From NCBI GenBank assembly GCA_003220225.1, contig QHRU01000051.1, positions 1-64,000 on the forward strand: a DNA stretch of 64,000 nucleotides. The letters are read 5' to 3'. Below are positions 1-64,000 of the stretch, one piece after another; position 1 is the first letter of the stretch; each line of letters begins with the position of its first letter. The stretch is from Candidatus Rokuibacteriota bacterium. Its GTDB lineage: Bacteria; Methylomirabilota; Methylomirabilia; Rokubacteriales; CSP1-6. A model generated the notes under the pieces. That model searched no databases. It was not told the DNA's origin and saw only the letters and a list, made by a program, of their open reading frames with translations. Both the position numbers and the translations under genes were made by a program.

Positions 1-72
1 CAGGTCGTGGAGGGCGTCGAGCGGCCCGTGTCGCTGGGCCGTGAGGCGGATCTTGTCGAAGCGTCCCGTCAG
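1..72 (-). CDS. possible 5' part of a minus-strand gene, cut by the window edge
   Basis: Read on the minus strand, one frame of this stretch has G or C in nearly every third position and gives a natural-looking peptide containing FDKIRLTAQRHG. No ATG, GTG or TTG opens this frame before an upstream stop near base 112. A neighbouring frame gives a short peptide that starts ATG ACC CTG and ends in TGA just before this segment. The gene may therefore use a CTG start or may be frameshifted. The family is not recognised. The plus strand also has an open frame here that ends at 132, but its codon use is poorer. Confidence 0.2.
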   Translation of the reverse strand, partial: MTGRFDKIRLTAQRHGPLDALHDL

Positions 73-127
73 GGCTGCCGCTCCCGGCGGTACTGGCGCA
101 TCAGGGTCATGTTATCGCGGGCGACGC

Positions 128-174
128 CTTGACTCCGAGCCCTAACTGACGCAGCCTCGGAGGCCCATGGGAGG
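128..174 (+). promoter_or_regulatory. hairpin-forming upstream element of the E1 alpha gene, shared with the E1 beta gene
   Basis: The block CTTGACTCCGAG, then a short spacer, then CTGACGCAGCCTCGG (128-160) lies just before the E1 alpha start. CTCCGAG (132-138 region) and CTCGGAG (156-162 region) are perfect inverted repeats that could form a 7-bp stem. The same 33-nt block with only four mismatches recurs at 41741-41773 before the E1 beta gene. It begins with a -35-like TTGACT. It may be an operator or a structured leader. The ribosome-binding site GGGAGG follows at 169-174. Confidence 0.55.
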
Positions 175-180
175 ATGCGG

Positions 181-1158
181 ATGACGACCCAGGCCACCGA
201 ACCCCGGCTCGACCTCGAGCAGAACCTCCACTTTTATCGGCAGATGGCGAAGATTCGCGCCTTCGAGGAGCAGGTGAACGAGCTGTACAAGAGCGCGAAG
301 ATGCCGGGCCTCGCCCACCTCTATGTCGGCGAGGAGGGCGTGGCCGTGGGCGTGTGCGAGGCGCTGCGCCGCGACGACTTCATCACGAGCACGCACCGCG
401 GGCACGGCCATTGCCTGGCCAAGGGCGCGTCGGTCAACCGCATGTTCGCCGAGCTGCTCGGCAAGGAGCCGGGGTACTGCCGCGGCAAGGGCGGCTCGAT
501 GCACATCGCCGATCCGGAGACGGGCAACCTCGGCGCCAACGCGATCGTCGGCGGCTCCGCCGGCATCGCCACCGGCGCCGCGCTGTCGGCCAAGATGCGC
601 GGCAGCGGCCAGGTCGCCGTGTGTTTCTTCGGCGACGGCGCGCTCGGGCAGGGGCTGCTCTACGAGGCGATGAACATGGCGGCGCTCTGGAAGCTGCCCG
701 TCATCTACGTCTGCGAGAACAACCTGTACGGCGAGTACACGCCGTGCGGCGAGACGATCGCCGGCGAGATCCTGGCGCGGGCCAAGGCGTTCGGCATCCA
801 CGCCGAGACCGTCGACGGCCAGGACGTGCAGGCGGTCAACGCGACCATGAAGCGCCTGGTCGAGCGCGCGCGCCGCGGCGAGGGCCCTGCCTTCGTCGAG
901 TGCCGGACGTATCGCTACTACGGGCATCACGTGGGCGACGTCAACCGGGACTACCGCACGCGTGAGGAAGAGAAGGAGTGGATGAGCACGCACGATCCGC
1001 TCCGCACCCTGGCCGGGCGGTTGAAGGGCCTGGTCGACGAGGGCACGTTCGAGCGCATCGAGACCGACGTGAAGGCGGAGATCGACACCGGCGTGCAGTA
1101 TGCGCTGGCCGCGCCGTATCCCGACGCGAAGCAGGTGGACGAAGACGTCTACGCGTGA
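181..1158 (+). CDS. thiamine-diphosphate dehydrogenase E1 component, alpha subunit (pyruvate/acetoin type)
   Basis: This is the alpha subunit of a heterotetrameric 2-oxoacid or acetoin dehydrogenase E1, which decarboxylates its substrate on ThDP and passes the acyl group to E2. The 325-residue length fits the family. The ThDP motif is visible as GDGALGQG (151-158) ending in ENN (179-181), and the loop RGHGHCLAKG is typical. The upstream ATG at 175 touches the GGGAGG site, so the ATG at 181, six bases away, is the better start. The partner E1 beta and E2 genes are at 41.8-45.2 kb and not adjacent, but the upstream elements match. Sequence alone does not separate pyruvate from acetoin as substrate. 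Confidence 0.9.
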   Translation: MTTQATEPRLDLEQNLHFYRQMAKIRAFEEQVNELYKSAKMPGLAHLYVGEEGVAVGVCEALRRDDFITSTHRGHGHCLAKGASVNRMFAELLGKEPGYCRGKGGSMHIADPETGNLGANAIVGGSAGIATGAALSAKMRGSGQVAVCFFGDGALGQGLLYEAMNMAALWKLPVIYVCENNLYGEYTPCGETIAGEILARAKAFGIHAETVDGQDVQAVNATMKRLVERARRGEGPAFVECRTYRYYGHHVGDVNRDYRTREEEKEWMSTHDPLRTLAGRLKGLVDEGTFERIETDVKAEIDTGVQYALAAPYPDAKQVDEDVYA

Positions 1159-1165
1159 GGGTTGA

Positions 1166-2251
1166 ATGGACTACGGACTCTTCACGATGCCGTCACATCC
1201 ACCCGAGCGCAGCCTGTACGACGGGCACCAGTGGGACCTCCAGCAGCTGCGCTGGGCGGACGAGCTGGGGTTCAGCGAGGCGTGGATCGGTGAGCACCAC
1301 ACGGCGCCGTGGGAGCCGCACCCGTCGCCCGATCTCCTCGTGGCCCAGGCGCTACTACAGACCGAGCGCATGCGCATCGGCCCCGGCGGCTTTCTCATGC
1401 CGTACCACCACCCCGCCGAGCTCGCCAATCGCGTGGCGATGCTGGATCACCTCGCCCAGGGGCGACTGAACTTCGGCGTGGCGGCGAGCGGGCTGCCGAG
1501 CGACTGGGCCATGTTCAACGTCGACGGCAATGCCGGGCAACACCGTGAGATGACGCGCGAGGCGCTCGAGATCATCCTGCGTCTCTGGAGCGACGAGCCG
1601 GAGTTCGATCACAAGGGCAAGTACTGGCACGTCACCAAGACCGGCACGATGATCGGCACCCTCAAGCCGCACATCGTGCCGTTCCAGAAGCCTCACCCGC
1701 CGATCGGCGTGGCCGGCGTCAGCAAGGGCTCCGACACGCTGAAGCTCGCCGGCGAGCGCGGCTTCTGGCCGATGAGCCTCAACCTGAACCCCGCCTACGT
1801 CGGCAGCCACTGGGAGTCCGTGGAGCTTGGCGCGGCGCGCACCGGCCGGACGCCGAAGCGCGCGGACTGGCGTCTCGTGCGCGAGGTCTTCATCGCCGAC
1901 ACCGACGCGGAGGCGATGCGACTCTCGGCCGGCGGCATGATGGGCCGGATGATGCGGGAGTACTTCCTGCCGCTCCTCGCGTTCTTCCAGTTCACCGAGT
2001 TCCTGAAGCACAAGCCCGACGTGCCCGACTCCGACGTCACGCCCGAGTACTGCGCCAAGCACAACTGGCTGGTGGGCTCGCCGGCCACGGTGACCGAGCG
2101 GCTCCACGCGATCTACGAGGAGGTCGGCGGCTTCGGCACGCTGTTGCTGTTCTGCTTCGACTACGTGGACAACCCCAAGGCGTGGCGGCACTCGATGGAG
2201 CTGCTGGCGCGCGAGGTCATGCCGCGCTTCAAGAACCTGCTGCCGAAGTGA
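1166..2251 (+). CDS. LLM-class flavin-dependent oxidoreductase (luciferase-like monooxygenase family)
   Basis: A 361-residue luciferase-fold enzyme that probably uses reduced FMN and oxygen on a small organic substrate. The N-terminus MDYGLFTMPSHPPE, the WADELGFSEAWIGEHH segment and the PYHHPAELANRVAMLDHL segment are characteristic of the limonene 1,2-monooxygenase-like branch. The gene starts 7 nt after the E1 alpha stop and overlaps the next gene by GTGA, so the three plus-strand genes probably form an operon. The substrate cannot be inferred. Confidence 0.88.
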   Translation: MDYGLFTMPSHPPERSLYDGHQWDLQQLRWADELGFSEAWIGEHHTAPWEPHPSPDLLVAQALLQTERMRIGPGGFLMPYHHPAELANRVAMLDHLAQGRLNFGVAASGLPSDWAMFNVDGNAGQHREMTREALEIILRLWSDEPEFDHKGKYWHVTKTGTMIGTLKPHIVPFQKPHPPIGVAGVSKGSDTLKLAGERGFWPMSLNLNPAYVGSHWESVELGAARTGRTPKRADWRLVREVFIADTDAEAMRLSAGGMMGRMMREYFLPLLAFFQFTEFLKHKPDVPDSDVTPEYCAKHNWLVGSPATVTERLHAIYEEVGGFGTLLLFCFDYVDNPKAWRHSMELLAREVMPRFKNLLPK

Positions 2252-2955
2252 GCGCGCGGCGTGTCGTCGTCTTCCTCTGCGCGGTGATGGCGATGGGCGC
2301 GATCCCAGACGCGCGAGGCCAGACGCCGGCGTCGCCTCCCGTCGAAGGCAACATCTATTCCGTCACCTACGTCGAGGTCATGCCTCCGTCCGCGACAGCA
2401 GCGCTCGCGGTCCTCAAACGTTACCGTGAGGCGGCCAGCCGGGAGGACGGAAATCTAAGGTCCGAGGTGGCGCAGCGCATCGGCGAGCCCCACGAGTTCG
2501 TGGTCCTCGCGGTGTGGAGGGACCGGGCCGCGTTCGAGGCTCACGCCAAGGGGACAAGCTCGACGGACATGCGGGAGAGGATCGCGGCGATCCGCAACGC
2601 GCCGACCGACGAGCGCGTGCATACCGCCCTCTCGGTCGGCCGCCTCGAGTCGAAGATCACGCACGGGGCCATGTACGTCGTGACCCACGTCGACGTCATT
2701 CCCCCGCGCAAGGACGACGGCATCGCCGCCGTCAGGCAGCTCGGGGACGACAGCCGCCTGCACGAGGGCAACCTGCGCTTCGAGGTCGTGCAGCAGATCA
2801 ATCGTCCGAATCACTTCACGGTCGTGGAGATCTGGAAGGACGCGAACGCGACGGAAGCCCACTCCATGGCGCCCGCGACGCGCCGGTTCCGCGACAAGCT
2901 CGCGCCGGCGACGGGCGCCCTCTACGACGCACGGAAGTACAAAGCGGTCGACTAG
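2248..2955 (+). CDS. secreted protein with two antibiotic-biosynthesis-monooxygenase (ABM)-like domains
   Basis: The GTG at 2248 overlaps the stop of the LLM gene (GTGA) and gives a 235-residue protein with an N-terminal signal peptide (hydrophobic VVVFLCAVMAMGA, cleavage probably near DARGQ). Two repeats follow, at roughly 30-112 and 128-222. Each starts with a beta strand of the type Y-x-V-T-x-V-x-V-x-P-P and has a GNLR-x-EV motif and a later VVL/E-x-W strand, as in dimeric alpha/beta-barrel ABM or heme-degrading-like domains. This looks like an internal duplication that makes the usual dimer in one chain. Catalysis is not established. Confidence 0.75.
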   Translation: MSARRVVVFLCAVMAMGAIPDARGQTPASPPVEGNIYSVTYVEVMPPSATAALAVLKRYREAASREDGNLRSEVAQRIGEPHEFVVLAVWRDRAAFEAHAKGTSSTDMRERIAAIRNAPTDERVHTALSVGRLESKITHGAMYVVTHVDVIPPRKDDGIAAVRQLGDDSRLHEGNLRFEVVQQINRPNHFTVVEIWKDANATEAHSMAPATRRFRDKLAPATGALYDARKYKAVD

Positions 2956-2957
2956 GT

Positions 2958-3218
2958 TTACGTGATGAACCGCCGCCCGGCGTCGGTCAGCGTCGCCGTT
3001 CTCGTTGCCGCGTCGTAGTCGATCAACCCTTCGGCCACGAAGCTCTCCATCATTTTCGAGAAGCCCTGGTGCGCGATCAGGAACCTCTCCGAGCTGTGCT
3101 GGTGCATCTCGCCGAGGGTGGCCGCGGCGCCTTCCCGCTTCGCCAGCCACGCGAGCACCCCCTTGCGCGCCTTCTCGAAGTACGCCTTCTGCCGCTCCTC
3201 GGATGCTGGCTCCGTCAT
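2958..3218 (-). CDS. small winged-helix-like protein of unknown function
   Basis: An 86-residue protein starting MTEPASEERQKAY, with a predicted helical first half, a GFSKMMESFVAEGLIDYD helix and a short RTATLTDAGRRFIT hairpin at the end. The pattern helix, helix, then LTxAGRRF resembles the C-terminal winged helix of small transcription factors or accessory domains. It is the last gene of the pentose-phosphate run and starts 17 nt after gnd. It converges with the ABM gene, leaving only two bases between the stops. A regulatory role for the island is a guess. Confidence 0.6.
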   Translation of the reverse strand: MTEPASEERQKAYFEKARKGVLAWLAKREGAAATLGEMHQHSSERFLIAHQGFSKMMESFVAEGLIDYDAATRTATLTDAGRRFIT

Positions 3219-3235
3219 GGTCCACCCACCGGGCG

Positions 3236-4219
3236 TCAGCCCCCCGCCGGCGGCTCGATGTGGCCGCCGAACTTGTGACGCATCGCCGACAGGACCCGCT
3301 CCGCGAACGTGTGCTCCTGGCGCGATCGGAACCGGGCGAACAGCGAGGCCGAGAGCACGTTCACGGACACGCCCTCCTCGATCGCCGCGATCAGCGTCCA
3401 GCGTCCTTCCCCCGAATCCTGGACGACGCCGGTGAAGTTGGAGAGGCTCGGATTCTCGACGAGCGCCTGCGCCGTCAGGTCGAGGAGCCAGGAGGACACG
3501 ACCGAGCCGCGCCGCCACACCTCCGTGATGTCGGGGATGTTCAGCTCGTAACGAAGGTCGGGCTCGAGATCCGTCGAGCCGGCGTTCTTGAAGACGTCGA
3601 GTCCCTCCGCGTAGGCCTGCATCAAGCCATACTCGATCCCGTTGTGGATCATCTTGACGAAGTGACCCGCGCCCGACGGCCCGCAGTAGAGATAGCCGTG
3701 CTCCGCGGTCCCCGAGAGCTTCTCGCGCCCGGGGGTGCGCGCGATCGTGCCCATCCCCGGCGCGAGCGTCCGGAAGATCGGGTCGAGACGCTCGACCACG
3801 TCCTGCTCGCCGCCGAGCATGAGGCAGTAGCCCCGCTCGAGCCCCCAGACACCGCCGCTGGTGCCGACATCGACGTAGTGGATCTTCCTGCCACGCAGGA
3901 TCTTCATCCGGCGGACATCGTCCTTGTAGAAGGAGTTCCCGCCGTCGATGATCGTGTCGCCCGGCTCCAGGCTCTCCGCCAGCTCCATGACGACCTGCTC
4001 GGTGGCTGCCCCCGCCGGCACCATCACCCACGCGACGCGCGGCGCCTTCAGGATGGTCGCGAAGTCCTTCAGCGTCGTGGTGCCCTTGGCCCCTTCGCTC
4101 ACGAGCTGCTGCACGGCCTTGGAGTCGGTCGCGAAGCCGACGACCTCGTGCCCGCCCCGCAGGAGCCGCCGCGCCATGTTGCCGCCCATTCGGCCGAGTC
4201 CAACCATTCCGATCTGCAT
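3236..4219 (-). CDS. gnd: 6-phosphogluconate dehydrogenase (decarboxylating), short form
   Basis: This enzyme oxidatively decarboxylates 6-phosphogluconate to ribulose 5-phosphate and makes NAD(P)H. The Rossmann motif [13 protein letters not shown] sits at the N-terminus, and [12 protein letters not shown] and the [11 protein letters not shown] helix are typical. At 327 residues it is the short form, usually NAD-preferring, and not the 470-residue enterobacterial form. It starts 25 nt downstream of the transketolase-transaldolase-isomerase fusion, which suits its pathway role. The cofactor preference is inferred from length only. Confidence 0.93.
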
Positions 4220-4244
4220 GGTGTCCGCTCCCCTCGTCGCGTCG

Positions 4245-7200
4245 TCAGGCGATCGCCTGCTCGATGGTCGCGCGCAGCTTCTTGAGTCCGGCCGCCACGT
4301 CCGATCCCAGGTGCACCCGCAGCGCGCGGCGGCCCCGCTCCTCGAGCACCTCGAGGTCGCCGCGGGCCTGCGCCGCCTTCACCACGCCGAACGTGTATGT
4401 CTGTCCCGGCACCGGCAGATCCGCCGCGTCGTCGCAGGTGATCTGCAGGAAGACCCCCGAGCTCGGGCCGCCCTTGTAGGCCTGGCCGGTCGAGTGAAGG
4501 AAGCGCGGGCCGAAGCCGACGCAGGTGGCGACCTTGTATCGGTCACGGATCGCCGTCCGCATCTTCTGCAGCTCGGCCTCGTGCGCGTCCGTCATCTCGA
4601 TGTACGCCAGCAGGGCGACGTAGTCATTGGCCTTGACCCTGGCCAGATGCCGCGCGAGCTGCGCGGCAACGTTGCGGTCGTCGATGCGGAGCAGCGTCTC
4701 GGGGGGCAGCGTACCGGTCCTCTCGTATTCGGTGGTCAGCTTGCGCGTCGCCGTCTTGCTCGCCTCGACATCCGGCTGGTTGAACGTGTTGATCCCGAGC
4801 ACGGCGCCGGCCACCGCCGTGGCGAATTCCCAGCGGAAGAACTCCGCGCCGAGGTCGTAGGGATCTTCGATCTCGATACGCACCACCGGCTGGCCGGCCG
4901 CCTCCAGCGCGGTGACGTGCTCATCCTGACGCGCGTCGGGCGCCGACGCCAGACGGACGTAGACGAACAACCGGTCAGCTCCGTACGCGGCGGGGGCGCC
5001 GAGCGGCTCGCGGTCGACGGGGACGAGCCCCTGGCCTTCCTTGCCCGTGGACTCGGCGATGAGCTGTTCGAGCCATGCGCCGAGGGTGTGGATCGCGGGC
5101 GAGGTGATCAGCGTCACCTTGTCGCGACCGTGGGTGCCGAGGACGCCCATGACGATGCCCAGCACCGCGCCGGGGTTTTCCTGGACGGGCACCGACGAGG
5201 CGCAGGCCTTGGCCATCTGGTCGGCCTGGCCGAGGAAACGGGCGACGTCGATGCCCATGACGGCCGCGGGCACCAGGCCGAAGTCGGAGAGCGCCGAGAA
5301 GCGGCCGCCGATCGACGGCAGGCCGAAGAACACGTGGCGGAAGCGATCCGCCTCCGCGACCCGGTGCAGCTTCGATCCCGGATCGGTGATGGCGATGAAG
5401 CGGCTGCCGACGCGGTCGGGGCCGACGACCTCGCGGGTGCGCTCGAAGAAGTACTGCTTGAAGATGTTCGGCTCGAGGGTGCTGCCCGACTTGCTCGAGA
5501 CGACGAAGAGCGTCTTCCCCAGATCGACCTTCCGCTCGACAGCCTTGATCTGCGCGGGATCGGTCGAGTCCAGCACGTGCAGCTCCGGGTGGCCCGCGAT
5601 CTTGCCGAAGGTCATCTTGAGGACCTCCGGGCAGAGGCTCGAGCCGCCCATGCCGAGCAGCAGCACGTGGCCGACACCGCTGCTCCTGGCGTCGGCCTGG
5701 ATCTTGTGGAGATGGTCGATGTTGGCGATCTGGTCGTCGGTGATGCCGAGCCAGCCGAGCCAGTCGGCCTCGTCCGACCCGGTCCACAGCGTGGCGTCGC
5801 GCGCCCACAGGCGCCGCACCTTGCCGCCGGTCTCCCAGTCGCGGACCACCGTGCGGACGGCAGCGTCGAGGTCGGGCGGCAGCGTGACGGTCTGGCGCTT
5901 GACCAGCTCGGGGGAGGCGAAGCGCTTGGACACCGCCGCGATCAGCTTGACGAAGGCGTCGACGAAGATCTTGACACCCTCGTTGAGCAGCGTGTCGGTG
6001 ACCGCCGTCATGGAGATGCCGACCTTCTCGAGCGTCTGCATCGTGTCGGCCGCCTCCTCGAGGTTCGCCTCGAGGCTGGCGCGGGGCCGCCCGTGGTCGC
6101 GGAACGCGTCGAAGGTCGCGGGCGGGATCGTGTTGACGGTGTCCTTGCCGATCAGCTCCTCGACGTAGACGACGTCCCGGTAGTTCGCGTTCTTGGTGGA
6201 CGTCGAGGCCCACAGGAGCCGCTGTGTCTGCGCGCCCCTGGCGGCCAGCGCCTGCCAGCGCGGGCCCGCGTAGATCTCCTTGTAGCGCTGGTAGGTGAGC
6301 TTGGCGTTGGCGATCGCCACCTTGCCGAGCAGGCCCTTGAGGAGCGCCGCTTCCATGGCGTCCGTCGAGGTCTTCAGCCGCTCGCCGACCCTGGCGTCGA
6401 TCAGCGCGTCGATGCGGCTGATGAAGAAGCTGGCGACGCTCGCCACGTGGCTCACGTCGCCGCCCGCCTTGCCGAACGCCTCGAGCCCCTCGATGAAGGC
6501 GGTGGCCACGCGCTGGTACGCCTCCGGGGCGAAGAGCAGCGTCACGTTGACGTTGATGCCGTCGGCGATCAGCTGCTGGATGGCCGGGATGCCGGCGGGC
6601 GTCGCGGGCACCTTGATCATCACGTTCTCGCGCGCCACCGCCTTCCACAGCCGGCGCGCCTCGGCGGTCGTGCGCCCGGTGTCGTTGGCGAGGTCGGGTG
6701 ACACTTCGAGGCTCACGTAGCCGTCCCGCCGCCCGGTGGCCACGTAGAGGGGCGCAAGGACGTCGGCGGCTTCCTGGATGTCGCGGATCGCGAGCCGCTC
6801 GTAGACCTCCTTGGCATCGAGGTTCTTGTGGCGCTCGAGCGCCTTGAGATCGGCCTCGTAGTCGTTCGAGCCGGCGATCGCCTTCTCGAAGATCGCGGGA
6901 TTCGAGGTGACGCCCCGGAGCCCGTCCTCGTCGAGCAGCCGCTGGAGCTCGCCGCTCGTGATCAGGCTCCGGCGGATGAAGTCGAGCCAGACGGACTGGC
7001 CGTAGTTCTGCAAGATCTTCAGGGGATTCGTCTGCCGACGGCGCAGCACGGTGCGGGCCGCGTTGACGACGTTCTCGGGCGTGAACCCGAACTTCGTCTG
7101 CAGCTCTTTGAGGGGCGCGGAGGCGCCGAACGTCTTCATGGCGATGATCTCGCCGTCGGGGCCCACGTACCGCCCCCAGCCGAACGTCGACGCCTGCTCG

Positions 7201-9080
7201 ACGGCGACGCGCGCCGTGATCGACGGCGGCAGCACGCTCTCCTTGTATTTCCGGTCCTGGCGCTCGAAGAGCTCCCAGCACGGCATGCTCACCACCCGCA
7301 CCTTGAGCCCCTCCGCCGTGAGGCGCTCGTAGGCGTTCACGCAGAGCGAGACCTCGCTGCCCGAGGCGAGCAGGATGACGTCCGGCTTGCCGTCGACGGC
7401 GTCGGCGAGCACATAGGCGCCGCGCGCCACGCCACTGGCCGATCCGTACTTCGCGCGGTCGAGGGTGGGCAGCGCCTGCCGCGACAGGATCAGCGCCACG
7501 GGCTCGTGGCGCAGCGTCATGACGAGACGCCACGCCTCCACGACCTCGTTGGCGTCGCCGGGACGGATGGTCAGCAGCCCGGGAATCGCGCGCAGCGACG
7601 CGAGCTGCTCGATCGGCTGGTGGGTCGGGCCGTCCTCGCCGACGCCGATGGAGTCGTGGGTGAAGACGGAGACAACGGGCAACTCCATCAGCGCGGAGAG
7701 CCGGATGGCCGGCCGCATGTAGTCGCTGAAGATCAGGAAGCCCGAGCCGTACGCTCTGACCTTCGAGAGCGAGAGGCCGTTGAGGATCGAGCCCATCGCA
7801 TGCTCGCGGATCCCGAAGTGGAAGTTCCGCCCCTCGGGATGCGCGGCCGTGAAGTCACCCGCGCCCTCGAAGGTCAAGCGCGTCTTCGTCGAGGGCGCGA
7901 GGTCGGCGGCGCCGCCGATGAGCCACGGCGTGTTCTGGGCGAGGATGTTGAGCACCTTGGCCGAGGCATCGCGGCCGGCCACTCCCTTGGGGTCGGCGGC
8001 GAACGGCGCGAGGCCCTTGTCCCAGCCGTCGGGGAGCCGCCGGTGCTGCATCTTGAAGAGGTGGTCGGCGAGCTCGGGGTACGTGGCCCTGTACGCCTCG
8101 AACTTCGCCAGCCACGCCTCGCGCGCGGCGTGCCCGCGCGCGCCCACGCCGGCGGCGAAGTGCTCGCGCACGCCGTCGGGCACGAGGAAGCGCGCGTCCT
8201 CGGGCCAGCCATAATTCCGCTTCGTCAGCCGGATCTCTTCGTCGCCCAGCGGCTCGCCGTGCGCGGCGTGGGTGTCCTGCTTGTTGGGCGCGCCCCAGGC
8301 GATGTGGCTGTCCACGATGACGAGGGTGGGCCGGTCGCGCGTCGTCCGAAAGGTCGTGAAGGCGCGCTCGAGCATCTCGAGGTCGTTGGCGTCGCCGACG
8401 CGCGTCACGTTCCAGCCGTAGGAGATGAAGCGCGTCGCCACGTCTTCGCTGAAGGCCCACTCGGTGTGGCCCTCGATCGTGATCTTGTTGTTGTCGTAGA
8501 CCCAGCACAGGTTGGCGAGCTTCAGGTGGCCGGCGAGCGAGGCGGCCTCGCTCGAGACGCCCTCCATCATGCAGCCGTCCCCGGCGAGCGCGTAGACGTC
8601 GTAATCGAACATCTCGAAGCCCGGACGGTTGAAATGGCTGGCCATCCACTTCGCCGCGATCGCCATGCCGACGCTGGTGGCGACGCCCTGGCCGAGCGGC
8701 CCCGTCGTCGTCTCGACCCCCGACGTCCAGCGGTACTCGGGGTGACCGGGGCACTTGCTGTCGAGCTGGCGAAAGCGCTTGATGTCATCGAGCGTGACCG
8801 AGAGCTGGCCCAGGCGCTCGTACTGCGGGTTCACCGCCTTGACGCCCGTGAGGTGGAGCATCGAGTACAGCAGCATCGAGGCGTGGCCGATCGAGAGCAC
8901 GAACCGATCGCGGTTGGGCCAGATCGGGTCGTCGGGATCGAACCTCAGGAAGCGTTGCCAGAGCGTGTAGACGACGGGCGCCATGGCCATCGCGGTCCCG
9001 GGATGGCCCGAGTTCGCCTGCTGGACGGCGTCCATCGCGAGGGTGCGGATCGTGTTGATCGAGAGCTGGTCGTGGTTCAC
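4245..9080 (-). CDS. tkt-tal-pgi: transketolase-transaldolase-glucose-6-phosphate isomerase triple fusion
   Basis: One uninterrupted 1611-residue reading frame joins three enzymes. Residues 1 to about 675 are transketolase: [12 protein letters not shown] near 24, GDGCMMEG at 167-174, NN at 197-198 and a later GEDGPTHQP. From about 684 the sequence is transaldolase ([11 protein letters not shown] at 685, [10 protein letters not shown], Schiff-base Lys823 in VMIKVPAT). From about 1060 it is phosphoglucose isomerase ([22 protein letters not shown], Lys1536 in [10 protein letters not shown]). Fused transaldolase-isomerase proteins are known; an added transketolase is unusual. No stop occurs at the junction, and transaldolase has lost its own ATG. 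The GTG start (9078-9080) lies one base after zwf, whose tail supplies the GGGAGGA ribosome-binding site. Confidence 0.93.
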
Positions 9081-9081
9081 G

Positions 9082-11052
9082 CTATCCTCCCATCAGCAAC
9101 CTCACCTGCCGATCGAACGCCTGCTCGGCGGCGATATTCACCTTGTAGCGCGCCTTCGACGCCTCCAGAATCGACCGCGCGAACTCGGGATGGTCACGAA
9201 GCACGCGGTTGAAGTCGCGCTGGTCGAGCACGAAGAGGTCGCAGTACTCCCTGGCGCGGACGGAGGCGGTGCGAGGCTCGGAGAGGAGCAGGCTGATCTC
9301 GCCGAAGAAGCTGCCGGCGCCGAGCGTCGCGAGGGCCGTGCCGTCCCGGTCGAGGACCTCGACCTCACCGTTCACCAGGACGTACATCTCGCGGCCGATG
9401 TCGCCCTTCCTGACGATCAAGTCGCCGGGCGCGTACACTTCCGGCTTGAGCGCCATGGCGATGTTGTGCTGGAAGATGGCGTCACAGGCCGAAAAGAGCG
9501 GCACTTGCTCGATCACGCTGCGGTTGACGACCTCGAGCCACTTGCGGCCGTCGCGCTCGATCAGGTCGAAGGCGGCCTTCGGTCCCCACGATCCCGCGGG
9601 GTAGTTCGGGAAGTCCTCGGCGGGGCTGGCCGCCCAGACGTCCAGGATGGGCTGGGCGATCTTCCAGGCCGACTCCACCAGATCCGTCCGTGAGAAGAGC
9701 ATCGCGTCGCCGAGCATGCAGTGGTAGAGCAGCACCTCGTAGCCCGTCGCGCGCGCCGCCTGGAACGCCTCCCGGTAGTCGAAGCGCATGTTGACCTTCT
9801 GGAGATTCATGGACGGGCCGGGGTGCTTGGCCTGAAAGCGGACCTCGATCTCCTGATCGGGCTGGATGTGGAAGATGAGCTGGTTCGACTCCAGCCGCTC
9901 CATGGCCGGGGTCTCGCGGAAGATGACCTCGGGCGCTTTCTTGAGCTGCACGAGGATCTCCGTCCCGCGTCGCCAGAGCGCCTTGCCCGACCGGAGGTAG
10001 ATCGGCACGCCCTCCCACCGCCAGTTGTCGATGAAGACCTTGATGGCGGCGAAGGTTTCCGTGCGGGACTGCGGGTCGACCTGTGGCTCCTGCCGGTACC
10101 CCACCGCGTCCGTGCCGTCGGCTTTACGACCGCGGCCGTACTGTCCGCGCACCGTGTTGGTCAGCACGTCCTCCGGACGCATGATCCGCACGGCGTCCAG
10201 CACCTTCGCCTTCTCGTTGCGGATGGCCTCCGGCCTGAAGGAGATGGGCGGCTCCATGCAGAGGTAGGCGAGCATCTGGAACATGTGGTTCTGGATCATG
10301 TCGCGCACCACGCCCGCGCGCTCGTAGTAGCGGCCGCGCCCCTCGACGCCCACCGTCTCGGCCACCGCGAGCTGGATGTGGTCGATGTGGTTCCGGTTCC
10401 ACAGCGGCTCGAACATTCCGTTGGAGAAGCGGAAGGCCAGGAGGTTCTGGACCGTCTCCTTCCCGAGGTAATGGTCGATGCGGTAGATCTGGTCCTCGCG
10501 CCAGTGCTTCAGCAGCTCGCGGGACAGCTCGATGGCCGAGGCCAGGTCGTGGCCGAACGGCTTTTCCACGACGACCCGTCGCCAGCCACGGTCGGCCGCC
10601 GTTCCGCCCGCGCGCGCGAGGTGCGCGGAGATGAGACCGAAGAGCGGCGGCGGCACCGCCAGGTAGTAGAGGACGTTGCCCTCGGTCTGCCACTCGCCGT
10701 CCAGCTGCGTGACGAGGGCCGCGATGCGCGCGTACGTCGTCGCGTCCTCGAACGCGCCGGGGCTGTAGGAGAGGTGGCGGACGAAATCGCTCCAGACCTC
10801 GTCGTCGAACTGCTTGCGGGTCGAGAACTGGCGGATGTCCGTCGACATCTTCGCGCGGAACTGCTCGGTCGTCAGCTCGTCCATCGCCACGCCGACCAGC
10901 GCGAACCGCTTGGGCAGGAGACCGTCGCACGCCAGGTTGTAGAGGGCCGGCATCAGGAGCCGCCTGGTGAGATCGCCGGAGGCCCCGAACATGACCATCA
11001 CGCACGGCTGCCCCGTGGGCGCCGCAGAATCGGCAGACCGGTCGAGGGTCAC
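9082..11052 (-). CDS. zwf: glucose-6-phosphate dehydrogenase with C-terminal cyclic-nucleotide-binding domain
   Basis: The first 505 or so residues are a normal G6PDH, oxidising glucose 6-phosphate to 6-phosphogluconolactone: coenzyme motif GASGDLT near 28, active-site RIDHYLGKE, and the C-terminal YPAGSWGPKAA segment. Residues about 509-656 form an extra cNMP-binding domain with RKGDIGREMY and a complete phosphate-binding cassette, FGEISLLL then PRTASV (Glu585, Arg594). The RKGDIGREMY wording recalls cyclic-nucleotide-gated channels more than CRP. The usual family length is about 490-510, so the extra 145 residues are a real fusion. The start is a GTG with no ribosome-binding site and a TATACT hexamer 6 nt upstream. 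Allosteric control by cAMP or cGMP is inferred. Confidence 0.93.
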   Translation of the reverse strand: MTLDRSADSAAPTGQPCVMVMFGASGDLTRRLLMPALYNLACDGLLPKRFALVGVAMDELTTEQFRAKMSTDIRQFSTRKQFDDEVWSDFVRHLSYSPGAFEDATTYARIAALVTQLDGEWQTEGNVLYYLAVPPPLFGLISAHLARAGGTAADRGWRRVVVEKPFGHDLASAIELSRELLKHWREDQIYRIDHYLGKETVQNLLAFRFSNGMFEPLWNRNHIDHIQLAVAETVGVEGRGRYYERAGVVRDMIQNHMFQMLAYLCMEPPISFRPEAIRNEKAKVLDAVRIMRPEDVLTNTVRGQYGRGRKADGTDAVGYRQEPQVDPQSRTETFAAIKVFIDNWRWEGVPIYLRSGKALWRRGTEILVQLKKAPEVIFRETPAMERLESNQLIFHIQPDQEIEVRFQAKHPGPSMNLQKVNMRFDYREAFQAARATGYEVLLYHCMLGDAMLFSRTDLVESAWKIAQPILDVWAASPAEDFPNYPAGSWGPKAAFDLIERDGRKWLEVVNRSVIEQVPLFSACDAIFQHNIAMALKPEVYAPGDLIVRKGDIGREMYVLVNGEVEVLDRDGTALATLGAGSFFGEISLLLSEPRTASVRAREYCDLFVLDQRDFNRVLRDHPEFARSILEASKARYKVNIAAEQAFDRQVRLLMGG

Positions 11053-11058
11053 CCGGGG

Positions 11059-11064
11059 AGTATA
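11059..11064 (-). promoter_or_regulatory. -10 hexamer of zwf; transcript probably leaderless
   Basis: On the minus strand TATACT is followed by six bases (11053-11058) and then the GTG start of zwf. Initiation about 7 nt after the hexamer would begin at or next to the start codon, and there is no ribosome-binding site. This implies a promoter inside the sugar-phosphate island, so zwf and the genes after it can be transcribed apart from the mutarotase. Confidence 0.55.
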
Positions 11065-11107
11065 CCCTTCGCGCCGGGGCCTCAGGCGCAGCTCGTGAGA
11101 CGCTCCT

Positions 11108-11941
11108 TCACCGGGGATCGAGCGGCGCGACGTCGATGCGCGCCGTCATCGCGTGGCGCGCGTGCGGCGTCAGGCGCACCGCGTGCGGCCCGCAATTCGC
11201 CGTCTCGACGCACACGAAGCGGCGCCACACGTCGCCGCCGATGTCGGGCACGGCCCGCGCTTTCTCGGACCCGGGGTTCCACACGACCGTCGTGCGGGAC
11301 TGGCGCTTGTCGACCCGGATCCGCCGTCTCAGGATGGGATCGTCGACGGTGCAGGGCGCCGTCGTGTCGAGGAACACGCGATCGGTCTCGCCGGCGAGGG
11401 CCAGCGGCCCGGAGCCGGCGGCCGTGTCTCGCATCCCGTCGACCTTGTCCACGAAGCGGGTGCGCTCGAGCCCGTGGATGCGGATCGCCTCCACGTCGCC
11501 GACGGCCAGATAGGTGTGCAGCGCGAGCTCGTACACGATCTCGTCGCGTCCCGTGTTCTCGACCTCGGCCGTCATCGTCAGTGACGCGCCGAGCGACAGG
11601 GTGAGCGAGAGCGTGAAGGCGGCGTTCCAGTACGCGCGCGTCTCGGCATCGGAGGCCAGGCGCAGGGCCACGCGAACGTCTCGGGCGTCGTCACGCGTCA
11701 GCTCGTCGACCTGCCACATCCGGGTTCGCGCGAAGCCGTGCGCGGGCTTGCGCGCGTCGCTCGGATGCGCGGCGAACCACGGAAAGCAGACCGGCACGCC
11801 GCCGCGAATCGCCGTGCCGGCGGTGAAGGCCGACCGCGGACTGAGGAAGAGGACGGGCGCCGATTGGCCCGCCGGCGCCCACTCGCAGAGGTGCGCGCCG
11901 TACGGCGTGAGACGCGCGCGACATCGATCCGTCTCGACCAC
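11108..11941 (-). CDS. D-hexose-6-phosphate mutarotase (aldose 1-epimerase family)
   Basis: This is a YeaD-type mutarotase that interconverts alpha and beta glucose 6-phosphate, the substrate of the neighbouring G6PDH. Visible features are GAHLCEWAP, GGVPVCFPWF and KPAHGFAR near the N-terminus, the ELALHTYLAVGD strand, and the VWNPGSEKARA segment near the end. The coordinates use the first GTG, giving 277 residues. The in-frame codons upstream (including GPGGLPFL, back to a CTG at 11998 that overlaps the SDR) also look homologous, so the true start may be that CTG. The gene follows the SDR directly. Confidence 0.85.
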   Translation of the reverse strand: MVETDRCRARLTPYGAHLCEWAPAGQSAPVLFLSPRSAFTAGTAIRGGVPVCFPWFAAHPSDARKPAHGFARTRMWQVDELTRDDARDVRVALRLASDAETRAYWNAAFTLSLTLSLGASLTMTAEVENTGRDEIVYELALHTYLAVGDVEAIRIHGLERTRFVDKVDGMRDTAAGSGPLALAGETDRVFLDTTAPCTVDDPILRRRIRVDKRQSRTTVVWNPGSEKARAVPDIGGDVWRRFVCVETANCGPHAVRLTPHARHAMTARIDVAPLDPR

Positions 11942-11985
11942 GAGAAAGGGCAGGCCGCCCGGGCCGCGCTCCCAGGCGGCGCCGT

Positions 11986-12744
11986 CTATCGAGACCAGAG
12001 ACCGCCCGCGAGGTAGCCGCCGTCGACGGCGAGGGTGTGACCGGTGACGTAGCTGGCGTCGTCGGAGGCGAGGAAGAGCGCGGCACGAGCCACCTCGTCG
12101 ACGTCGCCGAAGCGTCCCATCGGGATGCGGTCGACGCGCCGCCGCCGCGCCTCCTCGGGCAGGCTCCGCGTGAGCCGCGTGTCGATCTGCGCGGGCGCGA
12201 TCGCGTTCACCGCGATGTGGTGCTTGGCCAGCTCCACGGCCAGGGTCTTGGTCAGCTCGATCACGCCGGCCTTGGCCACGTTGTAGCCGACGAGGTTCTC
12301 CACGCCGCGGAAGCCGTTGATCGACGCCGTCGCGATGATGCGTCCGCCCCCCTGCCTGACCATCTGGCGGGCGGCGGCCTGGCAGCAGAAGAAGACCCCG
12401 CTGAGGTTGACGCGCAGCACGCGGTGCCACTCGGCCTCGGGATGCTCCAGGAACGGCGCCGAGTGCGCGATGCCGGCGTTGGCGAACATCACGTCGAGGC
12501 GTCCGAGCTCGCTGACCACCCGATCCACGAAGTCCCGCACCTGGCCCGCGTCGCCCACGTCCATGCCGACGGCGAGGGCCCGGCCGCCGCCCGCGACGAT
12601 CTCCTTGGCCACCGCCTCGGCGCCGGCGACGTCCACGTCGCCGAGGGCCACCGTCGCGCCCTCGGCCGCGAACAGGCGCGCGGTCGCGCGCCCGATGCCG
12701 AGCGCGCCGCCGGTGATCGCGGCGATCCGTCCCTGCAAGCGCAT
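11986..12744 (-). CDS. SDR-family NAD(P)-dependent oxidoreductase
   Basis: A 252-residue classical short-chain dehydrogenase with TGGALGIG cofactor motif at 11-18, the NAG motif, catalytic Ser in ATASINGF and the YNVAK active site. The end ASYVTGHTLAVDGGY is typical of the 3-oxoacyl-ACP reductase / glucose dehydrogenase-like group. It sits just upstream of the hexose-6-phosphate mutarotase, so a sugar substrate is possible but unproven. A TATACT hexamer lies 9 nt before the ATG inside a perfect palindrome shared with the divergent quinone reductase gene. Confidence 0.88.
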   Translation of the reverse strand: MRLQGRIAAITGGALGIGRATARLFAAEGATVALGDVDVAGAEAVAKEIVAGGGRALAVGMDVGDAGQVRDFVDRVVSELGRLDVMFANAGIAHSAPFLEHPEAEWHRVLRVNLSGVFFCCQAAARQMVRQGGGRIIATASINGFRGVENLVGYNVAKAGVIELTKTLAVELAKHHIAVNAIAPAQIDTRLTRSLPEEARRRRVDRIPMGRFGDVDEVARAALFLASDDASYVTGHTLAVDGGYLAGGLWSR

Positions 12745-12749
12745 GCCGC

Positions 12750-12765
12750 CGCCAGTATACTGGCG
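12750..12765. promoter_or_regulatory. perfect 16-bp palindrome in a divergent promoter
   Basis: CGCCAGTATACTGGCG reads the same on both strands and lies between the SDR (minus) and quinone reductase (plus) starts. It holds TATACT as a -10-like hexamer in both directions: 9 nt from the SDR start, and about 28 nt from the quinone reductase start, which also has a GAGGAGG-like ribosome-binding site. It may be a bidirectional promoter core, an operator, or both. Confidence 0.55.
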
Positions 12766-12789
12766 TGCCTGACGACGGAGGAGGCCGGG

Positions 12790-13761
12790 ATGAAAGCGAT
12801 CGTCTTCACACAGACCGGCGGTCCCGAGGTGCTGGCCCTTGGCGACGTGCCGAAGCCCGACGTGCGGCCCGGGATGGCGCTCATCAAGATCCAGGCGATC
12901 GGCGTGAACTTTGCGGACACGCGCTTCCGCCAGGGGACGTACGTCGTGAAGCCGAAGCTTCCCGACACGCCGGGCATGGAGGCGGCGGGCGTGGTCGAGG
13001 CCGTTGGCGACGGCGTGACCGACGTGCGGCCGGGGGCGCGCGTGGCCGCGTTCACCGTCAAGTCGTACGCGGAGTACTGCCAGGCTCCGGCGTCCATGGT
13101 CATCCCGCTTCCCGACGTCGTGAGCTTCGTCGACGGCGCCGCGTTCCCGATCCAGGTGCTGACCGCCTATCACATGCTGCACACGGCCGACTCGACGGGC
13201 CCGGGCCGCACCGTCCTCGTGCACTCCGCGGCGGGCGGCGTCGGGCTGGCGGCGGTGCAGCTGGCCAGGGCCGCCGGCGCGCGCGTGCTCGGGACCGTGT
13301 CGAGCGACGCCAAGGCCCCGCTGGTGCGGGAGCACGGCGCGGAGGCCGTCATCAACTACGCCACCGAGAAGTTCGCCGACGAGGTGCTGCGGCTGACCGA
13401 GGGCCGCGGGGTGGATCTCATTCTCGACGCGGTGGGCAAGCCGACGTTCGAGGAGGGGCTGCGCTGCCTGGCGCCCTTCGGACACCTCATCCTCTACGGG
13501 CGCGCGGGGGGACCGACGGATCCGCTCAACGTCGCCACGCTGTCGCCGAAGTCGCAGAAGGTCAGCGGCTTCATGGTGCCGACGGTGACGCGGAACTTTC
13601 CCGACAGGACACGCGAAAGCGCCGAGCGCTGCTTCGCTCTCATGCGCGAAGGCCGGCTGCGGCTGCACATCGGCAAGACGTTCCCGCTCGCCCAGGCGGC
13701 CGACGCGCACCGCTATCTCGAGTCGCGGCAGTCGACGGGCAAGCTGATCCTCATTCCGTGA
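12790..13761 (+). CDS. NADPH:quinone oxidoreductase, zinc-independent MDR family
   Basis: A 323-residue medium-chain reductase with the GVNFADTRFRQG segment, the nucleotide-binding motif SAAGGVGLAAVQLA and no zinc ligands, as in Qor-type enzymes. It probably reduces quinones or activated alkenes with NADPH. The ATG at 12790 follows a GGAGGCCGG ribosome-binding site. It is divergent from the SDR across the 16-bp palindrome, and the MBL hydrolase starts 13 nt downstream. Confidence 0.88.
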   Translation: MKAIVFTQTGGPEVLALGDVPKPDVRPGMALIKIQAIGVNFADTRFRQGTYVVKPKLPDTPGMEAAGVVEAVGDGVTDVRPGARVAAFTVKSYAEYCQAPASMVIPLPDVVSFVDGAAFPIQVLTAYHMLHTADSTGPGRTVLVHSAAGGVGLAAVQLARAAGARVLGTVSSDAKAPLVREHGAEAVINYATEKFADEVLRLTEGRGVDLILDAVGKPTFEEGLRCLAPFGHLILYGRAGGPTDPLNVATLSPKSQKVSGFMVPTVTRNFPDRTRESAERCFALMREGRLRLHIGKTFPLAQAADAHRYLESRQSTGKLILIP

Positions 13762-13774
13762 CGGAGTCCACGCC

Positions 13775-14548
13775 ATGATCAGCGTCTTCGCGCTCTGCAC
13801 GGGCTCCATCGAGCTGGACCGCGCCAGCATGCTGTCCGACCTGGCGCCGGGGCAGCCGTGGACCGTGCCCGTCCTGAGCTTCCTCGTCGACCACCCGCGT
13901 GGCCGCCTGCTGTTCGACACCGGCGTGCACTGCCAGGCGCGCCTCGATCCGGTGGGTCGGCTCGGCCCCGAGCGGGTCAAGCGCCTGACCGTGAAGTCGA
14001 AGGAGGGTGACGACGCGGTGCCGCAGCTCGCGCGGCTCGGGCTGAAGCCCGACGACGTGCGCTACGTGGCGAACTCGCACCTGCACTTCGACCACTGCGG
14101 CGGCAACGAGTTCTTCCCGCGCGCGACTTTCCTGGTGCAGCGGCCGGAGCTGGACGCCGCGCGGCGCCCGGGCTTCGTGCCGGGCTACAGCCCGAGCCCC
14201 ATCGACTTCGAGCACCCGCTCGACTACCAGATGCTCGACGGCGAGCACGATGTGTTCGGCGACGGCGCCGTCGTGCTGATCCCAACCTACGGCCACACGC
14301 CCGGCCACCAGTCATTGTTCGTGCGTGCGGGCAAGCAGGCGCAGATGGTCTGCGCCTCCGACGCCTGCTACACGCGCGACAACATGGACCGCGACGTGCT
14401 GCCGAAGATCCTGTGGGACGCCTCGGTCATGCGCGACTCGCTGGCCACGCTGCGCACGCTGCGCGACCAGGCGGGGGCCACGATGTTCTACGGCCACGAT
14501 CCCGCGCAGTGGCAGACGATGCCGCGCGTGCCGGCGCCGGTGATCTGA
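13775..14548 (+). CDS. MBL-fold metallohydrolase (N-acyl-homoserine-lactonase-like)
   Basis: A 257-residue zinc hydrolase with the HLHFDH motif (102-107), further ligands in GHTPGHQS and SDACYT, and a late YGHDPAQW. The layout, with VPVLSFLVDHP before LFDTG, fits the AttM/AiiA-like lactonase branch. A lactone or ester substrate is therefore likely, but quorum quenching should not be assumed. Only two bases separate it from the Rieske gene, so the two are probably co-expressed. Confidence 0.82.
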   Translation: MISVFALCTGSIELDRASMLSDLAPGQPWTVPVLSFLVDHPRGRLLFDTGVHCQARLDPVGRLGPERVKRLTVKSKEGDDAVPQLARLGLKPDDVRYVANSHLHFDHCGGNEFFPRATFLVQRPELDAARRPGFVPGYSPSPIDFEHPLDYQMLDGEHDVFGDGAVVLIPTYGHTPGHQSLFVRAGKQAQMVCASDACYTRDNMDRDVLPKILWDASVMRDSLATLRTLRDQAGATMFYGHDPAQWQTMPRVPAPVI

Positions 14549-14550
14549 CG

Positions 14551-15864
14551 ATGCTGACCCGCGAGGAGAGCGCGCTGTTGACCCTGGTCGGGCCCGCGAC
14601 GCCGATGGGCGAGCTCATGCGGCGCTACTGGATCCCCGCGCTGCTCTCGGCGGAGCTCGTCCCGGCCGGCCGCGTCAAGCGGGTGCGGCTCCTCGGCGAG
14701 GATCTCGTCGCCTTCCGCGCTCCGGACGGGACGGTCGGACTGCTCGGGGAGTTCTGCTCGCATCGCGGCGCCTCGCTCTACTTCGGACGCAACGAAGCGG
14801 CCGGCCTGCGCTGCGTCTATCACGGGTGGAAATACGGCGCCGACGGGCAGTGCGTGGACATGCCGAACGAGCCGCCGGCGAGCAGCTTTACGGAGAAGGT
14901 TCGCCATCCCGCCTATCCCTGCGCCGAGCGCGGTGGCGTCGTCTGGACGTACATGGGCCCGACCAGTCCTCCGCCCGCGTTGCCCGAGCTCGAATGGGCG
15001 CTGGTGCCGGACGCGCACCGCTTCGTCTCGAAGTTCTACCAGGAGTGCAACTATCTCCAGGCGCTCGAAGGCGGCATCGACCCGGCGCACATCTCGTTCC
15101 TGCACGGCGTGCTCGACGCGGGTGACGAGGCGTTGCGCGATCTGGACCGGGCGTCGGCCGGGTTCGCCCTGGCCGCGCAGCTCGAGAAGGCGCCGCGGAT
15201 CGACGTGGTCGACACGCCGTACGGCGCGCTGATCGGTGCCGAGCGCGACGCGCGAGACGGCATGGTCTACTGGCGCATCACGCAGTTCCACCTGCCGTTC
15301 CACACCATGCCGCCGACCGATCCCAAGCCCGATCCCGTCATGCACTCGCACATCTTCGTGCCGGTGGACGACGTGAACCTCGTCAACTGGTGCATCTCGT
15401 GGCATCCCACGCGCGCGCTGACCGAGGCCGAGCGCAGCGCGATGAGCAGCGGGGCGAGCATTCACATCCTGGACTATGCCCCCGCCACCAGCGAGGCCTA
15501 CGGCGACATCCGGCCCGCCGCGCACGCGCGGAACGATTACCGGTGCGACTGGGACGCGCACGAGACGCGCAAGTTCTTCGGCGTCCCCGGCGTCGGCGTG
15601 CAGGACAAGGCGATCACGGAGAGCCAGCGGCCCATCGTCGACCGCACGCGCGAGCGCCTCGGCAAGGCCGACACCGCGATCATCAGGATCCGCAAGATCC
15701 TCATGGATGCGGCGCGCGCGCTGCGGGATCGCGGCACGCCGCCGCCGGGCCTGGCGTCGGCGTCGTTCCTGATCCGCCCCGCCTCCGTCCTCCTGCCCAA
15801 GGACGTGGCCTGGGTCGACGGCGCCCGCGCGCAGCTGGTCGCGCGCCCGACTACCGCGGCTTGA
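14551..15864 (+). CDS. Rieske non-heme iron oxygenase, monomeric phthalate-dioxygenase-like
   Basis: A 437-residue terminal oxygenase. The Rieske 2Fe-2S ligands are Cys69/His71 (CSHRG) and Cys88/His91 (CVYHGW), and the mononuclear iron site is in GGIDPAHISFLHG. It belongs with phthalate 4,5-dioxygenase-type enzymes that hydroxylate aromatic acids using a separate reductase. A paralogue lies at 55842-57119. No dedicated reductase adjoins either one. Its last 14 bases overlap the convergent binding-protein gene. Confidence 0.9.
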   Translation: MLTREESALLTLVGPATPMGELMRRYWIPALLSAELVPAGRVKRVRLLGEDLVAFRAPDGTVGLLGEFCSHRGASLYFGRNEAAGLRCVYHGWKYGADGQCVDMPNEPPASSFTEKVRHPAYPCAERGGVVWTYMGPTSPPPALPELEWALVPDAHRFVSKFYQECNYLQALEGGIDPAHISFLHGVLDAGDEALRDLDRASAGFALAAQLEKAPRIDVVDTPYGALIGAERDARDGMVYWRITQFHLPFHTMPPTDPKPDPVMHSHIFVPVDDVNLVNWCISWHPTRALTEAERSAMSSGASIHILDYAPATSEAYGDIRPAAHARNDYRCDWDAHETRKFFGVPGVGVQDKAITESQRPIVDRTRERLGKADTAIIRIRKILMDAARALRDRGTPPPGLASASFLIRPASVLLPKDVAWVDGARAQLVARPTTAA

Positions 15865-17389
15865 GCCGCACGTCCTCCAGCGGCGCCGACCACGGGTAGG
15901 GGTCGATGAGCATCAGCGCGGGCTCCGCCACGCGCGGCCCGAGCCCGCTCGGCCAGATGAACTCATAGAGCGGGCCGAACCTCACGCGGTCGTAGAGCAG
16001 CTGCTGGATCTGGTGGAGCAGCGCTTCCCGCTTTCGCCGGTCCGTCTCGCGCGCCTGTTGCTTGTAGAGCGCGTCGACGTCGGGATCGGCGCCGCGGGCG
16101 TACGCGCCGTCGCTCTGCACCGCGTCGGCCAACCGCGTGGCCGCGTTGCCGAAGTTCGCCATGGTGCACATGCAGACCCCGCGGAGCTTCTTGCCGCCCC
16201 AGGCCGACTGGAAGGCCGCGCGCTCCATCGTGCGCAGCCTCATCCGGATTCCCACCGCGCCGAAATATCCGATGATCGTCTCGCCCGCCGACCAGTAGGG
16301 CGGATAGGGATAGAAGTCGCCGCCGTCGAAGCCGTTGGGATAGCCCGCCTCCGCCAGCAGCTGCTTCGCCTTCGCGGGATCGTAGGCGTACGGCTCGAGG
16401 GGCAGCGCGAAGTCGAACGTGCGCGGGACCATGCTCCCCGTCGGCCGAGAGGCGCCCAGCGTCTCGGCCTCGCTGAGCCCGCGGCGATCGACGGCATGGT
16501 TCGCGGCGAGCCGCACGCGCCGGTCGTGCCACGGCGACTTGGGGTCCCACTGGTCGAAGAAATCCAGGTAGTGGACGCCGATCGCGCCCGAGAAGCCCAG
16601 CCGGATCGCGGGATCGCGCCTGAGCTCGAGCGCGGACGGCGCGTCGAGCATGTACGCGACGTCGACCTCGCCGGTCTTCAGCATGGCGGCCCGCGTGGTG
16701 GGGTCGGGGACCGTCTTGAACACCAGCCGCTTCACCGACGGCACCTTGCGCCAGTGACCTTCGAAGGCTTCCATCACCAGCTCCACGCCGGGCGTGTGGC
16801 TCACGAACTTGTAGGGCCCGAGCCCGACGGGCTGTTTCTTGAAGCCCTCGTCGCCGACCTTCTCGACGTACTTCCGGGGCACGATCCAGCCCGCGCCGGT
16901 CGCCAGCGTTCCGTAGAACGCCATGAAGTCGGGGAAAGGCTCGTGGAGATGGAAGCGCACGCGGGAGGCGCCGACCACCTCGACCTCCCTCACCCGGTCC
17001 TTGAGGACCTTGCCGACCTTGGACCGCTGGAAGCTGAACTTCACGTCGTCGGCGGTGAAGGGGTCGCCGTTGTGGAACTTCAGGCCCTCACGCAGCTTGA
17101 ACTCGTAGACGCGCTGATCCGCGCTCACCGTCCACGACTCCGCCAGGCTCGGCGTCATGAGATTGCCCGGCATCGGCTTCACCAGCGCGTCGTGCAGCGC
17201 GTAGAGCACCCAGAACGGCGTGAGGAAGCCCGCGGTGACCTCGCCCGGATCGAACCAGGCCGGCGCCAGGGTCACGTACAGCGCCCAGCGCATCTCGCCT
17301 TCCGGCTTCGTCGGCGCCGGCCTGGGCTGAGCCCGGGCGTCGGCCACGAGGGCGGCCACGATCACGACGGCGATCGCGAGGTGCTTCAT
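15851..17389 (-). CDS. peptide/nickel-type ABC transporter substrate-binding protein, orphan
   Basis: A 512-residue periplasmic family-5 binding protein: signal peptide (hydrophobic AIAVVIVAALVADARAQ), AESWTVSADQRVYEFKLREG, GPYKFVSHTPG, and the late DPAKAKQLLAEAGYPNGF motif. No permease or ATPase adjoins it. Its ATG overlaps the cyclopropane synthase stop (ATGA), so it is the last gene of the lipid operon. Its C-terminal half closely resembles the binding protein at 63268-64000 (AEAGYPNGF, RLRTMERAA, QARETD-RKREAL and GPRV-EP). It may use a distant transporter or carry a lipid-related ligand. Confidence 0.88.
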   Translation of the reverse strand: MKHLAIAVVIVAALVADARAQPRPAPTKPEGEMRWALYVTLAPAWFDPGEVTAGFLTPFWVLYALHDALVKPMPGNLMTPSLAESWTVSADQRVYEFKLREGLKFHNGDPFTADDVKFSFQRSKVGKVLKDRVREVEVVGASRVRFHLHEPFPDFMAFYGTLATGAGWIVPRKYVEKVGDEGFKKQPVGLGPYKFVSHTPGVELVMEAFEGHWRKVPSVKRLVFKTVPDPTTRAAMLKTGEVDVAYMLDAPSALELRRDPAIRLGFSGAIGVHYLDFFDQWDPKSPWHDRRVRLAANHAVDRRGLSEAETLGASRPTGSMVPRTFDFALPLEPYAYDPAKAKQLLAEAGYPNGFDGGDFYPYPPYWSAGETIIGYFGAVGIRMRLRTMERAAFQSAWGGKKLRGVCMCTMANFGNAATRLADAVQSDGAYARGADPDVDALYKQQARETDRRKREALLHQIQQLLYDRVRFGPLYEFIWPSGLGPRVAEPALMLIDPYPWSAPLEDVRLKPR

Positions 17390-18288
17390 GCCTCCCTCTC
17401 GTACAGATGCTCGCGCGTGCGCGGCGCGCGACCGACGGCCGGGTCGCCGTGCTTGCGGCTCAGGACCTGGTAGAGGCCGATGGAGCCGTCCTCGAAGGCG
17501 ACCACCGAGCACGTCAGGTAGAGCAGCCAGGTTCGATACGTGCGCTCGCCGGCCACGGCGCGCGCCTCGTCCGCCCGCTCGCGCAACCGCTCGACCCACT
17601 GCCGGCAGGTCCGCGCGTAATGCAGGCGCAGGCCCTCGACGTCCACGATCTCGAAGCCCGCGCGCTCGATCTCGGTCAGCGTCTGGCTGAGTCCCGCGAG
17701 ATCGCCGTTCGGGAAGACGTGGCGATACAGGAACTCGGTCTGGCTGGTGCGCGTCCAGTGGAACTCGTGGACGATCCCGTGGTTCAGATAGAGGCCGCCG
17801 TCCTCGAGGCGGGCGCGCACGCCCCCGAAGAACGCCGGGTAGTTCGGGATGCCGACGTGCTCGATCACCCCGACGGCGGCGATCTTCTGGTAGCGGGCGC
17901 TCGCCGGCAGATCCCGGTAGTCCAGGTGCTCGACCCGACAGCGGTCTTCGAGCCCTTCTTTCCGGATGCGCTCGGCGGCATAGACGGCCTGCGCCTGCGA
18001 CAGGGTCACGCCGTGCGCGCGCACGCCGTAGTGCTGCGCCGCCCAGATCGACAGGCTGCCCCACCCGCACCCGACGTCGAGCAGGGTCTCGCCGGGCTGC
18101 AGCTCGAGCTTGCGACACACGAGATCGAGCTTGTCTCGCTGGGCCTGCTCGAGCTTGCCGTCGGGGTCCCGGTAGTACGCGCAGGTGTAGACCATGAGCG
18201 GATCGAGGAACAGCGCGTAGAACTCGTTGGACACGTCGTAGTGATGGGCGATCGCCTTCGCGTCCGCCTCGCGGCTGCGGCGCTTCAC
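17386..18288 (-). CDS. cfa: catalytic (SAM methyltransferase) part of a split cyclopropane-fatty-acyl-phospholipid synthase
   Basis: A 300-residue SAM-dependent methyltransferase that modifies phospholipid acyl double bonds. HHYDVSNEFYALFLDP, the SAM motif LLDVGCGWGSL (69-79) and YFG-type late segments mark the Cfa family. The family is normally about 380-420 residues; the missing N-terminal domain is encoded separately at 19414-19758. Start GTG 18286 follows GGGAGG and overlaps the flavoenzyme stop (GTGA). The product could be a cyclopropane or a methyl-branched chain. In the known 10-methyl fatty acid pathway (tmsAB) a Cfa-like methyltransferase also pairs with a flavin oxidoreductase. Confidence 0.9.
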   Translation of the reverse strand: MKRRSREADAKAIAHHYDVSNEFYALFLDPLMVYTCAYYRDPDGKLEQAQRDKLDLVCRKLELQPGETLLDVGCGWGSLSIWAAQHYGVRAHGVTLSQAQAVYAAERIRKEGLEDRCRVEHLDYRDLPASARYQKIAAVGVIEHVGIPNYPAFFGGVRARLEDGGLYLNHGIVHEFHWTRTSQTEFLYRHVFPNGDLAGLSQTLTEIERAGFEIVDVEGLRLHYARTCRQWVERLRERADEARAVAGERTYRTWLLYLTCSVVAFEDGSIGLYQVLSRKHGDPAVGRAPRTREHLYEREA

Positions 18289-19412
18289 GACGCCACCTCC
18301 CGCATCCCGAAGATGCGCCCGAGGACGACGTGACGCCGCGTCGCTCCCGTCCCCAGCGCGGCGCGCACCAGCAGGCGCGCGCACGCCTCGGGCAGCCTGG
18401 CGAGCTGGCGGCCGAGCCAGCCGGCTTCACCCGGTCCGTACCGGCGGACGATCGCGGTCGCGTACGACTCGAGGGCCGCGCCGCGCCGCAGGTGAGCCTC
18501 GACGGCCTCCGCGGCAAGGCGTCCGCTCCGGATCGCCGGCCCGATCCCTTCACCGCTGAGGTCTCGCGCCAGGCCCGCGGCGTCGCCGACCAGGCAGAAC
18601 CGATCGCCCGCGAGTCGCCGCGGCGCGCGGCGACGCACGACGTAGGCGTGGCCGCGGAACGGCTCCAGCGGGAAGTCCACGGGCAGCCGTCCCGACGCGC
18701 GCAGAGCGTGGACGAGGGCGTCACGCCGCCGCGGCAGGTCCACGCCCGGTCCGACGACGCAGCCGATGCCGATGTTGAGGACGTCCGCCTTGGGGAAGTA
18801 CCAGCCGTAGCCGGTGAGATCGGGCTCGACGTAGAGCTCCGGCGCCTCGAAGAGCTCCCCGAGCGCCTCGACCCGATCGGATGGCAGCCGCGTCTCACTC
18901 TCCTGGGCGATCACGACCTCCTCACGCTCGGAGACGTCACCGAACGCTCCCGCGACCGGACATCGGTGGCCTCCCGCCCCGATGACGACCGAGGCCTCGA
19001 ACGCGCCATGCTCGCTCACGACGCGGATCCCGTCCGCATCGCGGATCACTGCCGTCACGCGGGCGCCCTCTCGCACGTCCGTGCCGGCCGCCCGCGCGCG
19101 GTCCAGGAGATAGTGGTCGAACTCCCGGCGGACGATGCCGTAACTGGCCGGCGTCCGCCAGCGGGTCTCGTGGCGGGCCCCCTCGAACTCGAACCGGCAG
19201 GCGGAGAAGGCCTGGATGGTGAGCGGGTACTTGTCCGGATCGACCTCGACGTCGGCCATCGCCTCGGGCGTGACCCAGCCCGCGCACACCTTCACGCGCG
19301 GAAAGACGGCGGCGTCCAGGAGGAGCGGCCGCAAGCCCGCCCGGGCCAGCCTCCACGCCGCCGTGCTGCCACCCGGTCCGCCGCCGACGACGATGACGTC
19401 GTGTCGAGGCAC
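18285..19412 (-). CDS. geranylgeranyl-reductase-family FAD-dependent oxidoreductase
   Basis: A 375-residue flavoprotein with the FAD motif GGGPGGSTAA near 10, the CAGWVTPEA active-region loop, and the late GDAAGLARDLSGEGIGPAIRSG segment of the geranylgeranyl reductase / halogenase-like superfamily. Such enzymes reduce prenyl or other lipid double bonds. It lies between the two halves of the split Cfa synthase, one base after the first and overlapping the second. A step acting on the methylenated or methylated acyl chain is a sensible inference. Confidence 0.85.
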   Translation of the reverse strand: MPRHDVIVVGGGPGGSTAAWRLARAGLRPLLLDAAVFPRVKVCAGWVTPEAMADVEVDPDKYPLTIQAFSACRFEFEGARHETRWRTPASYGIVRREFDHYLLDRARAAGTDVREGARVTAVIRDADGIRVVSEHGAFEASVVIGAGGHRCPVAGAFGDVSEREEVVIAQESETRLPSDRVEALGELFEAPELYVEPDLTGYGWYFPKADVLNIGIGCVVGPGVDLPRRRDALVHALRASGRLPVDFPLEPFRGHAYVVRRRAPRRLAGDRFCLVGDAAGLARDLSGEGIGPAIRSGRLAAEAVEAHLRRGAALESYATAIVRRYGPGEAGWLGRQLARLPEACARLLVRAALGTGATRRHVVLGRIFGMREVAS

Positions 19413-19413
19413 G

Positions 19414-19758
19414 TCAGCCTCGGACGAGCGCCAGGAGGATTCGGACCCGATCTACGAACGAGACGCGCAGGTCCTCGATCGAGTTCGCGAGCCTCATGGC
19501 CGCGAACAGGTCACCCTCGATGTCGATGTCGCCCTCGACATAGGCCTCGGCGAAATTGAGCGGTGAGGGATCGCGCACGAGACGGCTGAAGGTCTCCGGG
19601 CGGTGCAGGACGACCGTGCATGCCGGCGCGCCGGCTCCGAGCGTCACCGGCGCTCCGTCCCAGAGACGGAAGGCGACCCCGCTCGGGAGGTGACCGAAGA
19701 GGCGACGGAGGATCGGCACCGCACGCTGTGCGCTGATTCCCACCAACGGCGCGGACAC
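19414..19758 (-). CDS. stand-alone N-terminal domain of cyclopropane-fatty-acyl-phospholipid synthase
   Basis: A 114-residue protein that matches the N-terminal domain of Cfa synthases, not any enzyme core: FRLWDGAPVTLG, then LNFAEAYVEGDIDIEGDLFAA, then a helix ending FVDRVRILLALVRG. Together with the 300-residue catalytic protein two genes downstream it adds up to a normal Cfa length. The GTG at 19758 is chosen because GAGGGG lies 8 nt upstream; an earlier GTG at 19791 is in frame. It is first in a three- or four-gene coupled operon. In full-length Cfa this domain is thought to contact the membrane and the partner subunit. Confidence 0.8.
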   Translation of the reverse strand: MSAPLVGISAQRAVPILRRLFGHLPSGVAFRLWDGAPVTLGAGAPACTVVLHRPETFSRLVRDPSPLNFAEAYVEGDIDIEGDLFAAMRLANSIEDLRVSFVDRVRILLALVRG

Positions 19759-19806
19759 TAGCAGAGCCCCTCGGCAGCCGCAAGCGCTCACCTGTACAAG
19801 ATGCTT

Positions 19807-19831
19807 GCATAGGGCGCTGTATGTCCTATGC
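19807..19831. promoter_or_regulatory. inverted repeat in the divergent region before the split-Cfa operon
   Basis: GCATAGG (19807-19813) and CCTATGC (19825-19831) are perfect inverted arms separated by 11 bases, a typical spacing for a dimeric regulator. The site lies between the split-Cfa operon (minus) and the GGDEF-like gene (plus) in a locally AT-richer stretch with TATG-type -10-like hexamers on both strands. I see no regulator gene next to it. Confidence 0.45.
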
Positions 19832-19965
19832 TTTCGGCGGAACGAACCAGAACGGCGGTCGGCACCAGCCTCTTGCCCTTTGCCTTGGGAAGGACCGGTT
19901 TCCGTACGGCCCTGTGCCCGGCCAGAGCCGGGTGTGCTCGGCGTGGTCGATCCGGGAGGCCACCG

Positions 19966-20394
19966 ATGTCACAGGCTCGGCCGCACCCATACGTCGTCGA
20001 GGAGCACCTGTTCCGGCTCATCGTCGAGCTCGAGAGAAGAAAGGCGCTCCGTGTTCAGTACGCCTTCTCCGTCCTGACCATCGTCCGCCAGCCCCCTCAG
20101 GGCATGACGGTGTCGCCCGGGGGCGCGGATGCGAGCGCCATCGTGGGGTTCGTGAGCCGGGTGATTCGCGCGGCGGACCTCATCGGGCTGGTGCCGACCT
20201 CACCCGCCGTACGCGTCCTGCTGGTCGGTGCCTACCTCGAGGAGGTGGATCTGGTCATCCAGCGGATCCGCGCGGAGATCCCGCCGGAGGTGCCTCTGCG
20301 CTTTGGCGTCTCGTGCTTTCCCGCCACGGACACCACGACTGAAACGCTCCTGAGTCGGGCAGATCGCGAGGCCGGGCTCCCGGCCGTCGGGTAG
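19966..20394 (+). CDS. degenerate GGDEF-like domain protein
   Basis: A 142-residue soluble protein. The run VLTIVRQP, then an Arg-rich helix VSRVIRAADLIGLV, then VRVLLVGA, then a helix IQRIRAEI and LRFGVSCFPATDT follows the secondary-structure order of diguanylate cyclase domains. The GGDEF signature itself is absent, so it should not make cyclic di-GMP; it may be a sensor or an inactive relic. ATG 19966 follows GGGAGGC. It is divergent from the lipid operon. Confidence 0.55.
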   Translation: MSQARPHPYVVEEHLFRLIVELERRKALRVQYAFSVLTIVRQPPQGMTVSPGGADASAIVGFVSRVIRAADLIGLVPTSPAVRVLLVGAYLEEVDLVIQRIRAEIPPEVPLRFGVSCFPATDTTTETLLSRADREAGLPAVG

Positions 20395-20408
20395 GGCGGG
20401 GTGGTTCG

Positions 20409-20657
20409 TCAGGCCGGCGAGCGGTGCCGCTGGGCTCGGACGACGAAGTAGCCGCGGGTGGCCAGGATGCTATCGATGTCGTGAGGAAGTCGCCGCTCGC
20501 CTCGGCGCCGTTCCGACGCCGTCGGATTCCCCGCACGGCGACGCGGTCCCGTGCGGCGGTCGTAGCGGACCACCGTCTCGGGATCGGCGGCGTACCGTCT
20601 ACGAAGCCGGTCGAACAACTCTTCGTCCCCGCGGCGTACGACGATGATGCGTCTCAT
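20409..20657 (-). CDS. small Arg-rich hypothetical protein
   Basis: An 82-residue basic protein that starts MRRIIVVRRGDEELF and carries clustered arginines in the middle (RYDRRTGPRRRAG, SERRRGERR). No catalytic motif is recognised. The ATG at 20657 is the first start that keeps the regular codon pattern. It converges with the GGDEF-like gene, leaving 14 bases between the stops. The basic patches could bind nucleic acid, but that is speculation. Confidence 0.55.
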   Translation of the reverse strand: MRRIIVVRRGDEELFDRLRRRYAADPETVVRYDRRTGPRRRAGNPTASERRRGERRLPHDIDSILATRGYFVVRAQRHRSPA

Positions 20658-20919
20658 GGCTCCGCAGAGGGAGCACGCCGTGTGCCACACGGCGAAGCGC
20701 GTCGTGATGCGAACTTGCGGCTGTTCCAGGCCCGAAGGTGACGAGAATCTAACCATTGCGCAGGGTCTGCGCGGACGATTTCTGTTCAGTCTCACGGCCC
20801 CACGACGCTTCGATCCCGCCGGCATGAGGCACTACACCCGCCCGGGACCGAGGCACAACGCCCGCAACGACGACCCGGGGCTGGGAGGAGTGCGCGCAGC
20901 CGGGTATAGTCGGCACCTG
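20658..20919. other. 262-base intergenic stretch with a likely leaderless promoter
   Basis: No credible gene is seen here; the open plus-strand frame running into the enolase-superfamily gene has poor codon use. It contains a small hairpin, GCGCAG-GGT-CTGCGC at 20758-20772, and TATAGT at 20905-20910, nine bases before the ATG of the downstream gene. Confidence 0.5.
20905..20910 (+). promoter_or_regulatory. -10 hexamer of the enolase-superfamily gene
   Basis: TATAGT lies nine bases before the ATG at 20920 and no ribosome-binding site intervenes. Transcription would start about three bases before the ATG, which implies a leaderless or nearly leaderless mRNA. No matching -35 box is visible. Confidence 0.45.
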
Positions 20920-22041
20920 ATGGTGATCGACGCCATCGACGTCTACTGGGTGCGGATCCCGCTCGCCTTCGTGTGGAAGACGTCGTACGCGGACCAGCAC
21001 GTCACCGATACGATCCTCGTGAGGATGCAGAGCGGCCCCCATCACGCGTGGGGCGAGAGCTGCCCGCCCTACATCCCCTCGTACTCCTCGGAGCACACGC
21101 TCGGGACCTTCCACACCGTCCGCGAGCACATGGCCCCGCGGATCGTCGGACGAGATCTCAGGACGGCGCAGGATCTCCTGGACCGCATCGACTTCGTGAG
21201 GGGCAACCAGTTCGCGCGGGCCGCCCTCGAGATCGCGTGGTGGGTGCTCGAGGCCAAGCGCCACGGTGTGCCGCTGCACGTGGCGCTCGGAGGCAAGGGC
21301 GACGCGGTCGCCGTCGGCGCCGACTTCGGGATCCAGGACTCGCTCGACATCTTGATGAGCCAGATCCAGGGCGCCATCGACGCGGGCTTCCCGCGGATCA
21401 AGCTGAAGTTCCGGCCCGGCTGGGACCTCGACATGGTCGCGGCCGTGCGCTCGACGTTCCCCGATTTCACCTTCCACGTCGACTGCAACGCCGCCTACAC
21501 GCTCGCCGACGTCGAGCTGTTCCGCGCGCTGGATCGCTACCGGCTCGCCATGATCGAGCAGCCACTGGCCGACGACGGCATGAGCCTCGTGAGCCATGCG
21601 GAGCTGCAGAAGCGGATCGCGACGCCCGTCTGCATCGACGAGAGCGGGCACAGCCTGGCCCACGTCCGCGCGGCCATCGCGCTCGGCAGCTGCAAGGTCG
21701 TCAACATCAAGATGGCGCGCGTGGGCGGCCTGGCGGCGTCGCGCGCCATCCAGGCCCTCTGCGCGGAGCACGGGATTCCGTGCTGGGTGGGCGGCATGCT
21801 GGAGAGCGCGATCGGCGGCGCCATCTGCGTCGAGCTCGCCACGCTGCCGAACTTCACCTATCCCGCCGACATCTTCCCGTCGTCGTACTTCTACGCCCAC
21901 GACCTCGGCAAGCCGGAGATCGTCCTCAGCGGCCGCGGCGAGGTCGCCACCTCACGCGTGCCCGGCATCGCCCAGGAGCCGGATCCCGACCTGCTCGCGC
22001 GGTGGACGGTCGAGCACGCCTCGTTCCGTGCGAAGGCGTGA
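20920..22041 (+). CDS. enolase-superfamily enzyme (o-succinylbenzoate synthase / muconate-cycloisomerase-like)
   Basis: A 373-residue two-domain protein of the mandelate racemase/muconate lactonizing superfamily. The catalytic Lys motif is IKLKFRPGWD, metal ligands are in FHVDCNAAY, IEQPL and CIDESG, and GGMLESAIGGA near the end is typical of the o-succinylbenzoate synthase and N-succinylamino-acid racemase group. The window has no other menaquinone gene, so a racemase or cycloisomerase role is as likely. The downstream SDR converges with it, with 16 bases between the stops. Confidence 0.82.
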   Translation: MVIDAIDVYWVRIPLAFVWKTSYADQHVTDTILVRMQSGPHHAWGESCPPYIPSYSSEHTLGTFHTVREHMAPRIVGRDLRTAQDLLDRIDFVRGNQFARAALEIAWWVLEAKRHGVPLHVALGGKGDAVAVGADFGIQDSLDILMSQIQGAIDAGFPRIKLKFRPGWDLDMVAAVRSTFPDFTFHVDCNAAYTLADVELFRALDRYRLAMIEQPLADDGMSLVSHAELQKRIATPVCIDESGHSLAHVRAAIALGSCKVVNIKMARVGGLAASRAIQALCAEHGIPCWVGGMLESAIGGAICVELATLPNFTYPADIFPSSYFYAHDLGKPEIVLSGRGEVATSRVPGIAQEPDPDLLARWTVEHASFRAKA

Positions 22042-22057
22042 CGGGAGCCGACGCCGG

Positions 22058-22849
22058 CTACAGCACGGATCGCACGAGCCCGCCGTCGACGAGCATCGTG
22101 GTGCCGGTGATGTAGCTGGACCGGCTCGAGGCGAGGAACGCGACGAGGTAGGCCATCTCCTTGGGCTCGCCGATACGTCCCACCGCGGTCTCGGCCGCTC
22201 GCTGCGCGAGCCCCGCCTCCACGGAGATGCCGACCTCCCGGGCGCGCGCCGTGACGTTGGACAGCATGCGCTCGGTGAGGATCGAGCCCGGACACACGTT
22301 GTTCACGAGGATGCCGTCGCGTCCGACTTCGTCCGCGAGGCTCTTCGCGAAGGCCACCACGCCCATGCGCGTGGCGCCGGAGAGCGCGAGGTTCGGGATC
22401 GGCTGATAGACGGTGCTCGCGAGGATGTTGACGATGCGACCGCCGCCGGCTTTCTTCAGATGGGGCACGGCCTCCCGCGACATCCGCGCGAAGAACAGCA
22501 GCGAGCGCTGCACCGCGGTGGCCCACTGCTCCTCGGTGGCGGTGTGGGCGCGAGCCAGCGGCGGCCCGCCGGAGTTGTTGACGAGGATGTCCAGGCGGCC
22601 GAATCGGCCGACGGTGGCGGCCACGAGGTCACGGATGGTCTCGGGGCGGTCCAGATCGCCCGCGAACGCCAGGACGTCGGCGCGCGTGGTGTCGCGAATC
22701 TCGTGCGCCGCCGTGTCCAGGTCCTTCTGCGAGCGGCTGCACAGCGCCAGCGAGGTCCCCTCTTCGGCGAGCACCTGCGCGCACGCCCGGCCCAGCCCCT
22801 TGCTCGCGCCGCCGACGATCGCGACCTTGCCCCCGAGCTCCAGATCCAT
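22058..22849 (-). CDS. divergent SDR-family protein without the catalytic Tyr/Lys
   Basis: A 263-residue Rossmann protein with GGASKGLG (13-20) and NNSGG, and Ser145 in place. Where classical SDRs have YxxxK it has S-G-A-T-R (157-161) inside NLALSGATRMGV. The rest is intact (DGILVNNVCPGSI, SSYITGTTMLVDGG), so this is a known-style divergent subgroup and probably not a decayed gene. Its reaction is unclear. A TATAAG hexamer lies 8 nt before the ATG on the minus strand. Confidence 0.82.
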   Translation of the reverse strand: MDLELGGKVAIVGGASKGLGRACAQVLAEEGTSLALCSRSQKDLDTAAHEIRDTTRADVLAFAGDLDRPETIRDLVAATVGRFGRLDILVNNSGGPPLARAHTATEEQWATAVQRSLLFFARMSREAVPHLKKAGGGRIVNILASTVYQPIPNLALSGATRMGVVAFAKSLADEVGRDGILVNNVCPGSILTERMLSNVTARAREVGISVEAGLAQRAAETAVGRIGEPKEMAYLVAFLASSRSSYITGTTMLVDGGLVRSVL

Positions 22850-22857
22850 GGGGCCCT

Positions 22858-22863
22858 CTTATA
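22858..22863 (-). promoter_or_regulatory. -10-like hexamer of the divergent SDR gene
   Basis: TATAAG on the minus strand is followed by eight bases and then the ATG at 22849. There is no clear ribosome-binding site, so the transcript may be leaderless. A plus-strand hexamer TATGAT (22873-22878) just beside it could serve the divergent ABC transporter operon. Confidence 0.4.
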
Positions 22864-22903
22864 CCGCGGTGTTATGATCGCCGCCACCCAGGGACATCGC
22901 CTC

Positions 22904-23863
22904 ATGGCATTGCTCAGCGTCCGCGATCTCAGCGTGGCCTTCGAGACGCGCGACGGACTCGTGCGCGCGGTGAACGACGTGACCTTCTCGCTCGACGCGG
23001 GCAAGGTGCTCGCCCTCCTCGGCGAATCCGGCTCGGGCAAGAGCGTCACCCTCCGCGCGATTCTCGGCCTCCACCCGGCCGTTCGCACGCGGGTGAGCGG
23101 CGAGGTGCTGCTGAAGGGCCGCGACGTGAATCGGCTCGACGAGGCCGCGCGCGAGCGCCTGCGCGGCGGCGTCGTCTCCATGGTGTTCCAGGAGCCGATG
23201 ACCGCGCTCGATCCCGTCTACACCATCGGCGAGCAGATCGTCGAGACGCTCGTGCAGCACCGCGGTCTCGATCGTCGGGGCGCGTCCCGGCGGGCGCGGG
23301 AGCTGCTCGATCTCGTCCAGGTGCCCTCACCCGAGCGCTGCCTGGCGAGCTATCCGCACGAGATCTCCGGCGGCATGCGCCAGCGCGCGATGATCGCGAT
23401 CGCGCTCGCGTGCGACCCGGAGCTGCTGCTGGCCGACGAGCCGACCACGGCCCTCGACGTGACCGTGCAGGCGCAGATCCTCTGGCTCCTGCGCGATCTC
23501 CAGCAGCGGCTGGGCCTCGCCGTCATCTTCGTCACCCACGACCTCGGCGTCGCCGCGGAGATCGCGGACGCCGCCGCCGTCATGTACGCCGGGCGCATCG
23601 TCGAGCAGGCGCCCATTCGCGACCTGTTCCGCCGCCCCGCGCACCCTTACACGGAAGGGCTGATGCAGGCGACGGTGCGCCGCGGCCAGAAGGGCCGCGC
23701 GCTCGTCCCGATCCCAGGCGCTCCGCCGAATCTGATCGCGCTGCCCGCGGGCTGCGCGTTCGCGCCGCGCTGCCCCCGCGCGTACGACGCGTGCCTGGCC
23801 ACGCTGCCGTCGTTCCATCCCGTCGCGGCCGGCCACGCCGCCCGCTGTCACCTCGTCGCCTAA
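22904..23863 (+). CDS. peptide-type ABC transporter ATP-binding protein (DppD/OppD family)
   Basis: A 319-residue ATPase with Walker A GESGSGKS (40-47), [11 protein letters not shown], signature EISGGMRQR, Walker [14 protein letters not shown] and the OppD-type C-terminal cysteine region ([14 protein letters not shown]) that may bind an Fe-S cluster. The ATG at 22904 follows AGGGA; a second in-frame ATG at 22874 is possible. It opens a five-gene transporter operon in the order ATPase, binding protein, two permeases, ATPase. Confidence 0.9.
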
Positions 23864-23874
23864 GGAGGCCCGTC

Positions 23875-25470
23875 ATGAGACGCGTCGTCACCCTGCTCCT
23901 CGCCACCGTGCTGTCGCTGTCGCTGACCGGCGTCGCGCTCGCGCAGGGCACGCTGCGGATCGGCATGACGGCGAGCGACATTCCCTACACGGGCGGCCAG
24001 ACGGACAACGGCTTCGAGGGCTTCCGATTCGTCGGCTATCAGATCTACGAGCCGCTGATCGCGTGGGACCTGACGCGCGGCGACCGGCTGGCGCCGCTCG
24101 TGCCCGGGCTGGCCGAGTCGTGGGAGGTGCGCAAGGACCATCCCACCCGGTGGGTGTTCAAGCTCCGCAAGGGCGTGACGTTCCACGACGGCAGCCCGTT
24201 CAACGCCGACGCCGTCGTCTTCTCGTACGAGTCGATCAAGAAGAAGGACGCGCCGCACTTCGATTCGTACGGCTCCGGCCAGGTGAGCTTCCGGCTCGCG
24301 TCGCTCACCGGCATCACGAAGATCGACGACCACACCGTGGAGTTCGAGACGAACAAGCCGACGAGCTTCGTGCCCTACCAGCTCTGCTACATGGTCATCG
24401 TCTCGCCGGCCCAGTGGAACAAGGTGAAGGACTGGCGCACGTTCGCCGAGCAGCCGTCGGGCACCGGCCCCTTCCGCGTGACGAAGTTCGTGCCGCGCGA
24501 GCGGTTGGAGCTGGACGCCAACAAGAATTACTGGGACGCGAAGCGCCGGCCGAAGATCGACAAGCTCGTGCTGTTGCCGATGCCCGAGCCGACCACGCGG
24601 CTGGCCGCGCTGCGCAGCGGCCAGGTCGATTGGATCGAGGTGCCGCCGCCGGACTCCATCCCGCAGCTCAAGGGCGCGGGCTTCCAGATCACGCTGAACT
24701 CCTATCCGCACAACTGGACGCACACGCTGCGGCTGGACAAGGAGCCGTGGAACAGCAAGCTCGTGCGCAAGGCCGCGAACTATGCGATCGATCGCGTGGG
24801 CATCTGCAAGAGCCTGCTCAACGACACGTGCATTCCCGCCACGGGCATCGTCTACAAAGGTCATCCGTGGTTCGGCAAGCCGAAGGAGACGTACAGCTAC
24901 AACCCGGCCAAGGCCAAGGAGCTGCTGCGCCAGGCCGGCTTCGACGCGAGCAAGCATCCCGCGAAGGCGGTGCACCTCATCTCGACGTCGGGCTCGGGCC
25001 AGATGCTGCCGCTGGCCATGAACGAGCTGATCCAGAAGAACCTCAAGGACGTCGGCATCGACGTCGACCTGCAGCCGGTGGAGTGGAACACGCTGCTCAC
25101 GCGCTGGCGCGCGGGCTTCCACACCTCGGACAACGAGGGTCTCAACGCGTGGAACATCTCGTGGAACTTTCTCGAGCCGTGGAGCGGCTTCGGACGCTTC
25201 TTCCACAGCAAGTCCGTCGTGCCCGTCGCGGTCAACACGATGCCCTACATCAATCCCGAAGCCGACAAGCTGATCGAGGAGGCCGAGCGCACCTTTGACG
25301 TCGGCAAGCAGAACGAGACGCTGGCCAAGCTGCACGAGATCATCGTGGACGACGCGCCGTGGATCTTCATCGTGCACGACCAGAATCCCCGGGCGCTGTC
25401 GGCCAAGGTGAAGGGCTTCGTGCAGCCCCAGAGCTGGTTCGTGGACCTGACGGCCGTCACGGTGAAGTAG
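23875..25470 (+). CDS. peptide-type ABC transporter substrate-binding protein
   Basis: A 531-residue family-5 periplasmic binding protein with a signal peptide of about 23 residues (LLLATVLSLSLTGVALAQ). The family signature region is WVFKLRKGVTFHDGSPF. GTGPFRVTKFVPRE and YNPAKAKELLRQAGFD are also typical. ATG 23875 has a full AAGGAGG site. It sits inside the ABC operon, so its partner subunits are clear. The ligand (peptide or another organic compound) cannot be told from sequence. Confidence 0.9.
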   Translation: MRRVVTLLLATVLSLSLTGVALAQGTLRIGMTASDIPYTGGQTDNGFEGFRFVGYQIYEPLIAWDLTRGDRLAPLVPGLAESWEVRKDHPTRWVFKLRKGVTFHDGSPFNADAVVFSYESIKKKDAPHFDSYGSGQVSFRLASLTGITKIDDHTVEFETNKPTSFVPYQLCYMVIVSPAQWNKVKDWRTFAEQPSGTGPFRVTKFVPRERLELDANKNYWDAKRRPKIDKLVLLPMPEPTTRLAALRSGQVDWIEVPPPDSIPQLKGAGFQITLNSYPHNWTHTLRLDKEPWNSKLVRKAANYAIDRVGICKSLLNDTCIPATGIVYKGHPWFGKPKETYSYNPAKAKELLRQAGFDASKHPAKAVHLISTSGSGQMLPLAMNELIQKNLKDVGIDVDLQPVEWNTLLTRWRAGFHTSDNEGLNAWNISWNFLEPWSGFGRFFHSKSVVPVAVNTMPYINPEADKLIEEAERTFDVGKQNETLAKLHEIIVDDAPWIFIVHDQNPRALSAKVKGFVQPQSWFVDLTAVTVK

Positions 25471-25480
25471 CGTCGGCGAC

Positions 25481-26419
25481 GTGTGGGCGTACGTCGGCCG
25501 GCGTCTGCTGCTCGCGATCCCCACGCTGCTCGGGGCCAGCATCATCGTCTTCGCGATGGTGCACCTGGCTCCGGGCGATCCGATCGCGGCGGTGATGCCG
25601 GCCGAGTCCAGCCAGGCGGAGATCGAGGCCACCAAGCGCGCGTACGGCTTCGACAAGCCGCTGCCCGTGCAGTATCTCGTCTGGCTCGGGCGCGTGGCGC
25701 AGGGCGACCTCGGCCGTTCGATCGCCACCCGCCGCGCGGTGATCCTCGACGTCCGTGACGCCCTCGCGAACAGCCTCGTGCTCGCGCTGTCGTCGTCGCT
25801 GCTCGCCTTCGCGCTGGGCGTGGCCCTCGGCCTCCTGGCGGCGTTCCGGCAGGGCCGGGCGCTCGACAAGCTCGCGAGCGCCATCGCCGTCGTCGGCGTC
25901 TCCGTGCCGCACTACTGGGCGGGGATCATCCTCATCATCATCTTCTCCGTGCAGCTCAACTGGCTGCCCGCCATGGGCGCCGCCAACGAGCCCGGCGTGC
26001 TCCCGTACCTGCGCCACATCGCGCTGCCGACGGTGGCGCTGTCGCTCATCCCGCTCGGCGTCATCACGCGCGTGGTGCGCTCGGCCGCGCTCGACATCCT
26101 GAGCCAGGAGTTCGTGCTGGCCCTGCGCGCCAAGGGGCTGGCGGCGCGGCGGGTGTTCACGCACGTGGTCAAGAACGCCGCCCCGCAGATCCTCACCGTG
26201 CTCGGGCTGCAGTTCGGCTTCCAGCTCGGCGGCTCCGTGCTGGTGGAGGCGGTGTTTTCGTGGCCGGGCACCGGCTACCTCCTGAACCTCGCCATCTTCC
26301 AGCGCGACATTCCGGTGCTCCAGGGCGTGATCCTCGTGCTCGCCACGTTCTTCGTGCTGCTGAACCTCGCGGTGGACCTGCTGCAGACGCTCGTCGATCC
26401 GCGGATCGCCCGCCACTGA
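25481..26419 (+). CDS. peptide-type ABC transporter permease (DppB family)
   Basis: A 312-residue inner-membrane permease. It opens with a membrane segment (RRLLLAIPTLLGASIIVFAM), has the HLAPGDP motif typical of DppB, further hydrophobic segments, and the cytoplasmic EAA-like loop DILSQEFVLALRAKGLAARRV. The start is GTG 25481. It overlaps the next permease by TGATG. Confidence 0.9.
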   Translation: MWAYVGRRLLLAIPTLLGASIIVFAMVHLAPGDPIAAVMPAESSQAEIEATKRAYGFDKPLPVQYLVWLGRVAQGDLGRSIATRRAVILDVRDALANSLVLALSSSLLAFALGVALGLLAAFRQGRALDKLASAIAVVGVSVPHYWAGIILIIIFSVQLNWLPAMGAANEPGVLPYLRHIALPTVALSLIPLGVITRVVRSAALDILSQEFVLALRAKGLAARRVFTHVVKNAAPQILTVLGLQFGFQLGGSVLVEAVFSWPGTGYLLNLAIFQRDIPVLQGVILVLATFFVLLNLAVDLLQTLVDPRIARH

Positions 26420-27309
26420 TGGCGATCACGACCACGCTGCCCCGCGAGCTGGACGCCGTCGCCGGCGCGCCGATGTCCTACTGGCGCACGGTCGGGTGGC
26501 GGCTCGCCCGCGATCCCGCGACGCTCGCCGCCGGCGCCGTCCTGGTGCTCATCGCGCTCTCCGCGCTGCTCGCGCCGTGGCTGGCGCCCTACGACCCGAA
26601 CGCCGGCTCGATCCGGCTGCGCCTGGCGTTCGTCGGCGCCCCCGCGCACCTGCTCGGGACGGACGAGCAGGGCCGGGACATGCTGAGCCGCCTGCTGTGG
26701 GGCGGGCGTATGACGCTGGTGGCCGGGCTCACGCCGGTGCTGGTGGCGTTCGTGCTGGGCACCGGGCTCGGCGTGCTCGCGGGCTACGTGGGCGGGCTCA
26801 CGAACACGCTGGTGATGCGGACGATGGACATCTTCTACGCGTTTCCGGCCGTGCTGCTCGCCATCGCCATCTCGGGCGCGCTCGGGCCCGGCCTGCCGAA
26901 CACGCTGATCTCGCTCTCGATCGTGTTCGTGCCGCGCGTGGTGCGGGTCGCGGAGTCCGCCACCGTGCAGGTGAAGGGCCTCGAGTACATCGCGGCCGCG
27001 CGGGCGAGCGGCGCCGGCGTGGGCGCGATCGTGCGGCATCATCTGCTCGCCAACGTGCTCGGCCCGATCCTCGTGTTCGCGAGCACCCAGGTGTCGCTCT
27101 CGATCATCCTCGCCGCCGGCCTGTCCTTCCTCGGGCTCGGCGTCACCCCGCCGGCGGCCGAGTGGGGCCTGATGCTGAACGCGCTGCGCCAGTCGATCTA
27201 CGTGAACGCGGTGGTCCCCGCCCTGCCCGGGGTGGCGATCTTCGTGACGTCCATGGCGTTCAACCTGCTCTCCGACGGCCTGCGCGACGCCATGGAGATC
27301 CGCGCGTGA
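26419..27309 (+). CDS. peptide-type ABC transporter permease (DppC family)
   Basis: A 296-residue permease with the DppC hallmarks: one N-terminal helix followed by LAPYDPNAG, then HLLGTDEQGRDMLSRLLWGGR, several helices, the EAA-like loop GLEYIAAARASGAG, and late GLSFLGLGVTPPAAEWG. Its ATG overlaps the previous stop, and its stop overlaps the next GTG. Confidence 0.9.
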   Translation: MAITTTLPRELDAVAGAPMSYWRTVGWRLARDPATLAAGAVLVLIALSALLAPWLAPYDPNAGSIRLRLAFVGAPAHLLGTDEQGRDMLSRLLWGGRMTLVAGLTPVLVAFVLGTGLGVLAGYVGGLTNTLVMRTMDIFYAFPAVLLAIAISGALGPGLPNTLISLSIVFVPRVVRVAESATVQVKGLEYIAAARASGAGVGAIVRHHLLANVLGPILVFASTQVSLSIILAAGLSFLGLGVTPPAAEWGLMLNALRQSIYVNAVVPALPGVAIFVTSMAFNLLSDGLRDAMEIRA

Positions 27310-28319
27310 GCCCGGGGAACGGCGCGCCGCCCCTGCTCGAGGTGCGCGGCCTGCGCAAGCACTTTCCCCTGCGCGGCGGCGTGTTCCAGCGCACGCACGC
27401 CTGGGTGCGCGCGGTCGACGGCGTCTCCTTCGACGTCTACCCGACCGAGACGCTCGGCATCGTCGGCGAGTCCGGCTGCGGGAAATCGACGCTGGCGCGC
27501 CTGATCCTGAGATTGATCGAGCCGGATGCGGGGACGGTGCGCTTCGGCGGCGAGGACGTGCGTGCGGCCACGCCGCCGCGCATGAAGCGGCTGCGCCGCG
27601 ACATGCAGCTGGTCTTCCAGGATCCGTACGCGTCGCTGAACCCGCGCCTCACCATCGAGGACGCCGTCGCCTTCAGCCTCATCGTGCACGGCACGCCGCG
27701 GGCGGAGGCGCGCGATCGTGCGCGCGCGCTGCTGGGCCGCGTCGGCCTCGACCCGCGGCTCTACGGCCGGCGGTACGCGCACGAGCTGAGCGGCGGCCAG
27801 CGCCAGCGCGTGAACATCGCGCGCGCCCTCGTGCTGGACCCCAAGCTGCTGGTGCTCGACGAGCCGGTGTCCGCCCTCGACAAGTCGGTGCAGGCGCAGG
27901 TGCTCAACCTGCTCCAGGACCTGAAAGCCGAGCGCGCGCTGACCTACGTGTTCATCTCGCACGACCTGAACGTCATCGAGTACGTGAGCGGTCGCGTGCT
28001 CGTCATGTACCTCGGCGAGGTCGTGGAGACGGGGACGGCCGACGCGCTCGCGCAATCACCGAAGCATCCCTACACGCAGGCGCTCTTCGCATCCGCGCCG
28101 AGCCTGGATCCCGACCACCGCATGGAGCGGCCGCCGCTCGCCGGCGATCCGCCGAACCCGATCGATCCACCGTCCGGCTGCCGCTTCCGCACGCGCTGCG
28201 CGTTCGCGATGCCGCGCTGCGCGCAGGCGCCGCCGACGCTGCTGGCGGTCGGCGCGAGGCACGAGGTGGCCTGCTACCTCTACGAGGCCGAGGCCACGGT
28301 CGCGGCCCCGGCGTGCTAG
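27306..28319 (+). CDS. peptide-type ABC transporter ATP-binding protein (DppF/OppF family)
   Basis: A 337-residue ATPase: Walker A GESGCGKS (54-61), QLVFQDPYASLNPR, signature ELSGGQRQR, Walker B KLLVLDEPVSALD and the C-terminal Cys-containing region (CRFRTRCAFAMPRC). The GTG at 27306 overlaps the permease stop (GTGA). It closes the five-gene operon and is followed by a long inverted repeat. Confidence 0.9.
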   Translation: MSPGNGAPPLLEVRGLRKHFPLRGGVFQRTHAWVRAVDGVSFDVYPTETLGIVGESGCGKSTLARLILRLIEPDAGTVRFGGEDVRAATPPRMKRLRRDMQLVFQDPYASLNPRLTIEDAVAFSLIVHGTPRAEARDRARALLGRVGLDPRLYGRRYAHELSGGQRQRVNIARALVLDPKLLVLDEPVSALDKSVQAQVLNLLQDLKAERALTYVFISHDLNVIEYVSGRVLVMYLGEVVETGTADALAQSPKHPYTQALFASAPSLDPDHRMERPPLAGDPPNPIDPPSGCRFRTRCAFAMPRCAQAPPTLLAVGARHEVACYLYEAEATVAAPAC

Positions 28320-28378
28320 CTTGGCCGTTAGGCACGTGTCACGCCCGTGCCGCTTCGCCCACCGCGGCGTCGCAGATG

Positions 28379-28419
28379 GTGGCCGCCCCGCTCGAGAAAA
28401 AGCGCGAGTTGGCGGCCAC
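28379..28419. terminator. long stem-loop after the ABC operon
   Basis: GTGGCCGCC (28379-28387) and GGCGGCCAC (28411-28419) form a 9-bp stem, with an inner CTCG/CGAG stem around an A-rich loop. It lies 60 nt after the last ABC gene and about 95 nt before the secreted protein. No U-tract follows, so it may be a terminator or a transcript-stabilising element. Confidence 0.4.
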
Positions 28420-28512
28420 TTTCGCCGCGCCGTGGGGGCAAGAGGCGGCGCGGCAGACTGGTTGCAGTCGCCAGAGCAGCGCAGGCCAACGCCGACCTCC
28501 GGGAGGCAACAC

Positions 28513-28944
28513 ATGAGGATGGGACGAGCTGCGATCTTCGTGAGTCTCGCGCTCAGCATTTGTGTCGCGCCCCTTGCGGCTCACGCGCAACAGCCGGCAG
28601 GGCCACCGCCTCAGATCCAGGCGGCGCAGACCTTCCTGATGACCTGGGGCAGTCAGAAGTGGGACGAGCTGAAAGCCGTCGCCGCGGACACGGTCACGGT
28701 CAAGGTCGGGCCCGGCACCTACACGCTGCAGCCGGCCGCGCAGAAGTCCGACGTGCAGCTGACGCTGCCGTTCCGAGGACTCTCCACGGTTCGCACCGAC
28801 GGCAAAATCACGGGCGTCAAGGTCGACGAGATGGCGCTCAAGATGGGCGACAAGGAGATGCGCGGACCGGGGATGGTCGATCTGAAGGAAGAGAACGGCG
28901 CGTTCCGCGTCACCGGAGTCAGCGCGACCAGCACGCCGCAGTAG
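28513..28944 (+). CDS. small secreted protein of unknown function
   Basis: A 143-residue protein with a clear signal peptide (AIFVSLALSICVAPLAAHAQ). The mature part starts PAGPPPQIQAAQTFLMTWG and is rich in short beta strands: VTVKVGPGTYTL, VQLTLPFRGLSTV, GKITGVKVDEMALKMGDKEM. No cofactor or catalytic motif is recognised. The start has GGGAGG ten bases upstream. A strong terminator hairpin follows the stop, so it is probably a single-gene unit. Confidence 0.65.
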   Translation: MRMGRAAIFVSLALSICVAPLAAHAQQPAGPPPQIQAAQTFLMTWGSQKWDELKAVAADTVTVKVGPGTYTLQPAAQKSDVQLTLPFRGLSTVRTDGKITGVKVDEMALKMGDKEMRGPGMVDLKEENGAFRVTGVSATSTPQ

Positions 28945-28957
28945 CCGCGTTCCAGGA

Positions 28958-28976
28958 GGCGGGCGCCTCGCCCGCC
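28958..28976 (+). terminator. GC-rich terminator hairpin after the secreted protein
   Basis: GGCGGGCG and CGCCCGCC pair perfectly (8 bp) around the loop CCT, 14 bases after the stop. TTCGCTCTT follows as a weak T-rich tail. The position and compactness fit an intrinsic terminator. Confidence 0.6.
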
Positions 28977-29014
28977 TTCGCTCTTCGACCGAGTCGCCCG
29001 TGGAAGGGTATGTC

Positions 29015-29020
29015 TATAAT
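29015..29020 (+). promoter_or_regulatory. consensus TATAAT -10 box before the Lys-rich mini-gene
   Basis: TATAAT appears 32 bases before the ATG of a 19-codon gene and just after the terminator of the preceding gene. I see no convincing -35 box. The implied leader carries a strong GAGGAGGTGAG ribosome-binding site. Confidence 0.5.
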
Positions 29021-29052
29021 CAGCGGAGAACGCGACGAGAGGAGGTGAGCTC

Positions 29053-29112
29053 ATGGCCAAAGGCAAAGGCATGCGGAAGGAAAAGAAGAAGCCGAAGAAG
29101 GAGAAGAAGTAG
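29053..29112 (+). CDS. 19-residue lysine-rich peptide gene
   Basis: The reading frame MAKGKGMRKEKKKPKKEKK with a TAG stop is preceded by an optimal GAGGAGGTGAG site and a TATAAT box. Twelve of the 19 residues are basic (11 Lys, 1 Arg). It has its own promoter and follows a terminator, so it looks like an intended gene. It could bind nucleic acid or ribosomes, or act as a short regulatory peptide; no function is known to me. Confidence 0.6.
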   Translation: MAKGKGMRKEKKKPKKEKK

Positions 29113-29174
29113 CGTGGAGACGCCCGACCGCGGCGCGCGCTCGCTCCGCGGCGGCGTCCGCGTCGGCGACTGAC

Positions 29175-30785
29175 TCAGACGGCGCCTTCCTCCACCACGT
29201 GGGCGGCTCGCTCGCTCGACGCCGCCGTCGCCGGCGACGTCGGCTCGAGCCGGATACGGCGCATGAAGGGCAGGACCAGCGGCACCGCCGCGAACATCAT
29301 GGCCAGCAGCCAGAAGTCGTCCGCGTACGCCAGCAGCTGGGCCTGCGAGACCGTCTCGCGATAGAGCATCGCCACCGCCTGGCGGTCGGCGGTGAAGGTG
29401 TCGCTGCCCTGGGCCACGAAATGGCGCGCCCAGCGCGTGAGGCGCAGGCGCGTCTCCCAGTCCCACGCGGTGATGTGGCTCGCGAGCGTGGACTGGTGGA
29501 ACTGGCTGCGCTGGGCGAGCAGCGTCGTGACCACGGCGATCCCCACGCTGCCGCCGACATTGCGCATCATGCCGTACACCGCGGTGGCGTTGACGAGCTT
29601 GTCGCGCCGCACGGTGGCCAGGGTCAGGGTGGACAGCGGCACGAAGATGAAGCCGACCGCGAATCCCTGGATGAAGCGCGGCAGCGCGAGCGCCCAGTAG
29701 TCCATGCCCAGCGTCAGCGAGGTCATCATGTAGAGGCTGACGGCGTTGAGCAGACAGCCGAAGCCCAGCATGAAGCGTTGGTCCACGCGGGTCACGATCC
29801 CGGAGGCGAACAGCGAGCAGATGTTGCCGAGGCCGCCCGGCGCCAGCACGAGGCCCGACGTCCACGCGTCGTAGCCGAGCAGCTGCTGCGTGAAGACGGC
29901 GACCAGCAGCATGCCCGAGAACATGCCGAAGCCGACGACCGAGATCAGGGTGACGCCCGTGGCGAAGTTGCGGTCCGTGAACGCGGTGAGGTCGACGATG
30001 GGCTCGCTGGTCAGCAGCTCGCGGATCAGGAAGCCGGCGAGCGCGCACACGGCGACGATGGTCATCGCGACGATCGTCGGCGAGTCGAACCAGTCTTCCC
30101 GCTCGCCGCGGTCCAGGACCAGCTGGAGGCACGCGAAGCCCACGACCATCAGGCCCAGACCCCACCAGTCGATCCGCGCCGCCCGGCGCAGATAGGGCGG
30201 GTCGAACAGGAAGGCGCTGGCCATGAGGAAGCCGAGGATGCCGACGGGCAGATTGATGTAGAAGATCCAGCGCCACGACCACTCGTCGGCGAGATAGCCG
30301 CCGACGGTCGGGCCGAGGATCGGGCCGAGGATGAAGCCGACGCCCCAGATCGCCATCGCGAGGCCGCGCTGGTGAAACGGGAAGATCTCCCACAGGATCG
30401 CCTGCGAGAGCGGGATGATGGGACCGCCGCCGAGGCCCTGGAAGATGCGGGCCACGATCAGCGTGGTCAGGTTGGGCGCGATGCCGGAGAGGAACGAGCT
30501 GGCCACGAACAGCGTGGAGCAGATGAGGAAGAAGCGCTTGCGCCCGAACAACCCGGCCAGCCAGCCGGTGGCCGGGATGACGACCGCGTTCGCCGCCAGG
30601 TACGACGTGATCACCCACGACACCTCGTCGAGCCCCGCCGACATCGAGCCTTGAAGATGCGGCAGGATGACGTTGGTGACGCTGGTGTCGAGGATCTGCA
30701 TGAAGGCCACCACCATGACGGTGAAGGTGATGGCCCACTTCTGGGCCGAAGCGACCGGCGGTGCTTCCGGGAGCGGAGACCTCAT
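29175..30785 (-). CDS. DHA2-family MFS efflux transporter (EmrB/QacA type)
   Basis: A 536-residue 14-helix drug/proton antiporter. Recognisable parts are the motif-C-like LDTSVTNVILPHL near the N-terminus, GWLAGLFGRKRFF (motif A) and the WRWIFYINLPVG segment that marks the DHA2 family. It probably exports toxic compounds or metabolites. The ATG at 30785 is divergent from the alcohol dehydrogenase gene; the shared 78-base gap holds a 17-bp motif that recurs at 33861. Confidence 0.92.
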   Translation of the reverse strand: MRSPLPEAPPVASAQKWAITFTVMVVAFMQILDTSVTNVILPHLQGSMSAGLDEVSWVITSYLAANAVVIPATGWLAGLFGRKRFFLICSTLFVASSFLSGIAPNLTTLIVARIFQGLGGGPIIPLSQAILWEIFPFHQRGLAMAIWGVGFILGPILGPTVGGYLADEWSWRWIFYINLPVGILGFLMASAFLFDPPYLRRAARIDWWGLGLMVVGFACLQLVLDRGEREDWFDSPTIVAMTIVAVCALAGFLIRELLTSEPIVDLTAFTDRNFATGVTLISVVGFGMFSGMLLVAVFTQQLLGYDAWTSGLVLAPGGLGNICSLFASGIVTRVDQRFMLGFGCLLNAVSLYMMTSLTLGMDYWALALPRFIQGFAVGFIFVPLSTLTLATVRRDKLVNATAVYGMMRNVGGSVGIAVVTTLLAQRSQFHQSTLASHITAWDWETRLRLTRWARHFVAQGSDTFTADRQAVAMLYRETVSQAQLLAYADDFWLLAMMFAAVPLVLPFMRRIRLEPTSPATAASSERAAHVVEEGAV

Positions 30786-30800
30786 GCTGACCCTGCAGGT

Positions 30801-30817
30801 GTTGCGATAGGATATGC
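30801..30817 (+). repeat. 17-bp motif, copy 1, in a divergent intergenic region
   Basis: GTTGCGATAGGATATGC occurs here and again identically at 33861-33877. Both copies lie between divergent genes and upstream of a plus-strand redox gene. It contains -10-like hexamers (TAGGAT, TATGCN). The shared core GATATGC also occurs at 50847, upstream of a secreted-protein gene. It may be a promoter or regulator site. Confidence 0.5.
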
Positions 30818-30863
30818 CTCCCGCGGGCGACCGCAAGACGCCCGCCGGTGAGAGGAGCCCGAG

Positions 30864-31943
30864 ATGAAAGCCGCCATCTTCCACGAGGCGCACAAGCCGC
30901 TGACGATCGAGAACGTCGAGATCGACACGCCGATCGGGCGCGAGGTGCTGGTGCGCACCGTCGCCTCCGGCGTCTGCCACAGCGATCTGCACTTCGTCGA
31001 CGGCTACTACCCGTTTCCGACGCCCGCCATCCTCGGCCACGAGGCGGCCGGCATCGTCGAGGCCGTCGGGCCACAGGTGGGTGAGTTCAAGCCGGGCGAT
31101 CACGTCATCGCGTGTCTGTCGGTCTTCTGCGGCGCGTGCGACTACTGCCTCACCGGCAAGACGCATCTCTGCCAGACGCGGCCGGCCCGGAAGAAGGACG
31201 AGCCGCCGAAGCTGACGTGGAACGGCCAGCCCGTCAACCAGTTCGCGAATCTCTCGGCCTACGCGGAGAAGATGCTGGTCCACGAGAACGCGCTCGTGAA
31301 GATCGACGACCAGATGCCGTTCGCCCAGGCGGCGCTCATCGGCTGCGGGGTGACCACGGGCGTCGGGGCCGTGCTGAACACCGCGCGGATCGAGCCCGGC
31401 TCCACGGTGGCCGTCTTCGGCGCCGGCGGCGTCGGCCTCGCGACCATCCAGGGGGCGCGCATCGCCGGCGCCCGGATGATCATCGCCGTGGACACGATGG
31501 AGTCGAAGTTCGCCAAGGCGAAAGAGCTGGGGGCCACCCACATCGTGAACGCCAGGGCCGATGATCCGGTGAAGGCGATTCGCACGCTGACCAACGGCGG
31601 CGTGGATTATTCGTTCGAGGCCATCGGCCTGAAGATCGCCGCCGAGCAGTGCTTCGACTGCCTCAAGCCCGGCGGCACCGCGACCGTGATCGGCATGATC
31701 CCGGTGGGGCAGAAGATCGAGCTCGACGGGCCGATGTTCCTGCGCGAGAAGAAGATCCAGGGCTGCAGCATGGGCAGCAACCGCTTCAAGGTCGACATGC
31801 CGCGCTACATCGAGTTCTACCGCCAGGGTCGGCTCAAGCTGGACGAGATGGTCAGCCGCCGGGGCAGGCTCGAGGACGTGAACGAGGCGTTCCGCGCGAT
31901 GAAGGCGGGCGAGGTCGCGCGCACGGTGCTGATGTTCGACTGA
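30864..31943 (+). CDS. zinc-dependent alcohol dehydrogenase, NAD(P)-linked
   Basis: A 359-residue MDR enzyme with both zinc sites: catalytic ligands Cys38 (GVCHSD) and His59 (GHEAAG), and structural Cys89, Cys92, Cys95 and Cys103. The cofactor motif is GAGGVGL. The overall form resembles class III-like or aryl alcohol dehydrogenases. ATG 30864 has GAGGAG nine bases upstream. Its stop overlaps the next dehydrogenase by TGATG. Confidence 0.92.
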   Translation: MKAAIFHEAHKPLTIENVEIDTPIGREVLVRTVASGVCHSDLHFVDGYYPFPTPAILGHEAAGIVEAVGPQVGEFKPGDHVIACLSVFCGACDYCLTGKTHLCQTRPARKKDEPPKLTWNGQPVNQFANLSAYAEKMLVHENALVKIDDQMPFAQAALIGCGVTTGVGAVLNTARIEPGSTVAVFGAGGVGLATIQGARIAGARMIIAVDTMESKFAKAKELGATHIVNARADDPVKAIRTLTNGGVDYSFEAIGLKIAAEQCFDCLKPGGTATVIGMIPVGQKIELDGPMFLREKKIQGCSMGSNRFKVDMPRYIEFYRQGRLKLDEMVSRRGRLEDVNEAFRAMKAGEVARTVLMFD

Positions 31944-33061
31944 TGCGCGCGGCCGTCATGCGCGATCGAACGCTGGTGGTGGCCGACATCCCGGTGCCGC
32001 AGCCGGGACCCGGCGAGGTGCTCGTGCGCACGCTGGCGTGCGGGATCTGCGGCTCCGACCTGCACGCGCTCCGGCACGCGGACAAGTTCGTCGAAACCAC
32101 CCGGCGTGCCGGCGGCCGCCCCATGGACCTCGACCGCGACGTCGTCATGGGCCACGAGTTCTGCGCGGAAATCGTCGAGCACGGCCCGGGCACCACGCGG
32201 ACGCTGCCGGTCGGCGCGCGCGTGTGCTCGCGGCCGATGCTCATCCGTGACACGGGACCCCAGACGATCGGCTACTCCAACGATCATCCCGGTGGCTACG
32301 GCGAGTACATGCGGCTCAGCGAGGCGCTGCTCCTCGCGGTTCCGAGCGGGCTGCCGACGGATCAGGCTGCCCTCACCGAGCCGATGGCCGTCGGCCTGCA
32401 CGCGGTGCAGAAGGCGCGTCTGCAGCGCGACGACGCGCCGCTCGTCATCGGCTGCGGTCCGGTCGGCCTCGCGGTGATCGTCGCGCTGCGCTTGCTGGAC
32501 GTGCGGCCGGTCGTCGCCGCCGATTTCTCGCCGCGCCGCCGCGAGCTGGCCGTCGCCCTCGGCGCCGACGTCGTGGTCGATCCCGCGAAGACCACGCCGT
32601 GGGAGAGCTGGCAGCAGGCGGCCGCGGTCTGGCGCGAGCCGGCGCGGGCGCCGCAGCCGCCGCCGTGGCTCCCGGGTCCGCCGCTGCGTCCCGCCGTCGT
32701 CTTCGAGTGCGTCGGCGTGCCCGGCGTGCTGGACCAGATCATGGCGGCGTCGCCGCGCGGCACGCGCATCGTCGTGGTCGGCGTGTGCATGGAGGCCGAC
32801 GCGATCCATCCGATGCTCGGGATCGTCAAGGAGCTGAATCTGCAGTTCGTGCTGGGCTACACGCAGGACGAGTTCGCGGCGACGCTCGGCCACATCGCCG
32901 AGGGCCGGATCCCGACGACACCGCTGATCACCGGACGCGTCGGCATCGACGGCGTCGCGCAGGCGTTCGAGGCGCTGGCCTCCCCCGAGCGCCACGCGAA
33001 GATCCTGGTTCAGACGGGCAGCGACGAGGGGCGCAGGCCGAGCGGCAGCGCGATCTTGTAG
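31943..33061 (+). CDS. zinc-type dehydrogenase, MDR family, without the structural-zinc cysteines
   Basis: A 372-residue paralogue-like MDR. The catalytic zinc motif is present (CGICGSDLHAL, then GHEFCAEIVE), as is the GCGPVGLAVI cofactor motif, but the four-cysteine structural lobe is replaced by SRPMLIRDTGP. The C-terminal 17 codons overlap the convergent ferritin-like gene by 52 bases, and the tail after KILVQTG looks unconserved. It may work in sequence with the upstream dehydrogenase. Confidence 0.87.
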   Translation: MRAAVMRDRTLVVADIPVPQPGPGEVLVRTLACGICGSDLHALRHADKFVETTRRAGGRPMDLDRDVVMGHEFCAEIVEHGPGTTRTLPVGARVCSRPMLIRDTGPQTIGYSNDHPGGYGEYMRLSEALLLAVPSGLPTDQAALTEPMAVGLHAVQKARLQRDDAPLVIGCGPVGLAVIVALRLLDVRPVVAADFSPRRRELAVALGADVVVDPAKTTPWESWQQAAAVWREPARAPQPPPWLPGPPLRPAVVFECVGVPGVLDQIMAASPRGTRIVVVGVCMEADAIHPMLGIVKELNLQFVLGYTQDEFAATLGHIAEGRIPTTPLITGRVGIDGVAQAFEALASPERHAKILVQTGSDEGRRPSGSAIL

Positions 33062-33801
33062 TAGGAGGCGAGGAAGCCCTCCCACCACTCCCGCCGCTCG
33101 CCGCCCCGGGCGACCTCCACGAAGAGCTGGAGGCTCTCGTCCTGCCAGCGCTGGATCACCTCGAGATTGGCCGGGTCGTCCTCGATGAGCGCCTTGACCA
33201 GCACGCGCGCGAAGCTGATGTGGCGCGTCTCGTCGCGCACGCGCGCGCGGTGGTTGACGGCCGAGAACACGTCGCCGCGCGCCTCGGCGCCGTCGGCGAG
33301 GACGGCGAAGGTGCCAGGTCCCGCCGCGCCCTCGGCGACGAAGTTGCCTTTCACGAGGATCTCGATGGTGTCCTCCAGCTCGAGCAGGTGACGGAAGAAG
33401 CGGCACGTCGTGCCGGGCGCCTCCCAGGCCGGCAGCCAGTCGCGCTCGGGAATGCCCGCGCGCTCGAACACCTCGCGATCCATCTCGAGGTGCCGCTGCT
33501 CGTCGGCGACCTGGAAGAGACAGCACTTCTTGAGCTCGTCGAAGGGGGCGTTGGCGGCCGCGGTGGCGATGTAGTGCGTGGCCGACAGCTCGGAGTAGTA
33601 GTTGTTGGCGAACTGATCGACGGCGCGCTCGAGATAGCGGGGACTCACCGTGCGGTAGGCGAGAGCGTCGGCCGGAATGCTCGCGCGCTCCGCGAGGTAG
33701 CGCTCGCGCTCTCGCGCCTGGAGCGCGACGTAGCGCTCCCACGTCAGGTTCGCGGGGTCCTTGAAGCGCTCGGGGTTCTTCAGGGTGATCGTCCGGGCCA
33801 T
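33010..33801 (-). CDS. ferritin-like diiron protein, probable oxidase or oxygenase
   Basis: A 263-residue helical protein with a two-metal ligand set: Glu71 (YYSELSATHY), Glu101/His104 (ADEQRH), glutamates in LLELEDTIEI (141-147), and Glu191/His194 (RDETRH). The two ExxH motifs are the ferritin/ribonucleotide-reductase-R2 pattern. It is divergent from a TmoF-like reductase and a ferredoxin-Rieske fusion, the electron-transfer parts typical of diiron hydroxylases. An oxygenase role is therefore attractive. It has the best sigma-70-like promoter in the window. Confidence 0.75.
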   Translation of the reverse strand: MARTITLKNPERFKDPANLTWERYVALQARERERYLAERASIPADALAYRTVSPRYLERAVDQFANNYYSELSATHYIATAAANAPFDELKKCCLFQVADEQRHLEMDREVFERAGIPERDWLPAWEAPGTTCRFFRHLLELEDTIEILVKGNFVAEGAAGPGTFAVLADGAEARGDVFSAVNHRARVRDETRHISFARVLVKALIEDDPANLEVIQRWQDESLQLFVEVARGGERREWWEGFLASYYKIALPLGLRPSSLPV

Positions 33802-33830
33802 GCGCGCCTCCGCGGGTGTTCGGTGCCGCT

Positions 33831-33859
33831 ACAGTAGGCACGCCGCCCGCCCGTGTCAA
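33831..33859 (-). promoter_or_regulatory. sigma-70-like promoter of the ferritin-like gene
   Basis: On the minus strand TTGACA (33854-33859) is followed by 17 bases and TACTGT (33831-33836). Initiation near 33824 would leave a short leader carrying GGAGG before the ATG at 33801. The spacing and the perfect -35 box make this the clearest full promoter seen here. Confidence 0.65.
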
Positions 33860-33860
33860 C

Positions 33861-33877
33861 GTTGCGATAGGATATGC
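33861..33877 (+). repeat. 17-bp motif, copy 2, before the ferredoxin reductase gene
   Basis: GTTGCGATAGGATATGC is identical to 30801-30817. It ends 13 bases before the ATG of the reductase and abuts the -35 box of the divergent ferritin-like gene, so a protein bound here could affect both directions. Confidence 0.5.
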
Positions 33878-33890
33878 GCCGGAGAGAGCC

Positions 33891-34928
33891 ATGCGAGTCG
33901 TCGTCAGCGCGAAGAACGGGACACGCGACTTCGAGTGCGAGCCCGGGGAGAAGATCCTCCACGCCGGTCTGAGAAGCGGGGTCGAGCTTCCCTACGAGTG
34001 CGCCACAGGCACCTGCGGGACGTGCAAGGCGCGGCTGACGAGCGGGCGCACGGAGAGCCAGTGGGCCGAGGCCCCCGGCCGGAAATATTTCAAGAGCGAG
34101 GGCGACCTGCTCACGTGCCAGAGCGTGGCTCACGACGACTGCGCGCTGGAGGTCGGCCCGCTGAAGTCGCATGAGCCGAACACGTCCGCCCCACGCGCCC
34201 TCGGCGGGGTCGTGCGGGGGTTCCGGCGGCTGACGCACGACGTCGTCGCGTTCGACGTGGACATCGATGCGCCGCTCGACTTCGCGGCGGGCCAGTTCGC
34301 GCTCATCACCATCCCGGGCATCCCCGGGGCGCGCGCGTACTCCATGGTCAACTTCGACCGCGGCGCCGAGCGCCTGTCGTTCGTGGTGAAGAAGAAGCCG
34401 GGCGGGGCGGTGAGCGAGTGGCTCTTCGGCGACGGGGTCGACGGCGCGCGGCTCGTCCTCTTCGCTCCCCTCGGGCACGCGACGTTCCATCCCGAGGTCA
34501 AGAAGCACGTGCTCTGCATCGCGGGCGGAAGCGGCATCGCCGGCATGATGTCGATCCTGTCGCTGGCCTGCCGGGAGGGTCATTTCGCGGCGTGGGACGG
34601 TCACGTCTTCTTCGGTGTCCGCACCGCGCGCGACGGCTTCTTCCTCGACGAGCTGGACGCGTTCCGCGTGCGGTCTTCGGCGCGGCTCGCGGTGACGGTG
34701 GCGCTCTCCGACGAGGACGTTCCGGCGTCGCTGGCCACCGCCTACCCGGGGTTCGCGTTCGCGCGCGGGTTCGTCCACGCCGTGGCGGGCGCGCGCATGC
34801 AGGGACGGTACGGCGACGTCCGCGCCTACGTGGCGGGACCGCCGCCGATGGTGGATGCGAGCCTGCGCCTGCTGCTGCGTGAGGCGCGGCTGCCGCCCGC
34901 CGACATCCGCTACGACAAGTTCAGCTGA
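33891..34928 (+). CDS. plant-type ferredoxin fused to FAD/NAD(P)H reductase (TmoF/XylA-like)
   Basis: A 345-residue electron-transfer protein. Residues 1-95 hold a plant-type 2Fe-2S cluster (Cys37, Cys42, Cys45, Cys76). The FAD domain follows, with ARAYSMVNF, and the NAD domain has CIAGGSGIAGMMSIL and VAGPPPMVDA. It passes electrons from NAD(P)H to an oxygenase component, as in toluene monooxygenase or xylene monooxygenase systems. The partner is probably the next gene's product and, further, the divergent diiron protein or a Rieske oxygenase. Start ATG 33891 follows GGAGAGAG. Confidence 0.88.
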   Translation: MRVVVSAKNGTRDFECEPGEKILHAGLRSGVELPYECATGTCGTCKARLTSGRTESQWAEAPGRKYFKSEGDLLTCQSVAHDDCALEVGPLKSHEPNTSAPRALGGVVRGFRRLTHDVVAFDVDIDAPLDFAAGQFALITIPGIPGARAYSMVNFDRGAERLSFVVKKKPGGAVSEWLFGDGVDGARLVLFAPLGHATFHPEVKKHVLCIAGGSGIAGMMSILSLACREGHFAAWDGHVFFGVRTARDGFFLDELDAFRVRSSARLAVTVALSDEDVPASLATAYPGFAFARGFVHAVAGARMQGRYGDVRAYVAGPPPMVDASLRLLLREARLPPADIRYDKFS

Positions 34929-34954
34929 GCATGCGCGAGTCCAAAGGAGCGACG

Positions 34955-35629
34955 ATGGGCCAATACGATCGTCACGTGTTCGTCTGTACGAGCGGCGAGA
35001 CCTGCCCGGTGCAGGGCGACACCGAGAAGTACGTGAAGATCCTCCGCGCCGGCGTGCAGAACGCGAACAGGCAGGGCGACGTGCGCGTCAACAAGTCCGG
35101 CTGCTTCTCACAGTGCGGCCACGGACCGATGATCGTCGTCTATCCCGAGAACGTCTGGTACGCGGGCGTGCGGGAGTCGGATCTCGAAGAGATCCTCGCC
35201 TCCCACATCGTCGGCGGCTGCCCGGTCGAGCGGCTGCGGTACGATCCCGGCGTGAAGGGAGCGAACAGGATCGAGGCCGGGACGGAGCCGAGGCCGGCCG
35301 CACCCGCCGCCGTGACCCGGGCACCGGGGTGGACGCGGGTCTGTCGCGCGGACGACGTCCCGGCGAGCGGGATGAAGGAGTTCGCGGTCGGCGGCACCAG
35401 CGTGCTCATCGTGCACACGGGAGACGCGTTCGTCGCGTTTCAGGCGATGTGCCCGCACGAGGCCGTCCCGCTGGAGCAGGGCATCCACGACGGATGCGTC
35501 CTGACCTGTCTCGAGCACACGTGGCAGTTCGATCTCAAGACCGGCGCGCCGGTCGGGGAGGCCGAGGAGGGGCTGAAGGGGTATCGGCTGCGGGAGGAGC
35601 AGGGCGAGATCTACGTCGCGCTCGACTGA
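34955..35629 (+). CDS. thioredoxin-like 2Fe-2S ferredoxin fused to a Rieske ferredoxin
   Basis: A 224-residue two-cluster electron carrier. Residues 1-95 are a thioredoxin-fold 2Fe-2S ferredoxin (Cys11, Cys17, Cys50, Cys54, then the typical GPMIVVYPENVWY). After a linker, residues 125-224 are a Rieske domain with Cys166/His168 (CPHEA) and Cys185/His188 (CLEHTW), closest in style to TmoC. ATG 34955 is chosen for AAAGGAG five bases upstream; an in-frame ATG at 34931 also exists. It is 26 bases after the reductase, so electrons could run FAD, plant ferredoxin, this fusion, oxygenase. This domain pair is unusual. Confidence 0.85.
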   Translation: MGQYDRHVFVCTSGETCPVQGDTEKYVKILRAGVQNANRQGDVRVNKSGCFSQCGHGPMIVVYPENVWYAGVRESDLEEILASHIVGGCPVERLRYDPGVKGANRIEAGTEPRPAAPAAVTRAPGWTRVCRADDVPASGMKEFAVGGTSVLIVHTGDAFVAFQAMCPHEAVPLEQGIHDGCVLTCLEHTWQFDLKTGAPVGEAEEGLKGYRLREEQGEIYVALD

Positions 35630-35650
35630 GGTCTTCCGCCGGCAGGTATC

Positions 35651-37483
35651 ATGAGAGCGTTGTCTGCTATGAGAGCGCTCGCCGTCGTCCTCGCCCTGAC
35701 CCTGAGCGCTGCAGCCACCCCCGCCTGGCCACGCTCCGCGCCCGGGGCAGGCCCGGCCCACGGGCTGTCGATCCACGGCGATCTCAAGTACGGTCCCGGC
35801 TTCACGCAGTTCGACTACGTGAATCCGCGCGCCCCGAAGGGCGGCAGCGTCACGCTCCCCGCGATCGGCACGTTCGACAATCTCAACCCGTTCATCCTCA
35901 AGGGCGTGCCGGCGGCCGGCATCGCCACCACGTTCGACACGCTCACGGTCGCCTCGACGGACGAGCCGTCGTCGGAGTACGGGCTCGTGGCCGAGACGAT
36001 GGAAACGCCACCCGATCGCTCGTGGGTCGCGTTCACGCTCCGCGCCGCCGCGCGCTTCCACGACGGCAGCCCCATGACCGTCGAGGACGTCATCTGGACG
36101 TTCGACACGCTGCGCACGCGCGGCCATCCGGTCTATCGCTCGTACTATGCCCACGTGGCGCGGGTCGAGAAGGTGGGGCCGCGCACGGTGCGCTTCACCT
36201 TCAAGGGGAGCGAGAACCGCGAGCTGCCGGTGATCGTGGGGCAGTTGCCGGTCCTCTCCAGGGCATACTGGGCCGGCCGCGATTTCGCCAGGACGACCCT
36301 GGAGCCGCCGCTCGGCAGCGGGCCCTACCGGGTGGAGTCGCTGGAGCCGGGGCGCTCGATCACCTATCGCCGCGTGAAGGACTACTGGGCCGCCGCGCTG
36401 CCGGTCAACGTGGGACGCTTCAACTTCGACACGATCCGATACGACTACTATCGCGACGGCACGGTGGCGCTCGAGGCGTTCAAGGGCGGCGCCTACGACT
36501 TCCGTTCCGAGAACTCGTCGAAGAACTGGGCGACGGCGTATGACGTCCCCGCCGTGCGCGACGGACGCATTCGCAGGGAGCAGATCCCCAACGAGATCCC
36601 CACCGGCATGCAGTGCTTCGTCTACAACACGCGCCGGGCCGTCTTCCGCGACGCCCGCGTGCGCCAGGCGCTGGCCGCCGCGTTCGACTTCGAGTGGACC
36701 AACGCCCATCTCTTCTATGGCGCCTACGCTCGCACCCGCAGCTACTTCTCCAACTCCGAGCTGGCTTCGCGCGGGCTGCCCGGCGGCGCCGAGCTGGACA
36801 TCCTGGCGCCCTTCCGCGGCCGCGTGCCCGACGAGGTGTTCACGCGCGAGTACCGGCCGCCGTCGACGGACCCCGACGGCCTCCGACCGAACCTCATCCG
36901 CGCGCTCGAGCTCCTGAAGCAGGCGGGCTGGGTCGTGCGCGACATGCGGCTGGTGAATGCCGAGACGGGACGGCGGCTGACGTTCGAGATCCTCATCGAC
37001 GACCCGACCTGGGAGCGCATCACGCTGCCCTTCGTGAAGAACCTCGAGCGCCTCGGCGTCGCGGCGCGCGTGCGCACGGTGGACTCGGCGCAGTACGAGT
37101 ACCGCATGAAGCAGTTCGACTTCGACATGACGGTGGCCGTCTTCGCGCAGTCACTTTCGCCGGGAAACGAGCAGGTCAACTTCTGGGCCTCCGCCTCCGC
37201 CGGCACGCCGGGCACCCGCAACCTGGCCGGCGTGCGCGATCCGGTGGTGGACCGGCTGATCGACCTCGTGATCGCCGCCCCCGACCGGCCGGCGCTGGTG
37301 GCGCGCACGCGCGCGCTCGACCGTGTGCTGCTGTGGGGTCACTACGTCATCCCGCACTGGCACATCACGGCGTTCCGCGTCGCCTACTGGAATCGCTTCG
37401 GCCGGCCGGCCGTCCCGCCGAAGTACGATCTCGGCTTCGACGCGTGGTGGATCGACCCGCGGAAGGCCGGGAGCCCGGCGTAG
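35651..37483 (+). CDS. yejA: YejA-type oligopeptide/microcin C ABC substrate-binding protein
   Basis: A family-5 binding protein of about 604-610 residues with a signal peptide (VVLALTLSAAATPAWP). HGLSIHGDLKY, then FTQFDYVNPRAPKGGSV, and late WHITAFRVAYWNRFGRP with FDAWWID are characteristic of YejA. ATG 35651 overlaps a TATCAT -10-like hexamer (35646-35651), so the in-frame ATG at 35669 may be the true start. It heads a complete yej operon. Confidence 0.9.
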   Translation: MRALSAMRALAVVLALTLSAAATPAWPRSAPGAGPAHGLSIHGDLKYGPGFTQFDYVNPRAPKGGSVTLPAIGTFDNLNPFILKGVPAAGIATTFDTLTVASTDEPSSEYGLVAETMETPPDRSWVAFTLRAAARFHDGSPMTVEDVIWTFDTLRTRGHPVYRSYYAHVARVEKVGPRTVRFTFKGSENRELPVIVGQLPVLSRAYWAGRDFARTTLEPPLGSGPYRVESLEPGRSITYRRVKDYWAAALPVNVGRFNFDTIRYDYYRDGTVALEAFKGGAYDFRSENSSKNWATAYDVPAVRDGRIRREQIPNEIPTGMQCFVYNTRRAVFRDARVRQALAAAFDFEWTNAHLFYGAYARTRSYFSNSELASRGLPGGAELDILAPFRGRVPDEVFTREYRPPSTDPDGLRPNLIRALELLKQAGWVVRDMRLVNAETGRRLTFEILIDDPTWERITLPFVKNLERLGVAARVRTVDSAQYEYRMKQFDFDMTVAVFAQSLSPGNEQVNFWASASAGTPGTRNLAGVRDPVVDRLIDLVIAAPDRPALVARTRALDRVLLWGHYVIPHWHITAFRVAYWNRFGRPAVPPKYDLGFDAWWIDPRKAGSPA

Positions 37484-38596
37484 GTGCTCGCCTACATCGC
37501 GCGTCGCCTGCTGCTCGTGGTGCCGACGCTGTTCGGGATCATGCTCGCCAACTTCCTCATCGTGCAGGCGGCGCCCGGCGGCCCCGTCGACCTCATGATC
37601 GCCCGTCTGCGCGGGCACGTGGGCGAGGCGACGGCGCGCGTCGCCGGCACCGGCGCCAGCGAGACGGCCGGCGGCCGCCTCGCGCGCCCGGGGGCGGGGG
37701 GCGACGAGGACGGCGTCACGCGCGCGGCGCAGGGGATCGATCCCGACCTGGTGCGTCAGCTCGAGAAGCAGTTCGGCTTCGACAAGCCGGCGTGGCAGCG
37801 CTTCGTGCACATGATGCGTAGCTACCTGGTCTTCGACCTCGGGACCAGCTTCTACCGAGATCGTCCCGTCCTGGGCCTCATGCTCGAGAAGCTGCCGGTG
37901 TCGATCACGCTCGGCCTGTGGACGACCTTGCTCGTCTACCTGATCTCGATTCCCCTCGGCGTCGCCAAGGCCGTGCGCGACGGCACCCCGTTCGACGTCT
38001 GGACCAGCGCGGTGGTGATCGTCGGGTATGCGATCCCCGGCTTTCTCTTCGCGATCCTGCTCGTCGTGCTCCTGGCCGGCGGCTCGTTCGTGCACTGGTT
38101 CCCGCTCCGCGGCCTCACGTCGGACACCTGGGGGCTGCTGTCCTGGCCCCAGCGCATCGGCGATTACCTGTGGCACATCGCGCTGCCCGTGATCGCCCTC
38201 GTCGTGAGCGGCTTCGCCAGCCTGACCATGCTGACGAAGAACTCCTTCCTGGACGAGATCAACAAGCAGTACGTGGCCACCGCGCGCGCCAAGGGACTCT
38301 CGCGGCGGCGCGTGCTCTACGGCCACGTGTTTCGCAACGCCATGCTGATCGTGATCGCGGGCTTCCCCGGCGCCTTCATCGGCATCCTCTTCACGGGCCA
38401 GCTGCTGATCGAAGTGATCTTCTCGCTCAACGGCCTGGGCCTGCTGGGCTTCGAGGCCGCCGTGAACCGCGACTACCCGGTGATGTTCGGGACTCTCTAC
38501 CTCTACACGCTGATCGGGCTCCTGCTGAACATCGTGACCGACCTCACCTACACGGTCGTCGATCCGCGCATCGACTTCGAGCGGCGGGACGCGTGA
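37484..38596 (+). CDS. yejB: YejB-type ABC permease
   Basis: A 370-residue permease with an N-terminal helix, the APGGPVD motif, a Gly/Ala-rich periplasmic insert (about 45-75) typical of Yej[12 protein letters not shown], and the EAA-like loop [19 protein letters not shown]. The GTG start immediately follows the yejA stop, and its own stop overlaps the next start by GTGA. Confidence 0.92.
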
Positions 38597-39611
38597 GTCT
38601 CTCGCCCCTGACGCGCCGCCGGCTGGCCAGCTTCCGCGCCAGCGGCCGTGGCTACTGGTCGCTCTGGATCTTCCTCGCGCTGTTCGTGCTCTCGCTCGGC
38701 GCCGACCTCCTCGCCAACGACCGGCCGCTGCTCGTGCGTCACGGCGGCCGCTTCTACGTCCCCGTGTTCCGCGGCTATCCCGAGACCGCGTTCGGCGGGG
38801 CGCTGCCGACGGAGGCGGCCTATCGCGATCCGCACGTGCGGCGGCTCATCGAGGCGCGCGGATGGATGGTGTGGCCGCCGGTGCCCTACCGCTACGACAC
38901 GATCGACTGGGAGCTGCCGGGACCCGCGCCCGCCGCGCCCTCGACGCGCCACTGGCTCGGCACCGACGACCAGGGGCGCGATCTCCTCGCGCGGCTGGTC
39001 TACGGCTTCCGTATCTCCGTCCTCTTCGGTCTCGTGCTGACGCTGGCCAGCTCGCTGGTCGGCGTGGCCGCCGGGGCGGTGCAGGGGTACTTCGGCGGCT
39101 GGACGGACCTGCTCTTCCAGCGCTTCATCGAGGTCTGGTCGGGGCTGCCCGTCCTCTACCTGCTCATCATCCTCGCCAGCATCGTGCAGCCGAGCTTCTG
39201 GTGGCTGCTCGGCCTCATGCTGCTCTTCTCGTGGATGTCGCTGGTGGCCGTGGTGCGCGCCGAGTTTCTGCGCGCCCGCAACCTGGACTACGTGCGCGCG
39301 GCCCGCGCGCTGGGCGTGCGCAACACGGTCATCATGGCCCGCCACCTGTTGCCCAACGCCATGGTGGCGACGCTGACGTTCCTGCCCTTCATCCTCAACG
39401 GCGCCATCACCACGCTGACGTCGCTCGACTTCCTCGGCTTCGGCCTGCCACCGGGCTCGGCCTCGCTCGGCGAAATCCTGGCCCAGGGCAAGGCGAACCT
39501 CCAGGCGCCCTGGCTCGGGCTGACGGGCTTCGTCGTCCTCGCGGTGATGCTCTCGCTCCTCATCTTCATCGGCGAGGCGGTGCGCGACGCGTTCGATCCC
39601 CGGAAGGTCCG

Positions 39612-39615
<4 letters not shown>
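38593..39615 (+). CDS. yejE: YejE-type ABC permease
   Basis: A 340-residue permease. [21 protein letters not shown] then the long periplasmic segment up to [16 protein letters not shown] is diagnostic of YejE, followed by five helices and the EAA-like loop [16 protein letters not shown] 38593 overlaps the yejB stop, and its stop overlaps yejF. Confidence 0.92.
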
Positions 39616-41237
<1,622 letters not shown>

Positions 41238-41253
41238 CGCAGCCGCCGAACGG

Positions 41254-41691
41254 TCAGCCGAGCAGGTCGCGAACCGTGAGAGGCAGATCGACGAACGCGC
41301 CGGGCGAGAACGTCTCGTCCGTGCGGGGGATGCGCACGTCGCGATAGCCGGCGCCGCGATGGATCTCGAGCCGTTCGAGATCGACCAACCACGCCTCGGT
41401 TACGCCCGAGCACGCGTACAGCGGAAACTTCGTCCGGCGGTCGTAGGGAAGCGAGCTGTCCGCGACTTCGATCAGCAGTCGCACGTCGGGGGGCTCCGGC
41501 AGGCGCTGGATCCTCGCCACGGTACCGGCGTGGCGGCTGCCGATCGGCGACATCTCGATGATCTCACCCTCGATGAGCTCGACCCGGTCGTCGGGTCCCA
41601 GGATGCCGGTCTCGCCCATTCGGTGATACTCATCGAGCGTGAAGCCTCGGCGCCTGAGCGTGACCGCCATGCTGTCCTCGCCGTCCGACAT
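41254..41691 (-). CDS. shortened Uma2-family (DUF820) protein, catalytic core probably deleted
   Basis: The N-terminal half (FTLDEYHRMGETGILGPDDR, ELIEGEIIEMSPIGSRH) and the C-terminal half (LLIEVADSSLPYDRRTKFPLYA, WLVDLERLE) are typical of Uma2 putative nucleases. Between them, where relatives have about 45 residues with an EPxPD metal-binding motif, this protein goes straight from ARIQRL to PEPPDV. The frame is kept, but the PD-(D/E)XK core has lost an essential acid. At about 145 residues it is shorter than the usual 185-195. The ATG at 41691 is chosen because TATAAT lies six bases upstream. Confidence 0.7.
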   Translation of the reverse strand: MSDGEDSMAVTLRRRGFTLDEYHRMGETGILGPDDRVELIEGEIIEMSPIGSRHAGTVARIQRLPEPPDVRLLIEVADSSLPYDRRTKFPLYACSGVTEAWLVDLERLEIHRGAGYRDVRIPRTDETFSPGAFVDLPLTVRDLLG

Positions 41692-41697
41692 GCAGCG

Positions 41698-41703
41698 ATT
41701 ATA
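41698..41703 (-). promoter_or_regulatory. consensus -10 box of the Uma2-like gene, leaderless
   Basis: TATAAT on the minus strand is followed by six bases and then the ATG at 41691. No ribosome-binding site is present. Initiation would fall on the A of the ATG. Confidence 0.5.
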
Positions 41704-41740
41704 GGCTCGCATGTCCGCCGACCACGCCCAGAGGCCGGTT

Positions 41741-41785
41741 CTTGACTCCGGGCCGCACCTGACGCAGCCTCGGGGCCCTGGAGGT
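41741..41785 (+). promoter_or_regulatory. hairpin-forming upstream element of the E1 beta gene, shared with E1 alpha
   Basis: CTTGACTCCGGG, then a spacer, then CTGACGCAGCCTCGG matches 29 of 33 bases at 128-160. The inverted repeat is kept in altered form (CTCCGGGCC against GGCCCTGGAG with one bulge), so the arms changed but pairing survives. GGAGG follows and serves the ATG at 41793. Confidence 0.55.
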
Positions 41786-41792
41786 TGTGAGC

Positions 41793-42794
41793 ATGGCGAC
41801 CACTGAGACGGCGGTGCGCGAGCTGACGTACGGCGAGGCGGTGCGCGAGGCGATCGCCGAGGAGATGCGGCGGGACCCGCGCGTGTTCCTGATCGGCGAG
41901 GACGTGGCGGAGGCCGGGCATCCGTTCAAGACGCTGGTGGGGCTGGTGCAGGAGTTCGGCACGGACCGCATCATCGACACGCCGATCTCCGAGCCGGGCT
42001 ACGCGGGCATCGGGGTCGGCGCCGCCATGACGGGCATGCGGCCCATCGTCGACGTGATGTTCGGCGACTTCATCACGCTGACCATGGACCAGATGGTCAA
42101 CCAGGCCGCCAAGGCGCACTACATGTCGGGCGGCAAGATCAAGGTGCCGATCGTGTTCCGCACCACGCTGGGCGCCACGCGCCGCTCGGCCGCGCAGCAC
42201 TCGCAGTCGCTGCACGCGTGGGTCAGCCACGTTCCCGGCCTCAAGGTGGCGCTGCCCTCGGGCCCGTACGAGGCCAAGGGCCTGATGAAGACGGCCATCC
42301 GCGACGACAGCCCGGTGGTGATCTTCGAGGACAAGATGATGTACCGCGTGAAGGGCCCGGTGCCCGCCGAGGACTACACCATTCCGTTCGGCGTGGCGGA
42401 GGTCAAGCGCGCCGGCACCGACGTCACCATCGTGGCCACCAGCAGCATGGTCACCGTCGCGCTGGGCGCGGCCAAGCTCCTGGACGCGGCCGGCATCAGC
42501 GCCGAGGTGATCGACCCGCGCACGACGTGGCCGCTGGACAAGGAGACGCTGGTCGAGTCGGCCAAGAAGACGTCGCGCGCCATCGTGGTGGACGAGGGCT
42601 ACGAGCGCTACGGCGTCACCGCCGAGATCGCGTCGGTCATCGCGGACGGCGCGTTCTACTTCCTGGACGCGCCGGTCAAGCGCATCGGCGCGATGGACGT
42701 GCCGGTGCCGTTCTCGCCGGTGCTCGAGGACCTCACCGTACCCACGGAGCAATCGGTGTTCGAGGCGGCGAAGGCGCTGTGTCGGAAGGCGTGA
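41793..42794 (+). CDS. thiamine-diphosphate dehydrogenase E1 component, beta subunit (pyruvate/acetoin type)
   Basis: A 333-residue E1 beta subunit with FLIGEDVAEAGHPF, the ISEPGYAGIGVGAAMTG segment, the GATRRSAAQHSQSLHAW loop and the EVIDPRTTWPLD C-terminal domain start. It pairs with an E1 alpha, here probably the gene at 181-1158. A GTG at 41787 is in frame but too close to GGAGG, so ATG 41793 is used. It leads the group E1 beta, threonine aldolase, E2. Confidence 0.92.
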   Translation: MATTETAVRELTYGEAVREAIAEEMRRDPRVFLIGEDVAEAGHPFKTLVGLVQEFGTDRIIDTPISEPGYAGIGVGAAMTGMRPIVDVMFGDFITLTMDQMVNQAAKAHYMSGGKIKVPIVFRTTLGATRRSAAQHSQSLHAWVSHVPGLKVALPSGPYEAKGLMKTAIRDDSPVVIFEDKMMYRVKGPVPAEDYTIPFGVAEVKRAGTDVTIVATSSMVTVALGAAKLLDAAGISAEVIDPRTTWPLDKETLVESAKKTSRAIVVDEGYERYGVTAEIASVIADGAFYFLDAPVKRIGAMDVPVPFSPVLEDLTVPTEQSVFEAAKALCRKA

Positions 42795-42806
42795 GGGCGT
42801 TCTAAG

Positions 42807-43844
42807 GTGCGCATCGACGTCGATCTCTACAGCGACACCGTCACGCGGCCGACGGCCGACATGCGCCGCTTCATGAGCGAGGCCGAGGTCGGCGACGAGC
42901 AGAAGATGGAGGACCCGACCGTCAACCTGCTCTGCGAGATGGTGGCCGAGCTGCTGGGCAAGGAAGCCGCCGTGTTCCTGCCGTCCGGCACCATGTGCAA
43001 CGAGATCGCGCTGCGCGTGCACGCGCGGCCCGGCGAAGAGGTCATCGCGCACGCCACGGCTCACCCGATCCACTTCGAGACCGGCGGGCCGGGCGCGCTG
43101 GCCGGCGTCAACATGCGCTCGATCGACGGACCGCGCGGCCAGTTCGACGCGGCCGCCGTCGAGGCCGCGGTCCGTCCGCCGCACCGTCACTTCCCGCGGA
43201 GCCGGCTCCTCTGGGTGGAGCAGACGAGCAATCTCGGCGGCGGCTCGGTGTGGCCGCTCGCGCGCATCAATGAGGTGACGGCGGTCGCCCGCGGCCACGG
43301 GCTTTCGACGCACCTCGACGGCGCGCGTCTCATGAACGCCGTCGTCGCCAGCGGCATCTCCGCGCGGGAGTACGCCGCGCCGTTCGACTCCGCATGGATC
43401 GATTTCACCAAAGGCCTCGGCGCGCCGGTCGGCGCCGCCATGGCCGGCTCCCGCGCGTTCATCGACGAGGCGTGGCGCTGCAAGCAGCAGATGGGCGGCG
43501 CCATGCGCCAGGCGGGCATCATCGCCGCCGGCGGCGTCTACGCCCTCCGCCATCACGTCAAGCGCCTGGCCGACGATCACGCCAACGCCCGCCGCCTCGC
43601 GGAGGGCCTGGCGCGGCTGCCCGGCGTGAGGCTCGATCCCGCGACGGTCGAAACCAACATCGTGTTCTTCGTGACAAGCGCGAACGCCGCGGAGGCGGTG
43701 GAGCACATGCTCGCCCACGGCGTCCGTATGGGAGCGCTCGGCCCACACACGATCCGCGCCGTCACCCATCTGGACGTCGACGCCGCGGGGATCGGGCGGG
43801 CGCTGGGCGTGGCCCGCGAGGTCTTCACGGGCCTCCCGGGCTGA
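42807..43844 (+). CDS. ltaE: low-specificity L-threonine aldolase (PLP)
   Basis: A 345-residue fold-type I PLP enzyme that splits threonine into glycine and acetaldehyde. LYSDTVTRPT at the N-terminus, the HLDGARLMNA segment (Asp171) and the Schiff-base Lys202 in DFTKGLGAPVG are diagnostic. It lies between E1 beta and E2 with gaps of 12 and 5 bases. Acetaldehyde and acetyl units link the steps only loosely, so the placement is notable. Confidence 0.9.
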   Translation: MRIDVDLYSDTVTRPTADMRRFMSEAEVGDEQKMEDPTVNLLCEMVAELLGKEAAVFLPSGTMCNEIALRVHARPGEEVIAHATAHPIHFETGGPGALAGVNMRSIDGPRGQFDAAAVEAAVRPPHRHFPRSRLLWVEQTSNLGGGSVWPLARINEVTAVARGHGLSTHLDGARLMNAVVASGISAREYAAPFDSAWIDFTKGLGAPVGAAMAGSRAFIDEAWRCKQQMGGAMRQAGIIAAGGVYALRHHVKRLADDHANARRLAEGLARLPGVRLDPATVETNIVFFVTSANAAEAVEHMLAHGVRMGALGPHTIRAVTHLDVDAAGIGRALGVAREVFTGLPG

Positions 43845-43849
43845 CGCTG

Positions 43850-45154
43850 ATGCCGACCACCGTCATCATGCCCGCGCTCGAGCTGGCGCAGGAGACCGGC
43901 AAGGTCTTGCGCTGGATCAAGTCGCCGGGCGACACGGTGCAGAAGGGCGAGCCGCTTCTCGAGATCGAGACCGACAAGGTCACGGTCGAGGTCGAGGCGC
44001 CGGCCTCCGGCGTGCTGCGCGACGTCACGGCGCGCGTGGGCGACGTGGTGCCGGTGGGCAGGACGATCGCGCTGATCTTCGCCGCGGGCGAAGTGGGGGC
44101 TTCAGCGGCGCCGACGGGGGCGGCCGGCGCCGTTGCGTCGACGCCCGCGGCCGCTGCGACCGTGAAGGCCTCGCCGCTCGCCCGCAAGCTCGCCGAGCAG
44201 CACGGCGTCGATCTCACGCGGATCACGACGCCGAGCGGACGTGTCGAGAAGGCGGACGTTCTCGCCTACGTCGAGCGCCAGAAAACGCCGGCCGGCAACG
44301 GGGCCGCCGCACGCGCGCCGGCCGCGCGACTCACCGCCGCGTCGCCCAAGGCGCGCCGTCTCGCCGCGGAGCGCGGCGTCGATCTTCGCGTGGTGCGCGG
44401 CTCCGGCCCCGGCGGCGCCGTCCTCGCCGGCGACGTCGCGGCGGCGAAGGCGCCGGCGGTCGCCGCGGCGGCGAGCGCACCCGCCGCGCAGGGCGTCGGC
44501 AACGTCTGGCGCATCATGGCCGAGCGTATGACGTCGAGCTGGACCACGGCGCCCCACTTCTATCTGGTGCGCGAGGCAAACGTGCGTCGCCTGGCGTCGT
44601 GGCTGCAGCAGGCGCGCAAGCAGACCGGCGCCCACATCACCTACACGGACCTGCTCGTGCGACTGGTCGCCGCGGCCATCGCCCAGCATCCGCGCGTGAA
44701 CGTCTCGTGGAAGGACGGCACGATCGTCCAGCACGCCGACGTCAACGTCGGCCTCGCCGTGGCCATCGACGACGGCCTCGTCGTTCCCGTCCTCCACCGC
44801 GCCGATACGCTGACGCTCGCGGAGCTCGCGCCCCGCCGTGAGGATCTCGTGTCCCGCGCCCAGGCGGGCAAGCTGCGCCCCGCCGACATCCAGGGCGGCA
44901 CGTTCACCATCAGCAACCTCGGCATGTTCGGCATCGACGCCTTCAACGCCATCGTCAATCCACCCCAGGCCGCCATCCTCGCCGTCGGCCGCATCGCCGA
45001 TCGTGTCGTCGCCGTCAACGGCCAGCCGGCGGTTCAGCCGACGATGGTGCTGACGCTCTCCTGCGACCACCGGGCGCTCGACGGCGCGCGCGGCGCCCGG
45101 TTCCTGGGCGCCCTCGCCGATCTGATCGAGGAGCCTCTCGCGCTGCTGGTGTGA
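43850..45154 (+). CDS. dihydrolipoamide acyltransferase (E2) with two E3-binding domains
   Basis: A 434-residue E2. It has a lipoyl domain (1-76, lipoyl Lys43 in EIETDKVTVE), an Ala-rich linker, a peripheral-subunit-binding domain at about 108-142 (SPLARKLAEQHGVDL), a second at about 165-197 (SPKARRLAAERGVDL), and a catalytic core from about 215 with CDHRALDG at 405-412. Two binding domains in tandem are uncommon; one is normal. The catalytic core keeps the active His407 and the DG. No lipoamide dehydrogenase (E3) gene occurs in the window. Confidence 0.92.
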   Translation: MPTTVIMPALELAQETGKVLRWIKSPGDTVQKGEPLLEIETDKVTVEVEAPASGVLRDVTARVGDVVPVGRTIALIFAAGEVGASAAPTGAAGAVASTPAAAATVKASPLARKLAEQHGVDLTRITTPSGRVEKADVLAYVERQKTPAGNGAAARAPAARLTAASPKARRLAAERGVDLRVVRGSGPGGAVLAGDVAAAKAPAVAAAASAPAAQGVGNVWRIMAERMTSSWTTAPHFYLVREANVRRLASWLQQARKQTGAHITYTDLLVRLVAAAIAQHPRVNVSWKDGTIVQHADVNVGLAVAIDDGLVVPVLHRADTLTLAELAPRREDLVSRAQAGKLRPADIQGGTFTISNLGMFGIDAFNAIVNPPQAAILAVGRIADRVVAVNGQPAVQPTMVLTLSCDHRALDGARGARFLGALADLIEEPLALLV

Positions 45155-45181
45155 GAGACCGATGAGACGCTCAGAGATTCG

Positions 45182-45562
45182 CTACGATGGGGCGCTCTGG
45201 CGATGGGTGGTGCGAGAAATCAGCTCGTCGAGGTGGAGCAGGTTGGTCGGCTTGTCGAGGCACGCGACGGCGCCGAGCTTGCGGGCCTCATCGGCGTGTT
45301 GCCGTGACGGATAGCCGGTCATGAACAGTATGGCCGCAGTATTTCCGTGGGCGCGAATCGCGGCCGCCATCTCGAGCCCGCTCATACCCGGCATGTTGAT
45401 ATCGAGAAGAATGACGTCGAACCGGCGGTGACTCGCGATGAACATTCCCTGCGCCGGATTGCTGGCAGTCACGACTTCGTAACGCGTCCTGAAGAACTCG
45501 TTGAGGATGTCGAGGATCCTCGGCTCGTCGTCGACGATCAAGATGCGCTTGCGAGTTCCCAT
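45182..45562 (-). CDS. stand-alone response-regulator receiver (CheY-like)
   Basis: A 126-residue receiver domain with nothing attached. The acidic pair is Asp11/Asp12 (VDDEP), the phosphoacceptor is Asp54 (LLDINMPG), the switch Thr is Thr82 (MTGYP) and the Lys is Lys104 (LDKP). No histidine kinase is nearby. The start ATG 45562 is the first that fits the domain. It probably relays a phosphosignal by protein contact. Confidence 0.85.
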   Translation of the reverse strand: MGTRKRILIVDDEPRILDILNEFFRTRYEVVTASNPAQGMFIASHRRFDVILLDINMPGMSGLEMAAAIRAHGNTAAILFMTGYPSRQHADEARKLGAVACLDKPTNLLHLDELISRTTHRQSAPS

Positions 45563-45582
45563 GTGCCCATCCCCTGGGGGAC

Positions 45583-45780
45583 TCAGACGAAGAGTTGAGG
45601 ATTCTGGTCGCCGTTGGCGCGAATACGTTCCCGACGTCGCCACCACTCTTCATAGGCATCCGAATCGGTGCGCTGAGAGCGCTGCCGGCGGAAGAGCAGG
45701 AACACTGCGCATCCCACCGCGACCGCGGCGCCGAGCGCCCACCAGCCCGACCTCGTCGTCTTGACCACTCGTTCGACCAT
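45583..45780 (-). CDS. small single-span membrane protein
   Basis: A 65-residue protein starting MVERVVKTTRSG, with one membrane helix (WWALGAAVAVGCAVFLLF) followed by an Arg-rich, acidic-tipped tail. The positive charges after the helix suggest a cytoplasmic C-terminus. It sits 20 bases upstream of the receiver gene on the same strand, so the two may be co-expressed. Function unknown. Confidence 0.6.
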   Translation of the reverse strand: MVERVVKTTRSGWWALGAAVAVGCAVFLLFRRQRSQRTDSDAYEEWWRRRERIRANGDQNPQLFV

Positions 45781-45964
45781 GTCGTTGGCCCCAGGTGATC
45801 GCCGCGTGGTGGTCACGCAGGGAACAGATGAGGCAACGGGCGTGCCGAAATGGAAAGTCCCGATCCGACGTGATCTTGCGCGACGTCGGCCCCGCAGCGC
45901 TGGTCAGTCGCTAGCCGTGCCGAAGATGCAGCCGATCACGAACTGCCCAGTCAGGAGCCGGGCG

Positions 45965-46588
45965 ATGCAGAACGGCAAACGGGCGATCTGGCTGCTGCTG
46001 GTGGTGCTCGCCGCGTGCTCGATCGCGCAGAACGTCAAGCCCGTCACGCCCGCGGCCCTGGGCACCCGGGAGATCTGCGTCCGGGAGAACAAGAGCGTCC
46101 GTGAGAGCTTCCTCGAGGCGTACAAGCAGGCGCTCGAGAGCAAGGGCTTGAGCGTGCGGGTGCTCGATCCCGGCGCGGGCATCACCGCGTGTCCGCTGCT
46201 GACGACGTACAGCGCCAACTGGCGGTGGGACCTCGCGATGTACATGGCGTACGCGGAGATGACCGTGTCCAGGGACGGCAACGAAGTCGGCAAGGCGACG
46301 TACGACGCTCTGATGGGTGGCGGGCGGGTCGACAAAAAGTTCATCAAGGCCGACGAGAAGGTCCGCGAGCTGGTGAATCAGCTCTTCCCGAGCTCGGAGC
46401 CTCCGCGCAGAGCGGCCGCGACGGCCGGGTCGTCGAGCAGCTGCTCCAGCTTCATCTTGAACGCGCTGGCCACCATGTCGCCGACCCGGGAGGGCAGCGT
46501 CGCCCCGCCGAGGTTGTCCCGGCCCTCGAGCCGCTTCTCGGCCAGGACAGTCCCGCTCCGATCGAGCACGGTCATGGTGACGTCATAG
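45965..46588 (+). CDS. predicted lipoprotein whose reading frame runs into the opposite gene
   Basis: The N-terminus is a lipoprotein signal (LLLVVLAAC). The body contains ICVRENKSVRESFLEAYKQA and WRWDLAMYMAYAEMTV and then KFIKADEKVRELVNQLFP, after which homologous-looking sequence stops. The last 70 or so codons (46378-46588) are antisense to the convergent lipoprotein gene, have unnatural Ser/Ala/Arg composition, and probably are translated only because the natural stop was lost. The core resembles a conserved outer-membrane-associated lipoprotein family of unknown role. Confidence 0.65.
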   Translation: MQNGKRAIWLLLVVLAACSIAQNVKPVTPAALGTREICVRENKSVRESFLEAYKQALESKGLSVRVLDPGAGITACPLLTTYSANWRWDLAMYMAYAEMTVSRDGNEVGKATYDALMGGGRVDKKFIKADEKVRELVNQLFPSSEPPRRAAATAGSSSSCSSFILNALATMSPTREGSVAPPRLSRPSSRFSARTVPLRSSTVMVTS

Positions 46589-47031
46589 CTCAGCCCGACT
46601 CTCACCGCGGTGTCGCTCTTCCATTCCTGCAGCGTCAGCAAGACCGCGCGCTCGGCGCCCGCGCCGATCACCCGCTGGCGCGCCTCCGCCGGCGTCACCG
46701 AGTGGGCCACCACGACGGGCTGGGCGCGGAACCCTTTCTTCGCCAGCGTGTTGACGAGGGCGGTGGTCATGGCGTCTGCCAGGGGCCCGTCGCCCTCGGT
46801 GCGTACGTCGAAGGGGTTGCCGTAGCCGCCTCGCTGCAGGCCGACGAACTGCGGGTCCTTGGTTCCCGAGCGCACGTACTCGCGCTGGTCGTAGGTCGCG
46901 ATGCTCACCGCGGTGGTGCCCGAGACCTGCGGGCTCGCCACGACCGTCTGGTAGGCGTAGCGATTGCCGATGGCACAGCCGCTCAGCAGCAGCACTCCTG
47001 CGAGCTGGACGAGCACGGCGAGTTTTTTCAT
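46378..47031 (-). CDS. predicted lipoprotein of unknown function
   Basis: A 217-residue protein with a lipobox (LLLSGC, Cys19) and a strong AAGGAGG ribosome-binding site. The mature part has TAVSIATYDQREYVRSGTKD, a helix LADAMTTALVNTLAKKG and YDVTMTVLDRSGTVLAEKRL, suggesting an ABC-lipoprotein-like or CsgG-like alpha/beta fold. It overlaps the convergent lipoprotein by 211 bases. Its genuine codon use shows it owns the overlap. Confidence 0.7.
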   Translation of the reverse strand: MKKLAVLVQLAGVLLLSGCAIGNRYAYQTVVASPQVSGTTAVSIATYDQREYVRSGTKDPQFVGLQRGGYGNPFDVRTEGDGPLADAMTTALVNTLAKKGFRAQPVVVAHSVTPAEARQRVIGAGAERAVLLTLQEWKSDTAVRVGLSYDVTMTVLDRSGTVLAEKRLEGRDNLGGATLPSRVGDMVASAFKMKLEQLLDDPAVAAALRGGSELGKS

Positions 47032-47084
47032 GAGGGACCTCCTTGGACCAAAAGCGTGATGTGGTCTCGTGTGGTCCGCCGAGA

Positions 47085-48230
47085 CTACACCAGGTGGAAC
47101 CGACGAAGCTCGGGGAAGCGCCGCATCCACACGGCGGCCACGACGATCGTGCCGATCCCGCCGATCAGGACCGCCGCGACGGGACCGAACAGGGCGGCGA
47201 GCAGACCCGACTCGAACTCTCCCAGCTGGTTCGAGGTGCCGGTGGTCAACGAGTGCGCGGCGCTCACGCGGCCGCGCATGCTGTCGGGCGTGCGAATCTG
47301 CACCAGCGAGTGTCGAATGACGACGCTGAGCAGATCCGACGCGCCGAGCACCGTGAGCGCCGCCAGTGACAGCGGCAGGCGGGTGGAGGCGCCGAAGACC
47401 ACGGTGGCGACGCCGAACACGAGGACGCCCCCGAACAGCACCGGCCCGGCGTGGCGCTCGACCGGACGGCGCGTCAGCGCCACGGACATCGCGAGCGCGC
47501 CGCAGGCCGGCGCCGCCCGCAGCAGTCCGAGCCCCCAGGGGCCCGTGTCGAGGATGTCGCGAGCGTAGATCGGCAGCAGCGCGGTGGCGCCGCCGAGCAG
47601 CACCGCGAAGAGGTCCAGCGACAACAAGCCCAGGAGCAGCCGCTCGCGAAGGATGAAGGTCATCCCCGAGAAGAGCGAGGCCGGAGTCATCTCCTCGGGC
47701 TCGTGCGCGGGCTGCACCGCGTGGACGAGCCCGACGAGCGCCGCGGCCAGGAGGTACAGCGCGGCGACCGTCGCGTAGACGGCGGTCGGCCCGAGGCCAT
47801 AGAGCACGCCGCCGAGGGCCGGGCCGACGATGCGGGCCGTCTGGCCTGCGGACGTCACGCTCGCGATGGCGCGCGGGATCAGCGCGAACGGGACGAGGCG
47901 AGGCACCAGCGCCGCGCGGGAGGGATTCTCGAACGCGCGCGCGGCGCCGAGGATCGCGACCATCCCGAGGATGCCGTCGCGGCCCAGCCAGCCGCCGAGA
48001 CTGCCGAGCGCCAGCGCGGCGGTGGCGCCCGCCTCGGTCGCGTGACACACCACGACGACGAGGCGGCGATCACAGCGGTCCGCCACCTGTCCGACGACGA
48101 GCGTCAGCGCGATGGTCGGGACGAACTGCACGAGGCCGACGAGGCCGAGGTCGAGCGCGCTGCCGGTGAGGCTGTAGAGCTGCCATCCCACCGCGACGTT
48201 CTGCATGTGCAGCGCGAGCGTGGACAGCAC
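47085..48230 (-). CDS. MFS transporter, start codon uncertain
   Basis: A 12-helix transporter of the enterobactin-exporter-like MFS branch, with GQVADRCDRR as motif A. The given GTG (48230) yields 381 residues but begins inside the first conserved helix. The 21 in-frame codons upstream (APLRNTSFALFWCSR) look homologous too, yet contain no ATG, GTG or TTG before the TAG of the preceding gene at 48297. The gene may use a rare start, be re-initiated after the stop, or be slightly truncated. Confidence 0.8.
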   Translation of the reverse strand: MLSTLALHMQNVAVGWQLYSLTGSALDLGLVGLVQFVPTIALTLVVGQVADRCDRRLVVVVCHATEAGATAALALGSLGGWLGRDGILGMVAILGAARAFENPSRAALVPRLVPFALIPRAIASVTSAGQTARIVGPALGGVLYGLGPTAVYATVAALYLLAAALVGLVHAVQPAHEPEEMTPASLFSGMTFILRERLLLGLLSLDLFAVLLGGATALLPIYARDILDTGPWGLGLLRAAPACGALAMSVALTRRPVERHAGPVLFGGVLVFGVATVVFGASTRLPLSLAALTVLGASDLLSVVIRHSLVQIRTPDSMRGRVSAAHSLTTGTSNQLGEFESGLLAALFGPVAAVLIGGIGTIVVAAVWMRRFPELRRFHLV

Positions 48231-48296
48231 CCGCGAGCACCAGAAGAGCGCGAAGGACGTGTTACGGAGCGGCGCCGTGGGGGTCGATGAAGCTCG

Positions 48297-48695
48297 CTAC
48301 CGGCACCCCGCGCGCGGCGCGTCGGGACCCTGTCGAGGGACCAGGGTGCAGGCGAAGGTGGCCGGCTGAGCGCGGTAGTCGGCGAGGAGGCGCTCGAGAC
48401 GCTGGAGCGTGCGCTCACGCCTGGCGAGGCCGAGGCCGTAGATGGCGAGGTCGTTGACCAGGCGCGTGTAGAAATGATGCTCGGCATCCCCGCCGCCCGC
48501 GCGTGCCACGCACGGTGACGGCTTCTGGGCGACCTCGAGCTGGGCGCCGAACGCCCGGACGAACTCGGCCATCACCGGCTCGTCGCGCACGTCGCGGGGG
48601 ACTTCGGGGAAGCGGGCGAGGAACGCATCGACGCTCATCGGACCGGGCGCCGCGCGGCGTTCCGCCTCCAGGTCGCGTGTCAGACGGATCTGCAT
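48297..48695 (-). CDS. hypothetical protein, same frame as and upstream of the MFS gene
   Basis: A 132-residue soluble protein, ATG 48695 with GGAGG 7 bases upstream and a TATACT box at 48715-48720. It contains MSVDAFLARFPEVPRDV, an acidic middle helix and RRERTLQRLERLLADYRAQPATF near the end. Its TAG is in the same frame as the MFS coding sequence, so a single stop separates the two. No domain is recognised. Confidence 0.6.
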   Translation of the reverse strand: MQIRLTRDLEAERRAAPGPMSVDAFLARFPEVPRDVRDEPVMAEFVRAFGAQLEVAQKPSPCVARAGGGDAEHHFYTRLVNDLAIYGLGLARRERTLQRLERLLADYRAQPATFACTLVPRQGPDAPRAGCR

Positions 48696-48746
48696 GCCGT
48701 CACCTCCTTCGGTGAGTATAAGCTGTCGGTTCATGGGGCCGCTCGG

Positions 48747-48983
48747 GTGAGTGACGAGAACCGGCTCGATCTGCTGTTTGCCGGTTTCATCGTGTTCCTG
48801 CTGGCGGGTGTCGTGACCGTTGCCATGGGCATCCGCCGGGAGCTGCGGACGGGCGTGATCGGGCAACATCCGCAATCCGGACTCTGGCGAAGGCATGAGC
48901 GGCCGGCCGGCGGACTCCCCGTTTGCGCCCGGCCCCGCGCGGCGCTATCGTTCAGCGCGCTGTCGGAACGCGGGAGGACCACG
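48747..48983 (+). other. possible small membrane ORF fused in frame to the Rieske gene, or its relic
   Basis: From GTG 48747 a frame reads MSDENRLDLL, then a clear membrane helix (FAGFIVFLLAGVVTVAM), then a less natural stretch, and runs into the Rieske alpha ATG without a stop. Rieske oxygenases have no such membrane anchor, and the alpha gene has its own GGGAGGA site. It may be a small membrane protein that lost its stop. Confidence 0.3.
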
Positions 48984-50318
48984 ATGCTGAACGGTCTCAA
49001 CGGCCTGGTCGACGTCGACAGGGGAATCATCAGCCGGGAAATCTTCGTGAACGAGGAGATCTACCGGCGGGAGCAGGAGCAGATCTTCGCGCGCGCCTGG
49101 CTCTTCATCGGCCACGAGAGCCAGATCCCCAGGCCCGGCGACTTCCTCGTGTCGTCGATGGGCGAGGAGTCGGTCATCCTGTGCCGCGACCGGACGGGAC
49201 GGATCCACGTCTTCCTGAACTCGTGCCGGCACCGCGGCATGAAGGTCTGCCGCTACGACGAGGGCAACACCCTCGAGCTCATGTGCCCGTACCACGGCTG
49301 GACCTACGCGACCGACGGCGCGCTCGTCGGCGTCCCGTTCGGCAAGGACGCGTACGGCGAGCAGCTCGACAAGTCGAAGTGGGGCCTCATCGAAGTCGCC
49401 CGGATGGAGAATTACAAGGGCACGATCTGGGCGGCGTGGGACGCGGCGGCGCCGTCCTTCCTCGACTACGTGGGCGGCTACAAGCTCTACCTCGACCTCC
49501 TGCTCGACGCGTGGGACGGGCGCGAGGGTGGCACCGAGGCGATCGGCGGGATCCACAAGTGGCTCATCCCGTGTAACTGGAAGTTTCCGGCCGAGAACTT
49601 CTCCGGCGACCGCTATCACGGCGTGAGCCACCGCTCGGTGGACATGGTGGGCATCGGCCCGAGCGGCAAGGGCCGCCGCGACATGGCCGAGCGCAACCAG
49701 GCGCGGTGGCTGGACGTGTCGTTTCCCGAGCTCGGCCACTCGATGATCGCATTCCTGCGCGCTCACGACGCGCCGCTGGCGCCCGCCTATCAGGACGCGC
49801 CGGTGGCGGCGGAGTACTTTCGCCGCTGCGAGGAGGAGCGCAGGCGCCGGCGCGGCGAGCACTGGCGGCTCTTCGGCGGGCCCGGCACGATGTTCCCCAA
49901 CACGTCGCCGCTGGCGCGGCAGCCGCGCACGCTGGCCGTCTGGCATCCGCGCGGCCCGCACCAGACCGAGGTCTGGCGCTGGTACTTCGTCGACGCCGAC
50001 GCGCCGGCGGAGGTGAAGGACTTCCTGCGACACTACTACATCCGTTACTCCGGCCCGTCGGGACTGACCGAGCAGGACGACATGGAAAACTGGAACTACG
50101 CCCACAAGGCCAGCCGCGGCACCATCGCGCGGCAGCATCCCTACAACTACGAGATGGGCCTCGGTCGCTCGACGCGCGCGTTCGAGGACCACGGGTTGAA
50201 GCTGCCGGGCGCGATCACCGACGTCACCGCGGCCAACGCGAGCGAACACAACCAGCGCGGGTTCTACCGGCGCTGGCGGCAGTTCATGGAAGCCGCGACG
50301 TGGAACGACCTGGCGTGA
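48984..50318 (+). CDS. Rieske aromatic-ring dioxygenase, large (alpha) subunit
   Basis: A 444-residue terminal oxygenase alpha subunit. The Rieske ligands are Cys81/His83 (CRHRG) and Cys101/His104 (CPYHGW). The mononuclear iron site is in FSGDRYHGVSH. It pairs with the beta subunit that overlaps it by GTGA. Such alpha-beta hexamers dihydroxylate benzoate, biphenyl or similar rings. Electron donors are not adjacent; the reductase and Rieske ferredoxin at 34-35.6 kb are candidates. Confidence 0.93.
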   Translation: MLNGLNGLVDVDRGIISREIFVNEEIYRREQEQIFARAWLFIGHESQIPRPGDFLVSSMGEESVILCRDRTGRIHVFLNSCRHRGMKVCRYDEGNTLELMCPYHGWTYATDGALVGVPFGKDAYGEQLDKSKWGLIEVARMENYKGTIWAAWDAAAPSFLDYVGGYKLYLDLLLDAWDGREGGTEAIGGIHKWLIPCNWKFPAENFSGDRYHGVSHRSVDMVGIGPSGKGRRDMAERNQARWLDVSFPELGHSMIAFLRAHDAPLAPAYQDAPVAAEYFRRCEEERRRRRGEHWRLFGGPGTMFPNTSPLARQPRTLAVWHPRGPHQTEVWRWYFVDADAPAEVKDFLRHYYIRYSGPSGLTEQDDMENWNYAHKASRGTIARQHPYNYEMGLGRSTRAFEDHGLKLPGAITDVTAANASEHNQRGFYRRWRQFMEAATWNDLA

Positions 50319-50848
50319 GCGACCTCGAGCGGCTGCTCCTCAAGAGCGAGGTCGAGGAGTTCCTGTATCGCGAGGCCGAGCTGCTCGACGAGCGCCGGTA
50401 CAAGGAGTGGCTCGACCTCTTCACCGACGACGTCCGTTACTTCATGCCGATCCGGCGCAACGTGCCGCACGACGAGAGCGAGCGGGAGTTCACGCGCGAG
50501 GGGACCGATGTCAGCTGGTTCGACGAGGGCAAGGACACGCTCGCCCGCCGCGTGCAGCAGATCCTCACCGGCATCCACTGGGCGGAGGAGCCGCCCTCGC
50601 GGATCTGTCACATGATCTCGAACGTGCAGATCCTTCGCGCGAGCCCCGACGGCCCCGCTCCCACCGAGGTTGCGGTCAAGAGCCGGTTCCTCGTCTACCG
50701 CAACCGCGTCGAGACGGAAACCGACGTCCTCGTCGGCAAGCGCGAAGACCTGCTGCGCCGGGTGAACGGAAGCTTGAGGATCGCGCGCCGCAAGATCGTC
50801 CTGGACCAGAGCGTGCTGCTCGCGAAGAACCTGACGTTCTTCTTTTGA
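50315..50848 (+). CDS. Rieske aromatic-ring dioxygenase, small (beta) subunit
   Basis: A 177-residue NTF2-like beta subunit that stabilises the oxygenase. EVEEFLYREAELLDERRYKEW at the start, then WLDLFTDDVRYFMPIRRN, then SRICHMISNVQI, are typical. GTG 50315 overlaps the alpha stop, so translation is coupled. Confidence 0.93.
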   Translation: MSDLERLLLKSEVEEFLYREAELLDERRYKEWLDLFTDDVRYFMPIRRNVPHDESEREFTREGTDVSWFDEGKDTLARRVQQILTGIHWAEEPPSRICHMISNVQILRASPDGPAPTEVAVKSRFLVYRNRVETETDVLVGKREDLLRRVNGSLRIARRKIVLDQSVLLAKNLTFFF

Positions 50849-50873
50849 TATGCTGCCGCCCAGGAGGACGCCC

Positions 50874-51329
50874 ATGAAGCGAGCACTCGCGCTCCTCGCG
50901 ATCTTCCTCGTGATCGCGGCAGCGATTCTTCCCGGCCCCGTGTGGGCCGGTGGAGGCTGGCACCACGGTCATCACGGCGGCCACGGCGGCTGGTGGTGGC
51001 CCGCGGCGCTCATCGGCGGCCTCGCACTCGGCGCGGTCACCATCGCGACGGCTCCGCTTTGGGCGCTGGCGCCGCCGCCGCCGCCGGCCGCGTATCCGCC
51101 GGTCGTCGAGGCGCCATCCGCGGCCTATGTCCAGCCGGTCTACTCGACGTCGCCGGGGATCTATCAGCAGGCGCCGGGCTACGCGCGACCCGAGCCCCCA
51201 CCGTTCCAGCGTGAAGTCGTCTACGCCGATGGCCGGTATCTGCTGTTCGGCGACGGCGTGCGACACGCGTGGCAATGGGTGTGGGTCCCCGCCTCCGCAC
51301 CGCCTCCGCCGCCTCCGCCGCCGCGCTAA
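50874..51329 (+). CDS. secreted His/Gly- and Pro-rich protein
   Basis: A 151-residue protein with a signal peptide, a HHGHHGGHGGWWW stretch right after cleavage, one hydrophobic segment (AALIGGLALGAVTIATA) and Pro-rich repeats ending in a poly-Pro tail. The His-rich part could bind metal. GATATGC lies 20 bases upstream of CAGGAGG. Function unknown. Confidence 0.65.
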   Translation: MKRALALLAIFLVIAAAILPGPVWAGGGWHHGHHGGHGGWWWPAALIGGLALGAVTIATAPLWALAPPPPPAAYPPVVEAPSAAYVQPVYSTSPGIYQQAPGYARPEPPPFQREVVYADGRYLLFGDGVRHAWQWVWVPASAPPPPPPPPR

Positions 51330-51344
51330 CGACAGGAGAACGAC

Positions 51345-52235
51345 ATGGCGGGACCGGTCGGATTCATCGGGCTCGGCAACATGGGGCGGCCGATGGCGCT
51401 CAACCTCGTCCAGCGCGGCTTCGCGCTGGTCGTCCACGACATCGATCCGGCCAAGGTAGGGCGGCTGCGCGAGCGCGGCGCCAGGGTCGTCGACTCGCCG
51501 GAGCAGGTGGCCGCGGGGACCGAGCGGACGATCGTCATGGTGGAGACCACCGCCCAGGCGGAATCGGTCATCGCCGGCGAGCGCGGGATCATCAAGAGCG
51601 CCGCGCGCGGCCACATCGTGATCTGCATGAGCACGATCGACCCGTTCGCCCTGCGGCGCCTGGCCGAGCAGCTGTCGGCGCGCGGCGTGGCGACGCTGGA
51701 CGCGCCGGTGAGCGGCGGCACCGAGCGCGCGGCCTCCGGCGAGCTCTCGATCATCGCCGGCGGTGACGCGGCCACCTTCGAGAAATGCCGCGACCTCTTC
51801 GCCGCCATGGGCACGAAGCTCTTCCACGTCGGTGCCCTCGGCCAGGGCCTGGCCATGAAGCTCGTCAACAACATGCTGATCCAGGTCAACCGCGTGGCGG
51901 TGGCCGAGGCGCTCGTGATGGGCGTCAAGGCGGGGCTCGATCCGCGGACGATCTACGACGTGGTGCGCGTCAGCACCGGCACCAGCTACGCGTTCGAGAC
52001 GGGCGTGCCGAAGATCCTCGCGCGCGACTTCTCGCCGGGCGGCACCGTGGATATCACTTACAAGGATCAGGAGCTGGAGACGGCGTTCGCCAAGCAGCTC
52101 GGCGTGCCGCTGCTGCTGGCGAACCTCACCCAGCAGCTCTACCAGATGGCGCGCGCGGCCGGTCTCAACAAGGAAGACGGCCTCGCCGTCGTCAAGGTGC
52201 TGGAGCGGCTCGCCGGCGTGCAGGTGAAGGGCTGA
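51345..52235 (+). CDS. beta-hydroxyacid dehydrogenase (3-hydroxyisobutyrate dehydrogenase family)
   Basis: A 296-residue NAD(P) enzyme: GLGNMGRPMA at the N-terminus, DAPVSGGTERAASG substrate loop and the catalytic Lys in MKLVNNMLIQ. Likely substrates are 3-hydroxyisobutyrate, tartronate semialdehyde or similar. The start has AGGAGAACGAC. It follows the secreted protein by 15 bases. Confidence 0.9.
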   Translation: MAGPVGFIGLGNMGRPMALNLVQRGFALVVHDIDPAKVGRLRERGARVVDSPEQVAAGTERTIVMVETTAQAESVIAGERGIIKSAARGHIVICMSTIDPFALRRLAEQLSARGVATLDAPVSGGTERAASGELSIIAGGDAATFEKCRDLFAAMGTKLFHVGALGQGLAMKLVNNMLIQVNRVAVAEALVMGVKAGLDPRTIYDVVRVSTGTSYAFETGVPKILARDFSPGGTVDITYKDQELETAFAKQLGVPLLLANLTQQLYQMARAAGLNKEDGLAVVKVLERLAGVQVKG

Positions 52236-52244
52236 GCGTGAGAG

Positions 52245-52543
52245 CTACGCGCCGTAAAGGATGCCGGGAATGAGGCGACGCTGGATGGGGTCGATCCCCA
52301 GCCCGAATCCTTCGAGGGTGTAGGCGCCCAGGACTTCGAGGTCGTTTGGCTCCACGTTCGGTGGCTCTTCCCTCCGATGGTGAGGACGCGCCGACGCTCC
52401 GAGGGCTGGAGGCCGAGATCACGAAGCGCGCCCGCAGAGACCCACGTGTCCATCGAACCGCTGTCGACCAGCAGCTTGACGGATTCGCGCCGATCGGGCC
52501 GTGACGGTGAGGCAAGATGAACCTCGGCGAAGAACGTGCCCAT
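52245..52543 (-). pseudogene. broken retropepsin-like aspartyl protease
   Basis: The N-terminal half starts MGTFFAEVHL and has the aspartyl motif LLVDSGSMDTWV followed by TIGGKSHRT. The C-terminal half, ending DLEVLGAYTLEGFGLGIDP and then RRLIPGILYGA with a TAG at 52245, lies in a different frame. Between them about 30 residues expected in relatives (the second conserved strand with VFG) are missing. A deletion with frameshift near 52360 explains both. The mutation looks recent because both halves remain recognisable. Confidence 0.75.
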
Positions 52544-52599
52544 ACGTTGACCTCGCCTCGACGTTAGCACGCGCGAGCCATCTCATCGCTGTATCAATC

Positions 52600-53841
52600 T
52601 CAAGACGGGCCGAGCTCGTTCTCCAGCATTTGATCGAGGCTCTGTCGCCGCCTGACGAGGCGCAGCGTCCCGTCGGGGTCCAGCATGACTTCGGGAGCCT
52701 GCGGGTATGAGTTGTAGTTGATGGTTGACATCGCGGCGCAGTAGGCGCCGGCGCCGCCGACGATGACCAGATCGCCCACGCGCGGCCGGGACACCCAGCG
52801 CGGGCCCAGCCCTTCCGGGTCGCCCGGCGCCGGCGTGAGAATGTCGCCCGACTCGCAGCACGGCCCGACGAAGACGACCTCCGCCGCCTCGCGGCCCGTG
52901 GCCATCACGTCGATCGGATGCTGGGCGCCGTAGAGCGACGGCCGCGTGACCTCCGTCATGCCCGTGTCGAGCTTGGCGAAGAGGTAGCCGTCCTTCCCGG
53001 TGTCGACGACGTCGATGCACGTCGCCACGACGGCGCCGGCCTGCGCAACCAGGTACGTGCCCGGTTCGATCTCGAGATGCAGTGATCGCCCGTGGCGCGC
53101 GCGGAAGGCGTCGAGCTCGCGCCGCACGTGCGCCGCGACGTCGTCCAGGTCCGCGGTCGGCTCCTCGGGCATCCGCCCCACCTTGAAGCCGCCGCCCAGG
53201 TTCACGACGGCGACGTCGGGAAGCTGCTCGGCGAGGTCGAGGGTCATGCGCGTCACGCGCTGCCAGACGTCGGGGTCCGTGCCCGAGCCGATGTGGGTGT
53301 GCAGCGTGCGCAGCGTCAGCCGATGGCGCGCGGCGAGCGACTTCACGTCGTCCAGATACTCGTGCCAGATTCCGAAGCTGGCCGAGGGACCGCCGGTATT
53401 CGTCCGCTTCGTCGACCCGCTGCCCAGCCCGGGGTTCATGCGCACGGCGATGGAGTGGCCCGGCGCCGCGCGTCCGATGGCCTCCAGCTGGTGCAGCGAG
53501 CAGGCATTCAGCAGCACGCCGTCACGGATGTGTTCGGCGAGTCGAGTGGAGGGCATCTGGGCGCCGAGCTGAATCCGGGCGGGCGCGAATCCCGCTCGCC
53601 GCGCGCGCGCCACTTCCCAGTCGCTCGAGGCGTCGACGTGGAGCCCGAGATCGCGGAACAGCACCAGGATCTCCCGGCTCGGGTTCGCCTTCATCGCGTA
53701 GCGCAGCGTGAACCCGTAGGGCGCCTTCAACGCGAGCAGCCGGCGCGCCGTGCGCTCCAGGGCGGCCCGGTCGTACACGTAGCAGGGCGTTCCGAAACGC
53801 TCGCGCACCTCGGCTGCCTGCGAGGCGGTGAGGAACGGCAT
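52600..53841 (-). CDS. lysA: diaminopimelate decarboxylase-like PLP enzyme
   Basis: A 413-residue fold-type III decarboxylase. The PLP Lys51 is in RYAMKANP; LGGGFKVGR and the CCESGD motif near the end are typical of LysA. It removes CO2 from meso-diaminopimelate, the last step of lysine synthesis, or from a related amino acid. The ATG overlaps the amidohydrolase stop (ATGA). The extra motif differences leave a carboxynorspermidine- or other amino-acid-decarboxylase role possible. Confidence 0.87.
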   Translation of the reverse strand: MPFLTASQAAEVRERFGTPCYVYDRAALERTARRLLALKAPYGFTLRYAMKANPSREILVLFRDLGLHVDASSDWEVARARRAGFAPARIQLGAQMPSTRLAEHIRDGVLLNACSLHQLEAIGRAAPGHSIAVRMNPGLGSGSTKRTNTGGPSASFGIWHEYLDDVKSLAARHRLTLRTLHTHIGSGTDPDVWQRVTRMTLDLAEQLPDVAVVNLGGGFKVGRMPEEPTADLDDVAAHVRRELDAFRARHGRSLHLEIEPGTYLVAQAGAVVATCIDVVDTGKDGYLFAKLDTGMTEVTRPSLYGAQHPIDVMATGREAAEVVFVGPCCESGDILTPAPGDPEGLGPRWVSRPRVGDLVIVGGAGAYCAAMSTINYNSYPQAPEVMLDPDGTLRLVRRRQSLDQMLENELGPS

Positions 53842-54839
53842 CACAGCGTCAGCAGCGACTCGAGATTCCGCCACAGGATCTTGTCCTTCTCGTCCTGGGT
53901 CAGAGTCTTCAAGCCCTGCACCCAGGCGACGGGCGAGGGGTGCCACGGCACGAAGGGCCAGTCGCTGCCGAGGACCACGCGGTCGGCGCCCACCTCGTCG
54001 AGCAGGAAGCGCAGCGCCTTCTCGCTGCCGACCACGGTGTCGTAGTACAGGCGGCGCTGGTAGCTGCTCGGCGGTTGCGGAATGGTGCGGCGCGCTTCGG
54101 GCGTTCCGTGCCAGCTGCGGTCGATCCGTCCCATCGCGAAGCACGCCGGACCGCCGCCGTGCGCGATGCAGACTCGCAGGCCGGGACACGCGTCGAGCAC
54201 GCCGCCGAAGATCAGGATGGCGACGACGATGGCGTCCTCGACGATGACGCCGAGGCTGTTGAACAGCCCGTGGCGGGTCGTGCGCTGCAGCATGAAGTTG
54301 TGCTGCGGCTGCGGGTGGAAGAAGAGCACGGCCCCCATGGCCTCGGCCGCCTTGAACAGCGGCAGGAACTTCGGCTCGTCCCAGTTCTCGCCGTTCACCA
54401 GCGTGTCGAGCTCGGCCCCTTTGAGGCCGAGCACCGTCACCGCGCGCTCCAGCTCGTCGATGGCCGCCTTGACGTCCTGCACCGGCAGGGTGCCCAGGCC
54501 CGCGAAGCGGGCCGGCCATTGCTTCGTCATGGCCGCGATCTCGTCGTTGACCTCGCGCGCCAGCTGCCGCCCCTGCGCGGGGTCGAGGTGATAGCCGAAG
54601 AACGGCGTGTGGATGGACACGACCTGCACGTCCACGCCCTGCGCGTCCATGTCCTTCAGCCGCTCTTCGGGCGTGAAGCGCACCTTGGGCGAGTTGAATT
54701 GCGTGCGCTTGCCGTTGCCCAGCATGGTACCGAGGCCGTCGCCGGGCTCGTGACGGAAGCCGTACCACTCCCGCCGGGCGTCGACGGCCTGCCACAGGGA
54801 CCGCGGCACGAGATGCGCGTGGATGTCGATGGTCTTCAT
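53841..54839 (-). CDS. amidohydrolase (ACMSD-like metal-dependent hydrolase)
   Basis: A 332-residue TIM-barrel hydrolase with metal motif DIHAHLVP near 5-12, KGAELDTLVNG, FFHPQPQH and late VVLGSDWPFVPWH. The family includes aminocarboxymuconate-semialdehyde decarboxylase and gamma-resorcylate decarboxylase, so decarboxylation of an aromatic or muconate acid is plausible. It is translationally coupled to the LysA-like gene and divergent from the FAH gene, with GTACAGTAC in the gap. Confidence 0.87.
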   Translation of the reverse strand: MKTIDIHAHLVPRSLWQAVDARREWYGFRHEPGDGLGTMLGNGKRTQFNSPKVRFTPEERLKDMDAQGVDVQVVSIHTPFFGYHLDPAQGRQLAREVNDEIAAMTKQWPARFAGLGTLPVQDVKAAIDELERAVTVLGLKGAELDTLVNGENWDEPKFLPLFKAAEAMGAVLFFHPQPQHNFMLQRTTRHGLFNSLGVIVEDAIVVAILIFGGVLDACPGLRVCIAHGGGPACFAMGRIDRSWHGTPEARRTIPQPPSSYQRRLYYDTVVGSEKALRFLLDEVGADRVVLGSDWPFVPWHPSPVAWVQGLKTLTQDEKDKILWRNLESLLTL

Positions 54840-54886
54840 GATGTGGCGTACAGTACCACCGCGACAGCCGTGTCGAGGAGGACGCC

Positions 54887-55828
54887 GTGAGGTTCGTGCT
54901 CTTCCAGGCCGCCGGCACCGACGACGTGGTGCCGGGCGTGATGACCGCGCAGGGCGTCGTCGGGATCGCCGACGCCGTGCGCCCGGGGCACACGCCCCAG
55001 CTGACGATGCAGGGCATCATCGACGACTTCGAGACGCTCCGACCGGCGCTCAAGCGCCTGGCGCACGAGCGTCGGGCGCTGCCGTTGTCCCAGGTCCGGC
55101 TGCGCCCCCCGCTGCCGCGACCCGGCAAGATCCTGGCGTGCATCGCCAACTACTGGGAGCACGGCGCGCTCGAGGCCCGCCCGCTGAATATGTTCCTCAA
55201 GAATCCGGACGCGGTGATCGGGCCGGAGGACACGATCGTGCTGCCGGAGCTGACCGAGCCGTGGATCTTCATGCACGAGGCCGAGCTGGCGCTGGTCATC
55301 AAGGGCCCGGCCAAGAAGGTCACGCAGGCGAACTGGCGCAGTGCGGTGTTCGGCTACACCGGCATGATCGACGTGTCGGCGCGCGGCGAGGGCCGCCGCA
55401 CCTGGAAGGCCGGCAGCTGGCTCGGCAAGTCGTTCGACACCTTCGCGCCCATCGGTCCCTGCATCACCACGCTCGACGAGATCCCGAATCCCAACGACGT
55501 TCACGTCCAGTTCTGGGTGGACGGCCAGCTCCGGCACAACTACAACACGGACGACATGGAGCACCAGGTCCCGGCCCTCGTCGAGTTCGCGACGAGCATC
55601 ATGACGCTCGGCTCCGGCGACCTCATCGCCTGCGGCACCAACCACGAGGGCCTGGGCCCGCTGCAGGACGGCGAGGTGGTGGACTTCGAGATCCACGGCG
55701 TGGGACGCATGCGCCTGTACGTGCGCGATCCGCTCAAGCGCACCTGGGACAAGGGCATCTACATGGGGCCGGATTCCACCAACCCCGAGGCGGTCCGGCG
55801 CAATCGCCCGGGCGCCGGCGGCGCGTGA
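54887..55828 (+). CDS. fumarylacetoacetate-hydrolase-family protein
   Basis: A 313-residue FAH-fold protein. The metal site is formed by the HEAELALVI region and the SWLGKSFDTFAP and GSGDLIACGTNHEGLGP loops. Members hydrolyse or decarboxylate products of aromatic ring cleavage. Start GTG 54887 follows GAGGAGG. With nearby Rieske and amidohydrolase genes it suits an aromatic catabolic set. Confidence 0.88.
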   Translation: MRFVLFQAAGTDDVVPGVMTAQGVVGIADAVRPGHTPQLTMQGIIDDFETLRPALKRLAHERRALPLSQVRLRPPLPRPGKILACIANYWEHGALEARPLNMFLKNPDAVIGPEDTIVLPELTEPWIFMHEAELALVIKGPAKKVTQANWRSAVFGYTGMIDVSARGEGRRTWKAGSWLGKSFDTFAPIGPCITTLDEIPNPNDVHVQFWVDGQLRHNYNTDDMEHQVPALVEFATSIMTLGSGDLIACGTNHEGLGPLQDGEVVDFEIHGVGRMRLYVRDPLKRTWDKGIYMGPDSTNPEAVRRNRPGAGGA

Positions 55829-55841
55829 GACGCGCCGGCCG

Positions 55842-57119
55842 CTAGACCGTCTGCTCGAAGCGCGTCGCCGCCATCTCGGGCGTCAGCGCCTGGCGCCAGT
55901 CGGCGTCCTTCGGCAGCACGCCCTCGACGGCGCGCAGCGCGTAGTACGTGCCGTCGACGCCACGCGGCGTGCGGCCGTCGCGCACGGTCTTCACGGCCTC
56001 GAGCAGGAGCCGGCGCGCCTGGATCACCGCCTTGTCGGCCGGCCCCAGATGCTCGCGCGTGCGATCGACGATCGGCCCCATGCTCTCCTGGATCGCGCGG
56101 TCCTGCACGTTGACGCCCTCGATCCCCGTGAAGCTCTCGGTCTTCTGCACCTGGCGGTCGAGCATGTAGTTGTTGCGCTTGTTGCGCACCGAGCGGAACG
56201 TGCTCTGGTCCACGTCGAGCGGCCCGTTGCCGAGCCGGCGCTCGAGCCGGTCGTCGTCGGTCAGCGGCGCGGTCTCGCTGTAGTCCCAGTTGTAGACCAT
56301 GGTGCTCTCGTCATCCATCGGCACCCAGATGTGTCCGGAGACGAGCGCGTGGCCGCCCTCGGATTGCGAGGGCCGGATCTGGTGGAACGGCAGCACGAGC
56401 TGGTAGGTGCGGATGTGCACGGTCGCCTCGTCGAGCGGGCGGACGCTCGCGTACTGGTAGCCGTAGCTCGTGACGTCGACGACGAGCGTCGGCGCCTTGC
56501 TCCGCACGAACGGGTGCGTCGGCTTGAACCCGGGACGCTTCGAGTCGGCCTTCAGGACGCGGTGCAGGATCGGCGCGTGCGAGGTGTCGACGCCACCCTC
56601 GAGGCCCTGCAGCCAGTTGGTCTCCTGAACCACCTTCGAGACGTGGCGGTGCGTCTCAGGCGCCTGCGTCCAGGCGAAATTCGGCAGCGGTGGCCGGCCG
56701 TCGGGCGATCCGAGATAGGCCCAGATGAGGCCGCCGACCTCGACGGTGGGATACGACGTGACGGAGATCTTCTCCTTGAAGTGCAGGTGCTCCGGCTCGT
56801 TCATCATGTCCACGCAGCGGCCGTCGACGTCGAACTTCCAGCCGTGGTAGGCGCAGCGCAGCCCGCACTCCTCGTTGCGCCCGAAGAACAGCGAGGCGCG
56901 GCGGTGCGGGCAGTGCTCCTCGATCAGCCCGATGCGGTTCTGCGTGTCTCGGAAGGCGACGAGCTCCTCGCCCAGGAGCTTGACCCGTACGGGGGGACAG
57001 TCGGGCGCCGGCAGCTCCCACGCGAGCAGGGCCGGAATCCAGTACCGCCGCATCGCGTTGCCCATGGGGGTGCCACGATCCACCCGGGTCAGCAGCTCGT
57101 TGTCTTCGCGGGAGAGCAT
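55842..57119 (-). CDS. Rieske non-heme iron oxygenase, monomeric phthalate-dioxygenase-like (second copy)
   Basis: A 425-residue oxygenase, paralogous to 14551-15864 along its length (both open with a run ending GTP/ATPMG, then MRRYWIPALL). Ligands are Cys70/His72 (CPHRR) and Cys89/His92 (CAYHGW), and the iron site is in GGVDTSHAPILH. It has an AGGAGG site and converges with the FAH gene, 13 bases apart. Its reductase is not adjacent. Confidence 0.9.
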   Translation of the reverse strand: MLSREDNELLTRVDRGTPMGNAMRRYWIPALLAWELPAPDCPPVRVKLLGEELVAFRDTQNRIGLIEEHCPHRRASLFFGRNEECGLRCAYHGWKFDVDGRCVDMMNEPEHLHFKEKISVTSYPTVEVGGLIWAYLGSPDGRPPLPNFAWTQAPETHRHVSKVVQETNWLQGLEGGVDTSHAPILHRVLKADSKRPGFKPTHPFVRSKAPTLVVDVTSYGYQYASVRPLDEATVHIRTYQLVLPFHQIRPSQSEGGHALVSGHIWVPMDDESTMVYNWDYSETAPLTDDDRLERRLGNGPLDVDQSTFRSVRNKRNNYMLDRQVQKTESFTGIEGVNVQDRAIQESMGPIVDRTREHLGPADKAVIQARRLLLEAVKTVRDGRTPRGVDGTYYALRAVEGVLPKDADWRQALTPEMAATRFEQTV

Positions 57120-57172
57120 GCCGGTTCCTCCTCCTCGGCCGGATCGAACCACAAGTCTACGCGACGGAAGTG

Positions 57173-57178
57173 TATCAT
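57173..57178 (+). promoter_or_regulatory. -10-like hexamer of the lipoprotein hydrolase gene
   Basis: TATCAT is followed by seven bases and the ATG at 57186 with no ribosome-binding site, so the message is probably leaderless. No convincing -35 box is seen. Confidence 0.45.
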
Positions 57179-57185
57179 CGCGCCG

Positions 57186-57989
57186 ATGAAGCGCCTGTTC
57201 GCCCTCGTGGCCCTCGCGGGCGTCGCCGCGGGATGCCGGGAATCGGTGGAAGGTCACTTCATCTATTACCCCTCGCGCGCGCTCGCCGCCGATCCGTCGA
57301 GCGTGGGCCTCGCCTTCCGCGACGTCTCGTTCGCGGCGCTGGACGGCGTGCGGCTGCACGGCTGGCTGATCCCCGGCCGCACGCCCACGACCCTGCTCTA
57401 CTCCCACGGCAACGGCGGCAACATCGGCGGGCGCGTCACCATCGCGCGCCTGCTCGCCGACCAGCTCGGCATCGGCGTCTTCATGTACGACTACCGGGGA
57501 TACGGGCGCAGCGAGGGCGCGCCCTCGGAGCCGGGGCTCGTCAGCGACGCGCTCGGCGCGCGCGCCGCGCTCCTGCGCGAGGGCGTGGCCGCCGAGCACG
57601 TGGTCTACTTCGGCCGCTCGCTGGGCGCCGCCGTCACCATCGACCTGGCCCTCGCGCATCCCCCGCGCGCGGTCGTCCTCGAGTCGCCGTTCGCCTCCGT
57701 GCGCGCGATGGCGAACACGGTGCTGCCCGGCGTCGGCTTCTTGTTCCGCACGCGCTGGGACTCTCTGGCCAAGATCCCGCGTCTGCGCGCGCCGCTGCTG
57801 GTGCTCCACGGCGACGCCGACGAGACGATCCCGTACGCCCAGGGGCGCGCGCTGTTCGCCGCCGCGCCCGAGCCCAAGACGTTCTTCACGATCCGCGGAG
57901 GCCACCACTACGAGATGGACGCGGCGTGGTCGGAGTACTGGGCGGCCTGGCGCGCGTTCCTCGCCCGGTGGTCGGGGGGGCACACATGA
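57186..57989 (+). CDS. alpha/beta hydrolase lipoprotein
   Basis: A 267-residue serine hydrolase with a lipobox (LAGVAAGC, Cys17). The nucleophile elbow is FGRSLG, the acid is in LVLHGDADETIP and the His in GGHHYE. Family members with the YDYRGYGRSEG loop include BEM46-like and FrsA-like hydrolases. It is anchored at a membrane surface and overlaps the next gene by ATGA. The substrate is unknown. Confidence 0.85.
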   Translation: MKRLFALVALAGVAAGCRESVEGHFIYYPSRALAADPSSVGLAFRDVSFAALDGVRLHGWLIPGRTPTTLLYSHGNGGNIGGRVTIARLLADQLGIGVFMYDYRGYGRSEGAPSEPGLVSDALGARAALLREGVAAEHVVYFGRSLGAAVTIDLALAHPPRAVVLESPFASVRAMANTVLPGVGFLFRTRWDSLAKIPRLRAPLLVLHGDADETIPYAQGRALFAAAPEPKTFFTIRGGHHYEMDAAWSEYWAAWRAFLARWSGGHT

Positions 57990-59728
57990 CGACGTACGGC
58001 TCCGACCTCGTGATCGACCTGCTGCGCGCGGTCGGCGTCGCGCACGTCGCCCTCAATCCCGGCGCCACCTTCCGCGGCCTGCACGACTCGCTCGTCAACC
58101 ACGGCAAGGGCGATCCGGAGATGATCCTCACGCTGCACGAGGAGATCGCGGTGGCGCTCGCCCACGGCTACGCCAAGGCCAGGGGCGCGCCGATGGCCGC
58201 CGTCGTCCACGACATCGTCGGTCTGCAGCACGCGAGCATGGCCATCTTCAACGCGTTCTGCGACCGCGCGCCGATCCTCGTGCTCGGGGCCACCGGGCCC
58301 ATGGACGCCACGCGCCGTCGGCCGTGGATCGACTGGATCCACACCGCGCTCGTGCAGGGCACGCAGGTGCGCGACTACGTCAAGCTCGACGACCAGCCGG
58401 CGAGCGTGGCCGCGATCCCCGAAGCGTTGCTCCGATGCTGGCGCCTGGCGCGGACGGAGCCGCAGGGGCCCGTCTACCTGTGCCTCGACGCGGGGTTACA
58501 GGAGGAAGCGCTGGAGCATCCCGTGCCGGTGCCGGACGTCGCGCGGTTTCAGCCCTCGGCGCCGCCGCACGCCGATCCGCGCGCCATCGACGAGGCGGCG
58601 CGGCGGCTCGTCGAGGCGCGCTTCCCGCTGATCGTCGTCGAGTCGCTCGGCCGCCGTCCCGAGGCGACGCCCGCGCTCTGCCGCCTGGCCGAGCGCCTGG
58701 CGGCGCCGCTGGTGGATCTCGCCGGCGAGTCCGAGGGCCGCGCCAGCGTGCCGAGCCGCCATCCGCTCGACATGAGCGGCGCGCGCGAGGAGGTCGTGGC
58801 CGAGGCCGACGTCGTCCTCGCGCTGGACGTCACCAACGTCCTCGGCGCGCTCGGCCAGACGGACCGCGCCACGCGCGCGGTGCGCCTGTTCAACGAGACG
58901 GCGCGCGTGATCGCGATCTCGCTGGACGACTACGCGATCCGCAGCTGGGCGCACACGTTCCAGTCGCTGGCGCCGGTCGACCTGCCGATCGCCGCCGACG
59001 CGGGGATCGCGCTGCCCACGCTGCTGGCCGCGGTCGAGGACCGTCTGGCGCGCGACCCGCGCACGGCCGAGCGCCGCCAGCGCGCCGAGCGCATCGCCGC
59101 GCGGCACACGGGCCTGCTCGCGGAGTGGCAGGCGACGGCGAAGCTCGAGCGCTCGCTCACCCCGCTGGCGCCGTCGGCGTTCGCCGCCGAGATCTGGGAG
59201 GTGATCAAGGACGAAGACTGGGTGCTCGCCAACGGCACCGCCAAGGGCTGGGCGCGCCGGCTCTGGGACTGGCGGCCCGAGCGGACCTACGGCGGAAGCG
59301 GCGGGGCCGGGCTCGGCTACGGCCTGCCGGCCGCGCTCGGCGTGACGCTCGCCCATCGCGGCACCGGCAAGGTCTGCGTGAACCTCCAGTCCGACGGCGA
59401 TCTGCTCTACGTCGTGGGCGGGCTCTACACCGCCGCGCACCACCGCCTGCCGCTGCTGACGGTGACGTTCAACAACCGCACGTACGGCAACGACGAGGAG
59501 CACCAGGAGGTCGTGGCGAAGGCGCGCGGGCGGCCGGTCGAGAACAAGGTCGTCGGCATCCGCATCGACGACCCCGCGCCGGACTTCGCGCGCATCGCGC
59601 AGGGCTTCGGCGTGCACGCGGAGGGGCCGATCGAGACCGCGGGCGCCGTCGGGCCCGCGCTGCGTCGCGCGCTCCGCGTCGTGAAGGACGGGCGGCCGGC
59701 GCTGGTGGACGTGATCACGCGGCCATGA
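57986..59728 (+). CDS. thiamine-diphosphate enzyme (acetolactate synthase / benzoylformate decarboxylase superfamily)
   Basis: A 580-residue three-domain ThDP enzyme. The catalytic Glu lies in LTLHEEIAVALAHGYAK, and the cofactor motif is SDGDLLYVVGG ending in FNNRTYGN. It is single-subunit length and has no partner small subunit, so a 2-keto acid decarboxylase or C-C lyase is more likely than branched-chain synthesis. Its ATG overlaps the hydrolase stop; a strong terminator hairpin follows its own. Confidence 0.85.
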   Translation: MTTYGSDLVIDLLRAVGVAHVALNPGATFRGLHDSLVNHGKGDPEMILTLHEEIAVALAHGYAKARGAPMAAVVHDIVGLQHASMAIFNAFCDRAPILVLGATGPMDATRRRPWIDWIHTALVQGTQVRDYVKLDDQPASVAAIPEALLRCWRLARTEPQGPVYLCLDAGLQEEALEHPVPVPDVARFQPSAPPHADPRAIDEAARRLVEARFPLIVVESLGRRPEATPALCRLAERLAAPLVDLAGESEGRASVPSRHPLDMSGAREEVVAEADVVLALDVTNVLGALGQTDRATRAVRLFNETARVIAISLDDYAIRSWAHTFQSLAPVDLPIAADAGIALPTLLAAVEDRLARDPRTAERRQRAERIAARHTGLLAEWQATAKLERSLTPLAPSAFAAEIWEVIKDEDWVLANGTAKGWARRLWDWRPERTYGGSGGAGLGYGLPAALGVTLAHRGTGKVCVNLQSDGDLLYVVGGLYTAAHHRLPLLTVTFNNRTYGNDEEHQEVVAKARGRPVENKVVGIRIDDPAPDFARIAQGFGVHAEGPIETAGAVGPALRRALRVVKDGRPALVDVITRP

Positions 59729-59733
59729 GTCCT

Positions 59734-59762
59734 TCGGAGGGGGCCTCGACGGCCCCCTCCGA
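59734..59762 (+). terminator. 12-bp perfect hairpin after the ThDP enzyme
   Basis: TCGGAGGGGGCC (59734-59745) and GGCCCCCTCCGA (59751-59762) pair perfectly around the loop TCGAC, starting six bases after the stop. There is no T-tract. The position fits an intrinsic or hairpin-type terminator. Confidence 0.65.
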
Positions 59763-59783
59763 TGCCTCCCCCAGGGTCGGATT

Positions 59784-59802
59784 GCGCCGGCAAAGCCGGC
59801 GC
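59784..59802. terminator. second hairpin between the ThDP enzyme and the toxin-antitoxin pair
   Basis: GCGCCGGC and GCCGGCGC pair perfectly (8 bp) around AAA. It lies 22 bases after the first hairpin and may back it up or insulate the antitoxin promoter. Confidence 0.45.
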
Positions 59803-59868
59803 TCGAACAGCGCGAGGTCAGCGCGACGTTCGCTAGCGCATCCCGCTATCTCTGCTAGCACGATGTGA

Positions 59869-59874
59869 TAGCAT
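59869..59874 (+). promoter_or_regulatory. -10-like hexamer of the antitoxin gene
   Basis: TAGCAT is followed by six bases and the ATG at 59881, again with the spacing that implies leaderless transcription. A GCTAG repeat nearby (59831-59858 region) could be an autoregulatory operator. Confidence 0.4.
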
Positions 59875-59880
59875 CGGAGC

Positions 59881-60108
59881 ATGGCGACCATTATCGTTCG
59901 CAATCTCGATGACGAGGTGGCCGAGCGTCTGCGGCTGCAGGCTCGGCTCCGCGGAGTTTCGGTGGAGCAGGAAGCACGACGGGTGCTGGCGGAGGGAACG
60001 CGGCTGACCCGTCAGCAAATCGCCGCCGAAGCCGCGGCGATCCGTGCCCGTCAACCCCGATCCACTGTCAGTAGCGTCGACCTGATCAGGGAAGACCGGG
60101 ACCGGTGA
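59881..60108 (+). CDS. VapB/FitA-type ribbon-helix-helix antitoxin
   Basis: A 75-residue protein with an N-terminal RHH DNA-binding fold (MATIIVRNLDDEVAERLRLQARLRG, helix QEARRVLAEG) and a disordered tail for binding toxin. Its stop overlaps the toxin GTG (GTGA). Such antitoxins repress their own promoter. Confidence 0.88.
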   Translation: MATIIVRNLDDEVAERLRLQARLRGVSVEQEARRVLAEGTRLTRQQIAAEAAAIRARQPRSTVSSVDLIREDRDR

Positions 60109-60587
60109 CGGCCCGCCCGACAACTCGCGTGCGCGGTGGTCGCGTCCGCGCGCGGGAAGCCCGCTACAGGATCCCAAGCGGGCCGGTCGTCGTCGACGCG
60201 TCGATGGCCGCGGTCTGGTTCACCAACGAGCCAGACCTCCGAGGAGCTGCACGGTTACTCGAAACGGAGTCGATGCTCCTAGCGCCGGACCTGATGGCCG
60301 TCGAGGCGACGAATGCGTGGTGGAAACGACTTCGGCGCCGCGAGATGGACATCGTCGACATCGAGCAGGCGGTGACGCGTTTGATGGCCCTGCACATCGT
60401 CTGGATCGCGGCGGCGACCCTGCTTCGGCCCGCCGCGCGTCTCGCTGCCGAGCTCGGGCATCCCGTCTACGACTGCATCTATCTGGCGCTTGCGGCGTCG
60501 CACGCGGCGCCGCTCGCGACCGCAGACGATCGTCTCCGGAGAGCAGCCGAGCGCGTCAGCGTCCGGCTCTGGAGTCCCCGCGCCTGA
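60105..60587 (+). CDS. vapC: PIN-domain ribonuclease toxin (VapC family)
   Basis: A 160-residue PIN nuclease. The acidic site is formed by Asp31 (VVVDASMAAVWF), Glu in MAVEATNAWW, Asp in VYDCIYLALA and Asp in ATADDRL, so it looks active. About 25 basic residues precede the usual PIN start, longer than normal; no better start codon exists. It is coupled to the antitoxin and converges on the amidohydrolase, one base apart. Confidence 0.87.
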   Translation: MTARPTTRVRGGRVRAREARYRIPSGPVVVDASMAAVWFTNEPDLRGAARLLETESMLLAPDLMAVEATNAWWKRLRRREMDIVDIEQAVTRLMALHIVWIAAATLLRPAARLAAELGHPVYDCIYLALAASHAAPLATADDRLRRAAERVSVRLWSPRA

Positions 60588-60588
60588 G

Positions 60589-61782
60589 TCACGCGGCCGT
60601 GACGGCCGCGCGCGCGGCGTAGCGCCGGTAGCAGCGCAGCGCGTTGTCCCAGAGCAGCTTGCGGCGCGACGCCTCGGGCAGCGACTTCCAGCCCAGCACG
60701 ATCTCCGCCGACTTCGGGAACCAGCTCTCCGAGTGCGGATAGTCGGTGGCGAACATCAGCGTCTCGTCGTTGAGCGCCTCGAACGCGTGCAGGAGCGACT
60801 GCTCGCCCTCGTAGATCTGGATGCTCTGGAAATACTGCGGCCCGCGGATGTAGTCGCTCGGCCGCTGCTTCAGCGCCGGCAGCACGTGGCGCGCCATCTC
60901 GGCCAGCTCGTCGAGTCGCGCGGCCCACGACGCGAGCCAGCCGTGGCCGCACTCGAGGGAGGTGAGTCTCAGCTCGGGGTACCGGTCGAGGACGCCGGCG
61001 CCGATCAGCGCGGCGAGGTTGCGCTGCGCGTTCCACACGTGGCCGGCGGCGCGCTGCAGGAAGACGTTGTCCCAGGTGTCCCAGCAGCCCGGCGGGTACG
61101 GGATCGTCATCGTGAACGAGTGGATGACGATCGTGAGGTCGTGCTCCTGCGCGGCCGCCCAGATGGGCTCCCACGCGGGCTCGTCCAGCGACATCTCCGG
61201 CGGGCAGATCGGAAAGATGCCGACGGGCCAGTCCTCTCGACCGCAGCGGCGGATCTCGGCGACGGCGGCGGCGGTATCGCGCCCGGAGACGAGCATCACG
61301 CCGGTGAGGCGGTCCGGGTAGGGCGCGCAGTAGTCGCCGAGGAACCGGTTGTAGGCCTGGTACATCGATGCCTCGAGCGCGACGTCCTCGAGCCCGGCGA
61401 ACGCCGGCACGCCGCCCGAGGGCAGGATCATGTTGACGTCGATGCCCTCGACGTCCATGTCGCGCACGCGCGCGTGCGGATCGACGCTCACCTGCTCGCT
61501 CGGAAACGGCGGGCCCTGCCAGCGCACGTCCCACGGCGTGCCCCCGCGCGCCGCGCTGGACGGCGGATCGACGCGGTCGTGCGAGCCGAGCCTTCGATTC
61601 AGCTTCGGGCGCTTGCCGACCACGTAGCGCGACATGCCGGCCTTGGCCGGCGCGCGCTCGACCAGGGGGCCGAGCGCCTGCAGCCGCGCGCGGTCGGCCG
61701 CGGCGAGATAGGCCTCGATCGGCTCGACGGGCTCGATGATGTGAGTGTCGGCGTCGAAGATGCGGTAGCCGGCGCGTGCCAT
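60589..61782 (-). CDS. amidohydrolase-family metal-dependent hydrolase
   Basis: A 397-residue TIM-barrel enzyme. FDADTHIIEPVEP gives a D-x-D-x-H metal motif in place of the common DxHxH, IVIHSFTM supplies another His, and FATDYPHSESW gives the last Asp/His. This group is common in soil bacteria with aromatic catabolism. It follows the beta-propeller gene by 28 bases and is probably in that operon. Confidence 0.87.
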   Translation of the reverse strand: MARAGYRIFDADTHIIEPVEPIEAYLAAADRARLQALGPLVERAPAKAGMSRYVVGKRPKLNRRLGSHDRVDPPSSAARGGTPWDVRWQGPPFPSEQVSVDPHARVRDMDVEGIDVNMILPSGGVPAFAGLEDVALEASMYQAYNRFLGDYCAPYPDRLTGVMLVSGRDTAAAVAEIRRCGREDWPVGIFPICPPEMSLDEPAWEPIWAAAQEHDLTIVIHSFTMTIPYPPGCWDTWDNVFLQRAAGHVWNAQRNLAALIGAGVLDRYPELRLTSLECGHGWLASWAARLDELAEMARHVLPALKQRPSDYIRGPQYFQSIQIYEGEQSLLHAFEALNDETLMFATDYPHSESWFPKSAEIVLGWKSLPEASRRKLLWDNALRCYRRYAARAAVTAA

Positions 61783-61810
61783 GGGCGTTCCTCCGAGGCC
61801 CGGTCGAGGC

Positions 61811-63271
61811 TCAGTTCCCGCCGGCGATCCGGCTCGCCTCTCCGGTGAGTCTGACGATGTGCAGCCCGGTGTTGGCGCGGTCGGCCAGGTAGACGAAGCC
61901 GCGCTCGTCCGCCTCCACGTTGTTGGTCTGGATCGCGATCTTGCAGCTTCGCGTCCCGTTCGTCACGCAGCGCTCGGCGGTCCGCTCGGTCGTGGCGGGG
62001 ATGTAGAAGGCGGCCTCGCGCGGAGCGTAGGGGTCGCGCACGTCGACCGCCCGCACGCCGCCGTTGAAGTAGGCGACGAAGACGAGCTTGCGGTAGAAGA
62101 TCGGCGCGAACGACTCGCTGCTCGAGTGCGGGCCGAAGCGGCCGCCGCGGGTGCAGAACCGGCCCTTGGACTCGGGCACCTGGAACGTGGCCACCCCGAA
62201 CGGACGGGTCTCGGCGGTGATGTCGACCACGAACGAGGCGTGCCGGGACTCCCGGCACTCGTTGGCGATGGCCTCCGAGACGAGGAAGACGAAGTCGCGC
62301 ACGCGGTCCTTGGTGTTGGGCGCCCAGTCGGTCACCGGCACGCCCAGGATCGGGAACGAGGTGTGGCCGCCCCAGTTCGGCGACATCCAGAGCCGGCTGA
62401 TCTCCGGCGCGTTGAGGTTCGCCGCGGTCGGCTCCCTCGGGCCGCTCAGGAGCTTCTGACGGTCGACGATCTGGAGCACGCCCTCCCCGCTCGTACCGTA
62501 CGCGAAGTACACGCGGTTGCCGAGCACGATGGGGCCGTGCACGCCGTGCTTGACGGTGATCGGCCCCGTCGAGCCGGGCTCCTGGCCCGCGAGGCCGAAG
62601 TCGCGGATGAAGACGGGTTTCGCCGGGTCGCTGAGGTCGTAGATCTTCGTCATCCTCCACGTGCGCCAGCCCGAGGGGCCGAGCTGGAGCGGATCCGCCT
62701 TGGCCAGGTCGCCGGAGACGAGGTAGGCGATTCCCGTGTCGCACTCCCACCAGTTCTTGTGGGTCGAGGTCAGGCCCGTGACGACGGTGCTCGTCTTCTG
62801 CGGCTTCGCCGGCTCCGTGACGTCCCACACCTCGTGGCCCGAGTTGGGGATGGCGTTGCCGTACGTCCGCAGCAGGTACGAGCGCCCGCCACGATCGCAC
62901 ACACGCGCCATCTGCGCGCCGCCCTGCTCGGAGCCGCCCGCCGGCCCCGGAATGTGGGCGAGGTAGCGCGGGCGCGCCGCATCGGTGACGTCCACGATCG
63001 AGGTGCCGTTGTCCTCCTCGACGCCGGTCAGCGGGTTGCGCGCGCGGCCGCCGTGGTGGCCGACGTAGGCGATGAAGCGTCCGCGCTGCTTGTGGATCGT
63101 CGGCTGGTACGCCGAGCGCCCCTGCAGCTCGTCGTGACCGACCAGCTCCATGTCGTGCGCCTCGGCGCCGTGGCCGCGCGGCGTCGTCTGCGACGAGGCG
63201 GGGCCGGCCGTGAGCGCGGCGACCACGAGGGCGAGAACGAGACGCGAGAGCCACCGTGGCGAAGGCGTCAT
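61811..63271 (-). CDS. secreted LVIVD-repeat-like beta-propeller protein
   Basis: A 486-residue exported protein (signal LSRLVLALVVAALTAGPASS). Repeats of the type S-I/F-V-V/D-V/I-T/D-x-A-x-P recur (SIVDVTDAARPRYLAHI, VWDVTEPAKPQ, IYDLSDPAKPVFIRDF, VVDITAETRPFGVATF, AVDVRDPYAPREAAFYI), about six to seven blades. Such propellers bind ligands or partners. It overlaps the upstream binding-protein gene by ATGA, so it may work with that transporter. Confidence 0.78.
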   Translation of the reverse strand: MTPSPRWLSRLVLALVVAALTAGPASSQTTPRGHGAEAHDMELVGHDELQGRSAYQPTIHKQRGRFIAYVGHHGGRARNPLTGVEEDNGTSIVDVTDAARPRYLAHIPGPAGGSEQGGAQMARVCDRGGRSYLLRTYGNAIPNSGHEVWDVTEPAKPQKTSTVVTGLTSTHKNWWECDTGIAYLVSGDLAKADPLQLGPSGWRTWRMTKIYDLSDPAKPVFIRDFGLAGQEPGSTGPITVKHGVHGPIVLGNRVYFAYGTSGEGVLQIVDRQKLLSGPREPTAANLNAPEISRLWMSPNWGGHTSFPILGVPVTDWAPNTKDRVRDFVFLVSEAIANECRESRHASFVVDITAETRPFGVATFQVPESKGRFCTRGGRFGPHSSSESFAPIFYRKLVFVAYFNGGVRAVDVRDPYAPREAAFYIPATTERTAERCVTNGTRSCKIAIQTNNVEADERGFVYLADRANTGLHIVRLTGEASRIAGGN

Positions 63272-64000
63272 GGCCGCTTCACCTTGAGGTCCTCCAACGG
63301 TCCCGAGTACGCGAAGCTCCTGATCAGATTGATCCCCGGCTCCTCGACGCGCGGGCCGACGCCCCAGATGAACGCCAGCTCGTAGATCGGGATGTGGGTC
63401 ACGCGCTCGTGGAGGATCCCCTGGATCTGGTGGATCAGCGCCTCGCGCTTCCTCACGTCGGTCTCGCGCGCCTGGCGCTGGAACAGGTCCTCGACGTCGG
63501 GCATGACGCCGGAGGTGTAGACGCCGTTCTTGCTGACGTACGCCTCGAGCCGCGTGGCCGCGTTACCGGCCGCGCCGGTGATGCCGACGATCACGTTCTT
63601 GAGCTTCTTCTCGCGCCACGCCGTCGTCATGGCCGCGCGCTCCATGGTGCGGAGCCTCGTCTGGATCCCGACGTTGTGGAGGTACCCGCCGAGCGCCTCG
63701 CCCATCGAGAAGTACGGAGGCCACGGATAGAGGTCGCCGGCGTCGAAGCCGTTCGGATAGCCGGCCTCGGCGAGGAGCCGCTTGGCCTTCGGGGGATCGA
63801 AGGGGTCCGGCTCGAAGAAGCGCGAGAACTCGAGCACGCGCGGGATCAGCGCGCCCGTCGGCTTGCTGAAGCCGAGCGTCTCGGCCTGGTTGAGCGCCTG
63901 CCGATCGATCGCGTGGCTCGCGGCCTGGCGCACGCGCCGGTCGTGCCACGGCGATTTCGGATCCCACTGGTCCGGCAGGTCGAGCCAGAACGTGCCCTGG
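63268..64000 (-). CDS. peptide-type ABC substrate-binding protein, 5' part outside the window
   Basis: The C-terminal 243 codons of a family-5 binding protein. The frame is open to the window edge, beginning QGTFWLDLPDQWDPKSPW. It matches the protein at 15851-17389 segment by segment, including WDPKSPWHDRRVR, AEAGYPNGFD, RLRTMERAA and QARETDxRKREAL. The start lies beyond 64000. No permease or ATPase is seen on this side. It is translationally coupled to the beta-propeller gene. Confidence 0.88.
   Translation of the reverse strand, partial: QGTFWLDLPDQWDPKSPWHDRRVRQAASHAIDRQALNQAETLGFSKPTGALIPRVLEFSRFFEPDPFDPPKAKRLLAEAGYPNGFDAGDLYPWPPYFSMGEALGGYLHNVGIQTRLRTMERAAMTTAWREKKLKNVIVGITGAAGNAATRLEAYVSKNGVYTSGVMPDVEDLFQRQARETDVRKREALIHQIQGILHERVTHIPIYELAFIWGVGPRVEEPGINLIRSFAYSGPLEDLKVKRP

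Follow-up and report, generated by a model that had tools for sequence, protein, structure and literature searches.

A glucose-6-phosphate dehydrogenase fused to a putative cyclic-nucleotide-binding domain in Rokubacteria and other bacterial phyla

Glucose-6-phosphate dehydrogenase (G6PDH), encoded by zwf, commits glucose-6-phosphate to the production of NADPH and pentoses, and the known controls of the bacterial enzyme are product inhibition, redox/OpcA regulation and transcription. The window analysed here, a 64,000-nucleotide stretch of Candidatus Rokuibacteriota contig QHRU01000051.1, encodes on the minus strand at positions 9082–11052 a G6PDH whose chain continues into a cyclic-nucleotide-binding domain (CNBD). 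The locus raises the question of whether this domain is a genuine part of the enzyme and whether a second messenger could act through it on entry into the pentose-phosphate pathway.

Two domains in a single reading frame

The fusion gene is one ORF that runs for 656 codons from a GTG to a TAG stop, with no internal stop and no frame break; its coordinates describe the ORF, and the true start may be the internal Met19. Pfam and NCBIfam recognised two families within this frame, G6PDH and then a CNBD. The G6PDH part (residues 16–506; positions 9535–11007, minus strand) contains the motifs GASGDL (23–28) and RIDHYLGKE (191–199) and the catalytic His256. It matched G6PD_N at residues 20–203 (E 2e-62) and G6PD_C at 205–505 (E 1.9e-117), and it scored 604.2 bits against the NCBIfam zwf equivalog TIGR00871 (cut-off 400.6), with residues 16–507 covering model positions 2–485 of 486. 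The dinucleotide-binding residues G23, G26 and D27, together with D193, H194, K198 and H256, are present in the window protein and conserved in the fused proteins, as are R354 and K357. By motif, we take D193-H194, K198 and H256 to correspond to Asp177, His178, Lys182 and His240 of the Leuconostoc enzyme. The AlphaFold2 model of the window protein (pLDDT 83.2, pTM 0.83), which like all models used here is a monomer without an interdomain error estimate, matched solved G6PDH structures in Foldseek.

The CNBD comprises residues 520–636 (positions 9145–9495, minus strand). Its match to cNMP_binding (PF00027) at residues 538–621 reached E 1.1e-22 and 80.2 bits, against a gathering cut-off of 27.5, and the AlphaFold2 model contains helix A, the β-roll, the helix of the phosphate-binding cassette, and the B and C helices; modelled alone, the domain gave a mean pLDDT of 92.5. 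The phosphate-binding cassette, FGEISLLLSEPRTAS (residues 583–597, including E585, R594 and T595; positions 9262–9306, minus strand), follows the pattern of cyclic-nucleotide (cNMP) pockets, G-E-x8-R-(S/T)-A, with G584, E585, R594, T595 and A596, and the C-helix supplies Arg635 (positions 9148–9150, minus strand) as the probable base cap. Across 50 fused proteins, G584, E585, R594, A596 and R635 are invariant (R635 in 50 of 50), apart from one masked letter at R594 and one at A596; the mean column entropy of the CNBD in this set is 1.64 bits. These results agree with the preliminary description, which had placed a cNMP cassette after a full-length G6PDH and had correctly numbered its motifs RKGDIGREMY (548–557), FGE (583–585) and PRTASV (593–598), with Glu585 and Arg594; the resemblance to channel CNBDs proposed there was also borne out, since the SthK, CNG and HCN channels were the top structural matches in Foldseek.

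The putative pocket would be expected to bind cAMP or cGMP. Thr at the position equivalent to T595 favours cGMP in CNG and HCN channels and in PKG, and T595 makes cGMP a possible ligand; this position is variable among the fused proteins (T, S, N, A or V), and for that reason we do not call a nucleotide preference. Cyclic dinucleotides are less likely ligands, because the pocket is of the 3',5'-cNMP type. The window protein matched the mycobacterial Pat model NF058543 at 37.6 bits (cut-off 460), in the CNBD stretch only, and a Pfam search of the protein returned no match to the GNAT domain that characterises Pat.

The two domains are joined by a linker (residues 507–524; positions 9481–9534, minus strand) in which AlphaFold2 placed helices at 511–515 and 518–521. 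It lacks a low-complexity spacer, and its residues E507, L514, P518 and F520 are conserved among the fused proteins, as would be expected if the CNBD were coupled to the enzyme and not just tethered to it. In nine pairs, dN/dS was 0.05–0.50 for the CNBD and 0.02–0.21 for G6PDH; the CNBD value exceeded that of G6PDH in most pairs, and two CNBD values lay near 0.5. Both domains are therefore under purifying selection, the constraint on the CNBD being weaker but real. Taken together, residue conservation, structural models and selection make both halves look functional.

Distribution and origin of the fusion

In a scan of GTDB-representative contigs, about 50 records proved to carry the fusion; they come from independent assemblies and span about six phyla, namely Rokubacteria, Planctomycetota, Myxococcota, Pseudomonadota, Acidobacteriota and Verrucomicrobiota. 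Some 45 further records beyond the window carry both domains at 54–83% identity, and an isolate, Tautonia sociabilis, is among the carriers. The fusion is nevertheless sporadic, occurring in 5 of 95 genomes of the window's phylum (one copy, in genome G035, being frame-split) and in 6 of 392 Planctomycetota, counts that rest on E-value thresholds and may miss very divergent fusions. The frame-split copy looks like an error in G035 itself. Long in-frame upstream extensions of three fused genes (L045, L057 and the Tautonia gene L059) were considered as a possible extra domain, but by eye they appear to be spurious high-GC frame.

In a tree of the G6PDH part (108 rows, built with a short search), all 50 fused proteins formed one clade with SH-aLRT support of 100. 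The nearest unfused row, L013, comes from a class-mate of the window's genome. The window protein and that of G025 branch near the base of the clade, in an order that is not firm, and those of two genomes from the same family (G018 and G033) lie deep in another branch, adjoining a Phycisphaerales metagenome-assembled genome (MAG). From the tree and these counts, the fusion seems to have arisen once and then to have been passed on horizontally, and lost, in a sporadic manner; this reading covers the rows found with the window protein as query, so that a separate fusion on a distant G6PDH could be missed. Four records filed under Bifidobacterium breve or Candidatus Kuenenia stuttgartiensis (L061, L051, L052 and L068) have proteobacterial/myxococcal or Planctomycetaceae neighbours in the tree, and their species labels are probably wrong; several fusion MAGs seem to be mislabelled, which makes the labels of single MAGs uncertain.

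The preliminary description had allowed for a sequencing error that joined two genes and had suggested a search for the fusion in related genomes; the fusion was found there and well beyond related lineages, and the recurrence of the same junction in about 50 independent records excludes such an error. More broadly, the possibility that a sequencing or assembly error, or the loss of a stop codon, brought neighbouring genes together is vanishingly small. The frame-split copy in G035 is the one observation in its favour, and the window itself offers none. Against it stand the clade formed by the independent records, with an isolate genome among them, and the purifying selection on both halves. 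Furthermore, no CNBD was found downstream of zwf in L013, L132 and L133, the nearest unfused relatives (62–67% identity). The same result led us to reject an origin by fission for these unfused zwf genes, which seem either to predate the fusion or to have lost the CNBD cleanly.

Neighbouring genes, cyclases and other G6PDH copies

One nucleotide past the stop codon of the fusion lies a single ORF of 1611 aa (positions 4245–9080, minus strand) that encodes transketolase, transaldolase and phosphoglucose isomerase; a GGAGG stands 5 nt ahead of its GTG, still within the last part of the fusion gene. It is followed by the 6-phosphogluconate dehydrogenase gene gnd (positions 3236–4219, minus strand; PF03446 and PF00393). 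The fusion likely heads a pentose-phosphate operon with these two ORFs. Among the 95 phylum genomes, the full-length triple fusion is restricted to the window's genome and G025 (88% identity); tkt and tal-pgi are separate ORFs in the remaining ones. Two other frames of about 1560–1625 aa (G014:C110:9783-13592 and G033:C29:2616-6416) match residues 365–1609 of the triple fusion at 42–43%, and each is followed by an unfused zwf; these are perhaps a second, independent multi-enzyme fusion. ORF clustering across phyla revealed no conserved neighbourhood around fused zwf: gnd or tkt recurs at a few loci only, alongside lineage-specific blocks, and no cyclase appears among the recurrent neighbours. 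Gene neighbourhood was consequently discarded as a functional clue, the neighbours differing between phyla.

Cyclic-nucleotide signalling is rich in the window's genome, which gave 21 matches to class III cyclases and contains about 10 proteins with a CNBD. Each of the other fusion genomes searched (24 of 24) has at least two class III cyclase matches. Cyclases were likewise present in 53 of the 60 genomes of the lineage that were searched, fused or unfused. Since most unfused relatives also have them, the presence of a cyclase is permissive and non-diagnostic for CNBD function, and we rejected it as a discriminating test. A loose motif regular expression run over eight cyclase loci inspected in the window's genome retrieved L119 and L121. 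The L121 cyclase, alone among the eight, carries the full set of metal, substrate and transition-state motifs (SDIRDFT ... DKYIGDAVM ... FDYTVIGDEVNLGARLE). In the L119 cyclase, Gln replaces the substrate Lys.

In 9 of the 25 fusion genomes (G025, G061, G064, G065, G067, G068, G075, G076 and G078), no G6PDH other than the fusion was found, which indirectly backs the predicted activity of the fused enzyme on glucose-6-phosphate with NADP+ or NAD+. None of these nine genomes gave an OpcA match. OpcA occurs in 8 of the 25 fusion genomes, all eight of which also encode an unfused G6PDH; in five (G060, G063, G072, G073 and G077) no more than about 1 kb separates it from the unfused zwf, and in none of the fusion genomes searched does it lie beside the fused gene. 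The window's genome carries another zwf, which is unfused (G000:C96:72499-73983, 47% identity), and gave no match to OpcA (PF10128), the protein on which an OpcA-dependent G6PDH would rely. With OpcA beside unfused zwf and missing from sole-fusion genomes, its distribution is more informative than that of the cyclases and fits a division of labour in which OpcA serves the ordinary G6PDH and the built-in CNBD serves the fused one; the strength of these OpcA and G6PDH absences is limited by MAG incompleteness.

Proposed mechanism and relation to known systems

We propose that the CNBD probably controls G6PDH in cis, as an allosteric module responding to cAMP and/or cGMP. The class III cyclases of the cell would make cAMP and/or cGMP, which would bind between the β-roll (E585 and R594) and the C-helix (R635), and the C-helix would close over the bound nucleotide. 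This movement, passed on by the short helical linker, would reach the C-terminal region of the G6PDH oligomer and change the activity of the enzyme, so that entry into the pentose-phosphate pathway, with its supply of NADPH and pentoses, would be coupled to a second messenger without transcription. The fusion itself, its two intact sites, their conservation, the selection on both halves and the presence of cyclases are observed; nucleotide binding, the identity of the nucleotide, the coupling of the domains and the direction of the effect are all elements that we infer. Activation by the nucleotide would be mildly favoured over inhibition, for the single reason of the analogy with Bd1971, discussed below.

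The domain could instead have lost nucleotide sensing, either taking another small-molecule ligand or serving as a structural appendage, in the manner of the non-nucleotide members that exist in the CRP/FNR superfamily. The higher dN/dS of the CNBD in most pairs and the variation at position 595 would suit such a loss. We nevertheless regard it as quite improbable, because lost binding would free the pocket residues, whereas the Gly-Glu...Arg signature and the C-helix Arg are invariant in 50 sequences and rank with the best-conserved residues of the CNBD; moreover, the spacing of the pocket equals that of the cNMP-binding proteins Clr and Bd1971. It also appears unlikely that the CNBD binds nucleotide with little catalytic effect, its main output being assembly of the tetramer or docking to the neighbouring triple-enzyme protein. 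With that protein encoded 1 nt away, channelling is conceivable, and CNBDs often act through oligomer interfaces, as in the Bd1971 dimer (PMC6717892). However, the full-length partner is confined to two genomes of the phylum and, in other phyla, tkt, tal or pgi neighbours are missing from most fused zwf loci, which indicates that the CNBD is conserved independently of the triple fusion.

Gating of G6PDH by the CNBD hence remains the preferred reading. The broader proposition, that the fused enzymes form a single-origin, horizontally spread class of G6PDH gated by cAMP/cGMP, which is the sole G6PDH in some lineages and replaces OpcA as regulator, is held with somewhat less assurance, at slightly better than even. 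If true, the CNBD would connect cyclic-nucleotide signalling straight to central metabolism, and a second messenger would decide how much glucose-6-phosphate enters glycolysis and how much is diverted to making NADPH. The domain would also provide a target for some of the many orphan class III cyclases of soil, groundwater and lake bacteria, and a ready cAMP-controlled metabolic valve for engineering. A search of 5.39 million open-access papers yielded no description of a cNMP-gated G6PDH, although a passing mention may exist elsewhere, in keeping with the initial remark that such control is not an established mechanism.

A cAMP-sensing CNBD is fused to an enzyme in the mycobacterial lysine acetyltransferase Pat, which differs from the fusion in its GNAT domain, its N-terminal CNBD and its indirect action on metabolic enzymes through acetylation. 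Bd1971 of Bdellovibrio bacteriovorus is an enzyme with a CNBD whose activity rises about 8-fold with cAMP or cGMP (PMC6717892). As in the fusion, the CNBD lies in the enzyme chain, and the distance from Arg67 to the Arg108 cap is 41 residues, the same as from R594 to R635; unlike the fusion, a dehydrogenase with a C-terminal CNBD, Bd1971 has a c-di-GMP phosphodiesterase (EAL) output and an N-terminal CNBD (PMC6717892). In the cAMP/cGMP receptor Clr, the pocket is formed by G85, E86, R95 and S96, with E86 and R95 nine residues apart, like E585 and R594 (PMC10127613). A thioredoxin reductase from the Atlantis II brine of the Red Sea, close to Cupriavidus, also combines a CNBD, recognised from sequence, with an NADPH-linked enzyme; it is a different enzyme with an N-terminal CNBD and is not known to be regulated by nucleotides (PMC6544261). 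The OpcA-G6PDH pair of cyanobacteria resembles the fusion in that a dedicated protein module tunes a bacterial G6PDH, but OpcA is a separate, redox-sensitive protein and not a CNBD (PMC13071761; PDB 9emm). The closest solved CNBD is that of SthK (PDB 6cju, 6cjt and 4d7s), with 44–45% identity; the entries that superpose best do so at an rmsd of 1.2–1.5 Å across about 125 columns. The Foldseek matches include cAMP/cGMP-bound SthK, whose output, unlike that of the fusion, is an ion channel. CNBD-enzyme fusions are thus already known, and we rate the pairing of a CNBD with G6PDH as new and physiologically consequential.

Follow-up and report, generated by a model that had tools for sequence, protein, structure and literature searches.

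Described pathways to 10-methyl fatty acids

10-Methyl fatty acids serve as lipid biomarkers. Among the described systems for their synthesis, the closest to the locus analysed here is the ten-methyl-palmitate operon tmpBA, known from Desulfobacter, Marinobacter and Thiohalospira (Blitzblau et al., PMC7791843). TmpB is a methyltransferase of the cyclopropane-fatty-acid synthase (Cfa) type that yields 10-methylene-palmitate in E. coli, and TmpA, which resembles archaeal geranylgeranyl reductases, is the presumed reductase; when tested in aerobic E. coli and in yeast, TmpA had no activity (PMC7791843). No demonstration of a TmpA-type reduction was found in the literature searched. The bfaAB/tmsAB genes of actinomycetes follow the same two-step logic, combining a Cfa-like methyltransferase with a flavin oxidoreductase (PMC5660069, PMC7791843), but BfaB is fused, and BfaA is an FAD-binding oxidoreductase of a family unrelated to the flavoenzyme encoded in our locus. 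The nearest precedent is therefore tmpBA, with its geranylgeranyl reductase (GGR)-like TmpA, rather than tmsAB, which an earlier note on this DNA had named.

A Cfa divided between two genes

The window, a stretch of 64,000 nucleotides from a 6.03 Mb Rokubacterial genome (G000), carries three genes encoded in the order CfaN, GGR, CfaC (Table 1). The CfaN stop is separated from the GGR start by a gap of 1 nt, and the GGR stop and the GTG start of CfaC overlap by 4 nt (GTGA), so that the junctions nearly touch or overlap, as originally described. The gene calls also agree with the coordinates given in the earlier note, including a GTG start of CfaN at position 19758, which is preceded by GAGGGG; a GTG at 19791, farther upstream, is a possible alternative start. 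The CfaC stop overlaps the gene of a solute-binding protein (SBP_bac_5) by 4 nt (ATGA), and this gene is probably co-transcribed with CfaC in the window. Elsewhere in the window, a gene for a Rieske-type oxygenase adjoins one with a metallo-beta-lactamase fold.

Table 1. Coordinates of the genes discussed, in the window unless another locus is named
Feature	Position	Strand	Description
CfaN	19414..19758	-	Cfa lipid-binding N-domain, 114 aa; PF25371/DUF7884, E 4e-10
GGR	18285..19412	-	geranylgeranyl-reductase-superfamily FAD enzyme, TmpA kind, 375 aa; TIGR02032
CfaC	17386..18288	-	free-standing Cfa-type catalytic methyltransferase domain, 300 aa; PF02353, E 1.5e-90
SBP_bac_5	15851..17389	-	periplasmic solute-binding protein; PF00496, E 2e-73
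Rieske-type oxygenase	14545-15864		LigXa-like C-terminal domain
Metallo-beta-lactamase-fold gene	13775-14548		
Desaturase, L034	8503-9240		fatty-acid desaturase; PF00487
Desaturase, L035	8847-9584		fatty-acid desaturase; PF00487
Second Cfa, L117/L210 (UBA3588)	2190-3003		E. coli-like Cfa

Both domains of a Cfa, the DUF7884 N-domain and CMAS, are present in the locus, but as separate proteins with the GGR gene in between. The match of CfaC to PF02353/CMAS spans positions 3-273 of 273, a complete catalytic domain. In comparison with E. coli Cfa, both the end of CfaN and the start of CfaC coincide with the linker between the two domains; the halves sum to 114 + 300 aa versus 382 aa in the E. coli enzyme. 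The domain matches (PF25371 and PF02353), the split point and the lengths thus bear out the initial proposal that the N-domain and the methyltransferase core are encoded apart and jointly make up one Cfa. The window genome contains no second Cfa-like gene, the next PF02353 match reaching only E 5e-6. All five active-site residues compared with E. coli Cfa (equivalents of C139, E239, H266, I268 and Y317), which make up the catalytic and bicarbonate-site residues of a Cfa-type methyltransferase, are kept in CfaC. These active-site residues fail to discriminate cyclopropane formers from methylene formers, and a cyclopropane product of CfaN/CfaC is possible. Cfa and CfaB synthases of known structure (6BQC, 5Z9O, 7QOS) share with the window's proteins the two domains and the active-site residues, but in the window the domains reside on two proteins, with a reductase gene between theirs.

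The AlphaFold model of CfaN (pLDDT 85.5) resembles the N-domains of the Cfa structures 7QOS and 5Z9O as well as SCP2/UbiJ proteins (Foldseek probability 0.99-1.00, with TM-scores of only 0.36-0.50). The likeness to the lipid-binding UbiJ/SCP2 proteins is structural and moderate (TM about 0.4-0.5), whereas by sequence CfaN belongs to the Cfa N-domain family DUF7884; one related locus encodes an SCP2 protein instead. Within CfaN, a conserved segment, NFAEAYVEGDID, lines up with the one that touches the catalytic domain in fused enzymes, and for this reason CfaN probably still docks on CfaC. The same contact segment speaks against an improbable arrangement in which the same lipids are made, but the free N-domain mainly serves the reductase and CfaC acts alone, in the manner of the mycolic-acid cyclopropane synthases that lack an N-domain. 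Enzymes of the CmaA type do function without this domain (PMC11387697), and the gene order CfaC, SCP2-domain gene, GGR found in one locus (L301 of G1098) puts the lipid domain beside the GGR.

When E. coli Cfa was expressed as two separate domain proteins, its activity was lowered (PMC11387697). Something must therefore make up for the natural split between CfaN and CfaC, perhaps tight docking of the two or the GGR. Purifying selection acts on all three genes. The pN/pS of CfaN exceeds that of the other two in most comparisons; it lies at about 0.09-0.53 for the majority of pairs and reaches about 0.63 among those that have diverged most.

Distribution and gene order of the split set

To a search of 60 genomes of the order, with matches accepted at E up to 1e-40, 23 genomes, including that of the window, yielded a CfaC-like protein. 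Close homologs of CfaC (74-87% identity) are encoded in the window genome and in a further 20 from its family, and in all 21 the genes follow the order CfaN-GGR-CfaC, with mostly overlapping or near-touching junctions. In the named collection, 16 of the family genomes with the split set carry the name Candidatus Rokuibacteriota or Methylomirabilota. The distribution is patchy: several genomes of the family, including two of the window's own genus, lack the three-gene set, and CfaC is broken in L053. A genome of another family in the same order (G057, L055) encodes a fused Cfa followed by a GGR.

Searches centred on other phyla revealed split loci in a second taxonomic class, 13 complete and three cut by contig ends, with the same order CfaN-GGR-CfaC. 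These loci come from large, mostly GC-rich genomes (G215 and relatives), of the same phylum as a Zymogenaceae record (L147). Identity to the window's proteins is mostly 56-66% for CfaC and 47-58% for GGR. A permuted relative was found in G1098 (L301/L305), which belongs to the phylum of an Acidobacteriota record; here a gene for a free catalytic domain is followed by an SCP2-domain gene (PF02036, E 5e-7) and a GGR gene, with ends that touch, nearly touch or overlap.

The conserved three-gene order that the earlier note had suggested searching for is thus present in every family genome with this CfaC and in the 13 complete loci of the second class. According to the same note, an intact cfa in relatives, together with a layout unique to one assembly, would refute its reading. 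Instead, the layout is widespread, and the fused Cfas that accompany the split set in G030 and G050 are distant 42% paralogs belonging to another clade.

In five related loci (L034, L035, L037, L038 and L053), a fatty-acid desaturase (PF00487, E 4e-17) is encoded directly downstream of CfaC, an arrangement consistent with an unsaturated acyl-chain substrate; no desaturase gene occupies this position in the window. The SBP_bac_5 gene was considered as a fourth member of the system and rejected, since it adjoins the set in none of the 20 related split loci; in L047, CfaC and a homolog of this gene farther downstream are about 1.5 kb apart.

Affinities of the flavoenzyme

The product of the gene between the two halves scores 177.3 bits against TIGR02032 (geranylgeranyl reductase superfamily), above the cut-off of 158.8, in agreement with its first description as a geranylgeranyl-reductase-type enzyme. 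It possesses the FAD motif and keeps the motifs GYxWxF(P/R)K and CAGW. Two features are invariant across the GGRs compared: the GYxWxF motif of the lipid cavity and the Cys known from geranylgeranyl reductases. The superfamily also includes monooxygenases, maturases such as QhpG and LodB, and halogenases, and no TmpA is known to carry out a reduction (PMC7791843), so that GGR might conceivably be a flavoenzyme that oxidises or inserts oxygen, either supplying the substrate or modifying the acyl chain further (to a hydroxylated or unsaturated form). We regard this as quite unlikely, given that the top score is to the geranylgeranyl reductase subfamily, that the motif and the Cys are invariant, and that a separate desaturase could supply the double bond in the five loci that encode one.

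In the GGR tree, a single clade (100/100) holds the window GGR and the GGRs encoded directly after fused Cfas; the remaining GGRs from the genome and phylum of the window fall outside it. Once sequences of the second class are included, the two split groups unite at 99/98. GGRs from L281-L284 and L335-L338, in genomes assigned to the phylum of a Gammaproteobacteria record, are nested in the split-type GGR clade, and no Cfa is encoded in the roughly 5 kb around them. Pairing with the window's type of GGR is seen in at least three Cfa lineages, which suggests a shared reaction in which a reductase of this type acts on the product of the Cfa-type enzyme. The third of these lineages is a sister group of E. 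coli Cfa, and its GGR partner is shorter.

The recurrence of this pairing is relevant to the simpler reading that CfaN and CfaC constitute a split but ordinary cyclopropane synthase, and that GGR is merely co-regulated and acts on a quinone or isoprenoid tail or another lipid. Several enzymes of the GGR superfamily indeed work on isoprenoids, and the nearest relatives of CfaC and CfaN are CfaB-like enzymes, in a clade with the Cfas of Methylophaga, P. aeruginosa pKLC102 and Rhodococcus. However, GGR clusters with Cfa-adjacent GGRs instead of the other GGRs of its genome, its gene lies between the halves in every split-set genome of the family, and Cfa-GGR pairs recur in several Cfa lineages; an ordinary cyclopropane synthase accordingly appears unlikely.

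Origin of the Cfa halves and relationship to tmpBA

Outside Rokubacteria, a Cfa is encoded directly upstream of the GGR in 59 of 64 loci (Acidobacteriota, Proteobacteria, Planctomycetes and others), and this Cfa is fused wherever the contig allows it to be seen. The 59 loci are labelled tmpBA-type by their architecture; the published TmpA and TmpB are known here by description and stand outside the trees. In the Cfa tree, 34 TmpB-type enzymes form a clade of their own (100/99). The split CfaC falls outside this clade, among CfaB-like enzymes with the Methylophaga, pKLC102 and Rhodococcus Cfas. In HMM comparisons, CfaN scores 82.7 bits against the N-domains of CfaB-like enzymes, 50.6 bits against those of TmpB-type enzymes (labelled by architecture) and 59.0 bits against those of other Cfas. 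Because the placement of CfaC and the scores of CfaN agree, both halves seem to derive from one CfaB-like enzyme. A chimera of a TmpB N-domain and the core of another Cfa receives no support from these scores.

The window locus and tmpBA are alike in that a Cfa-family methyltransferase and a GGR-like flavoprotein are encoded in one operon, the GGR being of the type encoded after fused Cfas. They differ in that TmpB is a single polypeptide and the gene order is B then A, whereas the window's Cfa is interrupted at its linker and the GGR gene separates the parts; furthermore, the window's Cfa core comes from a Cfa lineage other than that of TmpB, the latter being labelled by architecture and not by the published sequences. 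A broken-up tmpBA was rejected as the origin of the split set, because CfaC and CfaN both group with CfaB-like enzymes; their lineage points to a separate, reorganised Cfa-GGR pairing. Decay of a tmpBA operon into rearrangement leftovers that have no joint function would be in keeping with the activity lost on splitting E. coli Cfa (PMC11387697), with the broken CfaC of L053 and with the absence of the set from several family genomes. This account is very improbable: all three genes are under purifying selection, two separate lineages have domains of full length and junctions that overlap, and the Cfa halves fall outside the TmpB lineage. In L117/L210, a second Cfa gene is located downstream of the tmpBA-type pair (Table 1).

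At the residue preceding the catalytic Cys, in the column of E. coli Ser138, every GGR-linked Cfa has Thr, and each of the 22 informative other Cfas of the first set has Ser. Among enzymes with PDB structures, Ser is present in CmaA1, PcaA, MmaA2 and MmaA4, and Thr in MmaA1 and UmaA. Plasmid-borne Cfas of Halomonas (L344) and Burkholderia (L346) carry Thr without annotated GGR neighbours; the Halomonas record has no gene annotation around its Cfa, and the Burkholderia record shows no flavoenzyme neighbour. Thr was therefore set aside as a product-switch residue and is treated as a weak correlate, since MmaA4 and the two plasmid-borne enzymes break the pattern. A link between the residue in this column and product type is possible but unproven.

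Proposed function and implications

We propose, with a probability of roughly 0.65, that the three genes form one lipid-modifying system in which CfaC together with CfaN methylates an acyl double bond and GGR reduces the resulting methylene to a methyl branch. CfaN, an SCP2-like lipid-handling domain, would dock on CfaC and present acyl chains of membrane phospholipids, as the N-domain does in a normal Cfa. We infer that the two proteins together would methylate a double bond of the membrane acyl chain to give a methylene group, and that GGR would saturate the new C=C by flavin hydride, yielding a 10-methyl-type fatty acid with its methyl branch in mid-chain. The free CfaN subunit may be shared by the methyltransferase and the reductase, handing the intermediate on. 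A more elaborate scenario, which we put forward only tentatively and consider rather doubtful, is that such a free lipid-presenting subunit serves a methyltransferase and a geranylgeranyl-type reductase in common, with the reactive methylene lipid handed between them on one carrier. This complex would have evolved independently of tmpBA, in another Cfa lineage; a related rearrangement is present in G1098.

The suggestion in the earlier note of an undescribed route to a modified membrane lipid holds in part. The locus is best read as a modified-lipid pathway; the chemistry is probably no undescribed route, because tmpBA already pairs the Cfa-type TmpB with the GGR-like TmpA. What is new relative to the literature searched, in which no description of a split CfaN-GGR-CfaC arrangement was found, is the split gene organisation and the Cfa lineage.

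No lipid data for Rokubacteria or Methylomirabilota were found in the literature searched that bear on the product. Methylomirabilis is reported to contain 10-methyl fatty acids. In seven genomes of family f10 in the window's class (G080, G081, G084, G085, G090, G093 and G094), no PF02353 protein was detected at E up to 1e-15; if these genomes represent Methylomirabilis, 10-methyl fatty acids there need another enzyme.

The split set offers a differently organised example from soil bacteria, built on a separate Cfa lineage, and provides new enzymes for testing the TmpA reaction. It is also a natural counterpart of the laboratory domain separation that lowered the activity of E. coli Cfa, with the split at that point kept in two lineages.
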